A stretch of DNA of 64,000 nucleotides from an uncultured Flavobacteriaceae bacterium (GTDB lineage: Bacteria > Bacteroidota > Bacteroidia > Flavobacteriales > Flavobacteriaceae): NCBI GenBank assembly GCA_947493175.1, contig CANLQD010000004.1:124001-188000 (forward strand), read 5' to 3'. Under the pieces are notes generated by a model that did no database searches, had not been told where the DNA came from, and was given only the letters and a program-made list of their open reading frames with translations. The position numbers and the translations under genes were made by a program. Of this stretch, positions 1 through 64,000 are shown piece by piece; within the stretch, counting starts at the first letter, position 1, and each line of letters begins with the position of its first letter.

Positions 1-109
1 TTTTACAACGGAGCGTGTTTTTTTGTGCTGCCAGCTTGGCTATGGAAGGGGCCGCAAGATGCTTCTTGATAAGGCAGCGTTTGTTTTCGCACTGTGCGCA
101 GTCTAACAC
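1..109 (-). CDS. Crp/Fnr-family transcriptional regulator, N-terminal fragment (runs off left edge)
   Basis: Reading leftward from a GTG at 109 gives 36 in-frame codons before the window ends. The peptide begins MLDCAQCENKRCLIKKHL and has a Cys-x2-Cys-x4-Cys cluster followed by a fourth Cys about 23 residues on (TLRCK). This resembles the N-terminus of FNR-like regulators, where clustered cysteines can hold an iron-sulfur cluster ahead of the cyclic-nucleotide-binding fold. No ATG is available in the frame; GTG at 109 is the best start, and a TTG further upstream is possible. The gene follows the nitrate transporter on the same strand by about 80 bp, which fits a nitrate or redox regulator. 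The family call rests on a short motif only. Confidence 0.55.
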   Translation of the reverse strand, partial: MLDCAQCENKRCLIKKHLAAPSIAKLAAQKNTLRCK

Positions 110-189
110 GGTATTTCCGCTGTGGCGGCTTGAAATGGATTGATATGTGAGCGTTTGTGGCAAAAAAATTGTTGTTTGGAAGTGTATGG

Positions 190-1617
190 TTATTTATCGA
201 AAGCATAGACTGGCTTCGTTTCCCGAGGCTGTTGTATATCTTCCTGAACAGCTGCTTCATCAGCGGTCGAAAATTTGATTGCCAGTGAGGAAACAGCGGC
301 TACGATTACAAGGATTCCGATAATGAAATATCCACCGGATACAGCTGAGGAAGCGGCTGCTGCTTGGGCCATTTTCACTGCTTCGACTCCCATGGTCTCA
401 TTGGCGGCAATTGCCGAGGTCTCGGCCATGGCCGATTTTGATTTGAGCAGTAACGCCGCTAAAAAAGCGCCTACATTGCCACCGGCTCCGACAATCCCGG
501 AAATGGAACCTATTGCTTTTTTATTGATAAAAGGAACAACAGAAAAGGTGGCGCCTTCCGCCATTTGAACAGTAAGACTGAAGGCTACTAAGAAAACGAT
601 TCCCCAAGTTAAGCTCGTCGCCGTTGAAAAAACAGAGAGGACGGTTCCTTCAATGGCCAAAATGGCGGCAAGGAAGAAGACGCGTCCACGTAGCCCACGT
701 AGTTTGCCGAAGCGATCGCCGAAGAATCCGCCCAGTGTGCGGGCAAAAATGTTCATCAAGGCAAACGATAATACCAAATTGCCTGCGGTAGAACGGCTTA
801 GGCCAAATGTATTCTGTAAATAATCGTCCATAGTTCCGTAGACGGTCAGTTCCATACCAAAACAGGCCGCATAGACTAGGAACAGAATCCAAACCCGGTA
901 ATCTTTCAATACTGTTAAAAAAGAGACTTCATCCTTTTTCAATAGGGGCATTTGCCCTGCTTTTTTTAGATCGGCAAAGTTTCCCTTGGGAGTATCTTGG
1001 GTAAAAAAGTAGTAGATGAGGCCCATAAGCATGGCAATGATTCCGGCGATGACCATGGAATAGCGCCATGCAATGGCATCGGCAACTCCAAAACTTACAA
1101 CGGCTGCTGCAATTAAAGGCATGCCCAACCGATTGGCACCGCCCCCTAGGTTCCCCCATCCGGCAGAGGTAGCGTTTGCTGTCCCTACTACGTTGGGCGC
1201 GAACATGATAGAGGTATGAAATTGAGTGATGACAAAAGATGCTCCGATAAAACCTATAAAGAGCCTGCAGATTAGAAATTGTATGGGCGTTTGCACAAAA
1301 CCAATGAGAATAACGGGAATTGCACCTAAAATGAGCAGATAGGTATAGCACAAACGTGGCCCATATGTATCGCAAAGCTTACCAATAACCAATCGTGCAA
1401 ACACGGTACCGGTCACCGCTAAAATAATCGAGTTCCACTTTTGGTCAGGTGTTAAACCCAAATCCTTAACGACATCGGGCATAAAAGGCACAATACCGAA
1501 CCAGGCAAAGAAACATATAAAGAAAGCTATCGAGGTAATCCAGAATGTGCGGATCGGCATTGATTTGATATTGGTCAACTGTAATGTGGTCGCTTTTTCA
1601 GAAGGAGTTGTCATCAT
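190..1617 (-). CDS. narK: MFS nitrate/nitrite transporter (NarK/NasA type)
   Basis: A 475-residue inner-membrane protein of the major facilitator superfamily, with about 12 hydrophobic segments. It carries the nitrate signature GWGNLGGGA near residue 153 and the loop motif GKLCDTYGPR between helices 2 and 3, both typical of NarK/NasA nitrate-nitrite transporters. Its role is nitrate (and possibly nitrite) movement across the inner membrane to feed the cytoplasmic nitrite reductase encoded at 2740-5686. Two adjacent ATG codons (1617 and 1614) could start it. The promoter region carries the TACGTA motif pair described separately. Whether it imports nitrate only or exchanges nitrate for nitrite cannot be told from sequence. 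Confidence 0.93.
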   Translation of the reverse strand: MMTTPSEKATTLQLTNIKSMPIRTFWITSIAFFICFFAWFGIVPFMPDVVKDLGLTPDQKWNSIILAVTGTVFARLVIGKLCDTYGPRLCYTYLLILGAIPVILIGFVQTPIQFLICRLFIGFIGASFVITQFHTSIMFAPNVVGTANATSAGWGNLGGGANRLGMPLIAAAVVSFGVADAIAWRYSMVIAGIIAMLMGLIYYFFTQDTPKGNFADLKKAGQMPLLKKDEVSFLTVLKDYRVWILFLVYAACFGMELTVYGTMDDYLQNTFGLSRSTAGNLVLSFALMNIFARTLGGFFGDRFGKLRGLRGRVFFLAAILAIEGTVLSVFSTATSLTWGIVFLVAFSLTVQMAEGATFSVVPFINKKAIGSISGIVGAGGNVGAFLAALLLKSKSAMAETSAIAANETMGVEAVKMAQAAAASSAVSGGYFIIGILVIVAAVSSLAIKFSTADEAAVQEDIQQPRETKPVYAFDK

Positions 1618-1621
1618 GGTA

Positions 1622-1690
1622 TATGGCTTCGATTATATCAAAACTACGTATTTATACTTATTTACCTTGTAAATTAATACGTAGTTTGTT
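1622..1690 (-). promoter_or_regulatory. narK promoter with paired TACGTA motifs 33 bp apart
   Basis: TACGTA occurs at 1645-1650 and 1678-1683, embedded in AACTACGTATT and AATACGTAGTT, which are inverted copies of each other. On the minus strand the proximal copy runs straight into TAGTTTTG, a match to the Bacteroidota -7 element TAnnTTTG, so a protein bound there would overlap the promoter. The same motif with the same 33-bp spacing occurs upstream of cobA/nirB. Confidence 0.6.
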
Positions 1691-1845
1691 CTTTTTTTCG
1701 ATTCGGGCAATACAAGGAGGGTTTCTTTGGGAAATTGAAAAAATATCCCTGTTCCTTTTGGGATTTTAAGAATGACGCGCTTTTCTAAAGAGCGAAAGAT
1801 TCATACGGTTTTTTCTGTTTGTGCCACTTATATGTTAGAAAGGGA

Positions 1846-2613
1846 TCACCACCGTAGCACGCGTTCTATGGCCTCTTCGAAAAAAGAAGGGTGGTTGGCC
1901 ACGACCTCACCGATGACAATGACGCCAGGTTGGACGATATCTATCTCTGGAAGTACTTCATGGATGCTGCCCAAGGTGGTGACAGTACAAGATTCATTTG
2001 ACATGGTGCCATTTTGAACGATAGCCATGGGTGTCATAGAACCTCGATACTTGCTGACCTCCGTAGTAATTTCTTTGAGTTTTCGAACGCCCATCAAGAT
2101 AACCATGGTCGCCGAGGATTGCGAGGCAAATTTTAAATCCTGTGAAAAAGAACCATCTTGTTTGGTGGCGGTCATCACCCAAAAACTGCTGCTAATCCCC
2201 CGTTGGGTCATAGGAATTCCTTGACCGGAGGGAACTGCCAAAGCGCTCGAAACGCCAGGCACTACCGAAACAGGAATTCCAAAAGACTCCACATATTCTA
2301 TTTCCTCATTGGCGCGCCCAAAGACAAAAGGATCTCCTCCTTTAAGGCGCACCACATGCCCATATTCGAAGGCGTTCTCGACAATCAGCATGTTGATATC
2401 ATCTTGTGTAAAGGAATGCTGGCTGCAACGTTTCCCTACGTATATTTTTGGGATAGCGGTATCGATTTGTAAAAGGAGGTCTTTGCTAACAAGGGCATCA
2501 TATAGCACTACATCTGCATTTTGTAGTGTTCGGAGACCCCTAATGGTTATTAGGTCTTCACTGCCTGGGCCTGCCCCGACCAAACTCACTTTAGGTTGTT
2601 TGTAGCACTTCAT
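1846..2613 (-). CDS. cobA: Uroporphyrinogen-III C-methyltransferase (SUMT)
   Basis: A 255-residue cytoplasmic enzyme that uses S-adenosylmethionine to methylate uroporphyrinogen III twice, giving precorrin-2, the first step to siroheme. The tetrapyrrole methylase signature VGAGPGSEDLIT lies at residues 12-23 and the SAM-binding loop GGDPFVFGR at 92-100. Length fits stand-alone SUMT; the CysG dehydrogenase/chelatase half is absent and is supplied by the separate gene at 8238-8831. It is divergent from nirB, and the 96-126 bp between them carries three TACGTA motifs, so the cofactor gene and the siroheme enzyme that needs it are probably co-regulated. Confidence 0.93.
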   Translation of the reverse strand: MKCYKQPKVSLVGAGPGSEDLITIRGLRTLQNADVVLYDALVSKDLLLQIDTAIPKIYVGKRCSQHSFTQDDINMLIVENAFEYGHVVRLKGGDPFVFGRANEEIEYVESFGIPVSVVPGVSSALAVPSGQGIPMTQRGISSSFWVMTATKQDGSFSQDLKFASQSSATMVILMGVRKLKEITTEVSKYRGSMTPMAIVQNGTMSNESCTVTTLGSIHEVLPEIDIVQPGVIVIGEVVANHPSFFEEAIERVLRW

Positions 2614-2649
2614 TTTATCAAAATTTTAAGCAAAGATTGTCAAATCGAC

Positions 2650-2712
2650 AACAAGAGTACGTATTTATTTTCATATAAACACTAAAAAAATACGTATTAA
2701 TACGTATTATTG
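2650..2712. promoter_or_regulatory. cobA/nirB divergent control region with three TACGTA motifs
   Basis: TACGTA is found at 2658-2663, 2691-2696 and 2701-2706. The last two form a 20-bp perfect palindrome made of two tandem AATACGTATT units. The 2658 and 2691 copies are 33 bp apart, the same as in front of narK. On the minus strand the copy at 2658 leads into TACTCTTG, a near match to TAnnTTTG for cobA. On the plus strand the 2701 copy leads into TATTATTG for nirB. The repeated placement over the -7 element suggests an operator. Confidence 0.6.
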
Positions 2713-2739
2713 TTCCGTAGTTTAATGAAAACGAAGCAC

Positions 2740-5256
2740 ATGAAGACTATTATAGTGGTAGGGAACGGAATGGTGGGGTATAAATTCTGTGAGAAATTTG
2801 TAGCCCGGGAAGAAAGCGACCGGTTTAAGTTGGTGGTCTTTGGAGAGGAGCCCCGAGCTGCCTATGACCGTGTACACCTAAGCGAGTTTTTCGAAAACCA
2901 GGATGCGCAGGCATTAGAGCTGGCTCCTATCGACTGGTATGCCGATAACGGTATCGAGTTGATAGTAAACGAGCGTGTAACCGACATTCATCGAAAAACA
3001 AAAAGCATCACCACGGCCAGTGATGCCGAATACCAGTACGATTACCTGGTTTTGGCCACGGGGTCGGTTCCTTTTGTTCCGCCGATACAAGGCGTGGAGA
3101 AAGAGGGCGTTTTTGTATACCGAACCATTGAGGACTTGGAGGGAATGTTGGCCTATGCCGAAAAGGTGAAAGAAGTAAAACCCAATGGAAAAGCGGCTAT
3201 TTTAGGAGGTGGCTTGTTAGGTTTAGAGGCCGGGAAGGCGGTCATGGATATGGGATTGGAGCCACATGTGGTCGAGTATGCGCCAAAGTTAATGCCCCGG
3301 CAATTAGATGCAAGAAGTAGTAATGTATTGCAACTGACTTTGGAGAACATGGGCATACATATTCATTCCGGAAAGGCCACCAACCGCATCTTGGGAAATG
3401 GCTCGATTACGGGAATGGACTTTGGGGAAGATGATACCTTGGAGGTAGATATGTTAGTTGTTTCCGCGGGGATACGACCGCGTGATGAGCTCGGAAAAAC
3501 CTGCGATTTGGAAATGGGGGTACGTGGTGGTATCGTAGTGAACGACCAAATGCAGACTTCCGACCCGCACATTTACGCCATCGGAGAGGTAGCACTCTAC
3601 AATCAAATGATTTATGGCCTTGTGGCCCCCGGTTATGAAATGGCCGAGGTGGCAGTGAATCAAATTCTACAGAACGGGACGGTACGAATGCAGAAAGAAA
3701 TCGATATGTCGACCAAGCTAAAATTGATAGGGGTCGATGTCGCCAGTTTCGGTATTCCCTATATGCCTGCCGAAAAAGGGCTGTCTATTATATATGAAAA
3801 CAAGACCAAAGGTATTTACAAACGTATAAATGTAAGTCACGATGGAAAAACGCTTCTCGGAGGTATTATGGTGGGCGATGCGGAAGACTACAGTATTCTT
3901 CATCAAATGTATTTGAATAACATGCCATTGCCCGATAATGCGGAAGAATTGATCGTGGGCGCTAGGGGTGAGGGCGGTTCCCCTTTTGGAAGCGCTATGG
4001 ATTTACCCGATACCGCCATTATTTGCTCCTGCGAAGCGGTAACCAAAGGAGCCGTTTGCTGTTCTGTTTTAGAAGATGGTCATGAAACTGTAAAAGCTGT
4101 TGCAAGGGCTACTAAGGCAACCACAGGTTGCGGGGGGTGCAAACCAATGGTGGCCGATTTGGTAAAAGAGAGTTTAAAAACCTTGGGTAAAACGGTCAAG
4201 GAACGTATCTGTGAGCATTTTGACTATTCCCGTCAAGAGCTTTTTGATATCGTAAAACTGCGGGGCATCCAGGATTACGATGAATTGATCGATACCGTAG
4301 GCAACGGTCATGGCTGTGAAGTATGCAAACCTGCCGTAGCCGCCATTTTTGCCAGTATTTACAATGAAACCGCCAACAAACAAAATACCATTCAGGATAC
4401 GAATGACCGTTACTTGGCCAATATACAACGTAACGGCACCTACTCCGTAGTGCCTCGGGTGGCCGGAGGCGAGATTACACCAAAGCAGTTAATGGCCATG
4501 GGCAGAATTGCCCAGAAATATGATTTATACACCAAAATTACGGGCGGACAACGTATTGACATGTTCGGGGCAAAGCTGCATGAGCTTCCTTTGATCTGGG
4601 AAGAATTGATCAAGGAAGGCTTTGAGACCGGTCAGGCCTACGGTAAATCGTTGCGAACTGTAAAGAGCTGTGTGGGTTCTACTTGGTGTCGCTATGGGAT
4701 GGACGAAAGTGTGAGCTTCGCAGTCGAAATAGAACATCGGTATAAAGGCATTCGATCTCCCCACAAGTTAAAGGGCGGTGTATCGGGTTGTATACGAGAG
4801 TGCGCCGAAGCACGCTGCAAAGATTTCGGATTTATTGCTGTTGAAGGCGGGTGGAATGTATACGTTGCCGGGAATGGTGGTGCCAACCCTCGGCACGCCG
4901 AATTGCTAGCTGAAAAAGTAGATAAGAAGACCGCGCTTACCTATGTAGATCGTTTCATTATGTACTATATCAAAACGGCGCAACCCCTGCAGCGAACCGC
5001 ACCTTGGTTAGAAAAACTGGAGGGAGGTATTACCTACCTTCAGAATGTAGTTATCAACGATTCTTTGGGAATCGCGGCCGAGTTAGATCTGGAAATGCAA
5101 GCGTTGGTCGATAGCTATACATGTGAGTGGAAAGAAGCGGTAGAAACCCCCGAAATACGAGAACGCTATACCCATTTTGTGAATTCGGATGAAACCGACG
5201 ATAACATTGAATTTGTTTCACTCCGGGAACAGAAAATGCCAAAGGAATGGGCTTAA
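2740..5256 (+). CDS. nirB: Nitrite reductase (NAD(P)H) large subunit
   Basis: The siroheme-containing subunit of cytoplasmic assimilatory nitrite reductase, which reduces nitrite to ammonium with NAD(P)H. Read in order: an FAD/NAD-binding oxidoreductase half (VVGNGMVGYKF at the N-terminus, a second nucleotide-binding loop GGGLLGLEAGK), two BFD-type [2Fe-2S] modules (IICSCEA with TTGCGGCKP near residues 427-465, and GHGCEVCKP near 525), then the ferredoxin-like and sulfite/nitrite reductase domains. The latter has the paired 4Fe-4S/siroheme cysteines C-x5-C (SCVGSTWC) and C-x3-C (GCIREC). Starts at 2710 (TTG), 2725 and 2740 (ATG) are possible; 2740 was chosen because MKTIIVVGNG matches the family start. 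The product is about 838 residues, the usual length. nirD follows after 49 bp. Confidence 0.95.
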   Translation: MKTIIVVGNGMVGYKFCEKFVAREESDRFKLVVFGEEPRAAYDRVHLSEFFENQDAQALELAPIDWYADNGIELIVNERVTDIHRKTKSITTASDAEYQYDYLVLATGSVPFVPPIQGVEKEGVFVYRTIEDLEGMLAYAEKVKEVKPNGKAAILGGGLLGLEAGKAVMDMGLEPHVVEYAPKLMPRQLDARSSNVLQLTLENMGIHIHSGKATNRILGNGSITGMDFGEDDTLEVDMLVVSAGIRPRDELGKTCDLEMGVRGGIVVNDQMQTSDPHIYAIGEVALYNQMIYGLVAPGYEMAEVAVNQILQNGTVRMQKEIDMSTKLKLIGVDVASFGIPYMPAEKGLSIIYENKTKGIYKRINVSHDGKTLLGGIMVGDAEDYSILHQMYLNNMPLPDNAEELIVGARGEGGSPFGSAMDLPDTAIICSCEAVTKGAVCCSVLEDGHETVKAVARATKATTGCGGCKPMVADLVKESLKTLGKTVKERICEHFDYSRQELFDIVKLRGIQDYDELIDTVGNGHGCEVCKPAVAAIFASIYNETANKQNTIQDTNDRYLANIQRNGTYSVVPRVAGGEITPKQLMAMGRIAQKYDLYTKITGGQRIDMFGAKLHELPLIWEELIKEGFETGQAYGKSLRTVKSCVGSTWCRYGMDESVSFAVEIEHRYKGIRSPHKLKGGVSGCIRECAEARCKDFGFIAVEGGWNVYVAGNGGANPRHAELLAEKVDKKTALTYVDRFIMYYIKTAQPLQRTAPWLEKLEGGITYLQNVVINDSLGIAAELDLEMQALVDSYTCEWKEAVETPEIRERYTHFVNSDETDDNIEFVSLREQKMPKEWA

Positions 5257-5305
5257 ATAGATTAAAGACCACTTTGCTATTAGACTTGGGACAAAAGACT
5301 AAAAA

Positions 5306-5686
5306 ATGACAGAACTTAAATTGAATACGTACGAAACTGTCGCCTTGAACCAGGTAAAAATCTGGTTCAAGGCGGCTCCGGCCTCCAAATTTCCAAAAGA
5401 CGGCGGTGCCTGTATCAAATACAAGGACAAACAAATTGCAGTTTTTAATTTCTCCCGTGAGGGTACCTGGTACGCCTGCCAAAACTTATGTCCGCATAAA
5501 ATGGAGATGGTATTGTCCAGGGGAATGATCGGCGAAGAGCGGCTAGAGGCAAAGGTGGCCTGCCCGTTGCACAAGAACACGTTCTCGCTTAAAACGGGAA
5601 ACCATTTAAATGGTGACTTGGGTGCGATTGCCACCTACCCTGTTAAAGTGGAAAATGACTTTGTGTATGTAGGCTTTTCTGAATGA
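5306..5686 (+). CDS. nirD: Nitrite reductase (NAD(P)H) small subunit, Rieske-type
   Basis: A 126-residue protein with a Rieske-like fold that partners NirB. It keeps the metal-ligand pattern of true Rieske proteins: Cys-Pro-His in CQNLCPHK and Cys-Pro-Leu-His in ACPLHKNTF. Enterobacterial NirD lacks such ligands, so this version may carry a [2Fe-2S] cluster and pass electrons within the complex. It lies 49 bp after nirB in the same direction, as in most nirBD operons. Family assignment is firm; cluster occupancy is inference from the residues. Confidence 0.93.
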   Translation: MTELKLNTYETVALNQVKIWFKAAPASKFPKDGGACIKYKDKQIAVFNFSREGTWYACQNLCPHKMEMVLSRGMIGEERLEAKVACPLHKNTFSLKTGNHLNGDLGAIATYPVKVENDFVYVGFSE

Positions 5687-5756
5687 ACTGATTTGGACTT
5701 TTAGCCAATTTTGAGGGTTTAAATAAGTTCAATAGCTTTGGGTCAAAATCATCGTT

Positions 5757-6347
5757 ATGGGTACTTCTGCTAAATTAGAGCGTGCATTTCAACTTTTTGA
5801 CGCGGCCAATCAGGAAGACCCGAACGTAGAGACCTTTCAAGGAAAAACCTATCCAAAAGAATTGCTGTACGCCCTTCGAATGACCGAGCAATTAAATGCA
5901 TTTGCACCCAATGCCTCGGAAGCCTTGCAATTGACGGCTCGCTGTCAGCATATTTGCCGTTGGGAAATTCCAAGAGGTTCTTATGAGATGAATAGAGAAG
6001 GCTATTTAAGATGGCGTCAAGAGCTAAAGAAGTTCCATGCCGAAAAGGCAGCGGCTATTTTGGAGAAGGTGGGTTATTCGGAAGAACTTATAGCACAAGT
6101 CAAGTTTTTACTCCAAAAGAAACAGCTGAAAAAGAATGAAGAAACGCAAACGTTGGAAGATGTTATTTGCTTAGTGTTTCTTGCATACTACTTTGAGCCA
6201 TTTGCCGCAAAGCATCCCGAAGATAAGACCATCGATATTCTTCAGAAGACCTGGCGAAAAATGTCGGATAAGGGACATGAGCGCGCTTTGAAATTACCCC
6301 TGTCCGAGGACGCCAAGACCCTGGTGAGCAAAGCGATCAGTGCTTGA
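5757..6347 (+). CDS. DUF4202 family protein
   Basis: A 196-residue cytoplasmic protein with no signal peptide or membrane segment. The start (SAKLERAFQLFDAANQEDP), the middle stretch CQHICRWEIPRGSYEMNR and the acidic EDVICLVFL segment fit the DUF4202 family, which is recurrently found beside nitrite reductase genes. Conserved His and Asp/Glu positions hint at an HD-like all-helical fold, but no reaction is established. It sits between nirD and the sensor kinase, in the same direction, 70 bp after nirD. Its job is probably tied to nitrite or ammonium assimilation by context only. Confidence 0.8.
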   Translation: MGTSAKLERAFQLFDAANQEDPNVETFQGKTYPKELLYALRMTEQLNAFAPNASEALQLTARCQHICRWEIPRGSYEMNREGYLRWRQELKKFHAEKAAAILEKVGYSEELIAQVKFLLQKKQLKKNEETQTLEDVICLVFLAYYFEPFAAKHPEDKTIDILQKTWRKMSDKGHERALKLPLSEDAKTLVSKAISA

Positions 6348-6352
6348 TGTAG

Positions 6353-6360
6353 TACCTTTG
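6353..6360 (+). promoter_or_regulatory. Candidate -7 element for the sensor kinase gene
   Basis: TACCTTTG matches the Bacteroidota -7 consensus TAnnTTTG and lies 26 bp before the ATG at 6387, just after the DUF4202 stop codon. A clear TTTG at the expected -33 distance is not visible, so this is tentative. Confidence 0.35.
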
Positions 6361-6386
6361 CGCCATACGAACAAGCAGACAACAAA

Positions 6387-8213
6387 ATGCCCGAAAGCAA
6401 CCATCAAAAACCATTGGATACCGCTACTTTTCTGAGGATTAGGAAGTGGTATTTGCTGGCGTTGGCAGGTATTGCCTTGACCATTATCGTTGCGCAAGTG
6501 CTGATCCAGATGCACCTGAATACCCAATTGAACGATTCCCGTGTCATCAATGTAGCAGGTCGGCAACGCGCATTTAGCCAAAAGTTGGTGAAAGAGGTGT
6601 TATTGTTGGAAGAAGCCAGCGATCAGGAAAATAGGCAGCGAATCATTTCTGAGATAACACAGACCTTGGCTGTATGGAAAGCATCACATCACGGATTGCA
6701 ATCCGGGAATCAAGCGATGAACCTTCCCAGGGAAAACGATTCTGAGATTCTATCGCTTTTTCAAAATTTGGAAACGCATCACAGTGCAATGGTCCAAGCT
6801 GTCGAGATAGTTTTATCACAGGCCGGTAATGGAACCGATGTTCTTAAGGAACAGAAAACCGTTCTGTTGGAAAACGAGCGGCATTTTCTACGCCTGATGG
6901 ATAATATCGTAAACAAGTATGATGAACGAAGCAATGCGAAGCTTCAAAACCTCAAACAGAAAGAGTATTTTCTATTGGCGTTTTCGCTCCTGATCCTGTT
7001 GCTGGAAATCCTATTCATTTTCAAACCCTTGTCAGTTCAGATTCGCAATACTATTGCGGGTCTGATGCAAAGCCAGTTGAAATCGGAAGCCAATGCCCAA
7101 GAAATTGAGACCTTATTGTTGGAAAAGGAAAAATCGTTAAAGGAACTACAAGAGCTAAACTTTGTCATCGACAATGCCGCACTTTTTGCCAGTGCCCGAA
7201 AAGACGGTAGTATTGTATTTATCAGTAAAAAGTTTTTGGAGTTGTTGGGACTTGAAAGAACCGAACTTACCAAGCCCTTGTCCGAGATACTGACTACCGA
7301 CGAGGGCCAACAACAGTATTTGAAAGAAGTTTTAAAGAGCAATCGCAAAAACAATATTCGTAGCGAAGAAATAGAAATTACGACCCGGTCGGGAGAACAT
7401 AGCTGGTTAGATATTTCCATTGTGCCGATGCATCAGGCAAGTAAGCAGCAAAGTATTCTGATTTTGTGTTCCGACATTACAGAGCGTAAGCAAAATGCCC
7501 TGAAGGTAGAGCAACTTACCCAAGAGAACTTCGAGGAACGCATGCTTCAAAAGAAAATTCAAGCGAGCCAGATCGTAGAGGGGCAGGAGGAAGAACGAAA
7601 ACGTATTGCAAAAGACATTCATGATGGTATTGGTCAAATGTTGACTGCTCTAAAATTCAATATTGAATCTATCGACATCGACAATAAGGAAAAGACAGTC
7701 GAAAAGATTACCTATTTAAAAGCGTTGACAGCCGATTTGATCAAAGGGGTACGCACCGCAACCTTTAATCTGACCCCACCGGAATTGGGGGATCACGGTA
7801 TTTTCCCGGCACTGCACAAGATGACCGTTGAACTATCAAAGCTCACAGGTAAAAACATACTGTTCGAAAACAGGGCCGATGAAAACATTCGGTTCGATAC
7901 CTTGGCTGAAACCAATATCTATCGGGTTACCCAAGAAGCAGTGAACAATGCCATCAAATATGCCCAAGCCAACTATATTTTGGTTACTATTAATTTTAAA
8001 GATGATATCTTAAGTATTGTGGTCGATGATGACGGGAAAGGATTCGACGCGTCGATTTTAAACGAAGTTCCAAAAAACAGTAGTGAAGGTGGTATGGGTC
8101 TCTTTTTTATGAAGGAAAGGATCAGTTATATAAACGGACGTTTGTTCATCAACTCTGAATTGGGCAAGGGAACACGGGTGACCATCAATTACAAAACCTA
8201 TAAAATGAACTAG
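6387..8213 (+). CDS. NarX-like sensor histidine kinase (PilJ-type sensor, PAS, HisKA_3)
   Basis: A 608-residue inner-membrane kinase. Transmembrane helices at about 20-42 and 192-214 bracket a periplasmic four-helix sensor region that starts with NDSRVINVAGRQRAFSQK (49-66), similar to the nitrate-binding P-box of NarX and to PilJ-type sensors. A PAS domain follows (about 250-370), then a HisKA_3 dimerisation domain with the phosphorylatable His in AKDIHDGIGQ (about residue 412), and a HATPase with the N box (TQEAVNNAIKYA), DDDGKGFD and GGMGLFFMKER. Such kinases signal to LuxR/NarL-type response regulators. None is encoded next to it here, so its partner lies elsewhere. Nitrate or nitrite is the likely ligand by motif and position. 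Confidence 0.88.
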   Translation: MPESNHQKPLDTATFLRIRKWYLLALAGIALTIIVAQVLIQMHLNTQLNDSRVINVAGRQRAFSQKLVKEVLLLEEASDQENRQRIISEITQTLAVWKASHHGLQSGNQAMNLPRENDSEILSLFQNLETHHSAMVQAVEIVLSQAGNGTDVLKEQKTVLLENERHFLRLMDNIVNKYDERSNAKLQNLKQKEYFLLAFSLLILLLEILFIFKPLSVQIRNTIAGLMQSQLKSEANAQEIETLLLEKEKSLKELQELNFVIDNAALFASARKDGSIVFISKKFLELLGLERTELTKPLSEILTTDEGQQQYLKEVLKSNRKNNIRSEEIEITTRSGEHSWLDISIVPMHQASKQQSILILCSDITERKQNALKVEQLTQENFEERMLQKKIQASQIVEGQEEERKRIAKDIHDGIGQMLTALKFNIESIDIDNKEKTVEKITYLKALTADLIKGVRTATFNLTPPELGDHGIFPALHKMTVELSKLTGKNILFENRADENIRFDTLAETNIYRVTQEAVNNAIKYAQANYILVTINFKDDILSIVVDDDGKGFDASILNEVPKNSSEGGMGLFFMKERISYINGRLFINSELGKGTRVTINYKTYKMN

Positions 8214-8237
8214 TCTTGAGTTCAACAAAAAAGTGCT

Positions 8238-8831
8238 ATGGAGCGAAATGAACTATATCCTATTTTTCTAAAGGTTTCACGATTAAATGTCTTAATTGTG
8301 GGAGGGGGCAATGTTGCGGAAGAAAAATTGACCTTTCTATTAAAATCAAGTCCGAACGCACAGGTCACCATGGTGTCGCCCATGTTCCGAGAGGCTACGA
8401 TAGCCCTTGCCGAAAAATTTGGGGTTCGCATGCATACCGATGTGTATGACCCGAAATACTTGGAAGAAAAACACATGGTCGTCGCCACGACCGATCAAGT
8501 AGCCGTAAACGAACAGGTGTATCACGATTGTAGGGCACGACACATTTTGGTGAACGTAGCCGATAACCCACCTTTTTGCGATTTCTATATGGGCGGTATC
8601 GTTACCAAGGGCAATGTAAAAGTAGCCATCTCGACCAATGGAAAATCACCGACCATGGCAAAGAGGCTCCGGCAGTTTTTTGAAGAAGTCATACCCGAGA
8701 ATATTGACGATTTGGTGAAAAACTTAAACGAATACCGAAAGACCATTAAAGGCGATTTTGAAGAGAAAGTAGAAACCCTGAACGAATTTACCAAGGGGTT
8801 GGTAGCAAAAAGGAAAAGCGATGAAGATTAG
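8238..8831 (+). CDS. Precorrin-2 dehydrogenase / sirohydrochlorin ferrochelatase (CysG-N/Met8p type)
   Basis: A 197-residue enzyme equivalent to the N-terminal half of CysG or to Met8p. It oxidises precorrin-2 with NAD+ to sirohydrochlorin and may also insert iron to make siroheme. The NAD-binding loop is VLIVGGGNVAEEK near the N-terminus, and NVADNPPFCDFYMGG with the following ISTNGKSP is the family's conserved core. It completes the siroheme pathway begun by the SUMT at 1846-2613 for use in NirB. It follows the kinase by 24 bp and overlaps the next gene by 11 bp, indicating a shared transcript. Confidence 0.92.
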   Translation: MERNELYPIFLKVSRLNVLIVGGGNVAEEKLTFLLKSSPNAQVTMVSPMFREATIALAEKFGVRMHTDVYDPKYLEEKHMVVATTDQVAVNEQVYHDCRARHILVNVADNPPFCDFYMGGIVTKGNVKVAISTNGKSPTMAKRLRQFFEEVIPENIDDLVKNLNEYRKTIKGDFEEKVETLNEFTKGLVAKRKSDED

Positions 8832-9189
8832 GATCAAAGGAAATTCAATACGGTATCGGCTAACGAAATCCGAGGTAAAAACCTTTTGTGAAATCGGTTC
8901 TTTTGAAGAAACGACCGATTTTGGCCATAGAAAGTTCACCTATGCGCTCAAGGCCAAGGAAGGTATTGAGGTAATGGAGGCCGATTTTATAGACGATACT
9001 ATTATTTTGTATTTGGAAAAGGCAAAGAGCAACGATTGGTATAACAATAATCGGGTAGGGTTTCATCATATGTATAAGACCGAAAGCAACACCGAAATTT
9101 CGCTGCTATTGGAAAAAGATTTTATCTGTATGGACGAACGGGTGGAAGATCAGTCCGATAATTATCCCAACCCCAAGTTAGGGGGATGA
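8821..9189 (+). CDS. Small DUF7009-like protein of the nitrite cluster
   Basis: A 122-residue cytoplasmic protein, start MKIRIKGNSIRYRLTKSEV, with no signal or membrane segment. It overlaps the dehydrogenase gene by 11 bp, so the two are translated from one message. The pattern of short beta strands (IRIKGNSIRYRL, RKFTYALKAKEGIEV, DTIILYLEKA) suggests a compact beta-rich fold, and the sequence resembles the uncharacterised DUF7009 family. No catalytic motif is seen. Linkage to siroheme and nitrite genes is the only functional clue. Confidence 0.7.
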   Translation: MKIRIKGNSIRYRLTKSEVKTFCEIGSFEETTDFGHRKFTYALKAKEGIEVMEADFIDDTIILYLEKAKSNDWYNNNRVGFHHMYKTESNTEISLLLEKDFICMDERVEDQSDNYPNPKLGG

Positions 9190-9373
9190 TGAACTTACCT
9201 ATACCGGGAAACCAACTTCACATGGTTTAAGTACTTTCATATTATGGGTCTCTGTAAATCGATTCGGTGTACGATCAATATTCCATTTGGGGGTATTTGC
9301 ATGGGAAACGGTATTGTGTATGGACAGCGGCGAGCTTAATACAGCTACTCTTTACATTGCCATACACTTTAAT

Positions 9374-9411
9374 TATAAAAAAAAGCGGTTCGAGTTAGCA
9401 CCCAAACCGCT
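9374..9411 (-). terminator. Rho-independent terminator of the hydrolase gene
   Basis: On the minus strand AGCGGTT (9411-9405) and AACCGCT (9390-9384) form a 7-bp stem with a 14-nt loop, followed by eight T residues. It lies about 30 bp past the stop of the gene ending at 9441. Confidence 0.75.
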
Positions 9412-9440
9412 ATTGCTTATACCCGTATTGTGCACTGTGG

Positions 9441-11375
9441 TTATTGCTTTTTTTGTTTCAGATAGTTAACTACCTCGCTCATCGCAGCGTTTACGGCATC
9501 ATCCTCAGAATATAATTGTTGTTGGTTGTATTGATTCAACCATACAATGTCTTTCTGTCCCTTAAGTTGAACGTAAAAGTCTTTGGCTCCTTGAGGTACG
9601 GCACCTCTTTCGCTATGCACTATAAATACCGGTTGATCAATGTCTTTTGACGCTCCGATGCCATCAAAGGTCAACCAAGGCTCCCAACTGCTAACCGCAA
9701 ATCGATTGTCATATTTTTTTCCTGCCCCCTTTGCTGGATTGAGGTAGTAGTCAAAAGCACCATGTGGAACGTACATTGCACTTAATGGATCAAGTTCACT
9801 TGCTGCCAGAACGTATTCCATTTCGCCAGTTTCGGCATATTTTTCTTTTGCTTCTCTCGCAGAAGCAATTAGTCCGTCATAGCCACCGGGTCTGTTGTCG
9901 TATAGTAATCGGGCAACGTCTGCATTATGCAACCAGGGTGCCACAAGAATTAGTTTTTTGATACGCTTATCTTCTGCAGTAGCATGAGCCATATAACCAG
10001 AACTGGCGCACACTCCCAACCCAGAAAGTTCGTCCGTATCCACATTAGGGTGCTCGGTGAGAAAGTCAACAGCTGCTTTTATGTCTGCTATCTTTAAATT
10101 GTAATCCTCTACCTGTCTTGGTTGCCCTTCGCTTTCACCAAAACCTGTAAAATCAAATGTAAACGTAATAAAGCCATCTTTGGCCATTACACTGGCATAC
10201 TCGTCTGGCATCTGTTCTTTAATACTCGTCCAGCTACCTGTAACAATCGCAGTAGGGTACTTTTTTGTATGGTCAAAATTGGGCGGAAAAAACAAATGCC
10301 CTACAAGATTAATTCCGCTAGAATTAAAAGTTACTTTTTCAAGCTTTACACCACTATCTGTTGCTGCTCCCGCTTCGTGAACTGAATAATGCGATGGTTG
10401 CAATCCTGGCCAGCTGGTCAATAGTATTTTTGGATTAAAATACTCCACAAAGTTGGACAATTTACCCGCATCGTTGAGTGTAAAGATGCCAACATAACTG
10501 TTGTTGTAGGGCTTGCCTTCTCCTGTGGTTATGATGCCATTATATTTGGCTAAGATTACATTGGGGTCGCTTGTGGCCATGTATTCCCGTTCGTAACGTT
10601 GGCTGTAGTCCATTACGCCCGAGTACTGCTTTCGCATCGCATCTATTCCGTCTAAAGTTTTTGGAAAATTCTCTGGCGATAAAGGCATTTCCTGAACCAT
10701 ATTTGCGGATAGTGATGCCATTAAGTTTTTCAGATTACGATTTTCCAAAGCGGTAAAAAACGATTCTATGACTTTGGTTTTGGAAGATTCTATATGCAAG
10801 AAATTGGGAATATTGCCGTCTTTGACGTTTTGTATTGCTACATTGGGTAAATTGGTGTCGCCAGTTTGGTTATAAAGGCTAAGGTCAATGCGTGCCAATT
10901 TCCATTGATTATTTTCCTGGATGTACTCCGTATCGTAGCCAACGAATACCGTCCAGTCTCTTCCTTCTAAATAGTGGGTGGCGATAGCGTCTAAAGTTGC
11001 AGTTGCCCTGTTGCCGACGGGCCAGATGGCAAAATTATGTGCTTGGTGTATGGTTCTTTCAAAGCCAGGTAATAATTGTCTCCAGCCATCAATAATTTCG
11101 TTGGGTGTTTTGAACCCTTCATCGCCACCTAATGCGGTGTAGTTTACATAGACGGAGTCTGCCATAGTTTCTTTTACAGCGTCCCAGTTGCGGTTGTCGG
11201 TCTCTCTAAAAAGTTTAAGGATACTAGTTTTAATTGCCTCTCTTTCTGTTTCCATTTTTGGGATTTCAGTTGCTTGTTCCATTGTTAAATCTATTTTGTT
11301 TTCTTCTGAATTTGTTTCTGTTTTGCAGCCGATGAATAGAAGAAGGGCTGCGGAAATTTTTACTATCGTTTTCAT
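9441..11375 (-). CDS. Lipoprotein with two SnoaL-like domains and a C-terminal alpha/beta hydrolase
   Basis: A 644-residue exported protein. The N-terminus is a lipoprotein signal (KISAALLLFIGCKTE). Residues about 45-160 and 205-320 each look like SnoaL/NTF2-type domains: helix-rich start, conserved W or Y residues and a closing beta sheet. Residues about 340-644 are an alpha/beta hydrolase with FTFDFTGFGESEG, a nucleophile elbow LGVCASSGYMAHA (Ser) and a late His in VIVHSERGAVP. The substrate is unknown. Domain pairing in one chain suggests that a SnoaL fold may sequester the substrate or aid oligomerisation. A broken AraC regulator lies just upstream (11496-11712). A terminator follows the stop. 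Confidence 0.8.
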   Translation of the reverse strand: MKTIVKISAALLLFIGCKTETNSEENKIDLTMEQATEIPKMETEREAIKTSILKLFRETDNRNWDAVKETMADSVYVNYTALGGDEGFKTPNEIIDGWRQLLPGFERTIHQAHNFAIWPVGNRATATLDAIATHYLEGRDWTVFVGYDTEYIQENNQWKLARIDLSLYNQTGDTNLPNVAIQNVKDGNIPNFLHIESSKTKVIESFFTALENRNLKNLMASLSANMVQEMPLSPENFPKTLDGIDAMRKQYSGVMDYSQRYEREYMATSDPNVILAKYNGIITTGEGKPYNNSYVGIFTLNDAGKLSNFVEYFNPKILLTSWPGLQPSHYSVHEAGAATDSGVKLEKVTFNSSGINLVGHLFFPPNFDHTKKYPTAIVTGSWTSIKEQMPDEYASVMAKDGFITFTFDFTGFGESEGQPRQVEDYNLKIADIKAAVDFLTEHPNVDTDELSGLGVCASSGYMAHATAEDKRIKKLILVAPWLHNADVARLLYDNRPGGYDGLIASAREAKEKYAETGEMEYVLAASELDPLSAMYVPHGAFDYYLNPAKGAGKKYDNRFAVSSWEPWLTFDGIGASKDIDQPVFIVHSERGAVPQGAKDFYVQLKGQKDIVWLNQYNQQQLYSEDDAVNAAMSEVVNYLKQKKQ

Positions 11376-11495
11376 ATCTATTTGACTTTTAATTTGATAG
11401 TGTAAATTTAGAATGGCAGACAGGCTATTGAACTACAGAATTCATAGCAAGAAGTATAGAATTGAAAGAATACCTATAAATGACCCTTGATGAGT

Positions 11496-11712
11496 TTACT
11501 TCACGGATTTTCTGAATTGCGAAGGGGTGATTTTAGTGCGGCTTTTGAAGAAGTTCGTAAAATGATTGGGGTAATTGTAATAAAGTCGAAAAGCTATTTC
11601 TTTGATGCTTCGGTCGGTGTTCCTCAAAGCTGCGTATATCAAATTCCTCCCATTTTGGGGGTGATATATTTATTCCTCTGCAATATTCCTTTAATGTTGG
11701 GAAATGGTTCAT
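11496..11712 (-). pseudogene. AraC-family regulator remnant with internal deletion
   Basis: From an ATG at 11712 leftward, the first frame reads MNHFPTLKEYCRGINISPP then FDIRSFEEHRP, a typical start of Bacteroidota AraC-type regulators. In a second frame, immediately after, the sequence reads RSIKEIAFRLYYNYPNHF and TNFFKSRTKITPSQFRKSVK followed by a stop at 11496-11498, which is the end of an AraC helix-turn-helix domain. The roughly 200 residues that should lie between are missing and the frame changes at the junction. So this is an internally deleted, dead copy. It sits directly upstream of the alpha/beta hydrolase gene, a frequent neighbour of AraC regulators. Confidence 0.75.
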
Positions 11713-11793
11713 TTTGAGGTTTCTTTCCGTCATTTATTTCCTAGTAAATATTTCCATATCACTTTTATAGGAGGCATTGTTGGCTATAGTGTT

Positions 11794-12402
11794 TTATTTT
11801 ATATAGAGCTTGTTCACTTTCGGTTGGATAAACCAAATACCAATAAAATAGAACCAGAGAAGAAAAAATTCTCCTACGAAATCTCCAAATCCAACCTTTC
11901 TCTGTAATTCCACGGTTTTAATTGTCTTTGCAACAAAATACATTGAGTAAAATATGCAAAACATTGAAAGTAGGTGAAGTGGTAAAATAATTGCGATAAT
12001 CCAACCACTATTTAAGAGGCCATGAGTTGTTATTCCAGAAAAAAGTCCACCCATGTAAATCAGTAGGAAAAGAATATAGAAAAATGGAATAAAGAAGAAG
12101 ACCTTAAATTTTTTGACCTTCATTTTAATTTCTTTTGGAATGTTCTTTTGAAGTCCAATTGCAATTGACCAGAACCAACCGAAAAAAACAAGAACAAAGA
12201 AAATCATTACATACGGGAAAAAGTCCAATTGAATAAACTCCTCATTTAGAACTTGGGTAAATCCCTCTTTTCCAACTACTGGCTCGGGCTGGCTTTGGAA
12301 TCCCCAGATTTGAGACATAAAGTATGCCTGATAAACCGAAGGAATCCCCAACATTAGCACGAATAGTTGCCAATGTTTTGCTCTTAGAAAAAGTCCAATC
12401 AT
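11794..12402 (-). CDS. Hypothetical four-helix membrane protein
   Basis: A 202-residue protein with no family that I recognise. Strongly hydrophobic stretches at about 12-32, 62-85, 103-122 and 134-160, with another near 180-193, indicate an inner-membrane protein. Short charged loops (KNIPKEIKMKVKKFK) separate them. It is AT-rich like its neighbours and stands alone between the AraC remnant and a 395-bp gene-free stretch. No catalytic or ligand motif is visible. Confidence 0.6.
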   Translation of the reverse strand: MIGLFLRAKHWQLFVLMLGIPSVYQAYFMSQIWGFQSQPEPVVGKEGFTQVLNEEFIQLDFFPYVMIFFVLVFFGWFWSIAIGLQKNIPKEIKMKVKKFKVFFFIPFFYILFLLIYMGGLFSGITTHGLLNSGWIIAIILPLHLLSMFCIFYSMYFVAKTIKTVELQRKVGFGDFVGEFFLLWFYFIGIWFIQPKVNKLYIK

Positions 12403-12797
12403 ATATGAGTTTTAGTTTGGTGACATTACAGCCAACAACTGTATATGATTATTAATCATACATCTTATAGATAGGTAATTTAATCAAATCCCAAAAAATA
12501 TGGGATTTTATGGGTATTCAATAGTATTTTATCCGAATAGTATTCGTTTGCAAATGGTAGCGTATTCATTGAAAAACGAATCCATTTGTCGATCTTTATC
12601 TTTTATCAAACGTGAAATTCAATTGTAGCTTTCTAAAACTGAAGCCTTCAGTGAAAGATCTAAACCTCTCATAATTTTGTTAGGTATTACTTAACAATAC
12701 CTACGGCATTTTGGGATGAGCGATTATACTTTGTTTAAATGTTGTTTTATTACTTAAACGGTTATTCTTCACACCTTACTGGCCATGCCATCACAAT
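12403..12797. other. Gene-free stretch, AT-rich
   Basis: No convincing gene. It holds an 8-bp inverted repeat TAGGTATT/AATACCTA (12681-12703 region, 7-nt spacer) and two copies of ATAGTATT. A minus-strand frame of about 50 codons (around 12525-12670) reads protein-like but contains a stop and has no recognisable family, so it may be debris of a lost gene. Confidence 0.4.
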
Positions 12798-13226
12798 CTA
12801 GTCGCTCTTATTTTTGCTAATGATCATTTCAATTTGTGCGGAGGATTTTGTTTTTTTATCAGACAGAATAAGAATTTTATAGCGTTCCAAGTCAATGGTG
12901 AAATTGTCTTTGTTTTTAATTTCGGAACTATAAAAACTGAAAGTTTTTACAATATCTTTCCCTTCCATTTTTAACGTATACGCTACATCAGCAAAATAAT
13001 CGCGATTCTCATCTTCCGGTGGCGCATCATATCCCCATTCTTCAATAACATCGGTTATTTCTATTTCTATGTAGTCATCTTGATTTCCAATAGTTGAACT
13101 TTCATTACTCGATATCATAAAGGCTTCTCCAAATTTTATTGTTGGTTTCTTCATTTTTTCTTGAGCCATTAAATTTCCTTGAATAAATGGTATGGCTATC
13201 AAAAACAGGATAATTCTTTTTTTCAT
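12798..13226 (-). CDS. Hypothetical secreted protein
   Basis: The frame is open from 13295, but MKKRIILFLIAIPFIQGNLMAQ at 13226 is a proper signal peptide with an AxA-like cleavage site, so 13226 is preferred, giving 142 residues. The mature part (KFGEAFMISSNESSTIGNQDD and on) has alternating hydrophobic residues and looks like a single beta-rich domain. No family is recognised. It is probably periplasmic. It is flanked by unrelated small genes in the same direction. Confidence 0.6.
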   Translation of the reverse strand: MKKRIILFLIAIPFIQGNLMAQEKMKKPTIKFGEAFMISSNESSTIGNQDDYIEIEITDVIEEWGYDAPPEDENRDYFADVAYTLKMEGKDIVKTFSFYSSEIKNKDNFTIDLERYKILILSDKKTKSSAQIEMIISKNKSD

Positions 13227-13379
13227 TGGATTATTTGTTATGGTTAAGGATTTGGAGAAGAAACGCATGGTTTTTCGGAGTGATTCAATGGCCATCGAAA
13301 AGCCACTTGACTACGCAGAGCCCATATTTATGCACTTATCTCTCGGTGCTTCTTACGTTTTGTTGCAGTATTTTTCTTT

Positions 13380-13757
13380 TTAGTACATCGTATTCGGATT
13401 TGCTGATTCTTTTGGTATCTGTTGGATAGCGTCCCAATGTTCGTAGATTTTTCCATTTTCATCAAATCGAAAAAAGTCCATTGTTACGTATTGGTCGTTA
13501 CCAGGCCAAATCTGGTGTGTATGTAAAGCAACCAAATCATCTTCAGCAATGCATCTAACAAACTCAATAGATTTCTCTGGGTATTCTGTCTTCATGCGCT
13601 CAAAATATTCAATGAAGCCCGAAATTCCATCTGCCACGTCGGGGTTGTGCTGTATGTACTGGTCGCCTGCGTAAAGTTCCACTGCTTTTTTCGGGTTGCC
13701 CTCATAGGCCATTTTGTAGAATGCGATGGCGTTTTCCTTGTTTTCAACTAAGTTCAT
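13380..13757 (-). CDS. SnoaL/NTF2-like protein
   Basis: A 125-residue cytoplasmic protein with the SnoaL-type polyketide-cyclase-like or nuclear transport factor 2 fold: a helical start (NKENAIAFYKMAYEGNPKKAVELY), the motif DQYIQHNPDVADG, and strands ending VTMDFFRFDENGKIYEHWD. The QHNP and EHWD motifs are hallmarks of this group of small ester-cyclase-like proteins, whose substrates are mostly unknown. It is single-domain and complete. It lies near the SnoaL-containing hydrolase but is not clearly in one operon with it. Confidence 0.85.
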   Translation of the reverse strand: MNLVENKENAIAFYKMAYEGNPKKAVELYAGDQYIQHNPDVADGISGFIEYFERMKTEYPEKSIEFVRCIAEDDLVALHTHQIWPGNDQYVTMDFFRFDENGKIYEHWDAIQQIPKESANPNTMY

Positions 13758-14135
13758 TATTGTTTAGTGGTTTGTGTTTTAATTCTGAATGATGTTAAAT
13801 TATTATGTTGATATTCAGTAACTTAAAATCTAATTAATTCCCTCGACAAACACAGTTTTCATTCTTTTTCAGCGATGTTGGCGAAAGAAATGAATAGAGT
13901 TTCTTTATATGGAGAATTATTGCCAGCGTCTCTTTTATGGTGCGTTTGCCTGTCGAAGGCGGCATATGAAATATACAAATTGTTGTAACACGCTTTCATT
14001 TCAACATTTTTTTTAAGCTCTTAATGTTTTGTTGGTATATTTTTCGTCCATTGAAGTGATTTAAACTTTTTTTGGATCTAATGTAAGGGTTGCAGAGATT
14101 TGTGTTGAAAAACATAAGTCAAACCAAAACAACCC
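13758..14135. other. Gene-poor stretch with one short open frame and a distant inverted repeat
   Basis: Contains a 46-codon minus-strand frame (13859-13999, listed separately) and a 10-bp perfect inverted repeat GTAAGGGTTG (14083-14092) / CAACCCTTAC (14130-14139) that reaches into the end of the DUF427 gene. Nothing else is recognised. Confidence 0.4.
13859..13999 (-). CDS. Possible 46-residue small ORF
   Basis: ATG at 13999 to TGA at 13859-13861 gives MKACYNNLYISYAAFDRQ and continues with a polar, aromatic-containing composition ending FANIAEKE. No family is recognised, and no clear ribosome binding site is seen. It could be a small gene, a piece of a decayed gene or chance. It is listed because it fills an otherwise empty gap. 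Confidence 0.25.
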   Translation of the reverse strand: MKACYNNLYISYAAFDRQTHHKRDAGNNSPYKETLFISFANIAEKE

Positions 14136-14705
14136 TTACCAATGTTCGGTTCCCGGTGCCCCCTTGAAAGGTCCGACCAAGTCGGGTGTTATCCATCCTG
14201 CATAAAACCTACCCGGCTGGGGCGTGACCTGCATCCCTTCGACAAAGCAGTCGAGATATTGCGGGTAGAAGGCCAAATGATATTTTAACTGTTCAAATTC
14301 GGGAAAGGGATTCGGGTACGACCAAGCCACGGGTCGGTCGGCAATAGTCTTCAGGGCCCAGTAGGTCGCCTTGCCTTTCCATTCACACAATGAGGTCTTT
14401 TCAGGTATTCTAACTAACATGCCCATGTCGATATCTTTATCGGGGATGTAATATGTTGGGGGACTGGCGGTCTCGAGTACGGCTATAGTGGTACACGAAT
14501 CGGCAATGGGGTTGCCCTTATGGTAGATCGTTAACCGTTTGGCTACTTTTTCAATAATCGGTGGGCGCGGAAAGTCCCAAACGGACCTTTGTCCCTTTTT
14601 AGGTTCCGTTGCGAACGGGGGTCTTTTATCACCTTTGTAATCCCAGCTCTCACGGGCCTTTTGCAACCAGTTTGCCTTCTTGTTTATTTTTTTATTTGAT
14701 TTCAT
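14136..14705 (-). CDS. DUF427 domain protein
   Basis: A 189-residue cytoplasmic protein. The core from about residue 60 matches the DUF427 family: a short strand (IYHKGNPIADS), TTIAVLETASPPTYYIPDKDID, CEWKGKATYWAL and VAWSYPNPFPEFEQLKYHLAFYP. The family's beta-barrel fold is known, but its function is not. A basic N-terminal 55 residues (KSNKKINKKANWLQKAR) precedes the domain, a common arrangement in longer members. It stands alone with gaps on both sides. Confidence 0.85.
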   Translation of the reverse strand: MKSNKKINKKANWLQKARESWDYKGDKRPPFATEPKKGQRSVWDFPRPPIIEKVAKRLTIYHKGNPIADSCTTIAVLETASPPTYYIPDKDIDMGMLVRIPEKTSLCEWKGKATYWALKTIADRPVAWSYPNPFPEFEQLKYHLAFYPQYLDCFVEGMQVTPQPGRFYAGWITPDLVGPFKGAPGTEHW

Positions 14706-14781
14706 CGACTTAGTCTAAACTTTTTTTAAGCCATAACACTTTTGCAGGGTGCTGGGCTTTTATCCGTTATCTGAACCTCAG

Positions 14782-15297
14782 TTATTTCTTCTTTTTCCCA
14801 TGAACGTATTCGAAAGTCAATTTCTCTCCGTCTTTAGAATAGCAAAACGCTATTCCATGTTTCTTTTTCCCAAGATATTGGCAACTATATGTCAATTGCC
14901 CGCTTTCAAATTCCTCTTCTAGAATTCTTATTCCATTTTCATTGTAACTGGTAATACTGGTAAGCTCGCTTTTCAAATTGTACCCATATTCTTTCGAGAT
15001 AGTCCATAGCTTGTATCGATTAAAAATGGTCTTATGTGCTATGATTTTCTCTTTTCCATTGAAGTATGAGCTATATGATAAAATGACACCATCCTTATAT
15101 TCTTCTTCGTAAACTAGATGTCCATTTTTTCGTTTGAATTGAGCAACTCCTGTAAACCTTTCTTTGTCAGAAACCTTGTAAACCAATTCATTATCGATGT
15201 AAACCTGTTGCATTTGAACTGTATCTTGTGAAACAACATAGCAACAGTTCAAAAAAAACACTAAAACGAAAAGGTTTTTGAATGAGGTACAGATCAT
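14782..15297 (-). CDS. Secreted protein with MORN/YwqK-like repeats
   Basis: A 171-residue protein with a signal peptide (FKNLFVLVFFLNCCYVVSQ). After it come repeated short units with the look of MORN/YwqK-type repeats, for example FTGVAQFKRKNGHLVYEEEYKDG, then EEEFESGQLTYSCQYLGKKKHG, then FCYSKDGEKLTFEYVHGKKKK: strand pairs ending in a Gly turn. Such proteins are common in Flavobacteria and have no known role. The mature protein is predicted to be extracytoplasmic. Confidence 0.6.
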   Translation of the reverse strand: MICTSFKNLFVLVFFLNCCYVVSQDTVQMQQVYIDNELVYKVSDKERFTGVAQFKRKNGHLVYEEEYKDGVILSYSSYFNGKEKIIAHKTIFNRYKLWTISKEYGYNLKSELTSITSYNENGIRILEEEFESGQLTYSCQYLGKKKHGIAFCYSKDGEKLTFEYVHGKKKK

Positions 15298-15619
15298 AGT
15301 GAAATGGGTATATCATCGTTCACATAAACTTTCTTTGTTCATCAATTCTTCTTTTGGGAAAAAAGCCAGTCCAAGATGCCGGGGCTACTTTTAACCCAGT
15401 ACCCTTTAAAACTCCTCCAATTCTTTTTTCGGCCCCACTTGATTCGTTGTTCTAATTTACTTCACAAATTATGAACTGTAGCAACCGATTGACAGCATTT
15501 TTTCTTCTCGTGGAATTACCTTCAGTTCATACGTGACATACGAAACCTAAGATAATCCAGTTTAATGAATTAGAACCACTATAGTTTGGTCGGTTCTATT
15601 GAGACCAACCAATGTGATA
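15298..15619. other. Intergenic region between divergent genes
   Basis: Holds the promoters of the divergent genes at 15297 (minus) and 15620 (plus). One open plus frame near 15355-15470 has no start or recognisable family. Nothing else is seen. Confidence 0.4.
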
Positions 15620-16687
15620 ATGAAAAATAACGTCCTACTGATTGTTTTACTGTGTTCTAGTGGCACATTTGCCCAACAAAACAGTGTTACTACAGTAAGG
15701 GATGGTTTCATTGGTATTGCGACAGACGCTAGGGCTGCCGGGCAAGGCGACATTGGCGTAGCGACATCTCCCGACGTTTTTTCCCAGTTTTGGAACCCTT
15801 CGAAATATGTTTTTTCCAATAAAAAGTTTGAAATCGGGATTACCCAGATTCTTGTGAACCGCCAAGAATTAAGCGAGTTTTCACAACTCAATGCTACTTT
15901 CTATGGTAAACCAGATGACCGTAGTGCCTATGCCCTTAGCGTTCGCAATTATGCCTATACCATTACCCAATTTTTCGAATTCGAAACGGTCCAGGCCACC
16001 CATGAGGTATCAATAGATGGTTCTTACACACTAAGGTTAAACGAAGTATTCGCTATGTCGGTAGGAGGGCGTTTTATTTCATTAAAGGGCAAAGCTCCTC
16101 TTTTAGACGGTTTCAATGGTGAAGCTGCCTCCAGTTTATATGGCATTGACGTTTCGGGTTTTTTCTTCGGAAGTGAAATAGCCTATAAAAAGTTTAATGG
16201 CAGGTGGCGGGCCGGCTTTAGTTTGTCAAATCTAAGAGGAAGGTCTTCAGAAGATAATAGGGATATTGAGATTTACGCTCCTTCAATTTTAAAGATCGGA
16301 ACAGGCTTCGACTTTGTTTTTGACCATAACAGAACGCTTGGTATAAGTACCGAGTATAAAATGTTACTCGATTCCTATGTGACGAATGCTGCTGGGGAGC
16401 CACTTGATTTTGGCCTAATGGGCTCCGTTGCAGCCTTGGGACTTGAGTTGGTTTATAGGGAAAAACTAATCGCTCGAACGGGTTATTCATACGGCATAGA
16501 TCGACCAACAGATTCTTTTGTTTCGCTTGGCGGTGGTTTTCGAGGGCGCTATGCCGATGTGGATATTTCAGTATTGGTAGGTCTTTCCGAAGCAGAGAAC
16601 CCGATACGAAACCAACTGCGTATATCGCTAAGCCTTGATTTGGGGGAGGTGCTTTCCAATGGAAAACCGTTCACTCAGGCCCCTTAA
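15620..16687 (+). CDS. PorV/PorQ-like outer-membrane beta-barrel protein
   Basis: The frame is open from 15599, but MKNNVLLIVLLCSSGTFAQQ at 15620 is a clean signal peptide, giving 355 residues. The mature start has the PorV/PorQ-family pattern: VRDGFIGIATDARAAGQGDIGVATSPDVFSQFWNPSKY, i.e. DARAAGxG followed by WNPA/S. Many alternating-hydrophobic strands follow and the chain ends with a strand typical of a 14-stranded barrel of the FadL-like group. PorV proteins shuttle type IX secretion cargo at the outer membrane. This is a paralogue-type copy outside any visible por cluster, so a T9SS role is not certain. Confidence 0.75.
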   Translation: MKNNVLLIVLLCSSGTFAQQNSVTTVRDGFIGIATDARAAGQGDIGVATSPDVFSQFWNPSKYVFSNKKFEIGITQILVNRQELSEFSQLNATFYGKPDDRSAYALSVRNYAYTITQFFEFETVQATHEVSIDGSYTLRLNEVFAMSVGGRFISLKGKAPLLDGFNGEAASSLYGIDVSGFFFGSEIAYKKFNGRWRAGFSLSNLRGRSSEDNRDIEIYAPSILKIGTGFDFVFDHNRTLGISTEYKMLLDSYVTNAAGEPLDFGLMGSVAALGLELVYREKLIARTGYSYGIDRPTDSFVSLGGGFRGRYADVDISVLVGLSEAENPIRNQLRISLSLDLGEVLSNGKPFTQAP

Positions 16688-17545
16688 CTTAATATATAAA
16701 ATCGAAAGCATGCTTATTTTAACAATTATGTTAATGTTTTTCATTCATATATGATTTTATATTAAATTTCTTCTTTCCCTCACATTGAATTCGTCTTGAG
16801 TTGTTGTTTGGAACCGAGAATGAAGACTTTTGTGCCCTAATGAAGTTATTTTTTGGTTGCATAGCCATGCTACGGAGGCGGAAAATGGTAAAATTAGGGT
16901 GCAAAATGCGAATTCGCAGGTAAAAGAACAACTCAAGATGAGTTCATTATAACCCCACTTCTTTAAAGTTTCGACAGGCTGAAATAGGATGTTAGAACAA
17001 AGTTGTTTCTTAAGTAATTTTTATGCCCTGAATCACTAGTCATTTGAGGTGGTGGCTAAAAGTTGTTATAGATTTCATTTCGTTCACAACAAAGATGGTA
17101 GGGTAGTACCCCCTCAAAATCTAAATATTAAGGGCAAAAAACTAAGAAAAAACATAAAAGGTAGTTTGCAAACGAGAAAAACAAAAACTGAGATTCTATA
17201 TAAAGTAAAATAAATCTCAGCAAAATTGAACAATCCGAGCTAGCCAAAATAGTACCCCTATCTAATAAATTTCACCCCTCGGAAAAGGTTTTTCCATTTG
17301 CCCCAATGATTTTTTACATCAAATTCAAGGCTTATAAGGCTAATAAAAGGAGATGAAGGCATAATAGTGAAAATGAGGGTGGCACGCATTAAATAGCCAT
17401 GATGCCAAGTATTATGGCATATGCAGGGGTTACATGATCGGGTTGGCGTGATAGTATTAATTGAACTGGAAAACGAAATTGATGGTGAAGGAGATTAAAC
17501 AACGCATTGCATATTGCTGCTATTTTTATTAACCAATGATTAGAA
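16688..17545. other. 858-bp gene-free stretch
   Basis: No supportable gene. It contains the fold-back repeat at 16787-16945 (separate entry), an 8-bp inverted repeat CTGAGATT/AATCTCAG at 17188-17220, and a small hairpin ATGCCA/TGGCAT at 17402-17420. Two stretches contain AGTACCCC. The rest is AT-rich and without recognisable structure. Confidence 0.5.
16787..16945. repeat. Imperfect fold-back inverted repeat, 159 bp
   Basis: The two ends are inverted copies of each other over about 23 bp with four mismatches (core TCTTGAGTTGTT at the left, AACAACTCAAGA at the right). About 40 bp in, TTTTGTGCCCTAAT on the left pairs with ATTAGGGTGCAAAA on the right, and the centre carries GCATAGCCATGC. A 66-codon minus-strand frame across it is judged an artefact of the repeat. 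It may be a decayed MITE or a structured RNA. Confidence 0.55.
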
Positions 17546-18301
17546 ATGAGCAATCCAACCAGCATTCAAGAAGTTCTTGATCAGCTAGATATCATAATTG
17601 AAAATTCCGTTACGGTTAATGACCGGTTAGGTTTATTTGCCTTTGTATACCGCAGAACGACCGCTGAAATATTGAAAGAAATACAGTTGAAAAGTTTTGA
17701 GGATAACGAGCGAATGGCACGTATGGATGTAATCTTTGCCAATCTCTATCTCGATGCCTACAACAAGTATCAAAATAATATGAGAATACCGAAATCTTGG
17801 GAGTTTGCCTTTGTCAATAAAAATAAACCATTAACGATTCTACAGCATATTATCATGGGAATGAATGCACACATCAACCTTGATCTGGCCGTGGCTACCA
17901 GTTCTGCGATGCATGGCAAGAAGTTGGTCGACATTGAAAACGATTTTAATAAAGTAAACGATATTCTTTTCAACATTGTCAATGAAATTCAAGACCGGCT
18001 TGGTCGCGTATCACGTCTGATGTTTCTATTAGACCTTATAGGAAAGAATTCAGATGAAAAAGCAATCGATTTTAGTATGCGCAAAGCTAGGGAGCAGGCA
18101 TGGAACAACGCAAACTTACTTTGGGCTTTGGGCGACAATCAAAAAGATGATGCCATTAAAGGAATAGATTTGATCGTAAGGAAGTTAAGCGAAAGAATTT
18201 CTTCCCCTAAATCCAGACTGCTGCGTTTTATTCTTAAAACGATTCGAAAATTTGAAGATCACGATGTAGCGACCATTATTTCAAAACTGAGAGAAGAATA
18301 A
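17546..18301 (+). CDS. DUF5995 family protein
   Basis: A 251-residue, largely helical cytoplasmic protein. Motifs LGLFAFVYRRTTAEI, FANLYLDAYNKYQN, SWEFAF, ILQHIIMGMNAHINLDLAVA and REQAWNNANLLWAL match the DUF5995 family; the HIIMGMNAHINLDLA stretch is its signature. The paired His residues could bind a metal, but this is not established. It begins a run of four plus-strand genes that includes two TIR-like proteins, after an 858-bp empty region. Function is unknown. Confidence 0.8.
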   Translation: MSNPTSIQEVLDQLDIIIENSVTVNDRLGLFAFVYRRTTAEILKEIQLKSFEDNERMARMDVIFANLYLDAYNKYQNNMRIPKSWEFAFVNKNKPLTILQHIIMGMNAHINLDLAVATSSAMHGKKLVDIENDFNKVNDILFNIVNEIQDRLGRVSRLMFLLDLIGKNSDEKAIDFSMRKAREQAWNNANLLWALGDNQKDDAIKGIDLIVRKLSERISSPKSRLLRFILKTIRKFEDHDVATIISKLREE

Positions 18302-18436
18302 AATGTGGACAATGATGAATTTGGTATAATTAAGCGGTCAAAAAACCATGGATTAGCAACTTTTTAAACAGCAAATACCAATGATTGGTTCCGGGCAAGT
18401 CATTAACCGATTGGCGTGCCTGATCAGATACATCCA

Positions 18437-19360
18437 ATGAGCGCAATATTTATTTCTTATAGAAGGGAAGATAATCCGGATGCGGCAGGTCGAATTTACG
18501 ATCGACTTAAGTCCCACTTTGGGGAAAGCAATGTCTTTTTCGATATTGACTCCATTCCACCAGGAGTAGATTTCCGAATCTATATCAGTAATTTTGTGTC
18601 GAAATGCGATGCTCTAGTTGTAATAATTGGCGAAAAATGGCTAGCAACAGGTACGAATGGAAAATCACGGCTCGAAGATACTTCTGATTTTGTTCGGATA
18701 GAAATAGAGACCGCTCTAAATCGGAATATACCCGTTATTCCTGTGCCGGTGCGGAATGCCAAGCTGCCATCAGAAAATGAACTGCCGGATACCTTAATTG
18801 ATTTTTGTTATCGAAATGCCTTTGAAGTAAGATCAGGAACTTCTTTTGAAGGACACATTCAGCGACTAATTAGAGGTATCGAAGCTTCCATAGGACGAAA
18901 AAAAAGAATATTATGGAAGGCAATTGTAGTGTTTTTTCTAGTTTTTGTAAGTACCGCTTCCATTTGGATATTAAGTAATAATAGCAGTAATGACGGGAGT
19001 AATACAGAACCTCTTAAGAAAATAAAAATTCGTGTATCTCAGGCGGCACCTGATGTAGCGAAAGGAGAAAGGGCATCTATATATATTAAAGCAACGGACG
19101 CTAATAGAAAAGTAATAGAAGATGCGACGGTAATTATATCAGCTGGCGGAGGGAAGTTTTTGAAGGATGAAAACACAAAATATGACCCCCAATCAAGGCA
19201 ACATGGCCCTTATTCGATTGCTGGGAAAACAAATAATGCCGGTGTTTTTACAGCCTGGTGGGTGTGCAATCCCTGTGCAAAATCATATGGTATGAGCTTT
19301 ACGATATCCAAAGATGGATACGAAGACAAAACAGGTGAATTGGCTGTAAGAATCCGTTGA
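18437..19360 (+). CDS. Membrane-anchored TIR-domain protein with Ig-like C-terminus
   Basis: The start at 18437 (MSAIFISYRREDNPDAAGRIYD) fits the TIR_2 family start better than the upstream ATT/TTG region; the product is 307 residues. The N-terminal TIR domain (about 1-135) has the box-1 motif IFISYRRED, VFFDIDSIPPG and DFVRIEIETAL, in which E89 sits where NADase TIRs have their catalytic Glu. One transmembrane helix follows (about 155-178, IVVFFLVFVSTASIWIL), then an invasin-type Ig-like domain (about 190-300, IRVSQAAPDVAKGERASIYI) predicted on the periplasmic side. The architecture suggests an outside signal linked to a cytoplasmic NAD-consuming domain, but that is inference. Confidence 0.82.
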   Translation: MSAIFISYRREDNPDAAGRIYDRLKSHFGESNVFFDIDSIPPGVDFRIYISNFVSKCDALVVIIGEKWLATGTNGKSRLEDTSDFVRIEIETALNRNIPVIPVPVRNAKLPSENELPDTLIDFCYRNAFEVRSGTSFEGHIQRLIRGIEASIGRKKRILWKAIVVFFLVFVSTASIWILSNNSSNDGSNTEPLKKIKIRVSQAAPDVAKGERASIYIKATDANRKVIEDATVIISAGGGKFLKDENTKYDPQSRQHGPYSIAGKTNNAGVFTAWWVCNPCAKSYGMSFTISKDGYEDKTGELAVRIR

Positions 19361-19442
19361 TATTAATTTCACTTTAAGAAACTATGAGATTCCATTGGAC
19401 TTTGAACATAGAAGTGATTAAGGGTTTAAATGAAGGATCAAA

Positions 19443-19799
19443 ATGCTGAAAGACATCAATCCAAAATTGCCAATGCGCAATAAGACAACAACCAAGGACT
19501 TTTATTTGAATAGGTTAAAGTTCCAAGAATTTGGAAGTACGGACTATGATGGTTACCTAATGCTTGAAAAGGACAATATCCAGATTCACTTTTTTGAGTT
19601 CAAAGCACTTGATCCTAAGGAAAACTATGGACAAGTTTATATAAGGGTTGATGGTATTGAAAAGTTTCACCAGTTATTGGTAGACAATGGAACAAGTATC
19701 CATCCAAATGGAGGTTTGCAAATAAAACCTTGGGGACAAAAGGAGTTTTCCATTCTTGACCCGGACAATAATTTGTTAACTTTTGGAGAGCCTATTTGA
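19443..19799 (+). CDS. VOC-superfamily protein (bleomycin-resistance-like)
   Basis: A 118-residue cytoplasmic protein with the vicinal oxygen chelate fold: LPMRNKTTTKDFYLNRLKF at the start, YLMLEKDNIQIHFFEF, GQVYIRVDGIEKFHQLL and the closing KEFSILDPDNNLLTFGEP. It closely resembles bleomycin-binding/glyoxalase-like proteins, which bind and sequester the drug rather than degrade it. The His in IHFFEF and the Glu in KEFSILDPD or GEP are at the usual ligand places. It sits between the TIR protein and the TIR/HET-like protein. Real substrate unknown. Confidence 0.85.
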   Translation: MLKDINPKLPMRNKTTTKDFYLNRLKFQEFGSTDYDGYLMLEKDNIQIHFFEFKALDPKENYGQVYIRVDGIEKFHQLLVDNGTSIHPNGGLQIKPWGQKEFSILDPDNNLLTFGEPI

Positions 19800-19826
19800 G
19801 ATAGGTTGTTAAAATGCAGATAAAGG

Positions 19827-20606
19827 ATGAATACGGACAGAAGAATGTGGTCCGTGACGGCAAAGGGACTTTCGCAATGTGTTGGCGAACTGCTTCGAGC
19901 GGGCTTTGGGTCGTCGTCGGTCAGAGAGCTACAAATGAAATTGAAAGAGAAAGGAGTTTATCCTGCGCGTGATTTGGCACCCCTATGTTCACCAGAACCT
20001 CCCGACGTTTTTTTTACCTATGATTCAAGGCAGAACTTTGTCGATATTCAGCAAATTGCTTGGCAAGCCTTTGATTTTGCAGCTGAAGAGCTACGGAAAT
20101 GTAGACCTAATCTGAGGAATGCAGATTTAGAGCCTTTGATATCCGATGGAATTCGACTATGGGTAGACTTTCTATTTATCGATCAAAGTGCGCGTGACAT
20201 TCCCGAGGAACTTACTGCACTTCCCCAATTACTGAATAACGTGGATGTTCATTACGTGTTGGGCTCAACACCCTTAGAGCGCGCTTGGTGCTGCTACGAA
20301 ATAGCACTATTTAATAGCGCTTGTGTATTGAATGATGGTGAAAAGCTTAGGAGCTTCATCGCCCCGTCACGTACCATTTACCATGGTTGGGAGGTTGTGG
20401 CTACTACGGAGGTTGAGGATAAACGCTTTATAGAAAATGAAATAAGGAACACTTTCCCAAATGGATTCGAAGGTTTTACCTCCGTAATGAATCAAGCCAA
20501 TGCATTAGCCGTTTTGGCCTTGACCGAAGAATCTGTTCATTATACGCCAGATTCAATGGCCAATTTGAGAAAGTCAGTGCAAGATTGGTTTGATAGGATT
20601 ATCTGA
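19827..20606 (+). CDS. Uncharacterised protein with TIR/HET-like motifs
   Basis: A 259-residue cytoplasmic protein with no signal or membrane segment. It is not a standard family that I can name. Three motifs are spaced as in HET and divergent TIR domains: DVFFTYDSR at 60-68 (strand A with the S/T-Y-x-R/W end), IRLWVDFLFIDQS at 109-121 (compare the HET motif LWIDALCIDQ), and ERAWCCYEIAL at 151-161 (compare R-x-W-x-x-x-E of HET and plant-like TIRs). The remaining C-terminus (170-259) is mixed and ends helical. It lies close behind a TIR-domain gene. A nucleotide-cleaving or cell-death effector role is possible but unproven. The start could also be the Met at residue 7. Confidence 0.6.
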   Translation: MNTDRRMWSVTAKGLSQCVGELLRAGFGSSSVRELQMKLKEKGVYPARDLAPLCSPEPPDVFFTYDSRQNFVDIQQIAWQAFDFAAEELRKCRPNLRNADLEPLISDGIRLWVDFLFIDQSARDIPEELTALPQLLNNVDVHYVLGSTPLERAWCCYEIALFNSACVLNDGEKLRSFIAPSRTIYHGWEVVATTEVEDKRFIENEIRNTFPNGFEGFTSVMNQANALAVLALTEESVHYTPDSMANLRKSVQDWFDRII

Positions 20607-20813
20607 AAACAGCGATTAATTACATAATTGCAACATCACCTGCAGATATAACAATAAAAAAATTTAAATGGACGATATATTTTAGTACTATCTTGAACAA
20701 TCGAATTTGAGAATTTGGATTACAAAAGCTTTGTTCATTTCCCCGGAAAAGAATCTGTAGATGTGCAAGGTGCTTTACACCTAATTGTATATCTGTTTTA
20801 TGTGGGGGATCGT

Positions 20814-21224
20814 TTATTCCCTTATTACAGTGTAGAGTGAAGGATTGGCTTTGAGTCCTTCAGGAGGTGCAATACCTAACTCCTTTGCCATTTTCTTACT
20901 TGCTTCCGAAAAGGCTTCAGGACTTACCCATACTGCTACGTTTATTAGCGCAAATTTGGCATCGTCTTTTATTGTTTCATGCAATTCAGTTGAAATGTAA
21001 CCAGGCTGTTTTTTAAGAAAGTCTCTACAAGCCTCCCAATAGCTCACAGATTCATCCAATTTTCCCTCTGGGACTTCGAATGGGTTTATAAGAATAATAT
21101 GATCGGTCTTATCCATTTTCGCAGTCGATTTGCTCTTCTGTGCTGCTTCATTTTTACAGGAACCTACGACAATGAGCAAGAGTATAATAAAAGCTATTCT
21201 TGAAATTTTTATGGCTGCATTCAT
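20814..21224 (-). CDS. Lipoprotein with antibiotic-biosynthesis-monooxygenase-like domain
   Basis: A 136-residue protein with a lipoprotein signal (IAFIILLLIVVGSCKNEA). The mature part has the ferredoxin-like pattern of ABM domains: DHIILINPFEVPEGKLDESVSYWEACRDFLKKQPGYISTELHE, then FALINVAVWVSPEAFSEA. Members of this fold act as small monooxygenases or quinol-related enzymes; as a periplasmic lipoprotein it may bind a quinone or phenolic compound. It is the last gene of a minus-strand operon with cytochrome b561 (12-bp gap) and a two-repeat lipoprotein, under a MarR regulator. Confidence 0.7.
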   Translation of the reverse strand: MNAAIKISRIAFIILLLIVVGSCKNEAAQKSKSTAKMDKTDHIILINPFEVPEGKLDESVSYWEACRDFLKKQPGYISTELHETIKDDAKFALINVAVWVSPEAFSEASKKMAKELGIAPPEGLKANPSLYTVIRE

Positions 21225-21236
21225 GATTTAATTTCT

Positions 21237-21767
21237 TTAGAAGATTCTTTTTAAAGTATTTTCTTTTGTTAATAGGTAATGCTTTATCACCCCAAAAACA
21301 TGTAGAACCAACAATACCATCATGATAGTGGCCAATAATCCATGGGCCTTAAGCGGAATGAGGTCTTCTTTGGATACAATTAAATCAAAGTTTCCAGATT
21401 TTAGGGCATCGATATAACCCCCAAGAAACATCACTGCGAATCCTGCAAGGGAAATTCCAATCAATAAAAAATAAAATATGTTATGAATCCAGACAGCTAG
21501 TTTATCGTTGAATTTAGAGCCAGTTTTTAGGTCATCAGGGCGTTTAGATTTAAAAAAGAAATAGCTTCGTAAAAGTGTAAGAAAAAAAACGGTAACCCCG
21601 AGGATAGCATGAATCTTCAACAACCCCATTTTCTCTGAAGGCTCAAGTCCTGACAAGTATTTTCCCAAGGGGAACAAAGCAATTATAAGTAGTGCCGTTA
21701 TCCAATGAATGGCAATGGTTCCCTTGCCATACTTTTGATTCAGATTATTCTGGATTTTTCCTTTCAT
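21237..21767 (-). CDS. Cytochrome b561 family protein
   Basis: The frame is open from 21941 but the family start is MKGKIQNNLNQKYGKGTIAIHW at 21767, only 4 bp after the upstream stop; this gives 176 residues. Four membrane helices carry His residues at the usual haem-ligand places (TIAIHWITAL, LLKIHAILGV, VWIHNIFYF, LKAHGLLAT, VLHVFGVIKH). The family moves electrons between the quinone pool and periplasmic acceptors and can scavenge superoxide. With its neighbours it suggests a small membrane redox module. Confidence 0.88.
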   Translation of the reverse strand: MKGKIQNNLNQKYGKGTIAIHWITALLIIALFPLGKYLSGLEPSEKMGLLKIHAILGVTVFFLTLLRSYFFFKSKRPDDLKTGSKFNDKLAVWIHNIFYFLLIGISLAGFAVMFLGGYIDALKSGNFDLIVSKEDLIPLKAHGLLATIMMVLLVLHVFGVIKHYLLTKENTLKRIF

Positions 21768-21771
21768 ATGT

Positions 21772-22557
21772 TTATTCCAAATCCTGATTGAACTCTTCAT
21801 AATTACCCAACCAAAAAACCCCGACCGAGTATAGTTCAAAAGAGGCGATGTGTTTCTTGGCGAAGGGTAAGTTCTCACATAGTTCCTGTGCTTCTTTTTC
21901 CGTGTTCGCATTGATGAAAAACACAAAATCAGTCTTATCATTGGCCTTTTGAGTGCCCTCTATGTCAAAATAGATATTTTCAATGCTTCCAGCATTCCAT
22001 AGATTCAGAATGGCATCTGCTTGTGACTTAGTTAAACTATCCGTAGTATTTTCCCAATTATCGGATGTCCAGATGGCGGCATACGAGCTGGTTATTCCTT
22101 TTTCTCGAATTTTATCATGATCACGCCCCATCCATTTAAGTCCGACAGGATATATTTTATAAGAAGCTATTCCTTTTTTTACTAGAGTTAGCTTATTCAG
22201 AATAGTTGAAGCTTCTCTCTCTGATTTTGCTTTTAAAAAGAAAAAGACGTTCGGAAAGTATTCAAATTTGTCGATTGTTGCGTTGGAATTATAGTAAGCG
22301 TCCTCAACAATATCCTCTTTCCAAAGTCGGTTTACTTCGTCTGCTATAACGACAAGGTTCTCCTCAACAAGTTCTCTATTATCGGTTGTCCATTTCCATG
22401 CAATGGCGTAATTCTGTCTCCCGATTTTCAAATCAGCTGATTCCATCTCCTGCGGTTCTTCAACTTCATCTGATTTTAAAGTCTCCTTGGCTTTCTCTTT
22501 GCATGAAAACAGTATTGCAGTGGTGAATATTAGTGTAATGGCTTTTTTCAAAAACAT
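21772..22557 (-). CDS. Lipoprotein with two tandem ferredoxin-like repeats
   Basis: A 261-residue protein starting with a lipoprotein signal (LIFTTAILFSCKEK). Residues about 50-150 and 159-253 are diverged copies of one unit: each has an opening AIAWKWT or AAIWTSD strand, a helix with a conserved LW (EVNRLWKED, ILNLWNAGS), a strand with FF/F (NVFFFLKAK, DFVFFINAN), a helix and a closing strand GIASYKIYPVGLKWMG or HIASFELYSVGVFWLG. The unit recalls muconolactone-isomerase or YCII-like dimeric alpha+beta barrels, so the tandem may fold as an internal dimer. It is the first gene after marR, in one operon with cytochrome b561. Confidence 0.65.
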   Translation of the reverse strand: MFLKKAITLIFTTAILFSCKEKAKETLKSDEVEEPQEMESADLKIGRQNYAIAWKWTTDNRELVEENLVVIADEVNRLWKEDIVEDAYYNSNATIDKFEYFPNVFFFLKAKSEREASTILNKLTLVKKGIASYKIYPVGLKWMGRDHDKIREKGITSSYAAIWTSDNWENTTDSLTKSQADAILNLWNAGSIENIYFDIEGTQKANDKTDFVFFINANTEKEAQELCENLPFAKKHIASFELYSVGVFWLGNYEEFNQDLE

Positions 22558-22631
22558 AACTGCTATAATTATTGGTTAGTAGCCTTAAAAAACGATATAA
22601 ATTGCTATAACAATTATAGTTATAAACAATG

Positions 22632-22645
22632 TTTGTCATAACAAA
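22632..22645. promoter_or_regulatory. Candidate MarR operator before the redox operon
   Basis: TTTGTCATAACAAA is an inverted repeat (TTTGT/ACAAA) between marR and the operon it precedes. A related site lies before marR itself. Confidence 0.45.
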
Positions 22646-22662
22646 TATATAAGAAAAAATTG

Positions 22663-23094
22663 TTACCCCAAGTTTTCTAGCATTTTTTTGGCGGCAGTAT
22701 TAAAGGTTTGAATATCCTTGGGGTCAATACCATGTGTTGCCTTTTTCAAGATCTCTTTTGCCAAGGGTTCTATTTGATCGCGAACTTTTTTGCCTTCTTT
22801 AGTGATATGAATTTTCCATACCCTTCGGTCGTTAGTATCCATTTGACGTTTTATCAATTCTTTTTTCTCCAATTTGTCTAACATTCGTGTAATATTGGCA
22901 TTGTCCTTAAACGTACGTTTTGCAACCTCTTTCTGTGATAATCCTGAATTTTCACTCAACCTGTTCAGAATGGCCCATTGTTCAGGAGTAACATTTATTT
23001 TGTTTTTGCTCAAAGCAGCTGTCATTTGCCTCTTTAAAAGAAGTGCGGTCATATTGATGAGATATCCGGCCGATTGATCTAAAAAAGATTCCAT
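22663..23094 (-). CDS. MarR-family transcriptional regulator
   Basis: A 143-residue cytoplasmic DNA-binding protein with the winged helix-turn-helix of the MarR family: NVTPEQWAILNRLSENSGLSQKEVAKRTF, NANITRMLDKLEKKELIKR, then the wing with the conserved Asp-Arg pair in MDTNDRRVWKIHIT. MarR proteins usually repress until a phenolic compound or oxidant releases them. It lies 105 bp upstream of, and on the same strand as, the lipoprotein/b561/ABM operon. Similar inverted repeats (TTTGT...ACAAA) before marR and before the operon suggest autorepression and operon repression. Confidence 0.9.
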   Translation of the reverse strand: MESFLDQSAGYLINMTALLLKRQMTAALSKNKINVTPEQWAILNRLSENSGLSQKEVAKRTFKDNANITRMLDKLEKKELIKRQMDTNDRRVWKIHITKEGKKVRDQIEPLAKEILKKATHGIDPKDIQTFNTAAKKMLENLG

Positions 23095-23097
23095 TTA

Positions 23098-23126
23098 TTT
23101 GTCATGTTATTAATTCACATAACAAA
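23098..23126. promoter_or_regulatory. Candidate MarR autoregulatory operator
   Basis: TTTGTCATGT (23098-23107) and ACATAACAAA (23117-23126) are inverted half sites with one mismatch and a 9-bp spacer, directly upstream of marR and related to the site at 22632-22645. Confidence 0.45.
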
Positions 23127-23519
23127 TGTATGTTATTCTAGACACAAACCGTATTTCAAACGCTATAGTCTCAAAATCAAATTCCCAATTGTCCTATTCC
23201 ACCCCAATTTGAAGTGTATAAGATTAATCTCCATGTTATTAAATTTTGAAATTAAAAAAATCAAGTTTTCAAATGAGTGACCTCCTCCCATATTTAGGTG
23301 CCGGTCATAACTAGAGAATCCGGGCCAGTGAAATGTACGCTAGTTCCTCTGCTATGGAGAATGGAATTGCATCTGTAAAATCCAATGCTCCTAATGCTAG
23401 TGTTGAGGATAATTCTTAATTGCTTGGGTAACTTATTTTAAACGAATTTAGCTTTATTGGAAAGCATTACATTTTATCCTTAAAATTGTTCGAAGTTGGA
23501 TAAAAAATGTTCTAGAAAT
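23127..23519. other. Gene-free region upstream of marR
   Basis: Apart from the DUF1508 remnant at 23315-23419 nothing is recognised. Confidence 0.4.
23315..23419 (+). pseudogene. C-terminal remnant of a DUF1508 (YegP-like) protein
   Basis: After an in-frame TAG at 23312-23314 the frame reads RIRASEMYASSSAMENGIAS then VKSNAPNASVED and ends at TAA 23417-23419. The pattern SE(M/L)Y...S...ENGIASVxxNAP is the C-terminal half of the DUF1508 domain of YegP. The N-terminal half is not found upstream, and a stop interrupts the conserved Asn-Gly position. This is a decayed fragment near a tRNA gene. Confidence 0.6.
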
Positions 23520-23556
23520 GAAAAAACCCAGTTAAAATAGTATTTAACCGGGTTTA
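23520..23556 (-). terminator. Terminator after tRNA-Asn
   Basis: On the minus strand AACCCGGTTAAA and TTTAACTGGGTT form a long stem around a 6-nt loop, followed by a T run at 23521-23526, just past the tRNA 3' end. Confidence 0.75.
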
Positions 23557-23560
23557 AATG

Positions 23561-23634
23561 CTCCCCCTCTTGGGCTCGAACCAAGGACCCTCTGATTAAC
23601 AGTCAGATGCTCTAACCAACTGAGCTAAGGAGGA
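23561..23634 (-). tRNA. tRNA-Asn (anticodon GUU)
   Basis: The minus strand folds as a cloverleaf: acceptor TCCTCCT paired with AGGGGGA (one G-U), D arm TTAGCTCAGTTGGTTAGAGC, anticodon arm with loop CTGTTAA giving GUU (Asn), and T arm CTTGG-TTCGAGC-CCAAG. The discriminator base is G. The length is 74 nt and CCA is not encoded. Confidence 0.95.
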
Positions 23635-23640
23635 AAATAA

Positions 23641-23664
23641 CCTGCTAAATAACGATTTAGCGGG
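23641..23664 (-). terminator. Hairpin between rseP and tRNA-Asn
   Basis: CCTGCTAAAT and ATTTAGCGGG form a 10-bp stem (one G-U pair) with a 4-nt AACG loop. It lies after the rseP stop and 7 bp before the tRNA 5' end. On the minus strand it is followed by TTATTTT, so it may end the rseP transcript. Confidence 0.5.
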
Positions 23665-23735
23665 TGCAAATATAATCGTTTTTTCAATTACCCCAAACAA
23701 ATTGGAAGGAATTAAATAACACTTAAAACCCGTTG

Positions 23736-25055
23736 CTATTCTATAAAACGTTTGATGATATTCCAGATGTCATTGCCGAAAATTACGGCCATTAAGCCTA
23801 CCACGATGATAAAGCCGATAATCTGGCCCCGTTCCAACACTTTTTCACTAGGTGGTCTGCCCGAAATAATTTCATAGAGCAAGAACATAACGTGTCCCCC
23901 ATCAAGCGCAGGAATAGGCAGTAGATTTACAAAGGCCAACCACACCGAGAACATGGCCAAGAAGCCCCAGAAAAATGTCCAGTCCCAGCTGGCGGGCATC
24001 ATTTCTACAATGCCGATGGGACCTTTCACCTGTTTGTAACCCTCGGTTTTTCTATTGAAAATAATCTTGAACTGGCGAACCTGATCGGTAAGTACTTTGA
24101 TCGTTCTATTGAACCCTGCCGGGATCGATGCTAAAAAACTATAGGAATCCGTAACCCTTAAATCTGAAATACTGGGATAGATGCCCGCTTTCTTTTCGTC
24201 GGAAAGTACGACCTCCAGGGTTTTTGATGCGCCGTTCCTATCCACGGAAATAGCAATTTTTTCACGGGCGTCGAATTCTTCCATCAACCTTAGAAATTCG
24301 CTAAAATAAGTAACGCTCTTGCCATTTACGGCAGTAATCAAATCTCCCGATTCAATTCCCGCTTCTTCCGCACCAGAGCCCTTTTCGGTGCGGTCTACGA
24401 AAGGCCGCATGCGATAGGACAAAAAGCCCCTGCCACGACTTAAAAGGTCTTTTTTCCCTTCATCGGCAATTGGGATGGTCAGTGTCTTGCCATCACGATC
24501 GACAGTGATTTCATCACCCAATAAGATGTCTAGGGAGGCATCACTGAACTTGGTAGACTTTTTCCCATCGATATACAGGATTTTATCCCCATTTTCCAAT
24601 CCCAATTTTTGTCCGACCGAATCGACCAAAATCCCATATTTTAGGCTATCGGCAGGGATATAGGTATCCCCATTGGAGAAGAGCAGTCCAGAATAGATAA
24701 CCCATGCCAGCAGGAAGTTCACGGTTACGCCACCCAACATAATGATCAAACGTTGCCAAGCGGGTTTGCTACGAAATTCCCAAGGTTGGGGCTCTTGCTT
24801 CATTTGCTCGGTATCCATGCTCTCATCGATCATTCCTGCGATTTTCACATAGCCACCTAGCGGAAGCCAACCAATACCCCATTCGGTTTCTCCGATTTTC
24901 TTTTTGTACAGCGAAAACTTCCAATCAAAAAATAAATAAAACTTTTCGACCCTTGTTTTGAACCATTTTGCCGGTAAGTAATGGCCAAACTCGTGAAGAA
25001 TCACCAGTATGGAAATAATTAGGACAAAAGTGAGTATCTGAATCAGTAATCCCAT
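23736..25055 (-). CDS. rseP: RIP metalloprotease RseP (site-2 protease)
   Basis: A 439-residue inner-membrane zinc protease that cuts transmembrane anti-sigma factors within the membrane. The zinc motif HEFGH is in LVILHEFGHYLPAKW near residue 22, and the second metal-site region NLLPIPALDGGH is near residue 385. Between them are two PDZ-like regions (about 125-205 and 215-300; the second has AGIESGDLITAVNGK). Membrane helices lie at the N-terminus, around 105-125 and at the C-terminus. Length and order fit the bacterial RseP family. It is monocistronic here, ending just before tRNA-Asn. Confidence 0.95.
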   Translation of the reverse strand: MGLLIQILTFVLIISILVILHEFGHYLPAKWFKTRVEKFYLFFDWKFSLYKKKIGETEWGIGWLPLGGYVKIAGMIDESMDTEQMKQEPQPWEFRSKPAWQRLIIMLGGVTVNFLLAWVIYSGLLFSNGDTYIPADSLKYGILVDSVGQKLGLENGDKILYIDGKKSTKFSDASLDILLGDEITVDRDGKTLTIPIADEGKKDLLSRGRGFLSYRMRPFVDRTEKGSGAEEAGIESGDLITAVNGKSVTYFSEFLRLMEEFDAREKIAISVDRNGASKTLEVVLSDEKKAGIYPSISDLRVTDSYSFLASIPAGFNRTIKVLTDQVRQFKIIFNRKTEGYKQVKGPIGIVEMMPASWDWTFFWGFLAMFSVWLAFVNLLPIPALDGGHVMFLLYEIISGRPPSEKVLERGQIIGFIIVVGLMAVIFGNDIWNIIKRFIE

Positions 25056-25171
25056 GTATACATTCTAAAATTAAAACGCACAAAAGTACGGCTTTAGCCA
25101 CTCTTAAAAAAGAAAGTAGTGCCGCGTCTAGGTATTTAAGAAACTTTTAGTATCCCTAGGTGCTATGATTA

Positions 25172-25203
25172 TTTGAACGGCCTGTTGCCATAACGTATCT
25201 TTG
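25172..25203 (+). promoter_or_regulatory. Promoter of the SCO-family gene
   Basis: TTTG at 25172-25175 and TATCTTTG at 25196-25203 are separated by 20 bp, a good match to the Bacteroidota promoter TTTG-N17-21-TAnnTTTG. Transcription should start near 25209, which argues for the ATG at 25215 as the start codon. Confidence 0.6.
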
Positions 25204-25214
25204 TGAAAAAGAGT

Positions 25215-25889
25215 ATGCTATCTTTCTTTAGCAAGTATAAATTTTTCGGGATCGTACTGTTTTTCCTTTCCGCTATCATCGTTTATCTTTTTTACAACGC
25301 CTTGCAGCCACCAAAAAAGTTACTTGTATACCAACCCAGTATGGTGAATCCTGAATTGGTCGATAGCACCTTGCAATACAAAAAAAAGTACCATCGAATT
25401 GCCGATTTTTCACTGATCAATCAAAATGGGGAGACCATTACCCAGGAAAACTATAAAGACAAGATGTACATTGCAGACTTCTTTTTTACGACCTGCCCCA
25501 CCATCTGCCCGATCATGACTAAAAACATGGCGGATATTCAGGAGAAGATCAAGAACGAAAGTGACGTAATGCTATTGTCGCACTCGGTTACCCCTGAAAT
25601 TGACTCGGTGGCCCAACTAAAGAAATATGCTTTGGAAAAAGGGGTCGACGATACCAAATGGAACCTGGTCACCGGCGATAAAAAACACATCTACGAACTG
25701 GCCCGAAAATCCTACATGGCCGTGAAGACGAATGGTGACGGGGGTCCGTTCGATATGATTCATACCGAAAATTTTATCCTTGTCGATAAAGAGCGTCGGG
25801 TTCGGGGTTTCTATGACGGTACCGATACAAAGGAGATAGAGCGTTTGCTACAAGATTTGGAGGTTTTGAAACAGTCTTACCAACCGTGA
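25215..25889 (+). CDS. SCO family protein (copper chaperone / thioredoxin-like)
   Basis: A membrane-anchored periplasmic thioredoxin-like protein, 224 residues from 25215 (228 from the GTG at 25203, which overlaps the -7 element and is less likely). It has an N-terminal helix (FFGIVLFFLSAIIVYLFY) and the Cu-binding/redox motif C-x3-C in FFTTCPTICPIM, with the partner His in IHTENFILVD. SCO proteins deliver copper to the CuA centre of cytochrome oxidase or reduce its cysteines. There is no oxidase gene beside it. Confidence 0.92.
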   Translation: MLSFFSKYKFFGIVLFFLSAIIVYLFYNALQPPKKLLVYQPSMVNPELVDSTLQYKKKYHRIADFSLINQNGETITQENYKDKMYIADFFFTTCPTICPIMTKNMADIQEKIKNESDVMLLSHSVTPEIDSVAQLKKYALEKGVDDTKWNLVTGDKKHIYELARKSYMAVKTNGDGGPFDMIHTENFILVDKERRVRGFYDGTDTKEIERLLQDLEVLKQSYQP

Positions 25890-26031
25890 ATGGTGTAAGA
25901 CTATCATTGAAATAAGGCTTCTATTTCTTGCCGACCATACGATATGAAGTAGTTTCTTTTTTCGATTTTGTCCATTATTTTGGGTTTTTTGAGTTACATT
26001 TGCGCTTACTTATAATCAATCTAAATAAGAG

Positions 26032-26277
26032 TTGGGCAGTACGGTCGCAAATTTGAAAAAAGGACAAATAGGAATCATCAAGGAATTTGCCGACGACATA
26101 CTTCCCATAAAACTACTAGAGCTTGGCTGCCTTCCGGGAAATGAGGTTCAATTGGTACAGGTAGCCCCTTTAAAAGATCCTATTTACATCAACGTAAACG
26201 GATCGCATATTGCCATAAGACGCTCCATGGCCGAATTGATTCAGTTAGATATTATTGAAGATGAAATAATCCGATGA
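26032..26277 (+). CDS. feoA: Ferrous iron transport protein A
   Basis: An 81-residue SH3-like cytoplasmic protein that works with FeoB in Fe(II) uptake. The core NLKKGQIGIIKEF, LLELGCLPGNEVQLVQVAPLKDPI and GSHIAIRRSMAELI matches FeoA throughout. No ATG is available; the start is TTG at 26032, or possibly the TTG at 26053 (LKKGQIG). It overlaps feoB by 4 bp (ATGA), so the two are translationally coupled. A -7-like TACATTTG lies at 25995-26002. Confidence 0.92.
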   Translation: MGSTVANLKKGQIGIIKEFADDILPIKLLELGCLPGNEVQLVQVAPLKDPIYINVNGSHIAIRRSMAELIQLDIIEDEIIR

Positions 26278-28517
26278 GCAAACAGATCAATGTAGCATTA
26301 ATCGGTAATCCGAACACCGGAAAAACGTCTGTCTTTAATCAACTTACGGGCCTAAAACAGAAGGTAGGCAACTACCCTGGTATCACGGTCGAAAAAAAAG
26401 AGGGGATCTGTAAGCTTTCCAGAGGCATCAAGGCCCATATTCTTGACCTCCCAGGTACTTATAGCCTTAATACCACCTCTTTAGACGAGAGTGTGGCCGT
26501 TGAATTACTCCTCAATAAGAACGATAAGAATCATCCCGATGTAGCCGTCGTGATCAGCGACGTTGAAAACTTAAAAAGGAATCTTTTACTTTTCACCCAA
26601 ATCAAAGACCTGAAGATTCCGACCATATTGGTCATCAATATGGCGGATCGCATGTCGCGTACCGGTATTTCATTGGATATTCCGCTTTTGGAAGAAAAGC
26701 TCGATACGAAAATCGCTTTGGTCAGTACCCGAAAAGGAACCGGCATCGACCAGTTAAAGGAACTAATTGCCGGTTATAAAACCCTGTCGGTCGATTCAAA
26801 TGTTGATACGACCGTAATCGACCCAGAATATTTTAAGAACCTAAAAGAAACTTTCCCCGCGCAAGACCCGTATAAACTTTGGTTGGTGATTACCCAGGAT
26901 GTCAACTTCATGCCGATAGAGAAGACCTTGATCCAAGACAGTTCTTCTTTTCCGACCAAGTCGACCTCCGAACTCAAAAGATTGCAACAGAAAGAAATAA
27001 TTCAACGTTATCAGTTCATCAATGGCGTTCTAAAAGACACCTACAGGATAGACAGAAATACCGCTAAGGGCTTTCGGGCAAGCTTGGACAGGGTATTGAC
27101 CCATAAAGTATTCGGGTATCTGATTTTTATGTTCATCCTACTGGCTATTTTTCAGGCGATTTACAGTTGGAGCAAGTACCCACAGGAATTGATAGAATCA
27201 TTTTTTGCGATTACCGGTGCGTGGATCAAAAACACCCTTCCGGACGGCGTGTTTACCGATTTGATCGCCGAGGGCATATTAGCGGGAATCAGCGGCATTG
27301 TAGTATTTGTACCGCAGATTGCATTTTTGTTCCTGTTCATCTCTTTATTGGAAGAGACCGGTTACATGAGTCGGGTAGTGTTTTTGATGGATAAGTTAAT
27401 GCGGCCCTTTGGCCTTAGCGGAAAAAGTGTGGTTCCCCTTATCTCGGGAACCGCCTGTGCCATACCGGCGGTGATGGCTACGCGTACCATTGAAAGCTGG
27501 AAAGAGCGTTTAATAACCATTTTGGTCACCCCGTTTACCACCTGCTCTGCCCGATTGCCGGTGTATTTGATCATCATAGCGTTGGTGATTCCGGAGGGGC
27601 GGTTTTTGGGTCTTAGCTATCAAGCACTTACCTTAATGTTGCTATACTTGATCGGTTTCGGGGCAGCCATTTTTGCCGCCATGTTATTGCACAAGGTGTT
27701 AAAGATCAAAAGCAGATCGTTCTTCGTGGCAGAAATGCCCACTTATAAGTTACCATTGTTCAAGAATGTAGCGTATACCGTATGGGAGAAGACTAAAAGC
27801 TTCGTGGTGGGGGCCGGTAAAATAATTTTGGCGATTGCCATTATTCTTTGGTTTTTGGGTTCAAATGGTATTTCGGACAAATTTAAAAACGCTGAACAAA
27901 TTGTTTTGGGGCGCATTGCCTCCAAAGGCTTTTCAGACTTTAACAAAACCGTCATTTCCGACAGTCTACAGGTGTATCGAAAAGCATTGCAGGATAGCGT
28001 TAAAAAAGAAGTATACCAAATAGACGAAAATGCAATAGGGGATTCTTTACGACTTAGAAAAACAGGATTAGAACAACAAGCCACCAACCAAGAAATCGCA
28101 GGGTATAAATTGGAGAATTCCTATATGGGTTATATGGGAAAGGTGATCGAGCCGGTTGTACGACCTCTGGGCTATGATTGGAAAATAGGGATTGCCGTTC
28201 TGACCTCTTTTGCCGCCAGAGAGGTTTTTGTAGGTACCTTGGCTACTATCTACAGTGTTGGCAGCGATGAGGAAAATACCGATACGATTACGCAGCGTAT
28301 GGCTACAGAGATCGACCCAAAGACCAAAAAGCCGATTTTTAACCTTGCTTCAGGAGTTTCATTATTGCTATTTTACGCCTTTGCCATGCAATGTATGAGT
28401 ACCTTGGCGGTCGTGAAACGAGAGACGAATTCCTGGAAATGGCCTATGGCACAACTAGTTTTTATGAGCGCTTTTGCGTATCTTGTAGCATTAACGGCGT
28501 ATCAGTTTCTTTCATAG
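26274..28517 (+). CDS. feoB: Ferrous iron transport protein B
   Basis: A 747-residue inner-membrane Fe(II) transporter. The N-terminal G domain has GNPNTGKTSVFNQLTG (G1, residues 11-26), the switch NYPGITVE, DLPGTYSL (G3) and NMAD (G4). A helical spacer follows, then the Gate regions with about eight membrane helices, including the conserved Cys in SGTACAIPAVMATR and TTCSARLPVY. Length and order are standard. It is coupled to feoA and followed 25 bp later by the Cys-rich partner gene. Regulation by iron is expected, but no clear Fur or DtxR box was seen. Confidence 0.96.
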   Translation: MSKQINVALIGNPNTGKTSVFNQLTGLKQKVGNYPGITVEKKEGICKLSRGIKAHILDLPGTYSLNTTSLDESVAVELLLNKNDKNHPDVAVVISDVENLKRNLLLFTQIKDLKIPTILVINMADRMSRTGISLDIPLLEEKLDTKIALVSTRKGTGIDQLKELIAGYKTLSVDSNVDTTVIDPEYFKNLKETFPAQDPYKLWLVITQDVNFMPIEKTLIQDSSSFPTKSTSELKRLQQKEIIQRYQFINGVLKDTYRIDRNTAKGFRASLDRVLTHKVFGYLIFMFILLAIFQAIYSWSKYPQELIESFFAITGAWIKNTLPDGVFTDLIAEGILAGISGIVVFVPQIAFLFLFISLLEETGYMSRVVFLMDKLMRPFGLSGKSVVPLISGTACAIPAVMATRTIESWKERLITILVTPFTTCSARLPVYLIIIALVIPEGRFLGLSYQALTLMLLYLIGFGAAIFAAMLLHKVLKIKSRSFFVAEMPTYKLPLFKNVAYTVWEKTKSFVVGAGKIILAIAIILWFLGSNGISDKFKNAEQIVLGRIASKGFSDFNKTVISDSLQVYRKALQDSVKKEVYQIDENAIGDSLRLRKTGLEQQATNQEIAGYKLENSYMGYMGKVIEPVVRPLGYDWKIGIAVLTSFAAREVFVGTLATIYSVGSDEENTDTITQRMATEIDPKTKKPIFNLASGVSLLLFYAFAMQCMSTLAVVKRETNSWKWPMAQLVFMSAFAYLVALTAYQFLS

Positions 28518-28542
28518 ATTTTTGAGGCACTCGAATTGGATT

Positions 28543-28698
28543 ATGAGCTTACTACAACCCATACTAATGTACTTCACCTTGGCAATAGCCATCGCGTATC
28601 TCGTTAAAAAATTCCTTCTGCCGAAATCGCTCTTCTCCACAAAGAAAGTCAAGTCGGGTACAAAAGCGTGTGGGCAAGACCAATGTGGATGCCATTGA
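28543..28698 (+). CDS. FeoB-associated Cys-rich membrane protein
   Basis: A 51-residue protein starting MSLLQPILMYFTLAIAIAYL at 28543, 25 bp after feoB. It has one N-terminal membrane helix, a basic stretch (KKFLLPKS, KKVKSG) and a C-terminal cluster CGQDQCGCH. This is the layout of the small FeoB-associated Cys-rich proteins found after feoB in Bacteroidota, taken to be a functional stand-in for FeoC. The Cys/His tail may bind Fe(II) or an iron-sulfur cluster. Too short for usual ORF cut-offs; confidence comes from position and motif. Confidence 0.85.
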   Translation: MSLLQPILMYFTLAIAIAYLVKKFLLPKSLFSTKKVKSGTKACGQDQCGCH

Positions 28699-28891
28699 CC
28701 ATACGTATCACAAACAAGGGTCACATTTCTTTTGATTCAAAGTACTGTATGTTGTGCCATTTCTATTCTGTACAATCGGCAGCGCTTTTCGTTAAAAAAA
28801 GAATAAATGCGTATTAAGGAAATCAAAAAAGAAGTGTGCAGTTCATTTGCTATCGTTTTTTTTGTTTGGAAACTACCAACAGCTACAACTT

Positions 28892-30424
28892 ATGTTGAAA
28901 ATCGGATCGCTAGTACCTCTCTTTTCAATTTTCCTACTTTCTTATTTCGGACATTCACAAACCTTGACCTCGGTCATCATAGACTCGGCTACACAGAAAC
29001 CCATTCCCTATGTAACCGTTCAACTTAAGAACAAAGGAGTCATTACGAACGAAGAAGGGCGCTTTACATTTCAATTGAACAGTTCTGTCAAACCAACAGA
29101 CTCGCTCTTTATTTCATGTATCGGGTACGCCTCTATTGGCAAACCTATCAATCAATTTACAGAAAAGCAGATTGTTCTGGCCTCCAAAGCGATCGACTTG
29201 AATCCGGTCATTGTTACAAACAAAAACTATTCTCCCAGGGAAATTGTAGAATTGGTAGAAGAGAACATCCTGAAAAATTACAACCTTGGATTAACCAAAA
29301 AGCGAATTTTTCTTAGGGAAACGTACGGAAGTCGAATCTTAAAATCGGACTACACCCTAAAAAAATCGACCATCGATGCGTTGGATAAGGCATTCATCGA
29401 TAAGCTTATCGGTCAAATACCAAAAAATAATACCGTGTACAACGAATCGCTCGGCGATCTGTACGGAGGAAGTGATGCTGAAAAACAAAAACTCGATCTC
29501 ATTAAAGCTTCCGAACTATATGACAAAAGCCTGGAACTAGACTTTGAAGTTCTTGAAGAGAAGTTTAACCAGATCATGAAGGAAAACGTGAAAACAGATT
29601 CCTATTTCAAGATTAAATCTGGCTTGTTCGGCACCAAGGTAGATGCCGACGAAATGTTCGAAACCGAGGTAGATTCTACCGATGTAGCCGCTTTGAACAA
29701 AAAGTTGGAAGAAGAGAAAAAAAACAAGGAAGAACGTAAAAAATTCTTCGCCAAATACAAGAGGGAAACCTTGGGCAATTTATATGAAAACCTTCCCGTA
29801 TTTGACGATACCGATTACAATGTGCTTTTTAAGCCGGGCAGGTATGAACTTGCCTTGGAGAATTTCACCTATTTAGGGGACGCTGCGGTCTATGTGATAG
29901 GCTTTACCCCGAAAAGGTCCGAAGATTTTCAGGGAAAGCTTTATATCAATTCCGATGATTTTGCACTTATCCGAATGGATTTTGAAAACGTAAAGCCTTT
30001 ACGGGATTTCAGTCTCTTGGGGGTTTCTTTTAAGGAATATTTGGCAAAGGGACGAATCATTTTTTCAAAGGGCGATGACCAAAAATACCATCTAAGTTAC
30101 TACGATATAAATAAGGGGATACGTGCCGGGTTCCGTAGACCGTTAAAGATTATTGAGAAAAATAAAAATGTGAAGGGGCGGCGAAAACAAAATGAGCTTT
30201 CCATGAAAATCGATGCCGCCTTTGGCAGTCGTAACCGATACGAGTTGGTAGTTTTTGACGAAGCGGCCATTAATAATACAGAATACGATGCTTTTAAAGA
30301 GCATAATAATGTACTTCCTACCTATATGCCCAACTATGACCCCGATTTTTGGGTCGGTTATGATATTATTGAACCGAATCAGGCTATTAAAGAGTTTACT
30401 TCTCAGACAGAGGTTTCCGAATAA
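28892..30424 (+). CDS. Carboxypeptidase-regulatory-like domain surface protein
   Basis: The frame is open from 28847, but MLKIGSLVPLFSIFLLSYFG at 28892 is a signal peptide, giving 510 residues. Residues about 25-110 form a CarboxypepD_reg-like beta sandwich (TSVIIDSATQKPIPYVTVQL, KGVITNEEGRFTFQL, DSLFISCIGYAS). The rest has no named domain: an acidic, Lys-rich helical middle (KKLEEEKKNKEERKKFFAKY) and a beta-rich C-terminal part similar to DUF5686-type or outer-lipid-associated proteins. It is probably in the periplasm or at the outer membrane. Function unknown. Confidence 0.8.
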   Translation: MLKIGSLVPLFSIFLLSYFGHSQTLTSVIIDSATQKPIPYVTVQLKNKGVITNEEGRFTFQLNSSVKPTDSLFISCIGYASIGKPINQFTEKQIVLASKAIDLNPVIVTNKNYSPREIVELVEENILKNYNLGLTKKRIFLRETYGSRILKSDYTLKKSTIDALDKAFIDKLIGQIPKNNTVYNESLGDLYGGSDAEKQKLDLIKASELYDKSLELDFEVLEEKFNQIMKENVKTDSYFKIKSGLFGTKVDADEMFETEVDSTDVAALNKKLEEEKKNKEERKKFFAKYKRETLGNLYENLPVFDDTDYNVLFKPGRYELALENFTYLGDAAVYVIGFTPKRSEDFQGKLYINSDDFALIRMDFENVKPLRDFSLLGVSFKEYLAKGRIIFSKGDDQKYHLSYYDINKGIRAGFRRPLKIIEKNKNVKGRRKQNELSMKIDAAFGSRNRYELVVFDEAAINNTEYDAFKEHNNVLPTYMPNYDPDFWVGYDIIEPNQAIKEFTSQTEVSE

Positions 30425-30600
30425 GCCCTGATATTCCCAGCTTTTTCGTTCCGTATATATAGGAAAAACAGCGACTTTTCGCTACCGTAAACTTGTTGCT
30501 GAAGCATGTAAGTATTCCAGTTCTTTAATTTTTCTTACCTCTTGATGTAACCTTTTGTAAATTCCGAACTATATACTCATGAACACCAACTAGAAACCCT

Positions 30601-31119
30601 TTGGAAGAGCCTTCGAACGAATATGTGATGCAGCAAGTCGCCCATGGTGATCTCGATATGTTGAAAGTACTATTCGAGCGACATCATAAACATGTGTACA
30701 ATTTTTTGTACAAGATGTCTAACGATAAAATGTTGAGCGAGGATTTAACGCAGGATGTTTTCTATAAACTCATGAAATATAGAAGCTCTTACAACAACGG
30801 TAATTTTGTTTCATGGATGTTCACCATAGCAAGAAATAGTTTGCATACCCATTTTAGACGTACGGCGGGAAAGAATGATAGCATGGAATTGGTCGCGCAT
30901 CGATTGGCCCAACCCGAAAAAGAGGAGGAGTATTCTCATTTGCATCAGGCGCTTGCCCAGCTGGCACCTTCCGACAAGGAGTTGATTGTGTTGAATCGCT
31001 TTCAGGAAATTCGGTATGCCGAAATTGCCCAAATTATTGGCAGTACAGAAGGAGCAGTCAAAACAAAAGTGAGCCGCGCCCTGAAAAAATTAAAGACCAT
31101 TTATTTTAAGGAAATATGA
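30601..31119 (+). CDS. ECF RNA polymerase sigma factor
   Basis: A 172-residue sigma-70 family factor of the extracytoplasmic function type. Region 2 holds LFERHHKHVYNFLYKMSND, SEDLTQDVFYKLMKYRSSY and FVSWMFTIARNSLHTHFRR; region 4 holds LNRFQEIRYAEIAQIIGSTEGAVKTKVSRALKKL with the HTH. The start is TTG at 30601, since no ATG precedes region 2 at the right place. It overlaps the anti-sigma gene by 4 bp, the usual pairing for stoichiometric control. Its regulon is unknown. Confidence 0.93.
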   Translation: MEEPSNEYVMQQVAHGDLDMLKVLFERHHKHVYNFLYKMSNDKMLSEDLTQDVFYKLMKYRSSYNNGNFVSWMFTIARNSLHTHFRRTAGKNDSMELVAHRLAQPEKEEEYSHLHQALAQLAPSDKELIVLNRFQEIRYAEIAQIIGSTEGAVKTKVSRALKKLKTIYFKEI

Positions 31120-31916
31120 AGACCGAAAAAGAACATATCATCGACTTAATTCCAGATTATTTGGATCAGGTATTGGAAGATGATCAACGCACTTTATTTG
31201 AGGCACATATAAAGATATGCACCGTTTGTGCAGAAGAATTGGAACAATATAACGTTCTTTTTGATGCGTTTTCGCAGGAAGAGGAAGCGATACCCTCGTC
31301 CCAAATGCGCAGTAATTTTCTGGAGCAGTTAGCGCAGGAAAAACAAGAACAGTCGCAAATAGTTCCGATTAGCTCGAAGGCTTCTACATCATCTTTTCCA
31401 TGGAAGAGCCTATCCAAGATCGCTGCAAGTATAGCAGCATTGGTAGGCGCCTTTTTACTGGGCCAATACCAACAAATAGAAAAGTCGAATAGAACGATTG
31501 CGGCCTTAAAGAACGAAGAGCTCCGTGCGAAGCAAACCGCTATGCTATCCCTAATGGAAAACCAATCGGCAAGCAAACGAATTCAAGGGGTAGCCTATAT
31601 CGATGGTTTTGCCGATCCCGATGAAGCGATTGTAGTTGCCCTCATAAATCGCATGCATCGAGATGAAAATGCGAATGTACGGTTGACCGCCCTAGAGGCA
31701 CTATCGAAATTTACGACCTCTCCAATGGTAAAAGAGGCTTATATAAAGGCACTTTCCACAGAAGAAAACCCGAGTATACAAATAGCATTGATCCAAAATT
31801 TGGTGAAAGTGCAAGAAAAAAGAGCAATCGCCCCTATGAAACTATTATTGGAACGGGAAGAGACCCAACCGTTCGTAAGGGACGAAATCGAAAATGTACT
31901 ACCACAAATCATATAA
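31116..31916 (+). CDS. Anti-sigma factor with zinc finger and HEAT repeats
   Basis: A 266-residue inner-membrane protein. The N-terminus has the anti-sigma zinc motif H-x3-C-x2-C (AHIKICTVCAEEL), which binds the sigma factor encoded just upstream (4-bp overlap). One membrane helix follows (IAASIAALVGAFLLGQY, about 105-121). The periplasmic part (about 165-265) has two to three HEAT-like repeats: DEAIVVALINRMHRDENANVRLTALEALSKF, then IQIALIQNLVKVQEKRAIAPMKLLL. HEAT repeats on an anti-sigma factor are likely the signal-sensing or partner-binding face, possibly for the DUF4097 proteins encoded next. Confidence 0.85.
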   Translation: MKTEKEHIIDLIPDYLDQVLEDDQRTLFEAHIKICTVCAEELEQYNVLFDAFSQEEEAIPSSQMRSNFLEQLAQEKQEQSQIVPISSKASTSSFPWKSLSKIAASIAALVGAFLLGQYQQIEKSNRTIAALKNEELRAKQTAMLSLMENQSASKRIQGVAYIDGFADPDEAIVVALINRMHRDENANVRLTALEALSKFTTSPMVKEAYIKALSTEENPSIQIALIQNLVKVQEKRAIAPMKLLLEREETQPFVRDEIENVLPQII

Positions 31917-31935
31917 TTATCAAAAAACGAAAATC

Positions 31936-32691
31936 ATGAAAAAAATCATTGTATGTATCAGCTTTATGATGCTGGGTGTCCAAGTATTAAAAGCGCAGTC
32001 AGACTTTAGTAAACCGTTGGATGGCGTTGAATGGGTAAAAATCAAAACCAAGTCCGAAATCGTCTTAAAAACGCATGATAAGAACGAACTTTTGATACGG
32101 GTCTCCGGAAAGAAAGCCACCCCGGAACGGGCTAAAGGTCTTAAACTGGTAGGTGCAGCTGGTACCGACAATACCGATATCGGTTTTAAAGTAGTGCAAT
32201 CGGGGAGCGACTTGATTGTTGAGAACCTGCGAAAGTCACAAAAGGCCGAAATACTTCTTCCAAAATCACAAAATATAAGAGTTACCAATTCTTGGAGTGG
32301 AACCATTTACATCGACGGTTTTTCAGGAGAGGTAGAAGCAAATGCGAACTTGAATGGCGGTCTGGTCATGTCCAATTTATCCGGCCCCATAACCGCCTAC
32401 GCTTTAAACCAAGGAATCAGTGTCGTTTTCGATAAGGTGGGTCAAGAGGCACCGATCGTTATGACCACGACCAATGGGGAAATAGATGTTACGCTACCCA
32501 AAGAGACATCTGCCGATGTGGAGCTGAGTTCATGGAACGGAGATATCTATACCAATTTTGATTTGCAAAAACCCGATAAAGATGGTTTGAAATCGATTTC
32601 TAGTAAAAAATTCAAAGGACAGTTGGGCAAAGGGGGCGTTGCTATTAAATTGAAGTCGACCAACGGAAACATCTATCTAAGGAAGCAGTAG
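31936..32691 (+). CDS. DUF4097-like secreted beta-repeat protein
   Basis: The frame opens at 31894 inside the anti-sigma gene, but MKKIIVCISFMMLGVQVLKAQ at 31936 is a signal peptide and gives 251 residues. The mature protein is built of repeated strands with Asn/Gly turns (NSWSGTIYIDGFSGEVEANANLNGG, TTNGEIDVTLPKETSADVELSSWNGDIYTNF, STNGNIYLRKQ), which is the parallel beta-helix-like adhesin layout of DUF4097. It is predicted to be periplasmic or surface-exposed. It belongs to the sigma/anti-sigma operon, so it may be an output or a sensor of envelope stress. Confidence 0.75.
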   Translation: MKKIIVCISFMMLGVQVLKAQSDFSKPLDGVEWVKIKTKSEIVLKTHDKNELLIRVSGKKATPERAKGLKLVGAAGTDNTDIGFKVVQSGSDLIVENLRKSQKAEILLPKSQNIRVTNSWSGTIYIDGFSGEVEANANLNGGLVMSNLSGPITAYALNQGISVVFDKVGQEAPIVMTTTNGEIDVTLPKETSADVELSSWNGDIYTNFDLQKPDKDGLKSISSKKFKGQLGKGGVAIKLKSTNGNIYLRKQ

Positions 32692-32729
32692 GAAAAATTA
32701 AAAACAATTCAACACAAAAACGAACAGTC

Positions 32730-33443
32730 ATGAAAACAACGATCATCACACTTTTGTTAGGCCTCATCAGTCTAACACTTTCCGCTCAGAAGATTATTGA
32801 GAAAAACATAGATTATAAGGGCCAATACATTGAGGTCGATGTAAAGTTTGCCTCTGAGATAGAGGTCAAGACCTGGGAAAAAAAACAAGTCTATTTAAAA
32901 GCCGATATTTACACAGAAGATCCGAAGTTTCAGGAATTATATAAATTGATTTTTGACGTAAACCCCACAAAAATCGTTGTTAAGTCGGAAGCAGAACCGG
33001 TTTTTAAGGCCTATCGCAAAGATTGTCTCGAAAAAAAACCATCCAGCAAGAGGCATTGTTACAATACAGGGGATTTAACCGAATTTAATTATGTCCTCTA
33101 TGTACCAAAGAATGCACGTTTTAAGCTAAGCAGTATCAATGGGAGCCTAAAATCGGACATCATAGAAGGAGATTTCACCGCCGACTTGATCAATGGGGAT
33201 ATAGAAATAGGGAAATATGCAGGTTCGCTAGACCTATCTACCATCAACGGTGCTATCGATTTACGAATGATAGATGCCCGTGTTGTAGCGGAAACCATCC
33301 ATGGAGATATTTATGCAGATGAAAAACTAAAATTTGAAACTACCGACAAACATGTAGGTCAGAAAATAGCGGGGAGCACTGCCAATGGAACAAATAGCCT
33401 ACGCTTAAACACGATCAATGGAAATATGTACTTACGGCTATAG
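32730..33443 (+). CDS. DUF4097 family beta-strand repeat protein
   Basis: A 237-residue secreted protein (signal MKTTIITLLLGLISLTLSAQ). The second half carries the repeat pattern SSINGSLKSDIIEGDFTADLINGDIEIG, STINGAIDLRMIDARVVAETIHGDIYAD, NTINGNMYLRL, i.e. INGx-I/L strands stacked as in DUF4097. It is a paralogue of the gene before it, 38 bp downstream, and ends the sigma-factor operon. The pair of DUF4097 genes behind an ECF sigma/anti-sigma pair is a recurring Flavobacteria arrangement with no assigned function. Confidence 0.85.
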   Translation: MKTTIITLLLGLISLTLSAQKIIEKNIDYKGQYIEVDVKFASEIEVKTWEKKQVYLKADIYTEDPKFQELYKLIFDVNPTKIVVKSEAEPVFKAYRKDCLEKKPSSKRHCYNTGDLTEFNYVLYVPKNARFKLSSINGSLKSDIIEGDFTADLINGDIEIGKYAGSLDLSTINGAIDLRMIDARVVAETIHGDIYADEKLKFETTDKHVGQKIAGSTANGTNSLRLNTINGNMYLRL

Positions 33444-33513
33444 GCCAAAAAGGGGGCTTTTGTGTGGTACCATCATACCTTCAAAAAACAAATAGTAGGT
33501 AAAAGGGGAAAGA

Positions 33514-33900
33514 CTATACAAAGCTTTGAACGAAATGGTAAAATAGCAAGGACCACCCAATAACCAAAAGGAGCCCGCCGAGAGGGGTCAGCGGACCCAA
33601 AAAGCGTATTTTTTTCCCCTTTGAAGCAGTGAATGTTAATGCATAGATACTGAACGAAAAAAGAAAAGTACCAATGATAAGGCAATAGGTCATCGTACGC
33701 TCTAAGGAAGTGTCCAAGTTTAGGTTGAATCCCAAGACTAGCAATAAAATGGCATGATACATCTGATATTTGATCCCGGTTTCAAAACTTTTAAGCTGTT
33801 CCCCGGAAAAAGACTTTTTAAGGGCGTGTGCCCCAAACGCCCCCAATAGAATCGCTAATAGACCGTATAGTGCTCCAGAAGCTTGGGCAATTAGTACCAT
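33514..33900 (-). CDS. DUF423 small membrane protein
   Basis: A 128-residue inner-membrane protein with four helices. ASGALYGLLAILLGAFGAHALKK at the start and FETGIKYQMYHAILLLVLGF are the DUF423 (YwdK/YgdD-like) signatures, and SIYALTFTASKG with ITPLGG-like turn LTPLGGLLLVIGW completes it. Family members are widespread with no proven biochemical role. It is convergent with the DUF4097 operon and stands alone. Confidence 0.92.
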   Translation of the reverse strand: MVLIAQASGALYGLLAILLGAFGAHALKKSFSGEQLKSFETGIKYQMYHAILLLVLGFNLNLDTSLERTMTYCLIIGTFLFSFSIYALTFTASKGKKIRFLGPLTPLGGLLLVIGWSLLFYHFVQSFV

Positions 33901-34403
33901 ATATCTAACATTAGAGTTTCAAAGATACCCAATAGTTTTCTTGCTTAGGACCACCTGACCATAGGATTAAATGTGGAATTTTGGCAAACAAACCACTCTT
34001 TTAATTGAAAACCATGGTTCTCGTGGTTCATTTGATGCGGTTCGCCAAGTATTTTTAGGGTGTTGGGTGATAAACGCGGCATCAAGACTCATTTTTCTTC
34101 AACCGATGGTAGTAAAGCTATATGGTTCAAGGCGGTTTCCTGCACTAAGAGATATGGTTTTTCGGGAAACGGTTATCTTTATACAAAACCAAACGATTTA
34201 TTAGAAGACGACCTTATATAAAGGTATTCTTTGGTTCTTGCGCGCTGGTGTTGTTTCCTTCAGAACAATAAACCGTAAACGATTATCCATTGTTACTTTT
34301 ACTAGTGGACTTTTGCGATAGTTGTTTGCGATCTTGTAAAGACAACATGTTTTAAAGCGTTAAATTTAGTAATGCGAATCAAGATTATATACATATAAAT
34401 ATT
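33901..34403. other. 503-bp region without an intact gene
   Basis: Contains a candidate frameshifted fragment (33971-34221, separate entry). The last 180 bp is presumably the promoter region of the gene at 34404; no clear promoter was identified. Confidence 0.4.
33971..34221 (+). pseudogene. Possible frameshifted small gene, unknown family
   Basis: One frame from ATG 33971 reads MWNFGKQTTLLIENHG then GSFDAVRQVF. At the T run 34052-34056 the coding-like reading moves to another frame: RVLGDKRGIKTHFSSTDG, KAIWFKAVSCTKRYGFSGNG, then YLYTKPNDLLEDDLI and a TAA at 34219-34221. Adding one T in the run would join the two. The second part has protein-like composition but I recognise no family. It may be a decayed gene, or a sequencing error in a real one. 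Confidence 0.35.
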
Positions 34404-34934
34404 ATGAAAAAAACAGTTGAGACCACCAAGCGATTAAGCCAAATAATAACACTTTGTGGATTGTTTATATTGATACAGAGTTGTGTGCAAAAGAAAGAAG
34501 CATCAACAGTGCCGATTGAAAAAGAAGAAGTGGTAACCACATCTGTAACTCCCGAGTTCTATCAACTTCGCCCCGAAGTAGAAAAGGCCGCAGGATACAC
34601 CCATGCGGTGAAAATTGGAAATACGATCCGAATTGCAGGTGCCGTAAGTATGGATGATGATGGAAATCCCACCGCTGTCGGGGATATGGGGCAGCAAATA
34701 AAAAACTGTTATGCCGACTTGGCCAAGATATTGGAACATTACGATTGTACGTTCGATGATGTGGTGGTAGAAAATATTTTTACCACGAACATGCCTTTGT
34801 TTCTTGAGAACGCAGCCTACAGAAATGAAATTTACACGAAACAATTTCCGGCAGGTACGTGGCTTGGAGTGAAAGAGTTGGTGATACCCGAGTTTATGAT
34901 AGAGATTGAATGGGAAGTATATAAGCCCGAATAG
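34404..34934 (+). CDS. RidA/YjgF-family lipoprotein
   Basis: A 176-residue protein with a lipoprotein signal (IITLCGLFILIQSCVQKK), so it is exported, unlike cytoplasmic RidA. The Rid domain (about 50-175) shows YTHAVKIGNTIRIAGAVSMDDDGNPTAVGDMGQQIKNCYADLAKIL, FDDVVVENIFTTNMPLF and the closing LVIPEFMIEIEWEVY. The catalytic Arg of RidA imine deaminases sits in IRIAGA-type or N(R)xxY positions; here YRNEIY is present, but activity is uncertain. The exported form is probably a divergent YjgF-like binding protein. A bidirectional terminator follows. Confidence 0.85.
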   Translation: MKKTVETTKRLSQIITLCGLFILIQSCVQKKEASTVPIEKEEVVTTSVTPEFYQLRPEVEKAAGYTHAVKIGNTIRIAGAVSMDDDGNPTAVGDMGQQIKNCYADLAKILEHYDCTFDDVVVENIFTTNMPLFLENAAYRNEIYTKQFPAGTWLGVKELVIPEFMIEIEWEVYKPE

Positions 34935-35041
34935 CATAAGAGCCCACCGATAACTTGAATTGATCTGGTCGAGGAGTATGATACCAAAAAGGAGGTATTG
35001 TGACTCAGTGATTACCGAGAAAAATGATATGTGAAAGAAGC

Positions 35042-35072
35042 AAAAAAGCCTTCGAAACTACGAAGGCTTTTT
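35042..35072. terminator. Bidirectional rho-independent terminator
   Basis: AAAAAGCCTTCG and CGAAGGCTTTTT form a stem with a 6-nt loop, with A and T runs on both sides. It lies between the convergent RidA-like (plus) and SDR (minus) genes. Confidence 0.85.
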
Positions 35073-35087
35073 GAATAGTGGTCATAA

Positions 35088-35837
35088 TTACACCTGTACC
35101 ATTCCACCGTCTACTTGAATTTCATGACCGGTTATAAAACTGGCATCGTCACTTGCCAGAAAAGCAACGGTCTTTGCTATTTCCGAGGGCTCCCCAAAAC
35201 GGTTCATAGGAACTTGAGAAAGGATAGCACCCGCCATTTGCTCTTGTTGTTCCTCCGGAACTCCCGCTTCGTTGAAGAAGTTGGTTCCAATAGGTCCCGG
35301 ACTTACCGCGTTTACCCGTATGTTTCTATCTTTTAACTCGTTTGCAAAGCTTTTGTTCAGGTACTGTACCGCACTTTTGGCCGCACCGTATACACTCGCT
35401 CCTGGCATGGCCATATCTGTCACCACGCTGGTATTGAATACTATTGCCCCCCCTTCTTTAACGATAGGAGCCAATTGTTGTACGGTAAAATAACCTCCTT
35501 TCACCAAAGCATTGAACTGACTATCGAATACTTCTTCAGTGGTTTCAGACAGGGAACTAAACTTTCCAAAACCCGCATTAACGAAAAGAACATCCACTGA
35601 ATCGGTGTGTTTTTCAACTTCTTTCCGTAGTTGCCATAAATCCCCGGTTTTTCCCGCGTCACTGACGATTCCTTTGGCGTTCGGCCCCAGTTTGGATAAG
35701 GCATCGTTGATATTTTCCTGTTTACGGCTGGTAATAACCACTTTGGCGCCCTTTTTTATGAATTCCTCTGCGGTCGCTAGACCAATACCACTGGTTCCTC
35801 CAGTTATTACTACTGTCTTTCCACTAAAATCACTCAT
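35088..35837 (-). CDS. SDR-family oxidoreductase
   Basis: A 249-residue cytoplasmic NAD(P)-dependent dehydrogenase of the classical short-chain family. The cofactor loop TGGTSGIGLA is at residues 12-21, NAGFG at about 90, the catalytic Tyr and Lys in ASVYGAAKSAV, and SPGPIGTNFF after it. ITSRKQE at the end of the second strand suggests preference for NADP. Substrate is unknown. The TetR gene lies about 100 bp upstream on the same strand, and both promoters carry a TTCGTTTCA half site, so it is probably TetR-repressed. Confidence 0.92.
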   Translation of the reverse strand: MSDFSGKTVVITGGTSGIGLATAEEFIKKGAKVVITSRKQENINDALSKLGPNAKGIVSDAGKTGDLWQLRKEVEKHTDSVDVLFVNAGFGKFSSLSETTEEVFDSQFNALVKGGYFTVQQLAPIVKEGGAIVFNTSVVTDMAMPGASVYGAAKSAVQYLNKSFANELKDRNIRVNAVSPGPIGTNFFNEAGVPEEQQEQMAGAILSQVPMNRFGEPSEIAKTVAFLASDDASFITGHEIQVDGGMVQV

Positions 35838-35906
35838 TTTTATAAATTTTAAACCCCAGCTAAGGGGAGGTTACACATTTCGATTCGTATTTTATTCTAC
35901 GTAATA

Positions 35907-35924
35907 TTGAAACGAACATTCCAA
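35907..35924. promoter_or_regulatory. Candidate TetR operator before the SDR gene
   Basis: TTGAAACGAACATTCCAA shares 12 of 16 core positions, read on the minus strand, with the palindrome in front of the TetR gene at 36548-36565. Confidence 0.4.
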
Positions 35925-35939
35925 TTAATTTCAAAAAAA

Positions 35940-36521
35940 TTATGTTAACGTATTGATGGTCTGATCTATAATTGCCTTTAATATTTTTCTGTCTTTCACT
36001 AAGATGCCGGTCATTCTAAATCCTTGAAAACTATTAAACACTTGATAGGCATGATTTTCATAATCTTGATTTTTGTTGATAATTCCCTGTTCCTGTCCGT
36101 CCTTTATCAAATTTTGAAAAAGTTCCAAGGTCTGGTTTTGGGAGTTCAGCAGCCACTGCCTTATATCTTGGTCTTGATTACCCATTTCTGCTTTGCAGTT
36201 CATAGAGAAACATCCCTTGCTTTTTTGATCTGAAATAATCTCTGGCAGGAAACCCTCGAAAATAAGCCGTATTGCCTCTAGCGGATTTTTTGCTTTTACC
36301 AAAGCTTTTTGAAACATTCCTCCTGTTTCTTTCTGATAGTGGACCAGCGTATCTTGATATAGTTTTAGTTTGGACCCAAAAGAATTATAAATACTAGAAC
36401 GGTTAAGGCCCGTAGCCATGACCAAATCTTGCATGGAGGTGCCATTATACCCTTTTTCCCAAAAAACGTTCATGGCATTTTGCAGCACCAATTCCCTATC
36501 AAATTCCTCTATTCTTGGCAT
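35940..36521 (-). CDS. TetR/AcrR-family regulator
   Basis: A 193-residue DNA-binding protein. The N-terminal HTH reads LVLQNAMNVFWEKGYNGTSMQDLVMATGLNRSSIYNSFGSKLKLY, typical of TetR regulators. The C-terminal ligand-binding part is helical with the CFSMNCKAEMG segment of the group that controls SDR or nitroreductase genes. It precedes the SDR gene on the same strand. An 18-bp palindrome before its own start suggests autorepression. Confidence 0.92.
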   Translation of the reverse strand: MPRIEEFDRELVLQNAMNVFWEKGYNGTSMQDLVMATGLNRSSIYNSFGSKLKLYQDTLVHYQKETGGMFQKALVKAKNPLEAIRLIFEGFLPEIISDQKSKGCFSMNCKAEMGNQDQDIRQWLLNSQNQTLELFQNLIKDGQEQGIINKNQDYENHAYQVFNSFQGFRMTGILVKDRKILKAIIDQTINTLT

Positions 36522-36547
36522 TGTCTAATTTATGGATCAAATATATA

Positions 36548-36565
36548 TTGAAACATTCGTTTCAA
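36548..36565. promoter_or_regulatory. Candidate TetR autoregulatory operator
   Basis: TTGAAAC-ATTC-GTTTCAA is a perfect 7-bp inverted repeat with a 4-bp spacer, 27 bp before the TetR start codon. Confidence 0.55.
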
Positions 36566-36612
36566 AAAATAATTAACATTTATTTATATTGTGCGTGTTG
36601 AAGGTAGGTTGC

Positions 36613-36647
36613 AAAAAAGGCCGTCCAAAAAGTTTTCAGACAGCCTT
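36613..36647 (-). terminator. Terminator of the NTF2-like gene
   Basis: On the minus strand AAGGCTGTC and GACGGCCTT pair (one mismatch), followed by TTTTTT, about 40 bp past the stop at 36690. Confidence 0.7.
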
Positions 36648-36689
36648 AGATAATGTTTTTATGCTATTCTTTTAGGGCGACCATTGCGG

Positions 36690-37058
36690 TTATCCTTGCT
36701 CGTCGTAGAAAAATTGTTCTTTAACTATTTTTCCATCTTTTACCTCGTAAACGGCTATTTCAGACATTTGGGAGCGATGGCCCGACGGTATGTGTGTCGT
36801 GTCCATTTCAAATTTGACAGAAAACCAATTGTCGGCAACAATGGGTTCGGATACACTACTACTGTGCATTTCAAAATTTTCTTTCCACCATTCTCCTTTT
36901 TTTTGAATTCCTTCAAACCCTTCAGCATAGCCACCTTCACCTTTTCCGTCATTTTCAATACTTACGATTTTTGGGCTATATAGCTCTTGATAAGGGGATT
37001 CATAGTCTCCTTTTTTACACCATTCTACTAGTTTGTTTGCAATTTCCTGCGTTTCCAT
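36690..37058 (-). CDS. SnoaL/NTF2-like protein
   Basis: A 122-residue cytoplasmic protein with the NTF2/SnoaL fold: METQEIANKLVEWCKKGDYESPYQELYSPKIVSIEN, a middle helix (YAEGFEGIQKKGEWW), and strands WFSVKFEMDTTH and EIAVYEVKDGKIVKEQFFYD. The closing KDGKIVxEQFFY motif is characteristic. It is close to a group of Flavobacteria SnoaL proteins of unknown substrate. Monocistronic, with its own terminator. Confidence 0.85.
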   Translation of the reverse strand: METQEIANKLVEWCKKGDYESPYQELYSPKIVSIENDGKGEGGYAEGFEGIQKKGEWWKENFEMHSSSVSEPIVADNWFSVKFEMDTTHIPSGHRSQMSEIAVYEVKDGKIVKEQFFYDEQG

Positions 37059-37142
37059 GTTCGTTGTTTTTTATTGATTATACCGACAATTTACAAGATC
37101 ATACAATGTCTTACAAAGGCAACTATCATTTCTGGAAACCTT

Positions 37143-37553
37143 TTACTTGATCGGAACACTGATCTTTGTATCGGAATCGACTTTAAAAGCACATTCCTCA
37201 AAATTTGGAGGCCCAAAGGTTTTGAGCTTTCCTTTTGAAAAACCAAGTGGTTCCTTGGGGATACCTAACAGGTTGCTATCCAATTCTTCATTTGAGTTTT
37301 CGTCATGATAAACCGCTAGGGCATAGGTGCCGTTCGGTACATCTTCAAATGTAGCTACCGTAGTACCTTTTTTGGCTGTTTCGAGTAGGCCTTTGTAGAT
37401 TTTTTCAGCTTTTAGAAAGCCATCGGCCGAGTTATACAGTCCTATACTGATGGTTCCTTTTGAGGATTCAACCCCTTCTATAGAAATCGTCAGTTGGTGC
37501 TGGGCAATGGCCAGAAATGGACAAAGAACCAACAAGATCGACCATTTTATCAT
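37143..37553 (-). CDS. DUF2141 secreted protein
   Basis: The frame is open from 37613 and overlaps its upstream neighbour, but MIKWSILLVLCPFLAIAQH at 37553 is a signal peptide, giving 136 residues. The mature protein matches DUF2141: LTISIEGVESSKGTISIGLYNSADGFL, ATFEDVPNGTYALAVYHDENSNEELDSNLLGIPKEPLGFS. The AVYHDEN and GIPKEPLGFS motifs are the family signature. Function is unknown; it is presumed periplasmic. Confidence 0.9.
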   Translation of the reverse strand: MIKWSILLVLCPFLAIAQHQLTISIEGVESSKGTISIGLYNSADGFLKAEKIYKGLLETAKKGTTVATFEDVPNGTYALAVYHDENSNEELDSNLLGIPKEPLGFSKGKLKTFGPPNFEECAFKVDSDTKISVPIK

Positions 37554-37590
37554 ATTATTTTTTTGAACGATAGTTGCAATAAGCTTGCCA

Positions 37591-38028
37591 TCATTGCTTT
37601 GACGCATCAACATCTAATTTAGCTTGAAATAATTCAAACAGATTCTGAGTGTCGGTCGAATCTTTCATGTTCATGAAGAGTTGCAGAGAGTCCTTGTAAA
37701 CAAGCCTGATTTTTTGCTGGGAAAAATTATCGATATATACATGTACTTTTTGATCGGTAAGCGAATCTTTGAACTCCCGGTAGATTCCTTTTCCCTTGTC
37801 AAAAGCTGAGAAACCCGTAAGCCTTTCCATAGGCGGTAACCGTTCTACCCACTGCACGCTATCGAGCTCTGAAAATGAAAGTTCCTTATAATAAAAACCG
37901 GAAAGCAACTGTATTTTGTCCTCCTTGATTTTGGTCCAATTCTTAAAATGTGACATAAACGCAAGCACACATACTATCAAGGTCAACACGATGAGTAGAT
38001 TCCAAAACCAGTGTCGTTTTTGCTTCAT
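37591..38028 (-). CDS. Hypothetical membrane-anchored protein
   Basis: A 145-residue protein with an N-terminal membrane helix (FWNLLIVLTLIVCVLAFM) and a soluble remainder predicted outside the cytoplasm. It contains a proline/acidic stretch (ERLPPMERLTGFSAFDKGKGIYREF) and two beta hairpins (KVHVYIDNFSQQKIRLVYKD). No family is recognised. It is followed by the DUF2141 gene after 37 bp, on the same strand, so the two are probably co-transcribed. Confidence 0.6.
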   Translation of the reverse strand: MKQKRHWFWNLLIVLTLIVCVLAFMSHFKNWTKIKEDKIQLLSGFYYKELSFSELDSVQWVERLPPMERLTGFSAFDKGKGIYREFKDSLTDQKVHVYIDNFSQQKIRLVYKDSLQLFMNMKDSTDTQNLFELFQAKLDVDASKQ

Positions 38029-38178
38029 AATTCTTGTTCGATATCAGGTCTCTAACCTTAATAACGTTGGTGGGGGCTATTTATTGATTCCCCGATTATC
38101 GGGTTTAAATTATTTTAAGATTTGGTTCAAATCTGCCTATTTTTCCTCTTGGTGTTTGTGCGTTTATCCCGAAGCGGT

Positions 38179-40227
38179 TTACTCCTTATCCAATACAGCG
38201 CCGCCATAAGTTTCGAACCAAGCCAAGGTGTTTGCAATTTTGGCAATTAAGTTGCTCGGTCTGCTGGCAATACCATGGCTAGCTCCCGGAATCTCGACCA
38301 ACACGGTAGGAATTTTTCTGAGTTTCAACGCATGGTACAGTTGTTTGGCTTCACTAGGCGGGGTGCGCAGATCGTTCATTCCTACCATGACCATCGTGGG
38401 GGTTTCCACATTGCCGACTAATGAGATAGGGGAGAATTTCCAATATCCTTCAAAGTTTTCCCAGGGCTGGCCAGGGTATCTACTGTTGGCATATCCGAAA
38501 TAGTTATCAGCCACTAAGGTCTTGCTGATCCAATTCATAACAGGTTTGGCGACTACCGCGGCCTCGAAGCGATTGTTCTTGCCAATCATCCAAGCGGTCA
38601 TGATACCCCCTGCACTTCCACCCGTTACAAAGAGTTGGTCTTCATGTGCGATGCCCCGGGCGATACAATGGTCGACCCCGTCCATCACATCGTTGTAATC
38701 TTCACCAGGGTAGTTATTGTACAATAGATTCCCGAATTCTTCCCCGTAGCTGGTACTTCCTCTGGCATTGGGATAAAAAACAATATAGCCCGCAGCGGCA
38801 TAGAGTTGCATCTCAGCCGAAAATCGGTCTCCATAATTAAGGATCGGTCCACCATGATTCTCGACCAGAAATGGATATTTCTGGGTGGCATCGTAATTGG
38901 GAGGATAGACCACCCACCCCTGAATATCACGCTGATCAACGCTCGATGTATACCAGACTTCTTCAACTTTCCCCAGCGTTTTATAATTCAATAGCGCCCC
39001 GTTCAAGTCGGTGAGTTTGGATACCTTTTTTGTTTTCACATTTACCGTAGCCAATTCTGAAGGATATGCCGGTCTGGTCTGTGTGAAGGCAATGATTCCG
39101 CTTTTTGAAACGCTAAAGGAACCCCCTGCATATGGGCGCCCTATAGAAGTACCTCCCATATGGTCGCTCAGTTTGTTTACTTTTCCATTCAGCGAAATAT
39201 GGGCAATCTTGCTATTTCCTTTATCATCGTAACTGAAGTAAAGTCCACCACTTTTAGCATCCCAAACCACATTCGATACGCTTCTGTCTAAATCCTTGGA
39301 GATTACCCTATGGTTGCTTCCATCGATATTCATTACGTACAACTTGCGTACCTGGTAAGCCTGCACCTGATCTTCAAAACCAACATAGGCGATTTTTTTC
39401 CCATCGGGCGATACCAAAGGACTTCTGTCAGGTCCGTTTCGATCGGTAAGGGCCTCGATATCACCAGTAGAAACAACAACGGCGTAAACCTCACTGTTTC
39501 GAAAGTCGTATTCCCAGTCCGGGGTCCTGTTTCCAGAAAAAAACAGTTTTCGGCCATCGGGCGACCAAGAGAGCGGGCCTCTATGGTGGTAATCACCTGA
39601 AGTAATTTGTCTCGGAGCGCCTCCTTCCGCAGGAACGGTAAAGATATGATTAAAACCAGGTTTTATGTAGCCCCTACCATCCGCTTCGTGGTAAAGGCGA
39701 TCTGTAATTCTTGGTGCATCGGCCCATTTGGCACCTTTCGGTTTTTTAGGCATTTTAGCAAAGACCGGTGCCGGTTTTGCGACATTCATCGAAAAAGCAA
39801 GTTGGTCCCCTTTGGGCGACCACGTAATAGCGCTGGGGCTAAAAGGTAGCTGGGTAATCTTGGCGATCTTTCCCGAATTGAGCCAATACATGAAAATTTC
39901 GGAGCCTTCGGCGGTGCTGCTTGAAAATGCCAAACGGTTTCCGTCGGGAGACCATTTCGGATATGATTCCGAGACTTCCCTTGTGGTTAATTTCTGATGT
40001 TGGGAACCATCGGAGCGAATCATCCAGAGATGGCCCACGGCGGCATCTTTCATAATATCGAAACCCATTCTTCGATATACGATCCATTCCCCATTTGGCG
40101 AAATTTGGGGGTCCGATACATATTGAAGATCAAAGACATCAAGATATGAGAAGTTGGTTTTTTGTGCTTCAGTATGAAATGTAATCACAAGAAGCACCAA
40201 AAAAAGGATGTATTTTTTTAAATTCAT
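38179..40227 (-). CDS. S9-family (prolyl oligopeptidase-type) secreted peptidase
   Basis: A 682-residue exported serine peptidase (signal YILFLVLLVITFHTEAQ). Residues about 25-410 are a WD40/TolB-like beta-propeller with repeated SPDGxxL/I blades (SPKGDQLAFSM, SPDGRKLFFSG, SPDGKKIAYVG). The C-terminal alpha/beta hydrolase has the catalytic Ser in VTGGSAGGIMTAW, the Asp in VGMNDLRTPPSEA and the His in PGASHGIASRPS. This is the acylaminoacyl-peptidase/dipeptidyl-peptidase layout, used to trim peptides in the periplasm. Ends with a normal stop; no partner gene in operon. Confidence 0.93.
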   Translation of the reverse strand: MNLKKYILFLVLLVITFHTEAQKTNFSYLDVFDLQYVSDPQISPNGEWIVYRRMGFDIMKDAAVGHLWMIRSDGSQHQKLTTREVSESYPKWSPDGNRLAFSSSTAEGSEIFMYWLNSGKIAKITQLPFSPSAITWSPKGDQLAFSMNVAKPAPVFAKMPKKPKGAKWADAPRITDRLYHEADGRGYIKPGFNHIFTVPAEGGAPRQITSGDYHHRGPLSWSPDGRKLFFSGNRTPDWEYDFRNSEVYAVVVSTGDIEALTDRNGPDRSPLVSPDGKKIAYVGFEDQVQAYQVRKLYVMNIDGSNHRVISKDLDRSVSNVVWDAKSGGLYFSYDDKGNSKIAHISLNGKVNKLSDHMGGTSIGRPYAGGSFSVSKSGIIAFTQTRPAYPSELATVNVKTKKVSKLTDLNGALLNYKTLGKVEEVWYTSSVDQRDIQGWVVYPPNYDATQKYPFLVENHGGPILNYGDRFSAEMQLYAAAGYIVFYPNARGSTSYGEEFGNLLYNNYPGEDYNDVMDGVDHCIARGIAHEDQLFVTGGSAGGIMTAWMIGKNNRFEAAVVAKPVMNWISKTLVADNYFGYANSRYPGQPWENFEGYWKFSPISLVGNVETPTMVMVGMNDLRTPPSEAKQLYHALKLRKIPTVLVEIPGASHGIASRPSNLIAKIANTLAWFETYGGAVLDKE

Positions 40228-40459
40228 TTTTCAAGTCGATTTATAAGTTAAACTTACACATTGCCCAACAGTTCTGCAAGGTGTTTAGGAGCCACTTGAA
40301 AAAGTAAGTTTTATTTCTTTGTATGTATCGCTCTTTTGCATTCGAACAATTCAATTAGATATGTCTATAATCGTGGTACCCGTGTTTTTTTGATAAGACT
40401 ACCTTCCATTTGTTTTTTACACCGGTCAAAAAGATGTATCTTTAGATAGTATCTGTAGT

Positions 40460-40849
40460 ATGGCAAAACTGGTAAGCATAGCACTTTCTTTGCTTTTGCT
40501 CCTTCAAAGTTTTCAAATCCATATCGATGATGTGGTCGAGTTTGACGAACTTATTGAGCATGCACAGTTTCATGCGAAAGAATATGGGGACAATTTTTTT
40601 GTTTTTATCTCCAAACACTATGGTGACATGAAGGCGCAGCATAGCGAGCAGCATCAGGAAGAACACGAGCAGCTGCCTTTTCAGCACCAAACACAAATTA
40701 CTTCGTTATCGGTATTTGTTTTGAATAGGGCAGCCATATACACCACCTCCTTTATACCAGTAACCTCTAAGGTTTCTAACTTCTTTCATCAGGATTCTTA
40801 CCATTTTTTGGCCCAAGAAAGACTGTTTCAGCCACCTCGGCTCGCATAA
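40460..40849 (+). CDS. Small His-rich exported protein of the metal efflux locus
   Basis: A 129-residue protein starting with a signal-like segment (LVSIALSLLLLLQSFQIH). Its middle is His/Glu-rich (HAQFHAKEYG, KHYGDMKAQHSEQHQEEHEQLPFQHQTQ) and the C-terminal part is aromatic and Ser-rich. No named domain. It directly precedes, by 71 bp, a CzcA-type pump fused to TolC, so it is a candidate periplasmic metal binder or sensor, similar to small His-rich proteins before Bacteroidota cusA/czcA genes. Role inferred from composition and position only. A TATCTTTA box lies about 20 bp before the start. Confidence 0.65.
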   Translation: MAKLVSIALSLLLLLQSFQIHIDDVVEFDELIEHAQFHAKEYGDNFFVFISKHYGDMKAQHSEQHQEEHEQLPFQHQTQITSLSVFVLNRAAIYTTSFIPVTSKVSNFFHQDSYHFLAQERLFQPPRLA

Positions 40850-40920
40850 TTTCCTTTGACTAAAATCATTTTTAACCAAACGTTTTTTCAATAGTTTGAT
40901 GATTCTTTCATTTATGGATT

Positions 40921-43900
40921 ATGCTTTCGTACATCATTAATTTTAGTATACGTAACAAGCTTGTTGTTCTTTTGTCAACCTTGTTTATAGGGGGGTTCGG
41001 TCTGTATTCTTTGACCCAAATTCCGATTGGGGCGGTACCCGATGTGACCAATAATCAAGTACAGGTGATCACGACTTCGAGAAACTTGTCTACGCAAGAC
41101 ATGGAACAGTTTATCACCTATCCAGTAGAGCTCGAAATGGCGAATCTCCCAGGGGTTTTAGAGATTCGGTCGGTAACCAAATTCGGTTTGTCGGTGGTGA
41201 CCATCGTTTTTAAAGACGATATGGGAACCTATTTGCCCCGTCAGTTGATTGCCGAAAAAATCAAGTTGGCCTCGGAGAAAATTCCGAAAGACTTCGGAAC
41301 ACCTTCCATGGGTCCGGTAACCACCGGGCTTGGTGAGATTTACCAATATGTGTTGGACGTTGAGCCAGGATACGAAGATCGTTATGATGCCACCAAACTT
41401 AGAACTATTCAGGATTGGATCGTAAAAAGACAGCTTTCCGGAATCCCTGGGGTCGTTGAGGTAAATACCTGGGGAGGATACCTGAAACAGTACGAAGTGG
41501 CCATCAAAACCGAACAATTGAACGCGATGGAAGTCACCGCCCACGAGATTTTTACCGCTTTGGAAATGAATAACAATGTGGCCGGGGGAGGGTATATCGA
41601 AAAGGTAGATCAAGCCTATTTTATTCGTGGCGAGGGTTTGGTCAATAGTTTCGAGGATATCGGGAACATCGTCGTAAAAAATGTAGGCGGATTGCCGATT
41701 TATATAAAAGACGTCGCCAAGGTGGGCTACGGTAGTGCTGTCCGGTTTGGGGCAATTACGGGGAATGGTGAAGGGGAAAAGGTGCTGGGGCAGGTGATGA
41801 TGTTGAAAGACGCCAATTCGAAGCAGGTCATCGATGCCGTAAACCGACGCGTAGACGAGATTTCGAAATCCTTGCCAGAAGGGGTATACATCAACCCCTT
41901 TTTAGATCGAAGCGAATTGATTGCAAAAACCACTTGGACCATATCCGAAAACCTAATATTGGGTTTTTTGATCGTCATCTTTGTGGTGGTGCTCTTACTA
42001 GGAAATTTCAGATTAGGACTTGTAGTCGCCTCTGTAATTCCGCTTTGTTTGCTATTCGCCTTAGGTTTAATGTACCTATTTGGGGTCGATGCCAATTTAA
42101 TGAGTTTGGGCGCGATCGATTTTGGGATTATCATAGACGGGGCCGTCATTATTGTTGAGTTTACAGCCTTTCAGATGACCTCGCAAAGCGCAACACTTGC
42201 TACGATATCAAAAACAAAGTTACAGCAAAAAAAGGATGCCATTACCTTGGATAGTACTTCTAAAATGATGAATTCAGCCATTTTTGGACAGTTGATCATA
42301 TTAATTGTTTTTATCCCCATTCTTTCATTGAGCGGTGTTGAGGGAAAGATGTTCAGGCCTATGGCGCTCACCTTTAGTTTTGCCTTGATCGGTGCCATGG
42401 TTTTATGTTTTACCTATTTACCCGTAGTATCCTCCTTGATTTTGAAGCGATCTACTCAATCCGATAAAAATCTTTCGGTACGGCTGATGCATTGGTTACA
42501 TGCCATTTATGAACCCATCATCCGATGGGCGTTAAAGAAAAAGAGGATGGTCCTTGCCGCGGCAGCTTTGATCTTAATTTTTGCTGTTTTCCTTTTCTCA
42601 AGAATGGGGGCTGAGTTTGTGCCTACGCTCGATGAGGGTGATTTTGTGATTCAACCGGTCTTGAAAACGGGAACTTCACTGAGCAAAACGATTGCAACAA
42701 CGACACAAATAGAAAAGATTCTACAAGATAATTTTCCGGAGGTCAAGCAAGTAGTTACCAGAATTGGTGCGGCAGAGGTGCCTACCGATCCCATGTCTAT
42801 GGAAGAAAGTGATGTAATTATTGTATTGGAACCTAAAAACAAATGGGTGTCTGCAGAGAATAAAGACGAACTGGCAAACAAGTTCAAGGAAGCCTTGGGG
42901 ATTATACCCGGTATGGAGGTAGAATTTACCCAGCCTATAGAAATGCGTTTCAATGAACTCATTACAGGGGTTCGCGCAGACATCGCCATCAAAGTTTTCG
43001 GTGAAAATCTAGATGTCCTGAGCAAAAAAGGGAATGAAATCAAGAAACTGGTAGAAGGCGTAGAAGGTGCCGCAGATGTTTCTGTGGAGAAAATCATAGG
43101 GCTTCCGCAAATGAGTGTGAAGTACGATCGGGCAAAAATTGCCCGATACGGTCTTAATATACAGGATTTAAACGAAATGGTCTCGATGGGTTTTGCTGGG
43201 CGGACTGTAGGGAGTGTATTTGAAGGCGAAAAACGTTTTGATTTAGTGGTACGGCTTCATGAAGGGAATCGCCAAGATATCTCAAACCTTAGAAACTTGT
43301 ATGTTGACATACCCACTGGCCGAAAGGTTCCCTTAACAGAACTTGCCGATATCGATTACCAAAAAGAGGCTGCAAAAATTTCACGTGATGATACACGGCG
43401 TAGAATTGTCGTCGGCATCAATGTGCGTGATCGAGATTTACAATCGGTCGTAGACGATGCACAAAGCCTGATCGATCAACACATACAGCTACCCGTTGGT
43501 TATAGTATTACATATGGTGGGCAGTTTGAAAACTTGCAAAGTGCAAAGAATCGGTTGTGGCTGGCGGTGCCCATCGCACTGTTATTGATTTTCATACTGC
43601 TTTATTTTGCTTTTAAATCGGTAAGGGAGGCCCTGTTGATATACTCAGCGATACCCTTGGCAGCAGTGGGAGGCGTGTTATTTCTTTGGATACGGAATAT
43701 GCCTTTTAGCATCTCTGCCGGAGTGGGCTTTATCGCGCTGTTCGGGATTGCCGTACTCAACGGTATTGTGTTGATAGAACATTTTAAGGAACTTAAAAAA
43801 CAATCTTTTTCAACTATGGAAACACTCATTGTACAGGGAACAAAAAACCGTCTTCGTGCTGTTTTGCTAACAGCTTCTGCGGCTGCCCTTGGTTTTTTAC

Positions 43901-45261
43901 CGATGGCCATTTCCACCAGTGCAGGGGCCGAAGTGCAACGTCCGCTGGCAACCGTAGTAATTGGCGGACTCTTTACTGCCACGGTGCTGACACTTTTGGT
44001 GCTTCCTGTGCTATATGCCCTTTTTGAAAGCCATAAAAAACCGATGGTGAAATTCAAGAGCAACAAAGCGATAATAATCGTGTTGCTAAGCGTTGTAACA
44101 GCATTTATGTCAACAGTCCGAGCACAGGAGAAACCAATGGGTTTAGAGGAAACGATTGCCTTGGCACTGGAAAACCATAAGGGCCTTAGGGCAGCTAACC
44201 TTCAAATGGCCCAGTCCGAAACACATATTGGAACCGCTTTTGATTTGGATAAAACTGAATTGTTTTATTCCTACGATCAAAATAATTTGACGATTGGAAA
44301 TTTACCGCTTAATATATTGGGAGTACAACAAGACTTCTTGTTCCCAACGGTATATTTCGCTCAGAAAAAAGTGCATAAGGCAAGTCACCAACTGGCTTCG
44401 AGCAATTACCGAATTCAAGAAAAAATCATAAAACGACAAGTTACAATCGCTTTTTACCAGTATCGCTATGCCAAGGATAAAGAGACCATATATCGTCGTT
44501 TGGATAGTCTCTATCAAGATTTTGCCTATCGTGCACAACGCCGTTTTGAACTGGGTGAAACCAATTACCTAGAAAAAATTACGGCTTTCTCCAAACAACG
44601 GCAGTTACAAATTTCTTTAGAACAGGCTCAACAAGATGCCTATATTGCCTACAATGACCTTATCACCAATATTCAAGGACCTAGTGACATTGAGATAAAG
44701 GATGCCACTCTTGATAAAATAGCTTTTAATGCTTTTGATATCGCAGCAGGTCCAGAGATTAATTATTATAAAAATAGGATTGGTCTGGCCGATGCAAGGC
44801 GAAAACTTGCCGGCCAAAGGTTATTGCCCGATATTTCTTTCAGCTATTTTCAGGGGACCAACAGCACGGTCGATGGGAACCTGTACGGGTATCAGGCCGG
44901 ATTAAAGATCCCACTGTTTTTTGGGGCACATACGGCACAGGTAAAAACCGCCAAAATGGAGGCTGAAATAGCGGCGATACAATTTGAGGAATATGAAATT
45001 CGGTTAACAGGCAGGTATACAACCTTGCAAGCAGCGTTGGAAAAGTCCAGGAAGGCCCTGGATTATTATGAGGGGGAAGGCAACACGCTTTCCCGGGAAA
45101 TCATTAAAACGGCGGAGGGGAGCTTTCGAAATGGAGAGATTGATTTTTTCCAATACATACAAAGCATTGAAAACGCTTATGAGATACAACTCGATTGGCT
45201 CGATAATCTAAATGAATATAATCAAACGATGATCCAGTTGAATTATTTATCCTTGGAATAG
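40921..45261 (+). CDS. CzcA/CusA-type heavy-metal RND efflux pump fused to a TolC-like outer-membrane channel
   Basis: A 1446-residue fusion. Residues 1 to about 1035 are a heavy-metal RND permease: TM1 KLVVLLSTLFIGGFGLYSL, IPIGAVPDVTNNQVQV, the HME signature AIDFGIIIDGAVIIVE in TM4, the pore-domain repeats, and the TM10-12 block (VGFIALFGIAVLNGIVLIE). From about residue 1042 (MVKFKSNKAIIIVLLSVV) a second, signal-like hydrophobic helix leads into a TolC/CzcC-like outer-membrane efflux region (LEETIALALENHKGLRAAN ... YQAGLKIPLFFGAHTAQVKTAKMEAEIAA). Substrate, by family, is Co/Zn/Cd or Cu/Ag; not decided by sequence. The membrane-fusion partner is encoded 110 bp downstream. Confidence 0.93.
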   Translation: MLSYIINFSIRNKLVVLLSTLFIGGFGLYSLTQIPIGAVPDVTNNQVQVITTSRNLSTQDMEQFITYPVELEMANLPGVLEIRSVTKFGLSVVTIVFKDDMGTYLPRQLIAEKIKLASEKIPKDFGTPSMGPVTTGLGEIYQYVLDVEPGYEDRYDATKLRTIQDWIVKRQLSGIPGVVEVNTWGGYLKQYEVAIKTEQLNAMEVTAHEIFTALEMNNNVAGGGYIEKVDQAYFIRGEGLVNSFEDIGNIVVKNVGGLPIYIKDVAKVGYGSAVRFGAITGNGEGEKVLGQVMMLKDANSKQVIDAVNRRVDEISKSLPEGVYINPFLDRSELIAKTTWTISENLILGFLIVIFVVVLLLGNFRLGLVVASVIPLCLLFALGLMYLFGVDANLMSLGAIDFGIIIDGAVIIVEFTAFQMTSQSATLATISKTKLQQKKDAITLDSTSKMMNSAIFGQLIILIVFIPILSLSGVEGKMFRPMALTFSFALIGAMVLCFTYLPVVSSLILKRSTQSDKNLSVRLMHWLHAIYEPIIRWALKKKRMVLAAAALILIFAVFLFSRMGAEFVPTLDEGDFVIQPVLKTGTSLSKTIATTTQIEKILQDNFPEVKQVVTRIGAAEVPTDPMSMEESDVIIVLEPKNKWVSAENKDELANKFKEALGIIPGMEVEFTQPIEMRFNELITGVRADIAIKVFGENLDVLSKKGNEIKKLVEGVEGAADVSVEKIIGLPQMSVKYDRAKIARYGLNIQDLNEMVSMGFAGRTVGSVFEGEKRFDLVVRLHEGNRQDISNLRNLYVDIPTGRKVPLTELADIDYQKEAAKISRDDTRRRIVVGINVRDRDLQSVVDDAQSLIDQHIQLPVGYSITYGGQFENLQSAKNRLWLAVPIALLLIFILLYFAFKSVREALLIYSAIPLAAVGGVLFLWIRNMPFSISAGVGFIALFGIAVLNGIVLIEHFKELKKQSFSTMETLIVQGTKNRLRAVLLTASAAALGFLPMAISTSAGAEVQRPLATVVIGGLFTATVLTLLVLPVLYALFESHKKPMVKFKSNKAIIIVLLSVVTAFMSTVRAQEKPMGLEETIALALENHKGLRAANLQMAQSETHIGTAFDLDKTELFYSYDQNNLTIGNLPLNILGVQQDFLFPTVYFAQKKVHKASHQLASSNYRIQEKIIKRQVTIAFYQYRYAKDKETIYRRLDSLYQDFAYRAQRRFELGETNYLEKITAFSKQRQLQISLEQAQQDAYIAYNDLITNIQGPSDIEIKDATLDKIAFNAFDIAAGPEINYYKNRIGLADARRKLAGQRLLPDISFSYFQGTNSTVDGNLYGYQAGLKIPLFFGAHTAQVKTAKMEAEIAAIQFEEYEIRLTGRYTTLQAALEKSRKALDYYEGEGNTLSREIIKTAEGSFRNGEIDFFQYIQSIENAYEIQLDWLDNLNEYNQTMIQLNYLSLE

Positions 45262-45275
45262 CATATTCCAAGTAC

Positions 45276-45346
45276 TGACAGGGCATTGCCCTACCTCAAA
45301 CAATAAAAGGCATTGCCCTGTCTATCGACCATAGGTGCATTGCCCA
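45276..45346 (+). repeat. Three spaced palindromic GGCATTGCC repeats
   Basis: GGGCATTGCCC (45281-45291), GGCATTGCCC (45309-45318) and GCATTGCCC (45337-45345) lie about 28 bp apart in the gap before the adaptor gene. Each is a short odd-centred palindrome, and the first two can also pair through GACAGGGCA/TGCCCTGTC. They may be operator copies or RNA hairpins. Confidence 0.55.
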
Positions 45347-45371
45347 TCTTGAAGAAAAATATATTTATATC

Positions 45372-46517
45372 ATGCTAAAAAGATACATATCCCTATGCAC
45401 TATCGCGATGGCCGCGCTGCTTTCAAGCTGTGGAGAAGAGGGAAAAAAAACGACCGAAGCATTCCCGGAGAGCGCCAAAAATACGACCAATATCATTAAG
45501 CTATCACAGGAACAATTTGCAAGTAGCGGAATGATTCTGGGAAATTTGGAAGAGAAGAACGTCCCTACAACCATCACAACCAACGGGATAATCGATGTGC
45601 CTCCCGAAAACAAGGCGGTAGTGACTGCCTCGATGGGCGGTTATATCAAAAAGACACCTTTGCTCATTGGGGATATCGTAAAAAAAGGGCAGGTATTGGT
45701 CACCGTCGAGAATCCGAAATTTATTGCGTTGCAACAAGCGTATCTTGAGATAAAGGAACAACTAGCCTATTTAAAATCGGAATACGATCGGCAAAAACAG
45801 CTTATGGAAGAAAATATTACCTCGCAGAAATCTCTTTTAAAAGCTGAGAGTGCCTATAAGACTGCCAATGCCAAATATATCGGATTGCAAAAACAACTGG
45901 CTATGTTGAACATTGCTCCCGATGGGGTAGCCGAGGGGAATATCAGCTCTGTAGCTACTATTTTAGCCCCTATTAGCGGTAGTATTACTAAAATGGGCGT
46001 TACGAAGGGTACCTATGTATCACCGGCTACCTCAATTCTGGAGATCATTGATAACGATCACATTCATTTGGAGCTTTCCGTTTTCGAGAAAGACATTATG
46101 AAGGTGAAAAAGGGGCAATCCATACAATTTGAGATTCCTGAAGCATCCGAAAAACGTTTTGATGCCGAAGTGTATCTTGTAGGCACTTCGATAGGAGAAA
46201 ACAGAACAATCAAAGTGCATGGCCATCTGATGGGTACTAGCGAGAACAACTTCCTAACCGGGATGTTCGTAAATGCCGAAATAATTACTGAAATAACCCC
46301 GGCCATGACCTTGCCATCCGAGGCTTTGGTTACGGTAGATGATACTACCTATGCCCTTTTATTGGTTCAAAAGAATGATAATGAACTACATTTTCGACAA
46401 ATTCTGGTAGATGCGGGTATTACTTTTGCAGAATTCACCGTTATTAAGAATGTTGACCGGTTCAAAACCTCCGATCAGTTTTTGGTAAGGGGAGCTTTTG
46501 CTTTGCTGGGAGAATAA
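45372..46517 (+). CDS. RND efflux periplasmic adaptor (membrane fusion protein)
   Basis: A 381-residue lipoprotein (signal CTIAMAALLSSCGEE) of the CusB/CzcB group. The barrel-sandwich/biotinyl-like domain reads VTASMGGYIKKTPLLIGDIVKKGQVLVTVENPKFI, followed by a long alpha hairpin (LEIKEQLAYLKSEYDRQKQLMEENI) and the second lipoyl half (ISSVATILAPISGSITKMGVTKGTYVSPA), then a beta barrel. It links the inner-membrane pump to the outer-membrane channel; here both of those are in the single upstream fusion protein. No Met/His-rich metal motif is obvious at its N-terminus. Confidence 0.93.
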   Translation: MLKRYISLCTIAMAALLSSCGEEGKKTTEAFPESAKNTTNIIKLSQEQFASSGMILGNLEEKNVPTTITTNGIIDVPPENKAVVTASMGGYIKKTPLLIGDIVKKGQVLVTVENPKFIALQQAYLEIKEQLAYLKSEYDRQKQLMEENITSQKSLLKAESAYKTANAKYIGLQKQLAMLNIAPDGVAEGNISSVATILAPISGSITKMGVTKGTYVSPATSILEIIDNDHIHLELSVFEKDIMKVKKGQSIQFEIPEASEKRFDAEVYLVGTSIGENRTIKVHGHLMGTSENNFLTGMFVNAEIITEITPAMTLPSEALVTVDDTTYALLLVQKNDNELHFRQILVDAGITFAEFTVIKNVDRFKTSDQFLVRGAFALLGE

Positions 46518-46556
46518 CGAAAAACATGCATATCTTTAACACAGTTTTGCCCTAGC

Positions 46557-47537
46557 TTGAAATACCTTCAATTCATAACACTACTTTTTTTCACTGTTGT
46601 TTGTTGCTCCCAACAGCCTTATAAGCAGGCGCTTTCGCTGATGGGAAGTGATTTCGAAATTACGGTGGTGGCTAAAGATTCAATAGCCGCCAACAATCAA
46701 ATTGATAGGGCGATTGCGGAAATTCGCCGAATCGAAAAACTGATTTCCTCTTGGGATTCTACTTCGCAGACCTCTGAAATCAATCGAAATGCAGGTATAA
46801 AGGTGGTCAAAGTCGATAAGGAATTGTACGACCTTGTTGAAAGGGCCATCGGGATTTCTAAACTAACTGATGGGGCCTTTGATATTACGTATGCATCCAT
46901 GGATCGAATTTGGCGTTTCGACGGTTCCATGACCCAGATGCCTACAACCGATAGCATTGAAGCATCGGTCTCCAAAGTAGGGTATGAGAACATTGTTTTA
47001 AACAAAAAAAACCAAACGGTTTTTTTAAAGTTGCCTGGGATGAAGATAGGCTTCGGCGCCATAGGTAAAGGGTATGCCGCCGATAAGGCGAAGTTGCTTT
47101 TGATTAAGAACGGGGTCTCTTCGGGAATCATTAACGCTTCCGGTGATATGAATACTTGGGGGGTGAGACCCAACGGCGAGCCATGGAAAGTGGCGATTAC
47201 CAACCCAATGAATAAGAACAAGGCGTATGGAATGCTCCCTATTACAGATGGAGCCGTAGTAACCTCGGGTAATTACGAAAAGTTTGTTACCCTCAATAAT
47301 AAGCGCTATTCCCATATTATCGACCCACGTACCGGGTATCCTGCCAGTGGTCTCATTAGCGTAACGGTTTTTGCGCCAAAGGCGGAATTGGCCGATGCCT
47401 TGGCCACTTCAGTCTTTGTAATGGGAAAGGAAGTGGGGTTGAGCCGGATCAATCAATTGCCAAAAGTAGAATGTGTCATTATCGATGAAAAAGGAACTCT
47501 TTTTACGTCGAACCATATAAAAATAGATACGTTATGA
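46557..47537 (+). CDS. apbE: FAD:protein FMN transferase (ApbE family lipoprotein)
   Basis: A 326-residue exported enzyme that moves FMN from FAD onto a Thr of target flavoproteins such as RnfG or NqrB/C-type or flavin-anchored electron carriers. The signal ends at a lipobox-like FFTVVCCSQQ. The family core is intact: YASMDRIWRFDG, GFGAIGKGYAADKAKLLL, INASGDMNTWG, GAVVTSGNYEK and RYSHIIDPRTGYPA. Start is TTG at 46557, 39 bp after the adaptor gene. It overlaps the next small gene by 4 bp. Its protein substrate is not visible in the window. Confidence 0.94.
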   Translation: MKYLQFITLLFFTVVCCSQQPYKQALSLMGSDFEITVVAKDSIAANNQIDRAIAEIRRIEKLISSWDSTSQTSEINRNAGIKVVKVDKELYDLVERAIGISKLTDGAFDITYASMDRIWRFDGSMTQMPTTDSIEASVSKVGYENIVLNKKNQTVFLKLPGMKIGFGAIGKGYAADKAKLLLIKNGVSSGIINASGDMNTWGVRPNGEPWKVAITNPMNKNKAYGMLPITDGAVVTSGNYEKFVTLNNKRYSHIIDPRTGYPASGLISVTVFAPKAELADALATSVFVMGKEVGLSRINQLPKVECVIIDEKGTLFTSNHIKIDTL

Positions 47538-47746
47538 TCAAACGTTTTGTGCTAGGCATCTGTTTCTGCTGTTTTTTAAACAGCTGTGTGGTGGTCAAGG
47601 AATATGAAAAGGTGAATCTAAACGACCCCGATATGGGCTTGATCGATAAGAAATGTGACCGGAACGTGTTGGTTGCCCACTCTTATCGCGAAGGAGCAGT
47701 GGGTGCGAACGGGGGTAAAACCGGAGGTGGTTGTGGCTGCAATTAA
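47534..47746 (+). CDS. DUF4266 small lipoprotein
   Basis: A 70-residue exported protein with a lipoprotein signal (LGICFCCFLNSCVVV) and the family stretch VKEYEKVNLNDPDMGL, then a Gly/Cys-rich tail GGKTGGGCGCN. DUF4266 proteins nearly always travel with a DUF3570 barrel and ApbE, as here. The tail Cys pair may bind metal or form a disulfide. Translation is coupled to apbE by a 4-bp overlap. Confidence 0.9.
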   Translation: MIKRFVLGICFCCFLNSCVVVKEYEKVNLNDPDMGLIDKKCDRNVLVAHSYREGAVGANGGKTGGGCGCN

Positions 47747-47756
47747 TATCGATAGC

Positions 47757-49079
47757 ATGTATTTGTATAGGAAAAAAGGGTTGTTATGGCTTTGTATTCT
47801 CCTGGTACAAGCTTTGGGTTTCTCCCAAGACCAACAAAACGATTCGCGGCAAGCCTATAAAAAGCGAGTGCTGGAAACAACTGAAATCGATTTTTTGTCG
47901 AGCTACTATGCACAAGATGGCGATAATGCCGCGGTGACAGGTGGTTTGGGCACTGAAGATTTGACCGATGCTACCGGAACCTTCATTATTTCAGTTCCCT
48001 TGAACGATGACGATGTACTTACCATAGATGCAGGTGTTTCGGCCTATACCTCGGCCTCATCGAGCAATGTAAACCCTTTTGACGGGAACAATCGGGCCGA
48101 CCCTTTCGTAGCCAGTTCCGGTGCTTCCAGTGCCGACACCTGGGTAAACCTGACCGGCAGCTACAGCCATAGTTCGGACAATCGTAATGCTATATGGTCT
48201 GGACAATTATCCGTGTCCTCCGAATACGATTATTTTTCAATAGGTTTTGGTGGCAGTTATACAAAACTGTTCAACCAAAAGAATACGGAACTGAGCGTAA
48301 GTGTCAATGTTTTTCTGGATCAATGGAACGCCATTTACCCCTCGGAACTTCGGCCTTTTGGAACCAACGGTATCGGCTCTTTTCGGCAGAGCGAGATTGT
48401 TGGAAATACCGATTACAATCCAAATTTTAGTGAATTCGATAGCGAGGGTCGTAACTCCTATTCCCTGGGCATAGGCTTTTCACAGATCCTACATAAGAAC
48501 GTTCAGGGTCTTTTGTCTTTGGATGTTGTACGGCAAGAAGGCTTGCTTTCGACCCCTTTCCAACGGGTCTACTTTGCCGATATTGAAGATGCGTTCATTG
48601 AAGGGTTCCACTTGGCCGATGATATCGAACGGCTTCCAGATAATCGTTTGAAGGTAGCCCTTGGCGGGCGGTTGAATTGGTTTGTGAACGAAACGATATC
48701 CCTACGGACCTATTACCGCTACTATTTCGATGATTGGGGTATCAGCTCCCATACCGCCAGCTTGGAAATTCCGATAAAGTTGACCGACGCTTTCACCCTA
48801 TATCCTTCGTATCGTTTTTACAACCAAACAGCGGCTGACTATTTTGCACCCTACGAAACCCATTTGTCTACCCATTCTTTTTATACATCCGACTTCGATC
48901 TTTCGAAATACATAGCCAATCAATTTGGCTTTGGAATTTCATACACTGATATTTTCACCAAATTACATTTTTGGAACATCGGTTTTAAAAGTGCGGATTT
49001 TAAATTCTACCGATACGACCGGGACACTGCTTTTGGTTCCAATATCGCTACCGTCGGATTGAAGTTTGTAATGGATTAG
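47757..49079 (+). CDS. DUF3570 outer-membrane beta-barrel protein
   Basis: The frame is open from 47655 inside the preceding gene, but MYLYRKKGLLWLCILLVQAL at 47757 gives a signal peptide ending GFSQ; 440 residues. The mature protein is built of long alternating-hydrophobic strands with aromatic girdles (YRYYFDDWGISSHTASLEIPIKL, LYPSYRFYNQTAADYFAPYETH) and ends in a terminal strand FGSNIATVGLKFVMD, as DUF3570 barrels do. It follows DUF4266 after 10 bp and is the last gene of the efflux/ApbE operon. Role unknown; possibly an outer-membrane conduit. Confidence 0.9.
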   Translation: MYLYRKKGLLWLCILLVQALGFSQDQQNDSRQAYKKRVLETTEIDFLSSYYAQDGDNAAVTGGLGTEDLTDATGTFIISVPLNDDDVLTIDAGVSAYTSASSSNVNPFDGNNRADPFVASSGASSADTWVNLTGSYSHSSDNRNAIWSGQLSVSSEYDYFSIGFGGSYTKLFNQKNTELSVSVNVFLDQWNAIYPSELRPFGTNGIGSFRQSEIVGNTDYNPNFSEFDSEGRNSYSLGIGFSQILHKNVQGLLSLDVVRQEGLLSTPFQRVYFADIEDAFIEGFHLADDIERLPDNRLKVALGGRLNWFVNETISLRTYYRYYFDDWGISSHTASLEIPIKLTDAFTLYPSYRFYNQTAADYFAPYETHLSTHSFYTSDFDLSKYIANQFGFGISYTDIFTKLHFWNIGFKSADFKFYRYDRDTAFGSNIATVGLKFVMD

Positions 49080-49128
49080 AGGTTTAAGCAAGTTTAGCAA
49101 GAGCTGTTCTACAAGGAGAGGAAGCCCC

Positions 49129-49641
49129 TCAAAACTTGATAGGATTGTTTTTTGCAAAATCCTTCTCGGTAATGACTGTTCCGTTAATGGTTGTGGTGTC
49201 CCAGTCCTGAACTATTTTCCAACGGTTATCCAACTTTTGAAGTACGATGTGAAATTGCCCATAGGAATAGGTGGTGGAACCATTCTTATCTGTTGCAGCT
49301 ATTCGATAAAAGCCTACCTCGTAAGAGGTGTTTTGATTGGTATGTCGGCTGTCGAACCAGAAATCCAAGGCCAGTTCGGTTCCTTTTGCCCTGTATTTTT
49401 TAAAACGTACCTCATTGGCCTCCCTAAAGGAATTTTCGGTATCGATTCCTTTTGGGGTTACCCTTAAGACTTCGGGACCATAAGTGTTGTTCAAGGCGGT
49501 CGCATCTAAGGTCTCAAAAGCATTTTGAAACGATTTCCAGACCGTGCTATCAATCTCACTTTGAATATATGCCACGTTCTTTTGTGAAAAAAGAATACCA
49601 GAAACGGAGACTAATAGTAAAAAGAGAAGTCTTTTTTTCAT
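49129..49641 (-). CDS. Secreted SnoaL/DUF4440-like protein
   Basis: A 170-residue exported protein (signal LLFLLLVSVSGILFSQ). The mature domain has the NTF2-like order: helix (DSTVWKSFQNAFETLDATALNNTYGPEVL), strands VRFKKYRAKGTELALDFWFDSRHTN, YEVGFYRIAATDKNGSTTYSYGQFHIVLQKLDNRWKIVQDWDT. The KLDNRWKIVQDWD end is a DUF4440/SnoaL hallmark. It is convergent with the DUF3570 gene. Substrate unknown. Confidence 0.82.
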   Translation of the reverse strand: MKKRLLFLLLVSVSGILFSQKNVAYIQSEIDSTVWKSFQNAFETLDATALNNTYGPEVLRVTPKGIDTENSFREANEVRFKKYRAKGTELALDFWFDSRHTNQNTSYEVGFYRIAATDKNGSTTYSYGQFHIVLQKLDNRWKIVQDWDTTTINGTVITEKDFAKNNPIKF

Positions 49642-49676
49642 TTTTTGGTTCTTTTATAGCTATGAAGTCGAATAAC

Positions 49677-50498
49677 CTACCCTAAACCTACATCCAAGGT
49701 CATCATAATAATAAAGCCGGCGACAAAGCCCATCGTCGCAATATCCGTATACTTGTCTTGCTGCGTTTCAGGAATGACTTCCTCTACGACTACAAAGATC
49801 ATAGCACCAGCCGCAAAAGAAAGGGCATAGGGGAGAATAGGCTCAAAGGTCAATACGGCCCAGGCGCCTAGCACAGCGGCAATCGGTTCTACCGCGGCAG
49901 ATGCCTGTCCGTAGACAAAACTCTTCCAACGACTAAGGCCTTGACGGCGCAAGGGCATGGCCACGGCAAATCCTTCGGGAAAATTTTGTAGCCCGATGCC
50001 CAATGCGAGGGCGACAGCCCCTCCGATACTGGCCCCTTCGAATCCGGCGGCTACCCCACCGAACAGCACACCTACGGCGAGGCCTTCTGGAATGTTGTGC
50101 AATGTAATGGCCAAGGTCAACAGCGTGGTACGATGCCATGGTGTTTTGATTCCCTCGCTTTCACTTTCCTTAAAATTAATATGTAGATGGGGTAATATCT
50201 TATCGAGTCCGAAGATAAACGCTGCACCTAACAAGAAGCCGACCGCGGCTGGGATCACCTTTACAAAACCCTCACCTTTGCTCATTTCGATACCAGGCGC
50301 CAACAGGCTCCAAAAACTGGCGGCGACCATAACGCCTCCTGTAAAGCCCAGCATACCATCGAGAACAGCTCTGTTCATTCCTTTGAACAAAAATACCAGG
50401 GCCGCACCTGCTGCGGTGAGTCCCCAAGTAAAAAGGGTTGCATAAAATGCCGCCAAAATAGGGTTGATCGATTCAAAATAGGCAATAATCTGTTCCAT
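49677..50498 (-). CDS. ZIP-family divalent metal transporter
   Basis: A 273-residue inner-membrane protein with about eight helices. The helix-4/5 metal motifs TLHNIPEGLAVGVLFGG and GIGLQNFPEGFAVAMPLRRQG define the ZIP GufA/ZupT-like group, which imports Zn, Mn or Fe. A His/acid loop (LDKILPHLHINFKESESEG) sits between helices 3 and 4. It lies 2 bp after the DtxR-family regulator gene on the same strand, so the two are one transcript and metal-responsive control of uptake is likely. Confidence 0.92.
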   Translation of the reverse strand: MEQIIAYFESINPILAAFYATLFTWGLTAAGAALVFLFKGMNRAVLDGMLGFTGGVMVAASFWSLLAPGIEMSKGEGFVKVIPAAVGFLLGAAFIFGLDKILPHLHINFKESESEGIKTPWHRTTLLTLAITLHNIPEGLAVGVLFGGVAAGFEGASIGGAVALALGIGLQNFPEGFAVAMPLRRQGLSRWKSFVYGQASAAVEPIAAVLGAWAVLTFEPILPYALSFAAGAMIFVVVEEVIPETQQDKYTDIATMGFVAGFIIMMTLDVGLG

Positions 50499-50500
50499 GG

Positions 50501-51157
50501 TTATTCCGTGATTTTTAAGTAGAGGTTGGTAGCGATTTGCTGTGAAATATGGAGGTCATTCCCTTTTATCCGAATAGATAGAGATCCATCGAACTCTTCC
50601 TTGTCAGTGACTAAAATGGTATCTCCCAAGGCAATGTTGTTCTTGTCCAAGAACTTAAGAAAAGGAGGAGAAGAATCTTTGACCCCAACGCAAATACCAC
50701 TAGTACCAATCGGTACATCATTCAATATTTTTTTAATAGCTTTTTTAAATTCTCCCTTTTTGGAAGGGATAGGATCACCATGCGGATCAACTTGTGGGTA
50801 GCCTAACAACTTGTCCAAGCGGTCTACCAATTTTTCACTTTTAATATGTTCTAGCTGTTCGGCGACCTCATGTACTTCGTCCCAGGAAAAATCCAACTTA
50901 TCTACTAAAAAAACCTCCCAAAGCCTATGTTTGCGAACTAGGGAAAGTGCTATTTTTTGACCGTATTGCGTAAGGCTCACCCCCTTGTACCTCTTGTAGT
51001 TGGCTACTCCTTTTTCCGAAAGCTTTTTGACCATATCGGTCACCGATGAAGGTTTGGTAGCCATTTTCTCGGCAACCGCATTGGTCGAGACCACGATGTT
51101 CTCGCCTTTGCCCAAATGATAAATGGCTTTAATATAATCTTCCTCGGAAAGCGTCAT
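50501..51157 (-). CDS. DtxR/MntR-family metal-dependent regulator
   Basis: A 218-residue regulator. N-terminal winged HTH: LSEEDYIKAIYHLGKGENIVVSTNAVAEKMATKPSSVTDMVKKLSEKGVANYKRYKGVSLTQYG; dimerisation/metal domain with HRLWEVFLVDKLDFSWDEVHEVAEQLEHIKSEKLVDRL, which supplies His/Glu metal ligands; then a C-terminal SH3/FeoA-like domain (ALGDTILVTDKEEFDGSLSIRI). Metal-bound protein should repress uptake genes. It is divergent from a TonB receptor whose promoter contains TTTAG-N6-CTAAA. Confidence 0.93.
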   Translation of the reverse strand: MTLSEEDYIKAIYHLGKGENIVVSTNAVAEKMATKPSSVTDMVKKLSEKGVANYKRYKGVSLTQYGQKIALSLVRKHRLWEVFLVDKLDFSWDEVHEVAEQLEHIKSEKLVDRLDKLLGYPQVDPHGDPIPSKKGEFKKAIKKILNDVPIGTSGICVGVKDSSPPFLKFLDKNNIALGDTILVTDKEEFDGSLSIRIKGNDLHISQQIATNLYLKITE

Positions 51158-51166
51158 GTAATTTGA

Positions 51167-51206
51167 CTCGATAATCGAGATTTAAAATGCTCCGACGCTT
51201 GCGTCG
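51167..51206. promoter_or_regulatory. Two palindromes between mntR-type gene and TonB receptor
   Basis: CTCGATAATCGAG (51167-51179) is a 13-bp palindrome ten bases before the regulator's start, and CGACGCTTGCGTCG (51193-51206) is a 14-bp inverted repeat. Either may be an autoregulatory operator. Confidence 0.35.
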
Positions 51207-51300
51207 AAATTAAAATTGAATTTCCTATGAATATCTCGTGGGCTTGCCCCGAGGTTATTTACTTTAAGCAAAAATACATTTTTATATATAAAAACAAATA

Positions 51301-51316
51301 TTTAGTTTTGTCTAAA
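51301..51316. promoter_or_regulatory. Candidate DtxR-type operator over the TonB receptor promoter
   Basis: TTTAGTTTTGTCTAAA has 5-bp inverted arms TTTAG/CTAAA with a 6-bp spacer. It contains TAGTTTTG (51303-51310), a TAnnTTTG -7 element, so a bound repressor would block the promoter of the gene at 51329. Confidence 0.5.
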
Positions 51317-51328
51317 ATATATTTTTTA

Positions 51329-53617
51329 ATGACCAAAAAAAGGAAAGGTACCCTCAGCACCGGGACTTATGTTTGGATGTTTTTTGTTTGTTTGGGTTTT
51401 TTTGGTAATGCCCAAAATGGTAGGATACAAGGTCTGGTCATAGATGACGAAGCTCCCGTTCCTTTTGCCAATGTTTACTTGAAAGGTACTACATGGGGGA
51501 CTTCTTCGGAGGATGACGGAACCTATGTTTTAAAAAATATTCCGCCCGGCAGCTATGAATTGATTGCCTCTGTCATGGGTTACCAACCTTTTAGAAAGAA
51601 AGTTTTAGTTGGAAAAAACGAGCAACTGACCATTTCGATTACCTTGTTGAAAGCTGCTGAGCAATTGGAAGAAACGGTTGTAACGGGCACTTTAAAGGCG
51701 GTAAGTCGTTCTGAAAGCCCCGTTCCCGTCGAAGTCTATAGTCCAACTTTTTTGAAACAAAACCCTACGGCCAATATTTTTGAGGCTTTACAGAACGTGA
51801 ATGGGGTACGTCCGCAAATCAACTGTAATGTTTGCAATACGGGCGACATACACATCAACGGATTGGAAGGCCCTTATACCTTGGTACTTATCGATGGGAT
51901 GCCTATTGTAAGTGGTTTAGGTACGGTCTACGGCCTTTCAGGGATTCCCAATTCGCTTATTGAACAAATTGAAATTGTAAAAGGACCGGCTTCGAGTCTC
52001 TATGGAAGCGAGGCAGTGGGCGGTTTGATCAATATCATTACAAAGAATGCTTTAGAAGCCCCCGATCTTTTTGCAGATACCTTTGTGACCGGGTGGGGTG
52101 AATACAATGTTGATGTGGGAGCAAAAATAAATATCGGAAGAAAGAGCAACATGCTTCTGGGAGTAAACTATTTCAACTTCGATGAACTGGTCGATAATAA
52201 TGGGGATAACTTTACCGATTTAACACTTCAGGATCGAATCTCCATTTTCCAAAAATGGAATTTTCAACGAAAAGACAATCGAATTTTTTCGTTGGCCGGA
52301 CGCTTTTTTTACGAAGATCGCTGGGGGGGAGAACTACAATGGACTCCTGAATTTAGGGGAGGTGACGAGATTTATGGTGAAAGTATTTACACCCGGCGGT
52401 GGGAAATATTGGGCAGTTATCAACTTCCGGTAAAAGAAAAGCTGTTGTTTTCGTTCTCATATAACGATCATAGTCAGAATTCCGTTTACGGGGATATCCC
52501 CTATTTAGCAGACCAGCGAATCGGTTTTTCACAACTCACTTGGGACAAACGATGGGGAAAACATGACCTATTACTGGGAAGCGCCCTTCGATACAATTTT
52601 TACAACGACAATACACCGGCAACCGGGACAGCCGATGAGGTGGTCATTCCCAGTATATTCATCCAGGATGAAATCGGCTTGGCAGAAAAGCATTCCCTTT
52701 TACTAGGGCTACGCTACGATTACGACCAACGTCATGGGGCTATTTATACTCCAAGAACTGCCTATCGCTGGAAATTGACCGATAATGATATACTACGGTT
52801 GAACGCAGGCACCGGTTTTCGTGTGGTTAATTTATTTACCGAAGAGCATGCTGCGTTAACAGGGGCTCGTGATGTGATTGTGGCCGAAGCGTTAGAACCT
52901 GAGCGTTCGGTAAATGTGAATCTCAATTATTTAAAGAAAATCTATGCCGATAATGGTACCTTCGCCAGTATCGATGCCTCTTTGTTCTATACCAACTTTA
53001 GCAACGCCATTTTGCCCGATTATGATACCAACCCCAACCAAATTATCTATGACAATTTGGAAGGTACTGCAGTCTCTCAGGGCATTAGCGCCAATTTAGA
53101 TGTGGTTTTCCCTTCCGGATTCAAGTTCTTGGTAGGAGCCACCTTTCAAGATGTGCGGCAAACCGAAAATGGAATTTCACAACGTCAGATTCTGACCGAG
53201 AGCTACACGGGAACTTGGAATTTTGGGTATACATTGAAACGCCTGAAGCTCAGCGTAGACTATACCGGAAACCTATATGGGCCCATGCGGCTGCCCATTT
53301 TAGGGGAGACAGACCCCAGAAGGGAGTTCTCTCCGGTTTGGAGCATTCAAAATGTACAATTCACGTACAAGGGTATCAAGGATTTTGAACTGTACGGAGG
53401 TGTCAAGAACTTGTTAGACTGGACCCCTAACCGTGGAAACGATTTTATTATTGCCCGGGCGAACGATCCATTCGACAAAGAGGTGGTATTTGATGCCGGC
53501 GGCGATGTCGTGGCTACAGTTGATAATCCTTTTGCCCTAACGTTCGACCCTTCTTATGTATATGGTCCCAATCAGGGTATTCGTGGGTTTTTTGGATTGC
53601 GGTATCGTTTGAATTAG
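51329..53617 (+). CDS. TonB-dependent outer-membrane receptor
   Basis: Start taken at MTKKRKGTLSTGTYVWMFF (51329), where a signal peptide begins and which lies just past the promoter; 762 residues. A CarboxypepD_reg-like domain comes first (RIQGLVIDDEAPVPFANVYLKGT), then a plug (ETVVTGTLKAVSRSESPVPVEVYS, GIPNSLIEQIEIVKGPASSLYGSEAVGGLINI) and a 22-strand barrel ending GIRGFFGLRYRLN. The plug has a C-x2-C pair (QINCNVCNTG). Position opposite a DtxR/MntR regulator and ZIP transporter suggests import of a metal or metal chelate. The open frame upstream to 51227 crosses the promoter and is unlikely to be translated. Confidence 0.93.
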   Translation: MTKKRKGTLSTGTYVWMFFVCLGFFGNAQNGRIQGLVIDDEAPVPFANVYLKGTTWGTSSEDDGTYVLKNIPPGSYELIASVMGYQPFRKKVLVGKNEQLTISITLLKAAEQLEETVVTGTLKAVSRSESPVPVEVYSPTFLKQNPTANIFEALQNVNGVRPQINCNVCNTGDIHINGLEGPYTLVLIDGMPIVSGLGTVYGLSGIPNSLIEQIEIVKGPASSLYGSEAVGGLINIITKNALEAPDLFADTFVTGWGEYNVDVGAKINIGRKSNMLLGVNYFNFDELVDNNGDNFTDLTLQDRISIFQKWNFQRKDNRIFSLAGRFFYEDRWGGELQWTPEFRGGDEIYGESIYTRRWEILGSYQLPVKEKLLFSFSYNDHSQNSVYGDIPYLADQRIGFSQLTWDKRWGKHDLLLGSALRYNFYNDNTPATGTADEVVIPSIFIQDEIGLAEKHSLLLGLRYDYDQRHGAIYTPRTAYRWKLTDNDILRLNAGTGFRVVNLFTEEHAALTGARDVIVAEALEPERSVNVNLNYLKKIYADNGTFASIDASLFYTNFSNAILPDYDTNPNQIIYDNLEGTAVSQGISANLDVVFPSGFKFLVGATFQDVRQTENGISQRQILTESYTGTWNFGYTLKRLKLSVDYTGNLYGPMRLPILGETDPRREFSPVWSIQNVQFTYKGIKDFELYGGVKNLLDWTPNRGNDFIIARANDPFDKEVVFDAGGDVVATVDNPFALTFDPSYVYGPNQGIRGFFGLRYRLN

Positions 53618-53708
53618 GCCGAAAATCACCTTTAAGCCCATTGCTAACTGGCCTTAAAAAACAATACGAAGTACCAATGCGTATCTTTGCGGTCGACCAC
53701 GATCAATA

Positions 53709-54869
53709 TTGAAACCAACAGCTATCAATACACACTTCGATTATATCATCATAGGAGCTGGTGCGGCAGGACTCATGCTCGCCGATGCTATGAGGAAGGA
53801 TGTCTTTTTTTCAAAAAAGAAAATACTGCTTTTAGATAGGGATGCCAAAAAAGCAAACGATCGTACCTGGTGTTTTTGGGAAAAGGGGGAAGGTATGTTC
53901 GACGATATCGTTCATACGACCTGGCCCTATATTTTTTTTGGGGGGAAAGCCTTCTCCAAGAAGTTTGATATTGTTCCTTATCGGTACAAAATGGTTCGCG
54001 GTATTGATTTTTACAAGACGTATTTAGATCGTATAGCATTATACCCCAATATTCATTTTAACCAAGAAGAGGTCGTCAATGTATTGGATGATGGCACCTT
54101 GGTTACGGTCGAAACCAGCATAAATAACTACACGGCAAAAAAGGTTTTAAACAGCATCTTTGATTATCGGATGGCGACGAAGCAGACGACTTATCCTGTA
54201 TTACAACAGCATTTTGTAGGATGGTACGTGAAAACAACAAAAGCGGTTTTTGAACCGGATCAAGCTACTTATATGGACTTTTCGATCCCTCAAAAGGGAA
54301 ATACTCGTTTTATGTACGTGCTCCCATTCTCAGAAACCGAGGCCTTGGTCGAATATACTTTGTTCAGCAAAGACTTGCTGCCCTCCGAGGAATATGAAAT
54401 AGCGTTAAAAGCATACCTGAAAAATGAGCTGGGATGTAGCAGTTATGAAATAACCGATACGGAAAAGGGAAGTATTCCCATGACCTGCTATGATTTTCAA
54501 GAACACCATAGCCGCAATATCCGCTACATTGGTACAGCAGGGGGCTGGGCAAAGCCCAGTACGGGCTACACATTTATGAGCACTTCAAAAAAAATACCTG
54601 GACTGGTCGATTTTATAAAGACGGGAAAGGATTTTCGAAAACTCCGATTCAAAAATAGATTTTGGTATTATGACCTACTTTTATTAGACATATTGAGCGG
54701 TCATAATCATTTAGGGCAAGCAATTTTTGAGAGTTTGTTCAAGAATCGCTCTCCGCAATTGATATTCAAGTTCTTGGATGAACAAACGAGTTTTCTAGAA
54801 GATCTCCGTTTCATTTCGGGCCCTCGGAGCATGCCATTCATAAAGGCTATTTTTAAGAGACTGTTTTAG
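53709..54869 (+). CDS. crtY: Lycopene cyclase (CrtY-type)
   Basis: A 386-residue FAD/NAD-binding flavoprotein of the lycopene cyclase family. The dinucleotide motif is FDYIIIGAGAAGLMLADAM near the N-terminus, followed by LLLDRDAKKANDRTWCFWEKGEG, the cyclase signature. Later motifs GSIPMTCYDFQ, IRYIGTAGGWAKPSTGYTF fit CrtY. It closes both ends of lycopene to give beta-carotene, the precursor of zeaxanthin-type pigments. Start is TTG at 53709. Its stop codon TAG is formed by the left junction of the MITE-like element (54866-55031), so the original end may have been different. Confidence 0.93.
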   Translation: MKPTAINTHFDYIIIGAGAAGLMLADAMRKDVFFSKKKILLLDRDAKKANDRTWCFWEKGEGMFDDIVHTTWPYIFFGGKAFSKKFDIVPYRYKMVRGIDFYKTYLDRIALYPNIHFNQEEVVNVLDDGTLVTVETSINNYTAKKVLNSIFDYRMATKQTTYPVLQQHFVGWYVKTTKAVFEPDQATYMDFSIPQKGNTRFMYVLPFSETEALVEYTLFSKDLLPSEEYEIALKAYLKNELGCSSYEITDTEKGSIPMTCYDFQEHHSRNIRYIGTAGGWAKPSTGYTFMSTSKKIPGLVDFIKTGKDFRKLRFKNRFWYYDLLLLDILSGHNHLGQAIFESLFKNRSPQLIFKFLDEQTSFLEDLRFISGPRSMPFIKAIFKRLF

Positions 54870-55028
54870 AGCCTGTTTAGGAATTTGTCAATCGTTTTGT
54901 TAGGTCTCTTTTTTCGCATTTTTTCGTTATAATCTTAAACCTTAGCGATGGCTATGCTTTAAAATTATGCCTCAAACTGCATCAAAAACAACCGCTAGCA
55001 ATTCCACTACAAATTCCTAAACAGGCTC
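54869..55028. mobile_element. MITE-like element, 160 bp, perfect terminal inverted repeats
   Basis: GAGCCTGTTTAGGAATTTGT at 54869-54888 is repeated exactly in inverted form at 55009-55028. Adding the flanking A/T pair makes 21 bp of identity. TTA (54866-54868) and TTA (55029-55031) flank the element as a possible 3-bp target duplication, the size seen with IS5-group (IS1031-like) insertions. The interior has no gene. It lies between convergent crtY and polyprenyl synthetase genes and contributes bases to both stop codons. Confidence 0.7.
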
Positions 55029-56003
55029 TTAGACCTTCCGGCGCATTAAATTTTCTCCGAATAGTTGCAGTAAGGCCTTTTTTTCTTTGGAAATTTTTAG
55101 GTGGTTCAGAACTTCAAAAGCCCGCTCCGTGTAATCGGCGATGGCCTCTTTGGTGCTTTTGGCTGCACCGCTGGCCTCAAAAATCTCCTTAATAGAATAA
55201 ATTTTGTCTGCCGGGTTACTGGGTTGAATCGAAAAAAGATGCTCCAGTTCTCGCTGTTGTTCCGGGGTTCCCAATTCCAAGGATTTTAAATAGAGGTACG
55301 TTTTTTTATTCTCGATAATATCACCGCCCACTTGTTTTCCAAAGGTCTCTGGGTTTCCAAAAGCATCCAAATAATCATCTTTTAACTGAAATGCGATTCC
55401 CAAGTTGCGTCCGAATTGATAGATACCATCTTGATCGGTAAGCGAGGCCTTTGCAATGATGGCTCCCATTTTTAATGCGGCACCTACCAACACTGCGGTT
55501 TTGTATTCGATCATTTTTAGGTATTCGGGAATGGTTACATCATCCCGTGTTTCGAAATCGACGTCGTACTGTTGTCCTTCACACACCTGAATAGCCGTTT
55601 TGCTGAACAATTGTGCCAAACTACGAAATAAGGTCCCTTCATAGTTTTCGAACAACTGATACGCATTGATCAGCATTGCGTCTCCCGATAATATTCCCGT
55701 GTTTATATCCCATTTTTCATGTACGGTGGGGTTACCCCGTCTTAATGGGGCGTCGTCCATAATGTCGTCATGAACCAGCGAAAAATTGTGGAACACTTCG
55801 ATCGCCAATGCCGCATCTAACGCTTTTTGATAATCGGTCCCAAATACTTCCGTTGCCATTAGGGTCAATACGGGTCTAAGGCGTTTTCCACCCAATTCTA
55901 GTATATAGATAATGGGCTCGTAGAGGTTTATAGGTTCCTTGGTTTGGATTTTCGAGTTGAGATACGTGATGAAGGCATCTCGGTAGTAATCTATAGAATG
56001 CAT
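55029..56003 (-). CDS. Polyprenyl synthetase (geranylgeranyl/octaprenyl diphosphate synthase type)
   Basis: The start is taken at MHSIDYYRDAFITYL (56003), giving 324 residues, the usual length. The enzyme chains isopentenyl diphosphate units. The first Asp-rich motif is VHDDIMDDAPLRRG and the second is FQLKDDYLDAFG, both DDxxD type; GGKRLRPVLTLMA and DTGILSGDAML-like NTGILSGDAMLI are also present. Its product length is not decided; it could feed carotenoids or quinone side chains. Its TAA stop is the TTA duplication of the MITE-like element. Confidence 0.93.
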   Translation of the reverse strand: MHSIDYYRDAFITYLNSKIQTKEPINLYEPIIYILELGGKRLRPVLTLMATEVFGTDYQKALDAALAIEVFHNFSLVHDDIMDDAPLRRGNPTVHEKWDINTGILSGDAMLINAYQLFENYEGTLFRSLAQLFSKTAIQVCEGQQYDVDFETRDDVTIPEYLKMIEYKTAVLVGAALKMGAIIAKASLTDQDGIYQFGRNLGIAFQLKDDYLDAFGNPETFGKQVGGDIIENKKTYLYLKSLELGTPEQQRELEHLFSIQPSNPADKIYSIKEIFEASGAAKSTKEAIADYTERAFEVLNHLKISKEKKALLQLFGENLMRRKV

Positions 56004-56115
56004 TAAAGCGGTTTTTTTCAAAAATACATCCTATTTTCATATACCTCTCTATCGCTACACATTTTCGTCTTTTTGAATTTTTTTAGGTTCAAAATGCAAT
56101 AGATTAAAAAAGAGT

Positions 56116-56135
56116 CGTCTTTATTAATGAAGACG
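56116..56135. promoter_or_regulatory. Inverted repeat before the ECF sigma gene
   Basis: CGTCTT-TATTAATG-AAGACG is a perfect 6-bp inverted repeat, 18 bp before the start codon at 56153; a possible operator or leader hairpin. Confidence 0.35.
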
Positions 56136-56152
56136 TTGATAAAATCGTTCGC

Positions 56153-56689
56153 ATGGTTTCGGAAAACGAGAATCATCATAAACTGAACTCATTCTTTAAG
56201 GAAGAATATCATTCCTTGAAGGTCTATGTGACCTCAAGAATCGATGATGCTGCCGATCGGGATGCCGAAGACGTGATTCAGGATGTGGCGTTCAAACTGT
56301 TTTCGCGTGCCGATAGCTTATCGCCCATAGATAATATTGCAGGCTATGTCTACAATGCGATTAGAAACAAGGTAATAGACCTAATGCGTGTAAAAAGGTC
56401 CCATGTGTCTTTCGAGGACGAAATGGAACAGCGATTGATCGCCTTTACAGAAGTACTGTATGGGGAATCGGACAACTCCTATTCAGAAGAGATGAACATC
56501 GCGCTCAAAAGGGCAATCGTAAATCTAAAACCGGTATATCGCAATGTGATTACTGCCATCGATTTTGAAGGCTATAGCTATAAGGAACTGACTAAGGCGA
56601 CCGGGATTCCGATCGGGACCTTAATGTCTAGAAGACATCGGGCCCTGTCATTTTTATTAAAAGAATTGGAAACAAAAAACAGCGGATAA
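56153..56689 (+). CDS. ECF RNA polymerase sigma factor
   Basis: A 178-residue sigma-70 family factor. Region 2 includes RDAEDVIQDVAFKLFSRAD and IAGYVYNAIRNKVIDLMRVKR; region 4 includes LKPVYRNVITAIDFEGYSYKELTKATGIPIGTLMSRRHRALSFLL. No zinc-finger anti-sigma gene follows; instead a small membrane protein is encoded 17 bp downstream, which could take that role. The sigma factor's targets are unknown. It is a different paralogue from the one at 30601. Confidence 0.92.
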   Translation: MVSENENHHKLNSFFKEEYHSLKVYVTSRIDDAADRDAEDVIQDVAFKLFSRADSLSPIDNIAGYVYNAIRNKVIDLMRVKRSHVSFEDEMEQRLIAFTEVLYGESDNSYSEEMNIALKRAIVNLKPVYRNVITAIDFEGYSYKELTKATGIPIGTLMSRRHRALSFLLKELETKNSG

Positions 56690-56705
56690 AAATAAATCAA
56701 GAGAT

Positions 56706-57140
56706 ATGGAAAATTATGCAAAACATCATGTAAAAGGGAAGGTCGAAAAGTATATCAAGAAGGCTTTTAAAATTATTTTCTTTATGCTGGCAGCGGTCAT
56801 ATTCATCCTGTTGTTCGCCTATGTATTCATGCGATTATGGAATTGGCTGATGCCCGATATTTTTGATCTGGGAGCCATTACCTATTGGCAGGCCTTCGGT
56901 TTGTTGGTCTTGGCGAAGTTGGTCTTTGGCGGTTTTGGAGGTGGCCATAAGAATGGCCGAAAAAAAGGAAAGGGCGAGCGGTTCAAAAAAAGTTGGAAAG
57001 GCCGTTGTGGCGACGACTACTCAAAATGGAAGTTGTATGATCAGTTTTGGAAAGAAGAGGGGGAAAAGGCTTTTGAAAGCTACGTTCAACAAATACAACA
57101 GCAAAATGGAGGAGCAGATGGAGAAGTTCAGGAGAAATAG
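56706..57140 (+). CDS. Small membrane protein paired with ECF sigma factor
   Basis: A 144-residue protein with two close membrane segments (IFFMLAAVIFILLFAYVFMRLW and ITYWQAFGLLVLAKLVFGGFGG) and a long, very basic cytoplasmic tail (HKNGRKKGKGERFKKSWKGRCGDDYSKWKLY) ending in Gln/Glu. No named domain. It is 17 bp after the sigma gene and co-directional, so it is a candidate membrane anti-sigma or a target. No zinc motif is present. Confidence 0.7.
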   Translation: MENYAKHHVKGKVEKYIKKAFKIIFFMLAAVIFILLFAYVFMRLWNWLMPDIFDLGAITYWQAFGLLVLAKLVFGGFGGGHKNGRKKGKGERFKKSWKGRCGDDYSKWKLYDQFWKEEGEKAFESYVQQIQQQNGGADGEVQEK

Positions 57141-57314
57141 GAGAATAGTGATTCAAAATCGGTTCAGCTTTGGGTGGTACACTTCAACTACCGAAATAAA
57201 CAATTCAGGAATTTCACCTTGCCGTATCAAGTTGCCAGAACTACTTTCGGACTAGTTTCCAGTTGTCTCGACGGGCATTTGTTTATAGAGAATGTTAAAA
57301 AAATGTAAAACTTT

Positions 57315-57355
57315 GGAAACTTTTAATGTTTTTATAGTTTCCGCCGTTATATTTG
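57315..57355 (+). promoter_or_regulatory. TetR-type operator and -7 element of the efflux operon
   Basis: GGAAACT (57315-57321) and AGTTTCC (57336-57342) form a 7-bp perfect inverted repeat with a 14-bp spacer. TATATTTG (57348-57355), a TAnnTTTG -7 element, follows, 8 bp before the ATG at 57364. The palindrome sits where a repressor would block the polymerase. Confidence 0.55.
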
Positions 57356-57363
57356 CGCCCGTT

Positions 57364-57969
57364 ATGAAAGAGAAAATTCTGGAGAAAGCCACCGATATGT
57401 TTTTGACCCTTGGGTTTAAAAGCGTTACAATGGATGACATTGCCAACGAGATGGGGATATCCAAAAAAACGATTTATGCCCATTTTGAGAACAAGACCCA
57501 TTTGGTCGATGAGAGTACGATGACGCTTTTCTGGAAAATTTCAGCAGGCATTGATGACATTATTGCATCACCGAAGAACCCGATTGAGGAGTTGTATGAA
57601 ATCAAGAAGTTCGTAATGTGCCACCTAAAGGACGAGAAGTCATCACCACAATACCAGTTGCAAAAATATTATCCAAAGATCTATGATACGCTTCGGAACA
57701 AAGAATACGAGGTAATGTTCGATTCTGTGGTCGATAATATCAAGCGAGGAATGGAAATGGGTATCTACAGGGACAACCTGGATATCGATTTTGTGTCGCG
57801 CATCTATTATTCAGGAGCTTTTGCGATTAAGGACCATAAATTGTTTCCTGTAAGCGAATTTACGGCTGCTGAGCTGGAAGATTATTTTTTGGAGTATCAT
57901 TTAAGGGGTATCGTTACCCCTAAGGGAAAAAATATATTGAACAAAATCATCAATTCAAATCAAGAATAA
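57364..57969 (+). CDS. TetR/AcrR-family regulator of the RND operon
   Basis: A 201-residue regulator starting at MKEKILEKATDMFLTLGFKSVTMDDIANEMGISKKTIYAHFENKTHLVDESTM (57364), the first ATG after the -7 element; an ORF beginning at 57292 crosses the promoter and is rejected. The HTH is typical TetR. The C-terminal ligand domain is helical. The next gene (TolC) starts on the base after its stop, so it heads and probably controls the TolC-adaptor-RND operon. Confidence 0.93.
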   Translation: MKEKILEKATDMFLTLGFKSVTMDDIANEMGISKKTIYAHFENKTHLVDESTMTLFWKISAGIDDIIASPKNPIEELYEIKKFVMCHLKDEKSSPQYQLQKYYPKIYDTLRNKEYEVMFDSVVDNIKRGMEMGIYRDNLDIDFVSRIYYSGAFAIKDHKLFPVSEFTAAELEDYFLEYHLRGIVTPKGKNILNKIINSNQE

Positions 57970-59310
57970 ATGCGAAGTTATTTTTTATTCATTTTAGTTT
58001 TAGTGGTCACTGCTACGGGATTTTCCCAGGAGAAGACGTATAGCTTTACGTTAGAGGAAGCCGTTGCCTTTGCCTTAGAGAATAACTATAGTGCCATCAA
58101 TGCAGATCGCGATATTATCGACGCGCAAAAACAAAAATGGGAGGTTATCGCTTCCGGTTTACCGCAGGTATCGGGTACTGTGAATTATCAAAACCAATTG
58201 AAGTTACCTATATCGCTAATACCCGCGGAATTTTTCGGAGGGGAGGTAGGCGATTTTGAGGAGGTCATTTTTGGGGTGCCCCAAACGCTCACGGCTACGG
58301 CTACGTTGCGGCAGAAGATTTTTGATGGCACCTACATCGTCGGGGTGCAGGCGACCAAGTCATTTTTGAGTTATAGTGCCAATACTAAGGAGAAAACACA
58401 ACTAGATGTCCGTAAGGCGGTTACCGAAGCTTATGGCAATGTGTTATTGGCTAGGGAAAGTGTGGCCATCTTCGAAAAGAACAAGGCCAACTTGGAAAAA
58501 AATCTATTCGAGACCACCAAAATCTACGAGAATGGTCTGGGAGACGAAGAAAGTGTTGAGCAATTGCAAATCACCTTGTCCAATGTCGACAACCAGTTGA
58601 AAAATGCGATACGTTTAGAGGAAATTACCCTTCAAATGTTAAACCTGATGATGGGCATCGATATTGACGCTCCCACTCAATTAGAAGAGCAGCTCGATGA
58701 TTTAACACAAAAACAGATGGCTTTTGAATTGGTTGATGACCCTTTCAATATAGAGAACAACGTGGATTATAAGTTGGCCATTAACTTAAACGAGCAGCGT
58801 TTCTACGAATGGAAACAAGCCAAGAGTAGGGCCTTGCCTAGTTTGGACGCATTTATTAACTATGGTAGCTCCGCTTTTGGAGATCGGTCCACTTTTCTAA
58901 ACAGCGATCAACAGTGGTTCGATTTCTCTACTTTTGGGGTTGATTTAAACATACCCATTTTTAGCTCCCTTGGAAGAAGTGCTTCGACACAACGCGCTAA
59001 AATAGCGTTGGAAAAGGCCAAAACACAACTAGAAGAGGCAGAAGCTCAGATCAGACTTCAGGTAGAGCGAGCCAAAAGCGATTACATTTTGGCCATTGAG
59101 CAATACAATACTTCCAAGGATAATCTAGCCTTGGCGGAACGAATCGAAAACAAAAACCAGTTAAAATATACCGAGGGCATTGCCACCAGTTTTGAACTTC
59201 GACAAGCGCAGACACAATTGTACGATGCGCAGCAAGGTTATCTGCAGTCTATGGTCGATGTAATCAATAGAAAGACCGAACTCGAAACAGTTATGAATAA
59301 TAAACTTTAA
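57970..59310 (+). CDS. TolC-family outer-membrane efflux protein
   Basis: A 446-residue exported protein (signal FLFILVLVVTATGFSQ). It has two outer-membrane efflux repeats: FTLEEAVAFALENNYSAINADRDIIDAQKQKWEVIASGLPQVSG at the start and DLNIPIFSSLGRSASTQRAKIALEKAKTQLEEAEAQIRLQVE in the second half, each with long coiled helices. It forms the trimeric exit duct for the RND pump encoded downstream. It follows the TetR gene without a gap. Confidence 0.94.
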   Translation: MRSYFLFILVLVVTATGFSQEKTYSFTLEEAVAFALENNYSAINADRDIIDAQKQKWEVIASGLPQVSGTVNYQNQLKLPISLIPAEFFGGEVGDFEEVIFGVPQTLTATATLRQKIFDGTYIVGVQATKSFLSYSANTKEKTQLDVRKAVTEAYGNVLLARESVAIFEKNKANLEKNLFETTKIYENGLGDEESVEQLQITLSNVDNQLKNAIRLEEITLQMLNLMMGIDIDAPTQLEEQLDDLTQKQMAFELVDDPFNIENNVDYKLAINLNEQRFYEWKQAKSRALPSLDAFINYGSSAFGDRSTFLNSDQQWFDFSTFGVDLNIPIFSSLGRSASTQRAKIALEKAKTQLEEAEAQIRLQVERAKSDYILAIEQYNTSKDNLALAERIENKNQLKYTEGIATSFELRQAQTQLYDAQQGYLQSMVDVINRKTELETVMNNKL

Positions 59311-59348
59311 GTAAGGAACCCATCAATTTTAAAAATAAAACCGTAGCA

Positions 59349-60518
59349 ATGAAAAAAATATTAACAATCACCTTTGCCGCCATTCTGCTTTCCTCTTGTG
59401 GGGGAAGTGCCGAGTCTTCTGTAAGCGATTTGATCGCACAAGGCGATTTGGAAGCCTTGCGGGCCAAAAAAACCGAAATAACGGAAAAACAAAAAGGGTT
59501 TGAAAAGGATTTGGAAATGCTAGATTCTGTAATCGCATCAAAAACAGGGGAAGAGAATCTACCCTTGGTTTCGACCTTACAGACCGAGACCGAACAGTTC
59601 GACCATTTTTTGGAGCTGCAAGGCGATGTAGAAACCAAGCAGAATGTTTTGATCTATCCTGAGATGCAAGGCACACTACAACGTGTATACGTCAAGGAAG
59701 GACAAAGGGTAAGCAAGGGCCAACTGTTGGCCACCATCGACGATGGCGGAGTGTCCAGTCAATTGGCGCAGTTAAAAACGCAGACCGAATTGGCTAAAAC
59801 TACTTATGAGCGTCAAAAAAGGTTATGGGAGCAAAAAATAGGGTCCGAAATACAATATCTTCAGGCCAAAGCGACCTATGAAGCCAACAAAAATACCGTG
59901 AAGCAAGTACAGAGCCAGCTAGGTAAGTCGAGCATCCGCGCACCATTTTCAGGCATCATCGACGATGTAATCAAAGACCAAGGTACCGTAGTGGCGCCAG
60001 GAGCTGGATCTGAAGTATTTCGAATCGTTAATCTTTCCGATATGTATATCACGGTCGATGTTCCGGAAACCTATTTAGGAGGAATTACCAAAGGAAAACA
60101 AGCAAAAGTTTATTTCCCGGTCTTAGGAGATACGGTGGTCTCCAAAATTAGACAAACTGGCAACTTCATCAACCCTACCAATAGGGCCTTCAGTGTGGAA
60201 ATTCCTGTTCCCAATAAGGAAGGAAACATCAAACCGAATTTGACTGCAAAAGTGAGCCTTAATGATTATAGCAGCGAAAAAGCGATTTTGGTCCCACAGG
60301 GGATCATCTCTGAAAATGCCGAAGGCCAACAATACCTATATGTGGCTGAAAATCCAGAAGATAATAAAGCTGTTGCACAACGACAGATCATCACTACAGG
60401 AAAAACACAGGGAACAAGAGTCGAGGTCCTATCCGGTATTGAACCGGGCGATTTGCTGATCAAAGAGGGCGCAAGAAGTGTTAAAGACGGTCAAACCGTG
60501 CAAATTTTAAATCAGTAA
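59349..60518 (+). CDS. RND efflux periplasmic adaptor (AcrA-like)
   Basis: A 389-residue lipoprotein (signal ITFAAILLSSCGGS). An N-terminal coiled segment (LRAKKTEITEKQKGFEKDLEMLD) precedes the lipoyl half LIYPEMQGTLQRVYVKEGQRVSKGQLLATIDDGG, the hairpin (LKTQTELAKTTYERQKRLWEQKIGSEIQYLQAKATYEANK), the other lipoyl half SSIRAPFSGIIDDVIKDQGTVVAPG and a beta barrel. It couples the TolC protein to the RND permease at 60976. An inserted four-helix-bundle gene now separates it from the permease. Confidence 0.94.
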   Translation: MKKILTITFAAILLSSCGGSAESSVSDLIAQGDLEALRAKKTEITEKQKGFEKDLEMLDSVIASKTGEENLPLVSTLQTETEQFDHFLELQGDVETKQNVLIYPEMQGTLQRVYVKEGQRVSKGQLLATIDDGGVSSQLAQLKTQTELAKTTYERQKRLWEQKIGSEIQYLQAKATYEANKNTVKQVQSQLGKSSIRAPFSGIIDDVIKDQGTVVAPGAGSEVFRIVNLSDMYITVDVPETYLGGITKGKQAKVYFPVLGDTVVSKIRQTGNFINPTNRAFSVEIPVPNKEGNIKPNLTAKVSLNDYSSEKAILVPQGIISENAEGQQYLYVAENPEDNKAVAQRQIITTGKTQGTRVEVLSGIEPGDLLIKEGARSVKDGQTVQILNQ

Positions 60519-60537
60519 GTAGTCACTGGGGAGTAGC
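60519..60537. repeat. Left imperfect inverted repeat flanking the IVP gene
   Basis: GTAGTCACTGGGGAGTAGC begins at the base after the adaptor's stop codon and matches the inverted right copy (60940-60958) at 15 of 19 positions. Confidence 0.55.
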
Positions 60538-60552
60538 ATTTAAAAGGAAAAG

Positions 60553-60918
60553 ATGTCAGAAATTAAATTCGCCTTTGAAGACTTGAAGGTTTATGAGAAG
60601 AGCCTTGATTTCATAGATATGGTCTACGACATAACCTGCCTTTTTCCAAAGGAAGAAACATATCGGCTAACTTCTCAGTTTATAAGGGCAGCAAATTCCA
60701 TTGCATTGAATATCGCAGAGGGCTCCGGAGATACGAATGCTCAGTTTAATAGGTATTTGACAATGGCGGCAAACTCGATAAGGGAATGTGTTGTGTGCTC
60801 AAAAATTGCCCAAAGACAAGACTATATTACCAAGGAGAATGAAAAGAAGCTAAGAGAAAAATTAGCCGAATTATCAAAAATGATAGTTGGCCTTCAAAAA
60901 TATCTAACAAAAAAGTAG
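60553..60918 (+). CDS. Four-helix-bundle protein (23S rRNA intervening-sequence, S23 type)
   Basis: A 121-residue all-helical cytoplasmic protein: FEDLKVYEKSLDFIDMVYDIT, RLTSQFIRAANSIALNIAEGSGDTNAQFNRYLTMAANSIREC, then LREKLAELSKMIVGLQKYL. The RRAANSIALNIAEG motif defines the family, first known from 23S rRNA intervening sequences and related to the Avd protein of diversity-generating retroelements. Function is unknown; nucleic-acid binding is suspected. It is inserted between adaptor and permease genes of an RND operon, inside imperfect inverted repeats at 60519-60537 and 60940-60958. Confidence 0.9.
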   Translation: MSEIKFAFEDLKVYEKSLDFIDMVYDITCLFPKEETYRLTSQFIRAANSIALNIAEGSGDTNAQFNRYLTMAANSIRECVVCSKIAQRQDYITKENEKKLREKLAELSKMIVGLQKYLTKK

Positions 60919-60939
60919 TTTGGACCTAGGAATGCAAGA

Positions 60940-60958
60940 GCTATTGACCAATGACTAC
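60940..60958. repeat. Right imperfect inverted repeat flanking the IVP gene
   Basis: GCTATTGACCAATGACTAC lies 21 bp after the IVP stop and 17 bp before the permease start; it is the inverted partner of 60519-60537. Confidence 0.55.
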
Positions 60959-60975
60959 CAACTAATTTCTATAAG

Positions 60976-63900
60976 ATGAGTAAGCAGAAAAAAAACGTGA
61001 ACAAAGAGTTTCGATTATCCTCTTGGGCGATCGACAATCCGTCGGTCATCTATGTGATGATTGCCCTGTTCTTATGGGTAGGTTTTAAGGCATATCAAGC
61101 AATGCCTCGGGAAGACTATCCCGAAATTGTCGAAACCAAAATTTATGTAAGCACCCTGTTTCCAGGTAATACGGCAGAGGATATCGAACGGTTGATTACC
61201 GACCCATTAGAGGATCAGCTAAAGAATGTGAGCAACGTGGTAGAAATTACCTCTACTTCGCAGGAAGATTACTCTATCATTACCGTCGAATTCGATGAGG
61301 ACATTACGGTAGAACAAGCCGAACAAAAAGTGAAAGACGAGGTAGATGGCGAAAAAGCCAGTGAAGACTGGCCGACCTTCAATGGTGCAAAGGTAGAACC
61401 GAATATTTTCGATTTGAATTTGGCAGAATCCTTTCCCATCATGAATATCAATTTCACCGGGGACTACCCTGTGGAAAAGCTCAAGGAGTTTGCGGAGTAC
61501 ATGGAGGATGAGATTGAAAACCTTCAGGAAATCAAAGAGGTAGATATCAGGGGTGCACAGGAAAGAGAGGTAGAGGTTGCTGTGGATGTCTATAAGATGA
61601 TGGCTGCCAAAGTAAGCTTCCAAGACGTCATAAACGCCATTGCAAACGGCAATATGACCATGTCGGCCGGGAACATCAAAACCAGCGAACAACGACGCAC
61701 GATACGGGTATTGGGAGAAATAGAAAAACCGGAAGAGCTGAATGAATTTGTGGTGAAATCAGAAAACGGAGCCGTTTATTTGAAAGATATAGCCAAAGTT
61801 TCGTTTGATGAGGAGGATAAGACCACCTATGCGCGGGAATTTGGAGAGAGCGTAGTGATGCTCGACATCAAAAAACGATCGGGTAAAAATACCATAGCGG
61901 CTGCAGGTAAGATTCGCGAATTGGTCAAAAAAGCTCAGAACGACTATTATCCGGCAGATTTGAATATTTCCATAGCAAATGACTCTTCGGGGAGAACCTT
62001 GAACCAGGTAGACGATTTGGTGAATAACATTATTTTCGGAATCCTACTGGTGGTGACCGTATTAATGTTCTTCCTTGGGTTTAGAAACGCGCTGTTTGTA
62101 GGTTTCGCAATTCCAATGTCAATGTTTATCTCTTTTGCCGTCTTGAATCTACTGGGGTATACGCTCAATACCATGATCTTGTTCGGAATGATTATGGGCT
62201 TGGGAATGCTGGTCGACAATGGTATTGTGGTTGTAGAAAACGTGTATCGCCTAATGAGCGAGGGCATGTCTAGAACCGAAGCCGCAAAGAAGGGGATTGG
62301 TGAAATCGCCTTCCCAATTATCATTTCGACCGTGACAACTGTAGCTGCCTTCGTCCCTTTGGCCTTTTGGCCTGGTATATTTGGCCAGTTTATGATATTT
62401 TTCCCTGTAACCCTATCGGTTGTATTGGGCTCTTCGCTCTTCGTGGCCATCTTTATGAACTCCATGCTGGTTTCACAGTTTATGGATATCGAAGAAAAAG
62501 AACTGACGCTAAAGCAGTTGATTCGAATCAGTGCGATTTTGGGCGGATTGGGATTGTTTATCCTTATTTTCGGAGGCCCAATGCGAGGGTTGGGCAGTGT
62601 CATGGTCTTCACGGCCCTATTATTTTGGATATACAAATACGCCGTTAAAAAATGGGCGACCCGCTTTCAAACGAAAACCATGGTTCGTTTTGAAAACTGG
62701 TATGAAAAACGCATCAAACATGCCCTAAGGGGAGGTAATGTGTATTGGTATTTTGGCCTTACTGCCCTTTTGTTGGTCGGTACCTTTATGCTTTTTGGAA
62801 TGTCGGTAGGGGCCGGTAGAACTAAAATCGAATTTTTTCCAGATAATACACCGAACGAAATCTATGTTTATATCGAGTATCCTGAAGGGACCTCCATCGA
62901 AAAAACCAACTTGCTTACCAAGGCTATCGAAGATCGGGTATATGGGGTGGTAAATCAGGACAAGTACAAAGACTCTAAAGGAGAGAGTTATTTAGTAGAG
63001 TCTGCTGTTTCCCAAGTAGGCGAAGGTGCTGGGAATCCGCAGACCGATGGCGGTTCCGCAGCTGAAATGCCACATCGGGGCAAGGTGACCGTATCGATGC
63101 GGGAGTTTAAATACAGAAACGGACTCGATACCGAGGATTTGAGGGCCGAGGTACAGCAAGATTTAACAGGTATTTATCCTGGGGTTTCCATCTCTGTTGA
63201 GAAGAATGCCGATGGTCCGCCCGCAGGGTATCCGGTGAATATAGAGTTAGAGGGAAAAGATTATGATGAGCTCATCAGTACCGCCGAAGACATCCGACGC
63301 TTCTTAAATTCGAAGAATATTGCCTTTATTGAAGAGCTGAAGATCGATGTGAACAAGAGCAAACCTGGGATGCAGGTCATCGTAGATCGTCAGAAAGCAG
63401 GAGAGCTCGGTGTGGCGGTGGGTCAAGTAGGCACCCAATTGCGGCGCTCCTTGTTTGGAGAGAAAGCAGGTGTCTACAAGTTAGATGGGGAAGATTACGA
63501 TATCAACGTTCGCTTCAAGGAAGACATTCGATTTGATAAAAATGCTCTTTTCAACCAAAATATCATTTTTAGAGACCAAGCTTCGGGGCAAATTAAGGAG
63601 GTGCCGGTCGCTGCAGTAGCAAAACAACGCAATTCCTCAGGCTTTAGTGCCATTAAGCATCGGGACGGGAATCGGGTCGTTACGGTGTATTCCGGCCTAA
63701 AAGCGGGAGGTAATCCGGCCCAGGTAGTAGATCAAGTACGAGCCGAAATGGAAAACTTCGACGGTATTCCCGATACGGTAAAAGTAGATTATACCGGAGA
63801 AATCGAGGAACAGAACAAACAAATGCAGTTTTTGGTCGGGGCCTTTTTTGGAGGGTTGTTTCTTATCATGCTTATTCTAATTTTCCAATTTGGGGGCATC

Positions 63901-64000
63901 TCCAAACCATTGATTATCATGATTGCTATCTTTTTAAGCTTTATTGGTGTTTTTGGCGGATTGATGATTACTGGCTGGTCGTTCGTTATCCTGATGACCA
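60976..64000 (+). CDS. RND efflux permease (HAE-type), 3' end beyond window
   Basis: An open frame of about 1008 codons from ATG 60976 (MSKQKKNVNKEFRLSSWAID) to the window edge. It has TM1 SVIYVMIALFLWVGFKAY, the MPREDYPEI turn, periplasmic porter domains (LFPGNTAEDIERLITDPLE), TM2-TM6 with NNIIFGILLVVTVLMFF and GMIMGLGMLVDNGIVVVENVYR (the proton-relay Asp), a cytoplasmic loop, the second half (IEFFPDNTPNEIYVYIEYPEG) and the start of TM8-TM10. It is the pump of the TetR-TolC-adaptor operon. Substrates are likely drugs or hydrophobic compounds; the metal signature of CzcA/CusA is absent. About 100-150 more residues should follow to the right. Confidence 0.93.
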   Translation, partial: MSKQKKNVNKEFRLSSWAIDNPSVIYVMIALFLWVGFKAYQAMPREDYPEIVETKIYVSTLFPGNTAEDIERLITDPLEDQLKNVSNVVEITSTSQEDYSIITVEFDEDITVEQAEQKVKDEVDGEKASEDWPTFNGAKVEPNIFDLNLAESFPIMNINFTGDYPVEKLKEFAEYMEDEIENLQEIKEVDIRGAQEREVEVAVDVYKMMAAKVSFQDVINAIANGNMTMSAGNIKTSEQRRTIRVLGEIEKPEELNEFVVKSENGAVYLKDIAKVSFDEEDKTTYAREFGESVVMLDIKKRSGKNTIAAAGKIRELVKKAQNDYYPADLNISIANDSSGRTLNQVDDLVNNIIFGILLVVTVLMFFLGFRNALFVGFAIPMSMFISFAVLNLLGYTLNTMILFGMIMGLGMLVDNGIVVVENVYRLMSEGMSRTEAAKKGIGEIAFPIIISTVTTVAAFVPLAFWPGIFGQFMIFFPVTLSVVLGSSLFVAIFMNSMLVSQFMDIEEKELTLKQLIRISAILGGLGLFILIFGGPMRGLGSVMVFTALLFWIYKYAVKKWATRFQTKTMVRFENWYEKRIKHALRGGNVYWYFGLTALLLVGTFMLFGMSVGAGRTKIEFFPDNTPNEIYVYIEYPEGTSIEKTNLLTKAIEDRVYGVVNQDKYKDSKGESYLVESAVSQVGEGAGNPQTDGGSAAEMPHRGKVTVSMREFKYRNGLDTEDLRAEVQQDLTGIYPGVSISVEKNADGPPAGYPVNIELEGKDYDELISTAEDIRRFLNSKNIAFIEELKIDVNKSKPGMQVIVDRQKAGELGVAVGQVGTQLRRSLFGEKAGVYKLDGEDYDINVRFKEDIRFDKNALFNQNIIFRDQASGQIKEVPVAAVAKQRNSSGFSAIKHRDGNRVVTVYSGLKAGGNPAQVVDQVRAEMENFDGIPDTVKVDYTGEIEEQNKQMQFLVGAFFGGLFLIMLILIFQFGGISKPLIIMIAIFLSFIGVFGGLMITGWSFVILMT

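Follow-up and report, generated by a model that had tools for sequence, protein, structure and literature searches.

Members of a MITE family are usually expected to keep their ends in common while the middle drifts. Within the Bacteroidota, MITEs with IS5-type ends have been described in Porphyromonas gingivalis: ISPg4 (IS5 family) and MITE464 both end in GAGACTGTTGCA, and the elements of the MITE464/BrickBuilt group and their ISPg1/ISPg4 (IS5) relatives have common ends and an unlike remainder (PMC4596501). The interiors of MITE464 and BrickBuilt are direct repeats, and the pattern described for these elements is the opposite of the one reported below. MITECca01 of Cardinium (Bacteroidota) is likewise an abundant, mostly intergenic MITE, but it is about 240 bp long, has IS982-type ends and is reported absent from other Cardinium strains (PMC9769881). 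REP/BIME and TIRYT-associated repeats resemble the present elements as intergenic imperfect palindromes that are possibly transcribed; REP/BIME sequences are 20-40 bp long, carry an unpaired GTAG or CGTC tag and are linked to Y1 transposases (PMC3733652), a description that elements of about 162 bp do not fit. PMC12542641 concerns other MITEs. The element analyzed here is like IS5-derived MITEs in being short and gene-free, in having terminal inverted repeats (TIRs) and a 3-bp target duplication (TSD), and in ends that resemble those of full-length ISs; it is unlike them in that its interior is conserved and common to elements with dissimilar ends.

The element occupies positions 54869-55028 of the window, i.e. 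the whole 64-kb stretch of DNA that was analyzed. It lies exactly between crtY (lycopene cyclase, PF05834; 53709-54869, plus strand) and a polyprenyl synthetase gene (PF00348; 55029-56021, minus strand), as the first-pass annotation had placed it. Its TIRs (GAGCCTGTTTAGGAATTTGT, plus strand at 54869-54888 and minus strand at 55009-55028) are perfect over 20 nt, or 21 nt when a base of the TSD is included, in line with the 20-21 bp given earlier. They form the sole perfect 20-nt inverted repeat in the window (arm starts 40-400 bases apart), and a TIR search of the window allowing 3 mismatches matched the two MITE ends only, with 0.01 matches expected. The target TTA is duplicated at 54866-54868 and 55029-55031, again in agreement with the earlier reading. 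The element, which was assigned to end class A, is 160 bp long and has zero coding capacity; its TIRs, 3-bp TWA duplication, dispersed copies and empty sites in relatives identify it as a MITE, and similar-ended IS5-family ISs occur elsewhere. A conserved core hairpin is predicted at 54902-54995 on the minus strand (model R1, 102.3 bits; the match is reported on the plus strand because the model was built so), with its apex at 54940-54957, also on the minus strand (CCTTAGCGATGGCTATGC on the plus strand; wide-scan pattern CCGTAGCTANGGCTATGC).

Other copies are present in the same genome. The R1 search listed 17 distinct core places there, the window element included, although it counted 20 matches, among which there may be opposite-strand matches. 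A DNA search revealed five further near-full-length copies, 72-92% identical, besides fragments, and matches to the MITE DNA were found in 6 of 60 genomes, the window's genome included. Target duplication was assessed in 98 elements that belong to class A or B and measure 150-215 bp. Identical 3-bp flanks were present in 69 of them (67 being TAA or TTA) and differing flanks in 21, while 8 were dropped for an unclear end motif. Long flanks were available for 61 of the 69 (59 TAA or TTA), and the other 8, all TTA or TAA, lay on short contigs. In end classes C, D, E, F and J the duplications were identified by visual inspection. Derivatives of 43, 57 and 78 bp (L008, G000:C7:62603; L012, G000:C5:279104; and L023, G000:C3:87600, respectively) have class A-like ends, with the core mostly or wholly gone. 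A separate observation concerns genome G001, which bears an unusually heavy load of the class B end: when up to 3 mismatches were allowed, 141 matches were counted in the forward and 159 in the reverse direction, compared with 2 and 0 for a reversed-pattern control.

The explanation that we favour as a whole, with a probability of about 0.75, is that an IS5-mobilized MITE entered a TTAG site and left both neighbouring proteins unchanged, and that it carries a hairpin module selected for its fold and likely serving the element. The MITE, a non-autonomous transposon, would have been moved in trans by an IS5-family transposase, since ISBf6-like and ISPg4 ends are both similar to its own, and it inserted into a TTAG where the stops of two convergent genes overlapped. 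Its interior would be a module of about 90 nt, central in palindromes of about 162 bp, that persists under differing ends, travels with several transposon lineages and is selected as a single strand, either RNA or DNA. The core most likely serves the element, as a transcribed RNA or an extruded ssDNA hairpin that may aid persistence or movement; our leaning is to rank such a function first and a host-side 3′-UTR effect second.

The central hairpin of about 90 nt is common to palindromic elements of about 162 bp in scattered Bacteroidota. R1, a covariance model of 94 central positions, matched 20 of 119 genomes, the window's genome included, with 1 to at least 35 matches each (up to 35 candidates were scored per genome). 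The exact 22-base apex pattern matched 70 stretches, which by accession prefix represent 31 of the 84,980 species genomes scanned, against approximately 0.03 expected chance matches. Judged by their titles, these sources, apart from one Micavibrio MAG, belong to Flavobacteriaceae, other Flavobacteriales, Saprospiraceae, Bacteroidales, Flammeovirgaceae and unplaced Bacteroidetes. The core family is wide yet patchy and is absent from most genomes searched. Comparison of 4227 Rfam covariance models with window positions 53-57 kb gave no match up to E 1, and the same models produced five matches, all under the gathering score, on 8 loci of other end classes. Among the titles and abstract openings retrieved from PMC open text none described the core, and the core string occurred in no text; a 2024 survey of prokaryotic MITEs (PMC11602168) may list the family. 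One core element with its own end type (L144, JALSJP010000005.1) was seen in an alphaproteobacterial Micavibrio MAG and represents either horizontal transfer or a contaminating contig.

Application of R1 to 92 and 70 sources yielded 223 matches, which were reduced to 176 after removal of opposite-strand duplicates and to 174 after removal of identical ones. Nine end classes were assigned automatically among the 174 elements (B 65, A 34, J 10, C 8, D 5, E 3, F 2, G 2 and H 1), by an end finder that clipped or mislabelled some ends (L099, labelled B, proved to be D on inspection; L287, labelled C, is B-like). The single-element classes I (L137) and K (L115, SZUA-72) were left out of the nine. 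A further 35 elements have TIRs without a class, and 9 lack a TIR, 6 of these being tentatively labelled. Example ends are GAGNCTGTTT (A), TACCANTT (B), CTAGTGTAANGATT (C), TACTCATGACACATG (D), AGTAGTCGGACACAT (E), AGACTTTATTC (F), AGGCATTGT (G), ATATAGCAAAGCTC (H) and GAACTCNTTTAAAC (J). In the window's genome, 10 of the 17 core places were assigned to class A and 3 to class B (L233, L235, L238), and 4 that were left unassigned look class A-like by eye. When 13 representatives were compared in different-class pairs only, the first 25 nt were 38% identical, the same as after shuffling (38%), whereas the central 44 nt were 73% identical (39% shuffled). Element length varies little, with a median of 163 bp and 98 of the 130 assigned elements measuring 158-168 bp. 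Several longer elements carry a nested GC-rich palindrome; in L128, L132, L138, L142, L237, L253 and L254 such small palindromes (e.g. CCCCGGTCAAGCCGGGG) are nested near the core apex and the element is approximately 15-28 bp longer.

Folded as RNA, both strands of the window element are far more stable than shuffles (z -8.5 plus, -9.2 minus), and for positions 54866-55031 the minus strand is the better folder (-63.2 vs -53.2 kcal/mol). The same strand folds lower in 54 of 54 representatives and, by a mean of 12-13 kcal/mol, in all 121 of the TIR-bearing elements of 155-175 bp among the 174, statistics that overstate significance because related elements share ancestry and hence are not independent. 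An alignment of 64 diverse cores gave a covariation score of 0.525, compared with 0.174 for shuffled data and at most 0.184 when pairing partners were slid by 1-3 columns. Standard pairs filled 91.1% of the pair cells (69.8% shuffled), and changes on both sides were present in 242 cells (90 shuffled). On the favoured strand, the outer helix (columns 18-25 with 93-100) contains 55 G.U/U.G cells and 10 A.C/C.A cells, or 28 and 7, respectively, without the richest pair, 18-100. Over whole elements read on one fixed strand, G.T exceeded A.C in 42 of 54 representatives, the reverse was true of 8, and 4 were tied; these counts, too, come from elements of shared ancestry. Two mismatches next to the apex persist, namely G.G in 55 of 64 cores and A.C in 46 of 64 (A-T in 14). 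On the opposite strand this A.C reads as G.U, so that the apex taken alone runs counter to the strand preference. Together, compensatory change, retained mismatches and the one-strand G.U excess indicate selection on a folded single strand (RNA or DNA).

Template switching can homogenize palindromes and likewise generate paired changes. On this basis the core could have been kept solely because a single MITE lineage was inherited and spread horizontally, its ends tracking changing helpers and its paired changes being template-switch correction of a quasipalindrome; we regard this as possible, though rather improbable. The near-constant length across end types does suggest a single lineage over repeated capture. 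Also in favour of this reading is one insertion, located between hemA (TIGR01035) and hemC (TIGR00212) in three genomes (G015, G026 and Hyunsoonleella ulvae), in which the terminal bases differ and yet pair (ATACTG/CAGTAT, ATTCCC/GGGAAT, ATTCTC/GAGAAT). G015 and G026 represent different genera, and both neighbour genes are 83-90% identical among the three genomes. Correction, however, ought to erase mismatches, and the G.G and A.C next to the apex persist; neither these kept mismatches nor the excess of G.T over A.C on one fixed strand is explained by template-switch correction. A centre that is conserved while the ends stand at the shuffled level also argues against it. In the three hemA-hemC loci (L086, L076 and L124), a further detail is that the predicted TTG start of hemC in L086 (1483) lies within the element (1466-1627). 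A supposed case of ends exchanged in place, L133 (Maribacter halichondriae, class A) and L121 (G001, class J), was rejected: the gene pair is the same but the positions are different, so the two are separate insertions.

A search for a parent IS with the same ends, as suggested in the first-pass annotation, revealed similar ends on IS5-family ISs of other Bacteroidota and no intact IS of this kind in the window's genome. That genome contains two transposases matching PF01609, with different or unrecognizable ends, no match to PF13340 or PF13359 (PF13340 had none in 10 genomes), and one decayed fragment of ISBf6-like type. The PF13359 search identified an IS5-family (ISBf6-like) transposase gene in G001, the last codons of which run into TGAACTCATTTAAACTTTTT (other strand), a class J end. 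Of 38 genomes, 8 (among them that of the query) contain relatives of this transposase, and its closest named relative in a plasmid collection is ISBf6 (57.5% identical). ISs of about 900-911 bp with class J-type ends were distinguished in G007 and an Allomuricauda MAG. In G064 a transposase gene is followed by the class A-like GAACCTGTTTAAAAATAG, only that end being seen. The IS5 model NF033580 scored above cut-off for two ISBf6-like proteins and below it for the truncated L161.

The ISBf6-like ISs (about 900-940 bp) resemble the MITE in their TIRs, GAA[C/G]CTGTTTAGGA.. or GAA[CG]T[CG]ATTTAAAC.., and in apparent 3-bp duplications read by eye; unlike the MITE, they encode a transposase, have hardly any non-coding room and carry A as the third base instead of the MITE's G. 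Examples of their ends are GAACCTGTTTAGGATTTTA (Adhaeribacter), GAACCTGTTTAGGGTTTTT (Pontibacter) and GAAGCTGTTTAAGAATAGG (Bernardetia); the Adhaeribacter end agrees with the window's GAGCCTGTTTAGGA in 13 of 14 bases. The ISPg4 end GAGACTGTTGCA (PMC4596501) is close to the class A variant GAGACTGTTT. The IS ends match class A in part only, and the transposase searches revealed no parent for end types B, C, D, E, F, G or H. None of the 18 transposase loci examined showed a core pattern. Since the IS ends are similar and the core pattern is missing from these loci, the ends of classes A and J point to IS5-family ISs as their probable source, and the core appears not to be derived from those ISs. 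With odds that we would place a little short of even, the hairpin may be a transferable module (RNA or ssDNA) that rides on several transposase lineages, is selected for its fold and makes its carrier MITEs succeed, e.g. via a conserved host protein.

The hairpin might instead act for the host, as a 3′-UTR structure, an RNA stabilizer or an insulator between adjacent genes. We consider this unlikely, although some features of gene context agree with it. Among the 156 elements whose flanks were long enough, none is enclosed by an ORF of at least 90 aa in the present sequence, but 5 of 61 reconstructed insertion sites fall in a predicted ORF. The distance from a gene's 3′ end to an element is 6 nt or less in 30 of 156 cases, compared with 6 of 154 for 5′ ends; nevertheless, the TSD overlaps a stop codon at 11 of 61 reconstructed sites, and TAA/TTA sites of the same non-coding DNA would lead one to expect 6.9, so the overlap is near chance. 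The window element is the only one of these 61 whose TSD overlaps two stops. The idea that the elements target stop codons was dropped after this controlled test, and no targeting is claimed. The favoured strand runs with both neighbours in 57 elements and against both in 35 (p = 0.028), 32 elements being placed between convergent genes, 31 between divergent genes and 1 undetermined (n = 156), so the orientation bias relative to genes is slight. For the window element the favoured strand corresponds to the synthetase mRNA, and no terminator-like site was found. Vertical retention between hemA and hemC in three genomes favours a host role, yet the favoured strand there is antisense to the genes, and the filtered R1 search left 99 of 119 genomes without a core match.

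Palindromes of the REP/BIME type, which depend on a tyrosine (Y1) transposase, would share the palindromic, intergenic and multi-copy character of these elements and the GTAG of their apex, and RAYT genes may have flanking long TIRs (PMC3733652), but here GTAG lies within a paired stem, the elements measure about 162 bp with a 3-bp duplication, and at the 30 Y1 loci inspected, out of 39 matches, the gene was never seen between paired ends of class A, B or J, which makes this origin highly improbable.

The TAG stop of crtY (54867-54869) is made up of the TA of the TSD and the first G of the element, and the TAA stop of the synthetase is the complement of 55029-55031; in both respects the earlier annotation was correct. 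In-silico removal of the element and one TTA gave TTTTAGACC, in which both stops stay: the rejoined frames read ...CTG TTT TAG ACC... for crtY and ...GTC TAA for the synthetase, the stops overlapping in TTAG. Because the joined flanks keep both, the two stops already existed in this overlap before insertion. The site was compared in 9 other genomes of the same genus in which crtY was located. Tail-to-tail overlapping stops without the element are present in 6 of these 9 congeners (G002, G003, G005, G006, G007 and G008), which thus hold the empty site. Neither of the two outcomes named in the first-pass annotation as refuting its reading, an element fixed in place in close relatives or a lack of further copies, was therefore observed. 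In the other three the synthetase stop lies 31 nt (G009) or 326 nt (G001) beyond the first base of the crtY stop, or the synthetase is absent from the stretch examined (G004). The CrtY protein ends in RLF in 7 of the 9, in RIF in G005 and in RLL in G009; the six empty-site congeners accordingly have RLF in five cases and RIF in G005, and their synthetases end in NLMRRKV, NLMQRNV (three), NLMRRKA or NLMRREV. The first-pass suggestion that insertion may have reset both C-termini, prompted by present stops that both touch the element, can practically be discarded, given that the joined flanks retain both stops and that six congeners have the same stop arrangement and similar C-termini without the element. 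The MITE instead entered the overlapping stops of two convergent genes and left both C-termini unchanged, as the duplicated triplet itself forms part of both stops.

A 3-bp TWA duplication can in this way hide an insertion into overlapping stops from both proteins. A conserved middle with compensated base pairing, combined with variable ends over wide distances, is the reverse of the usual MITE pattern. The core family makes the function of a MITE interior directly testable, and it provides a new family of structured elements to annotate in Bacteroidota genomes.
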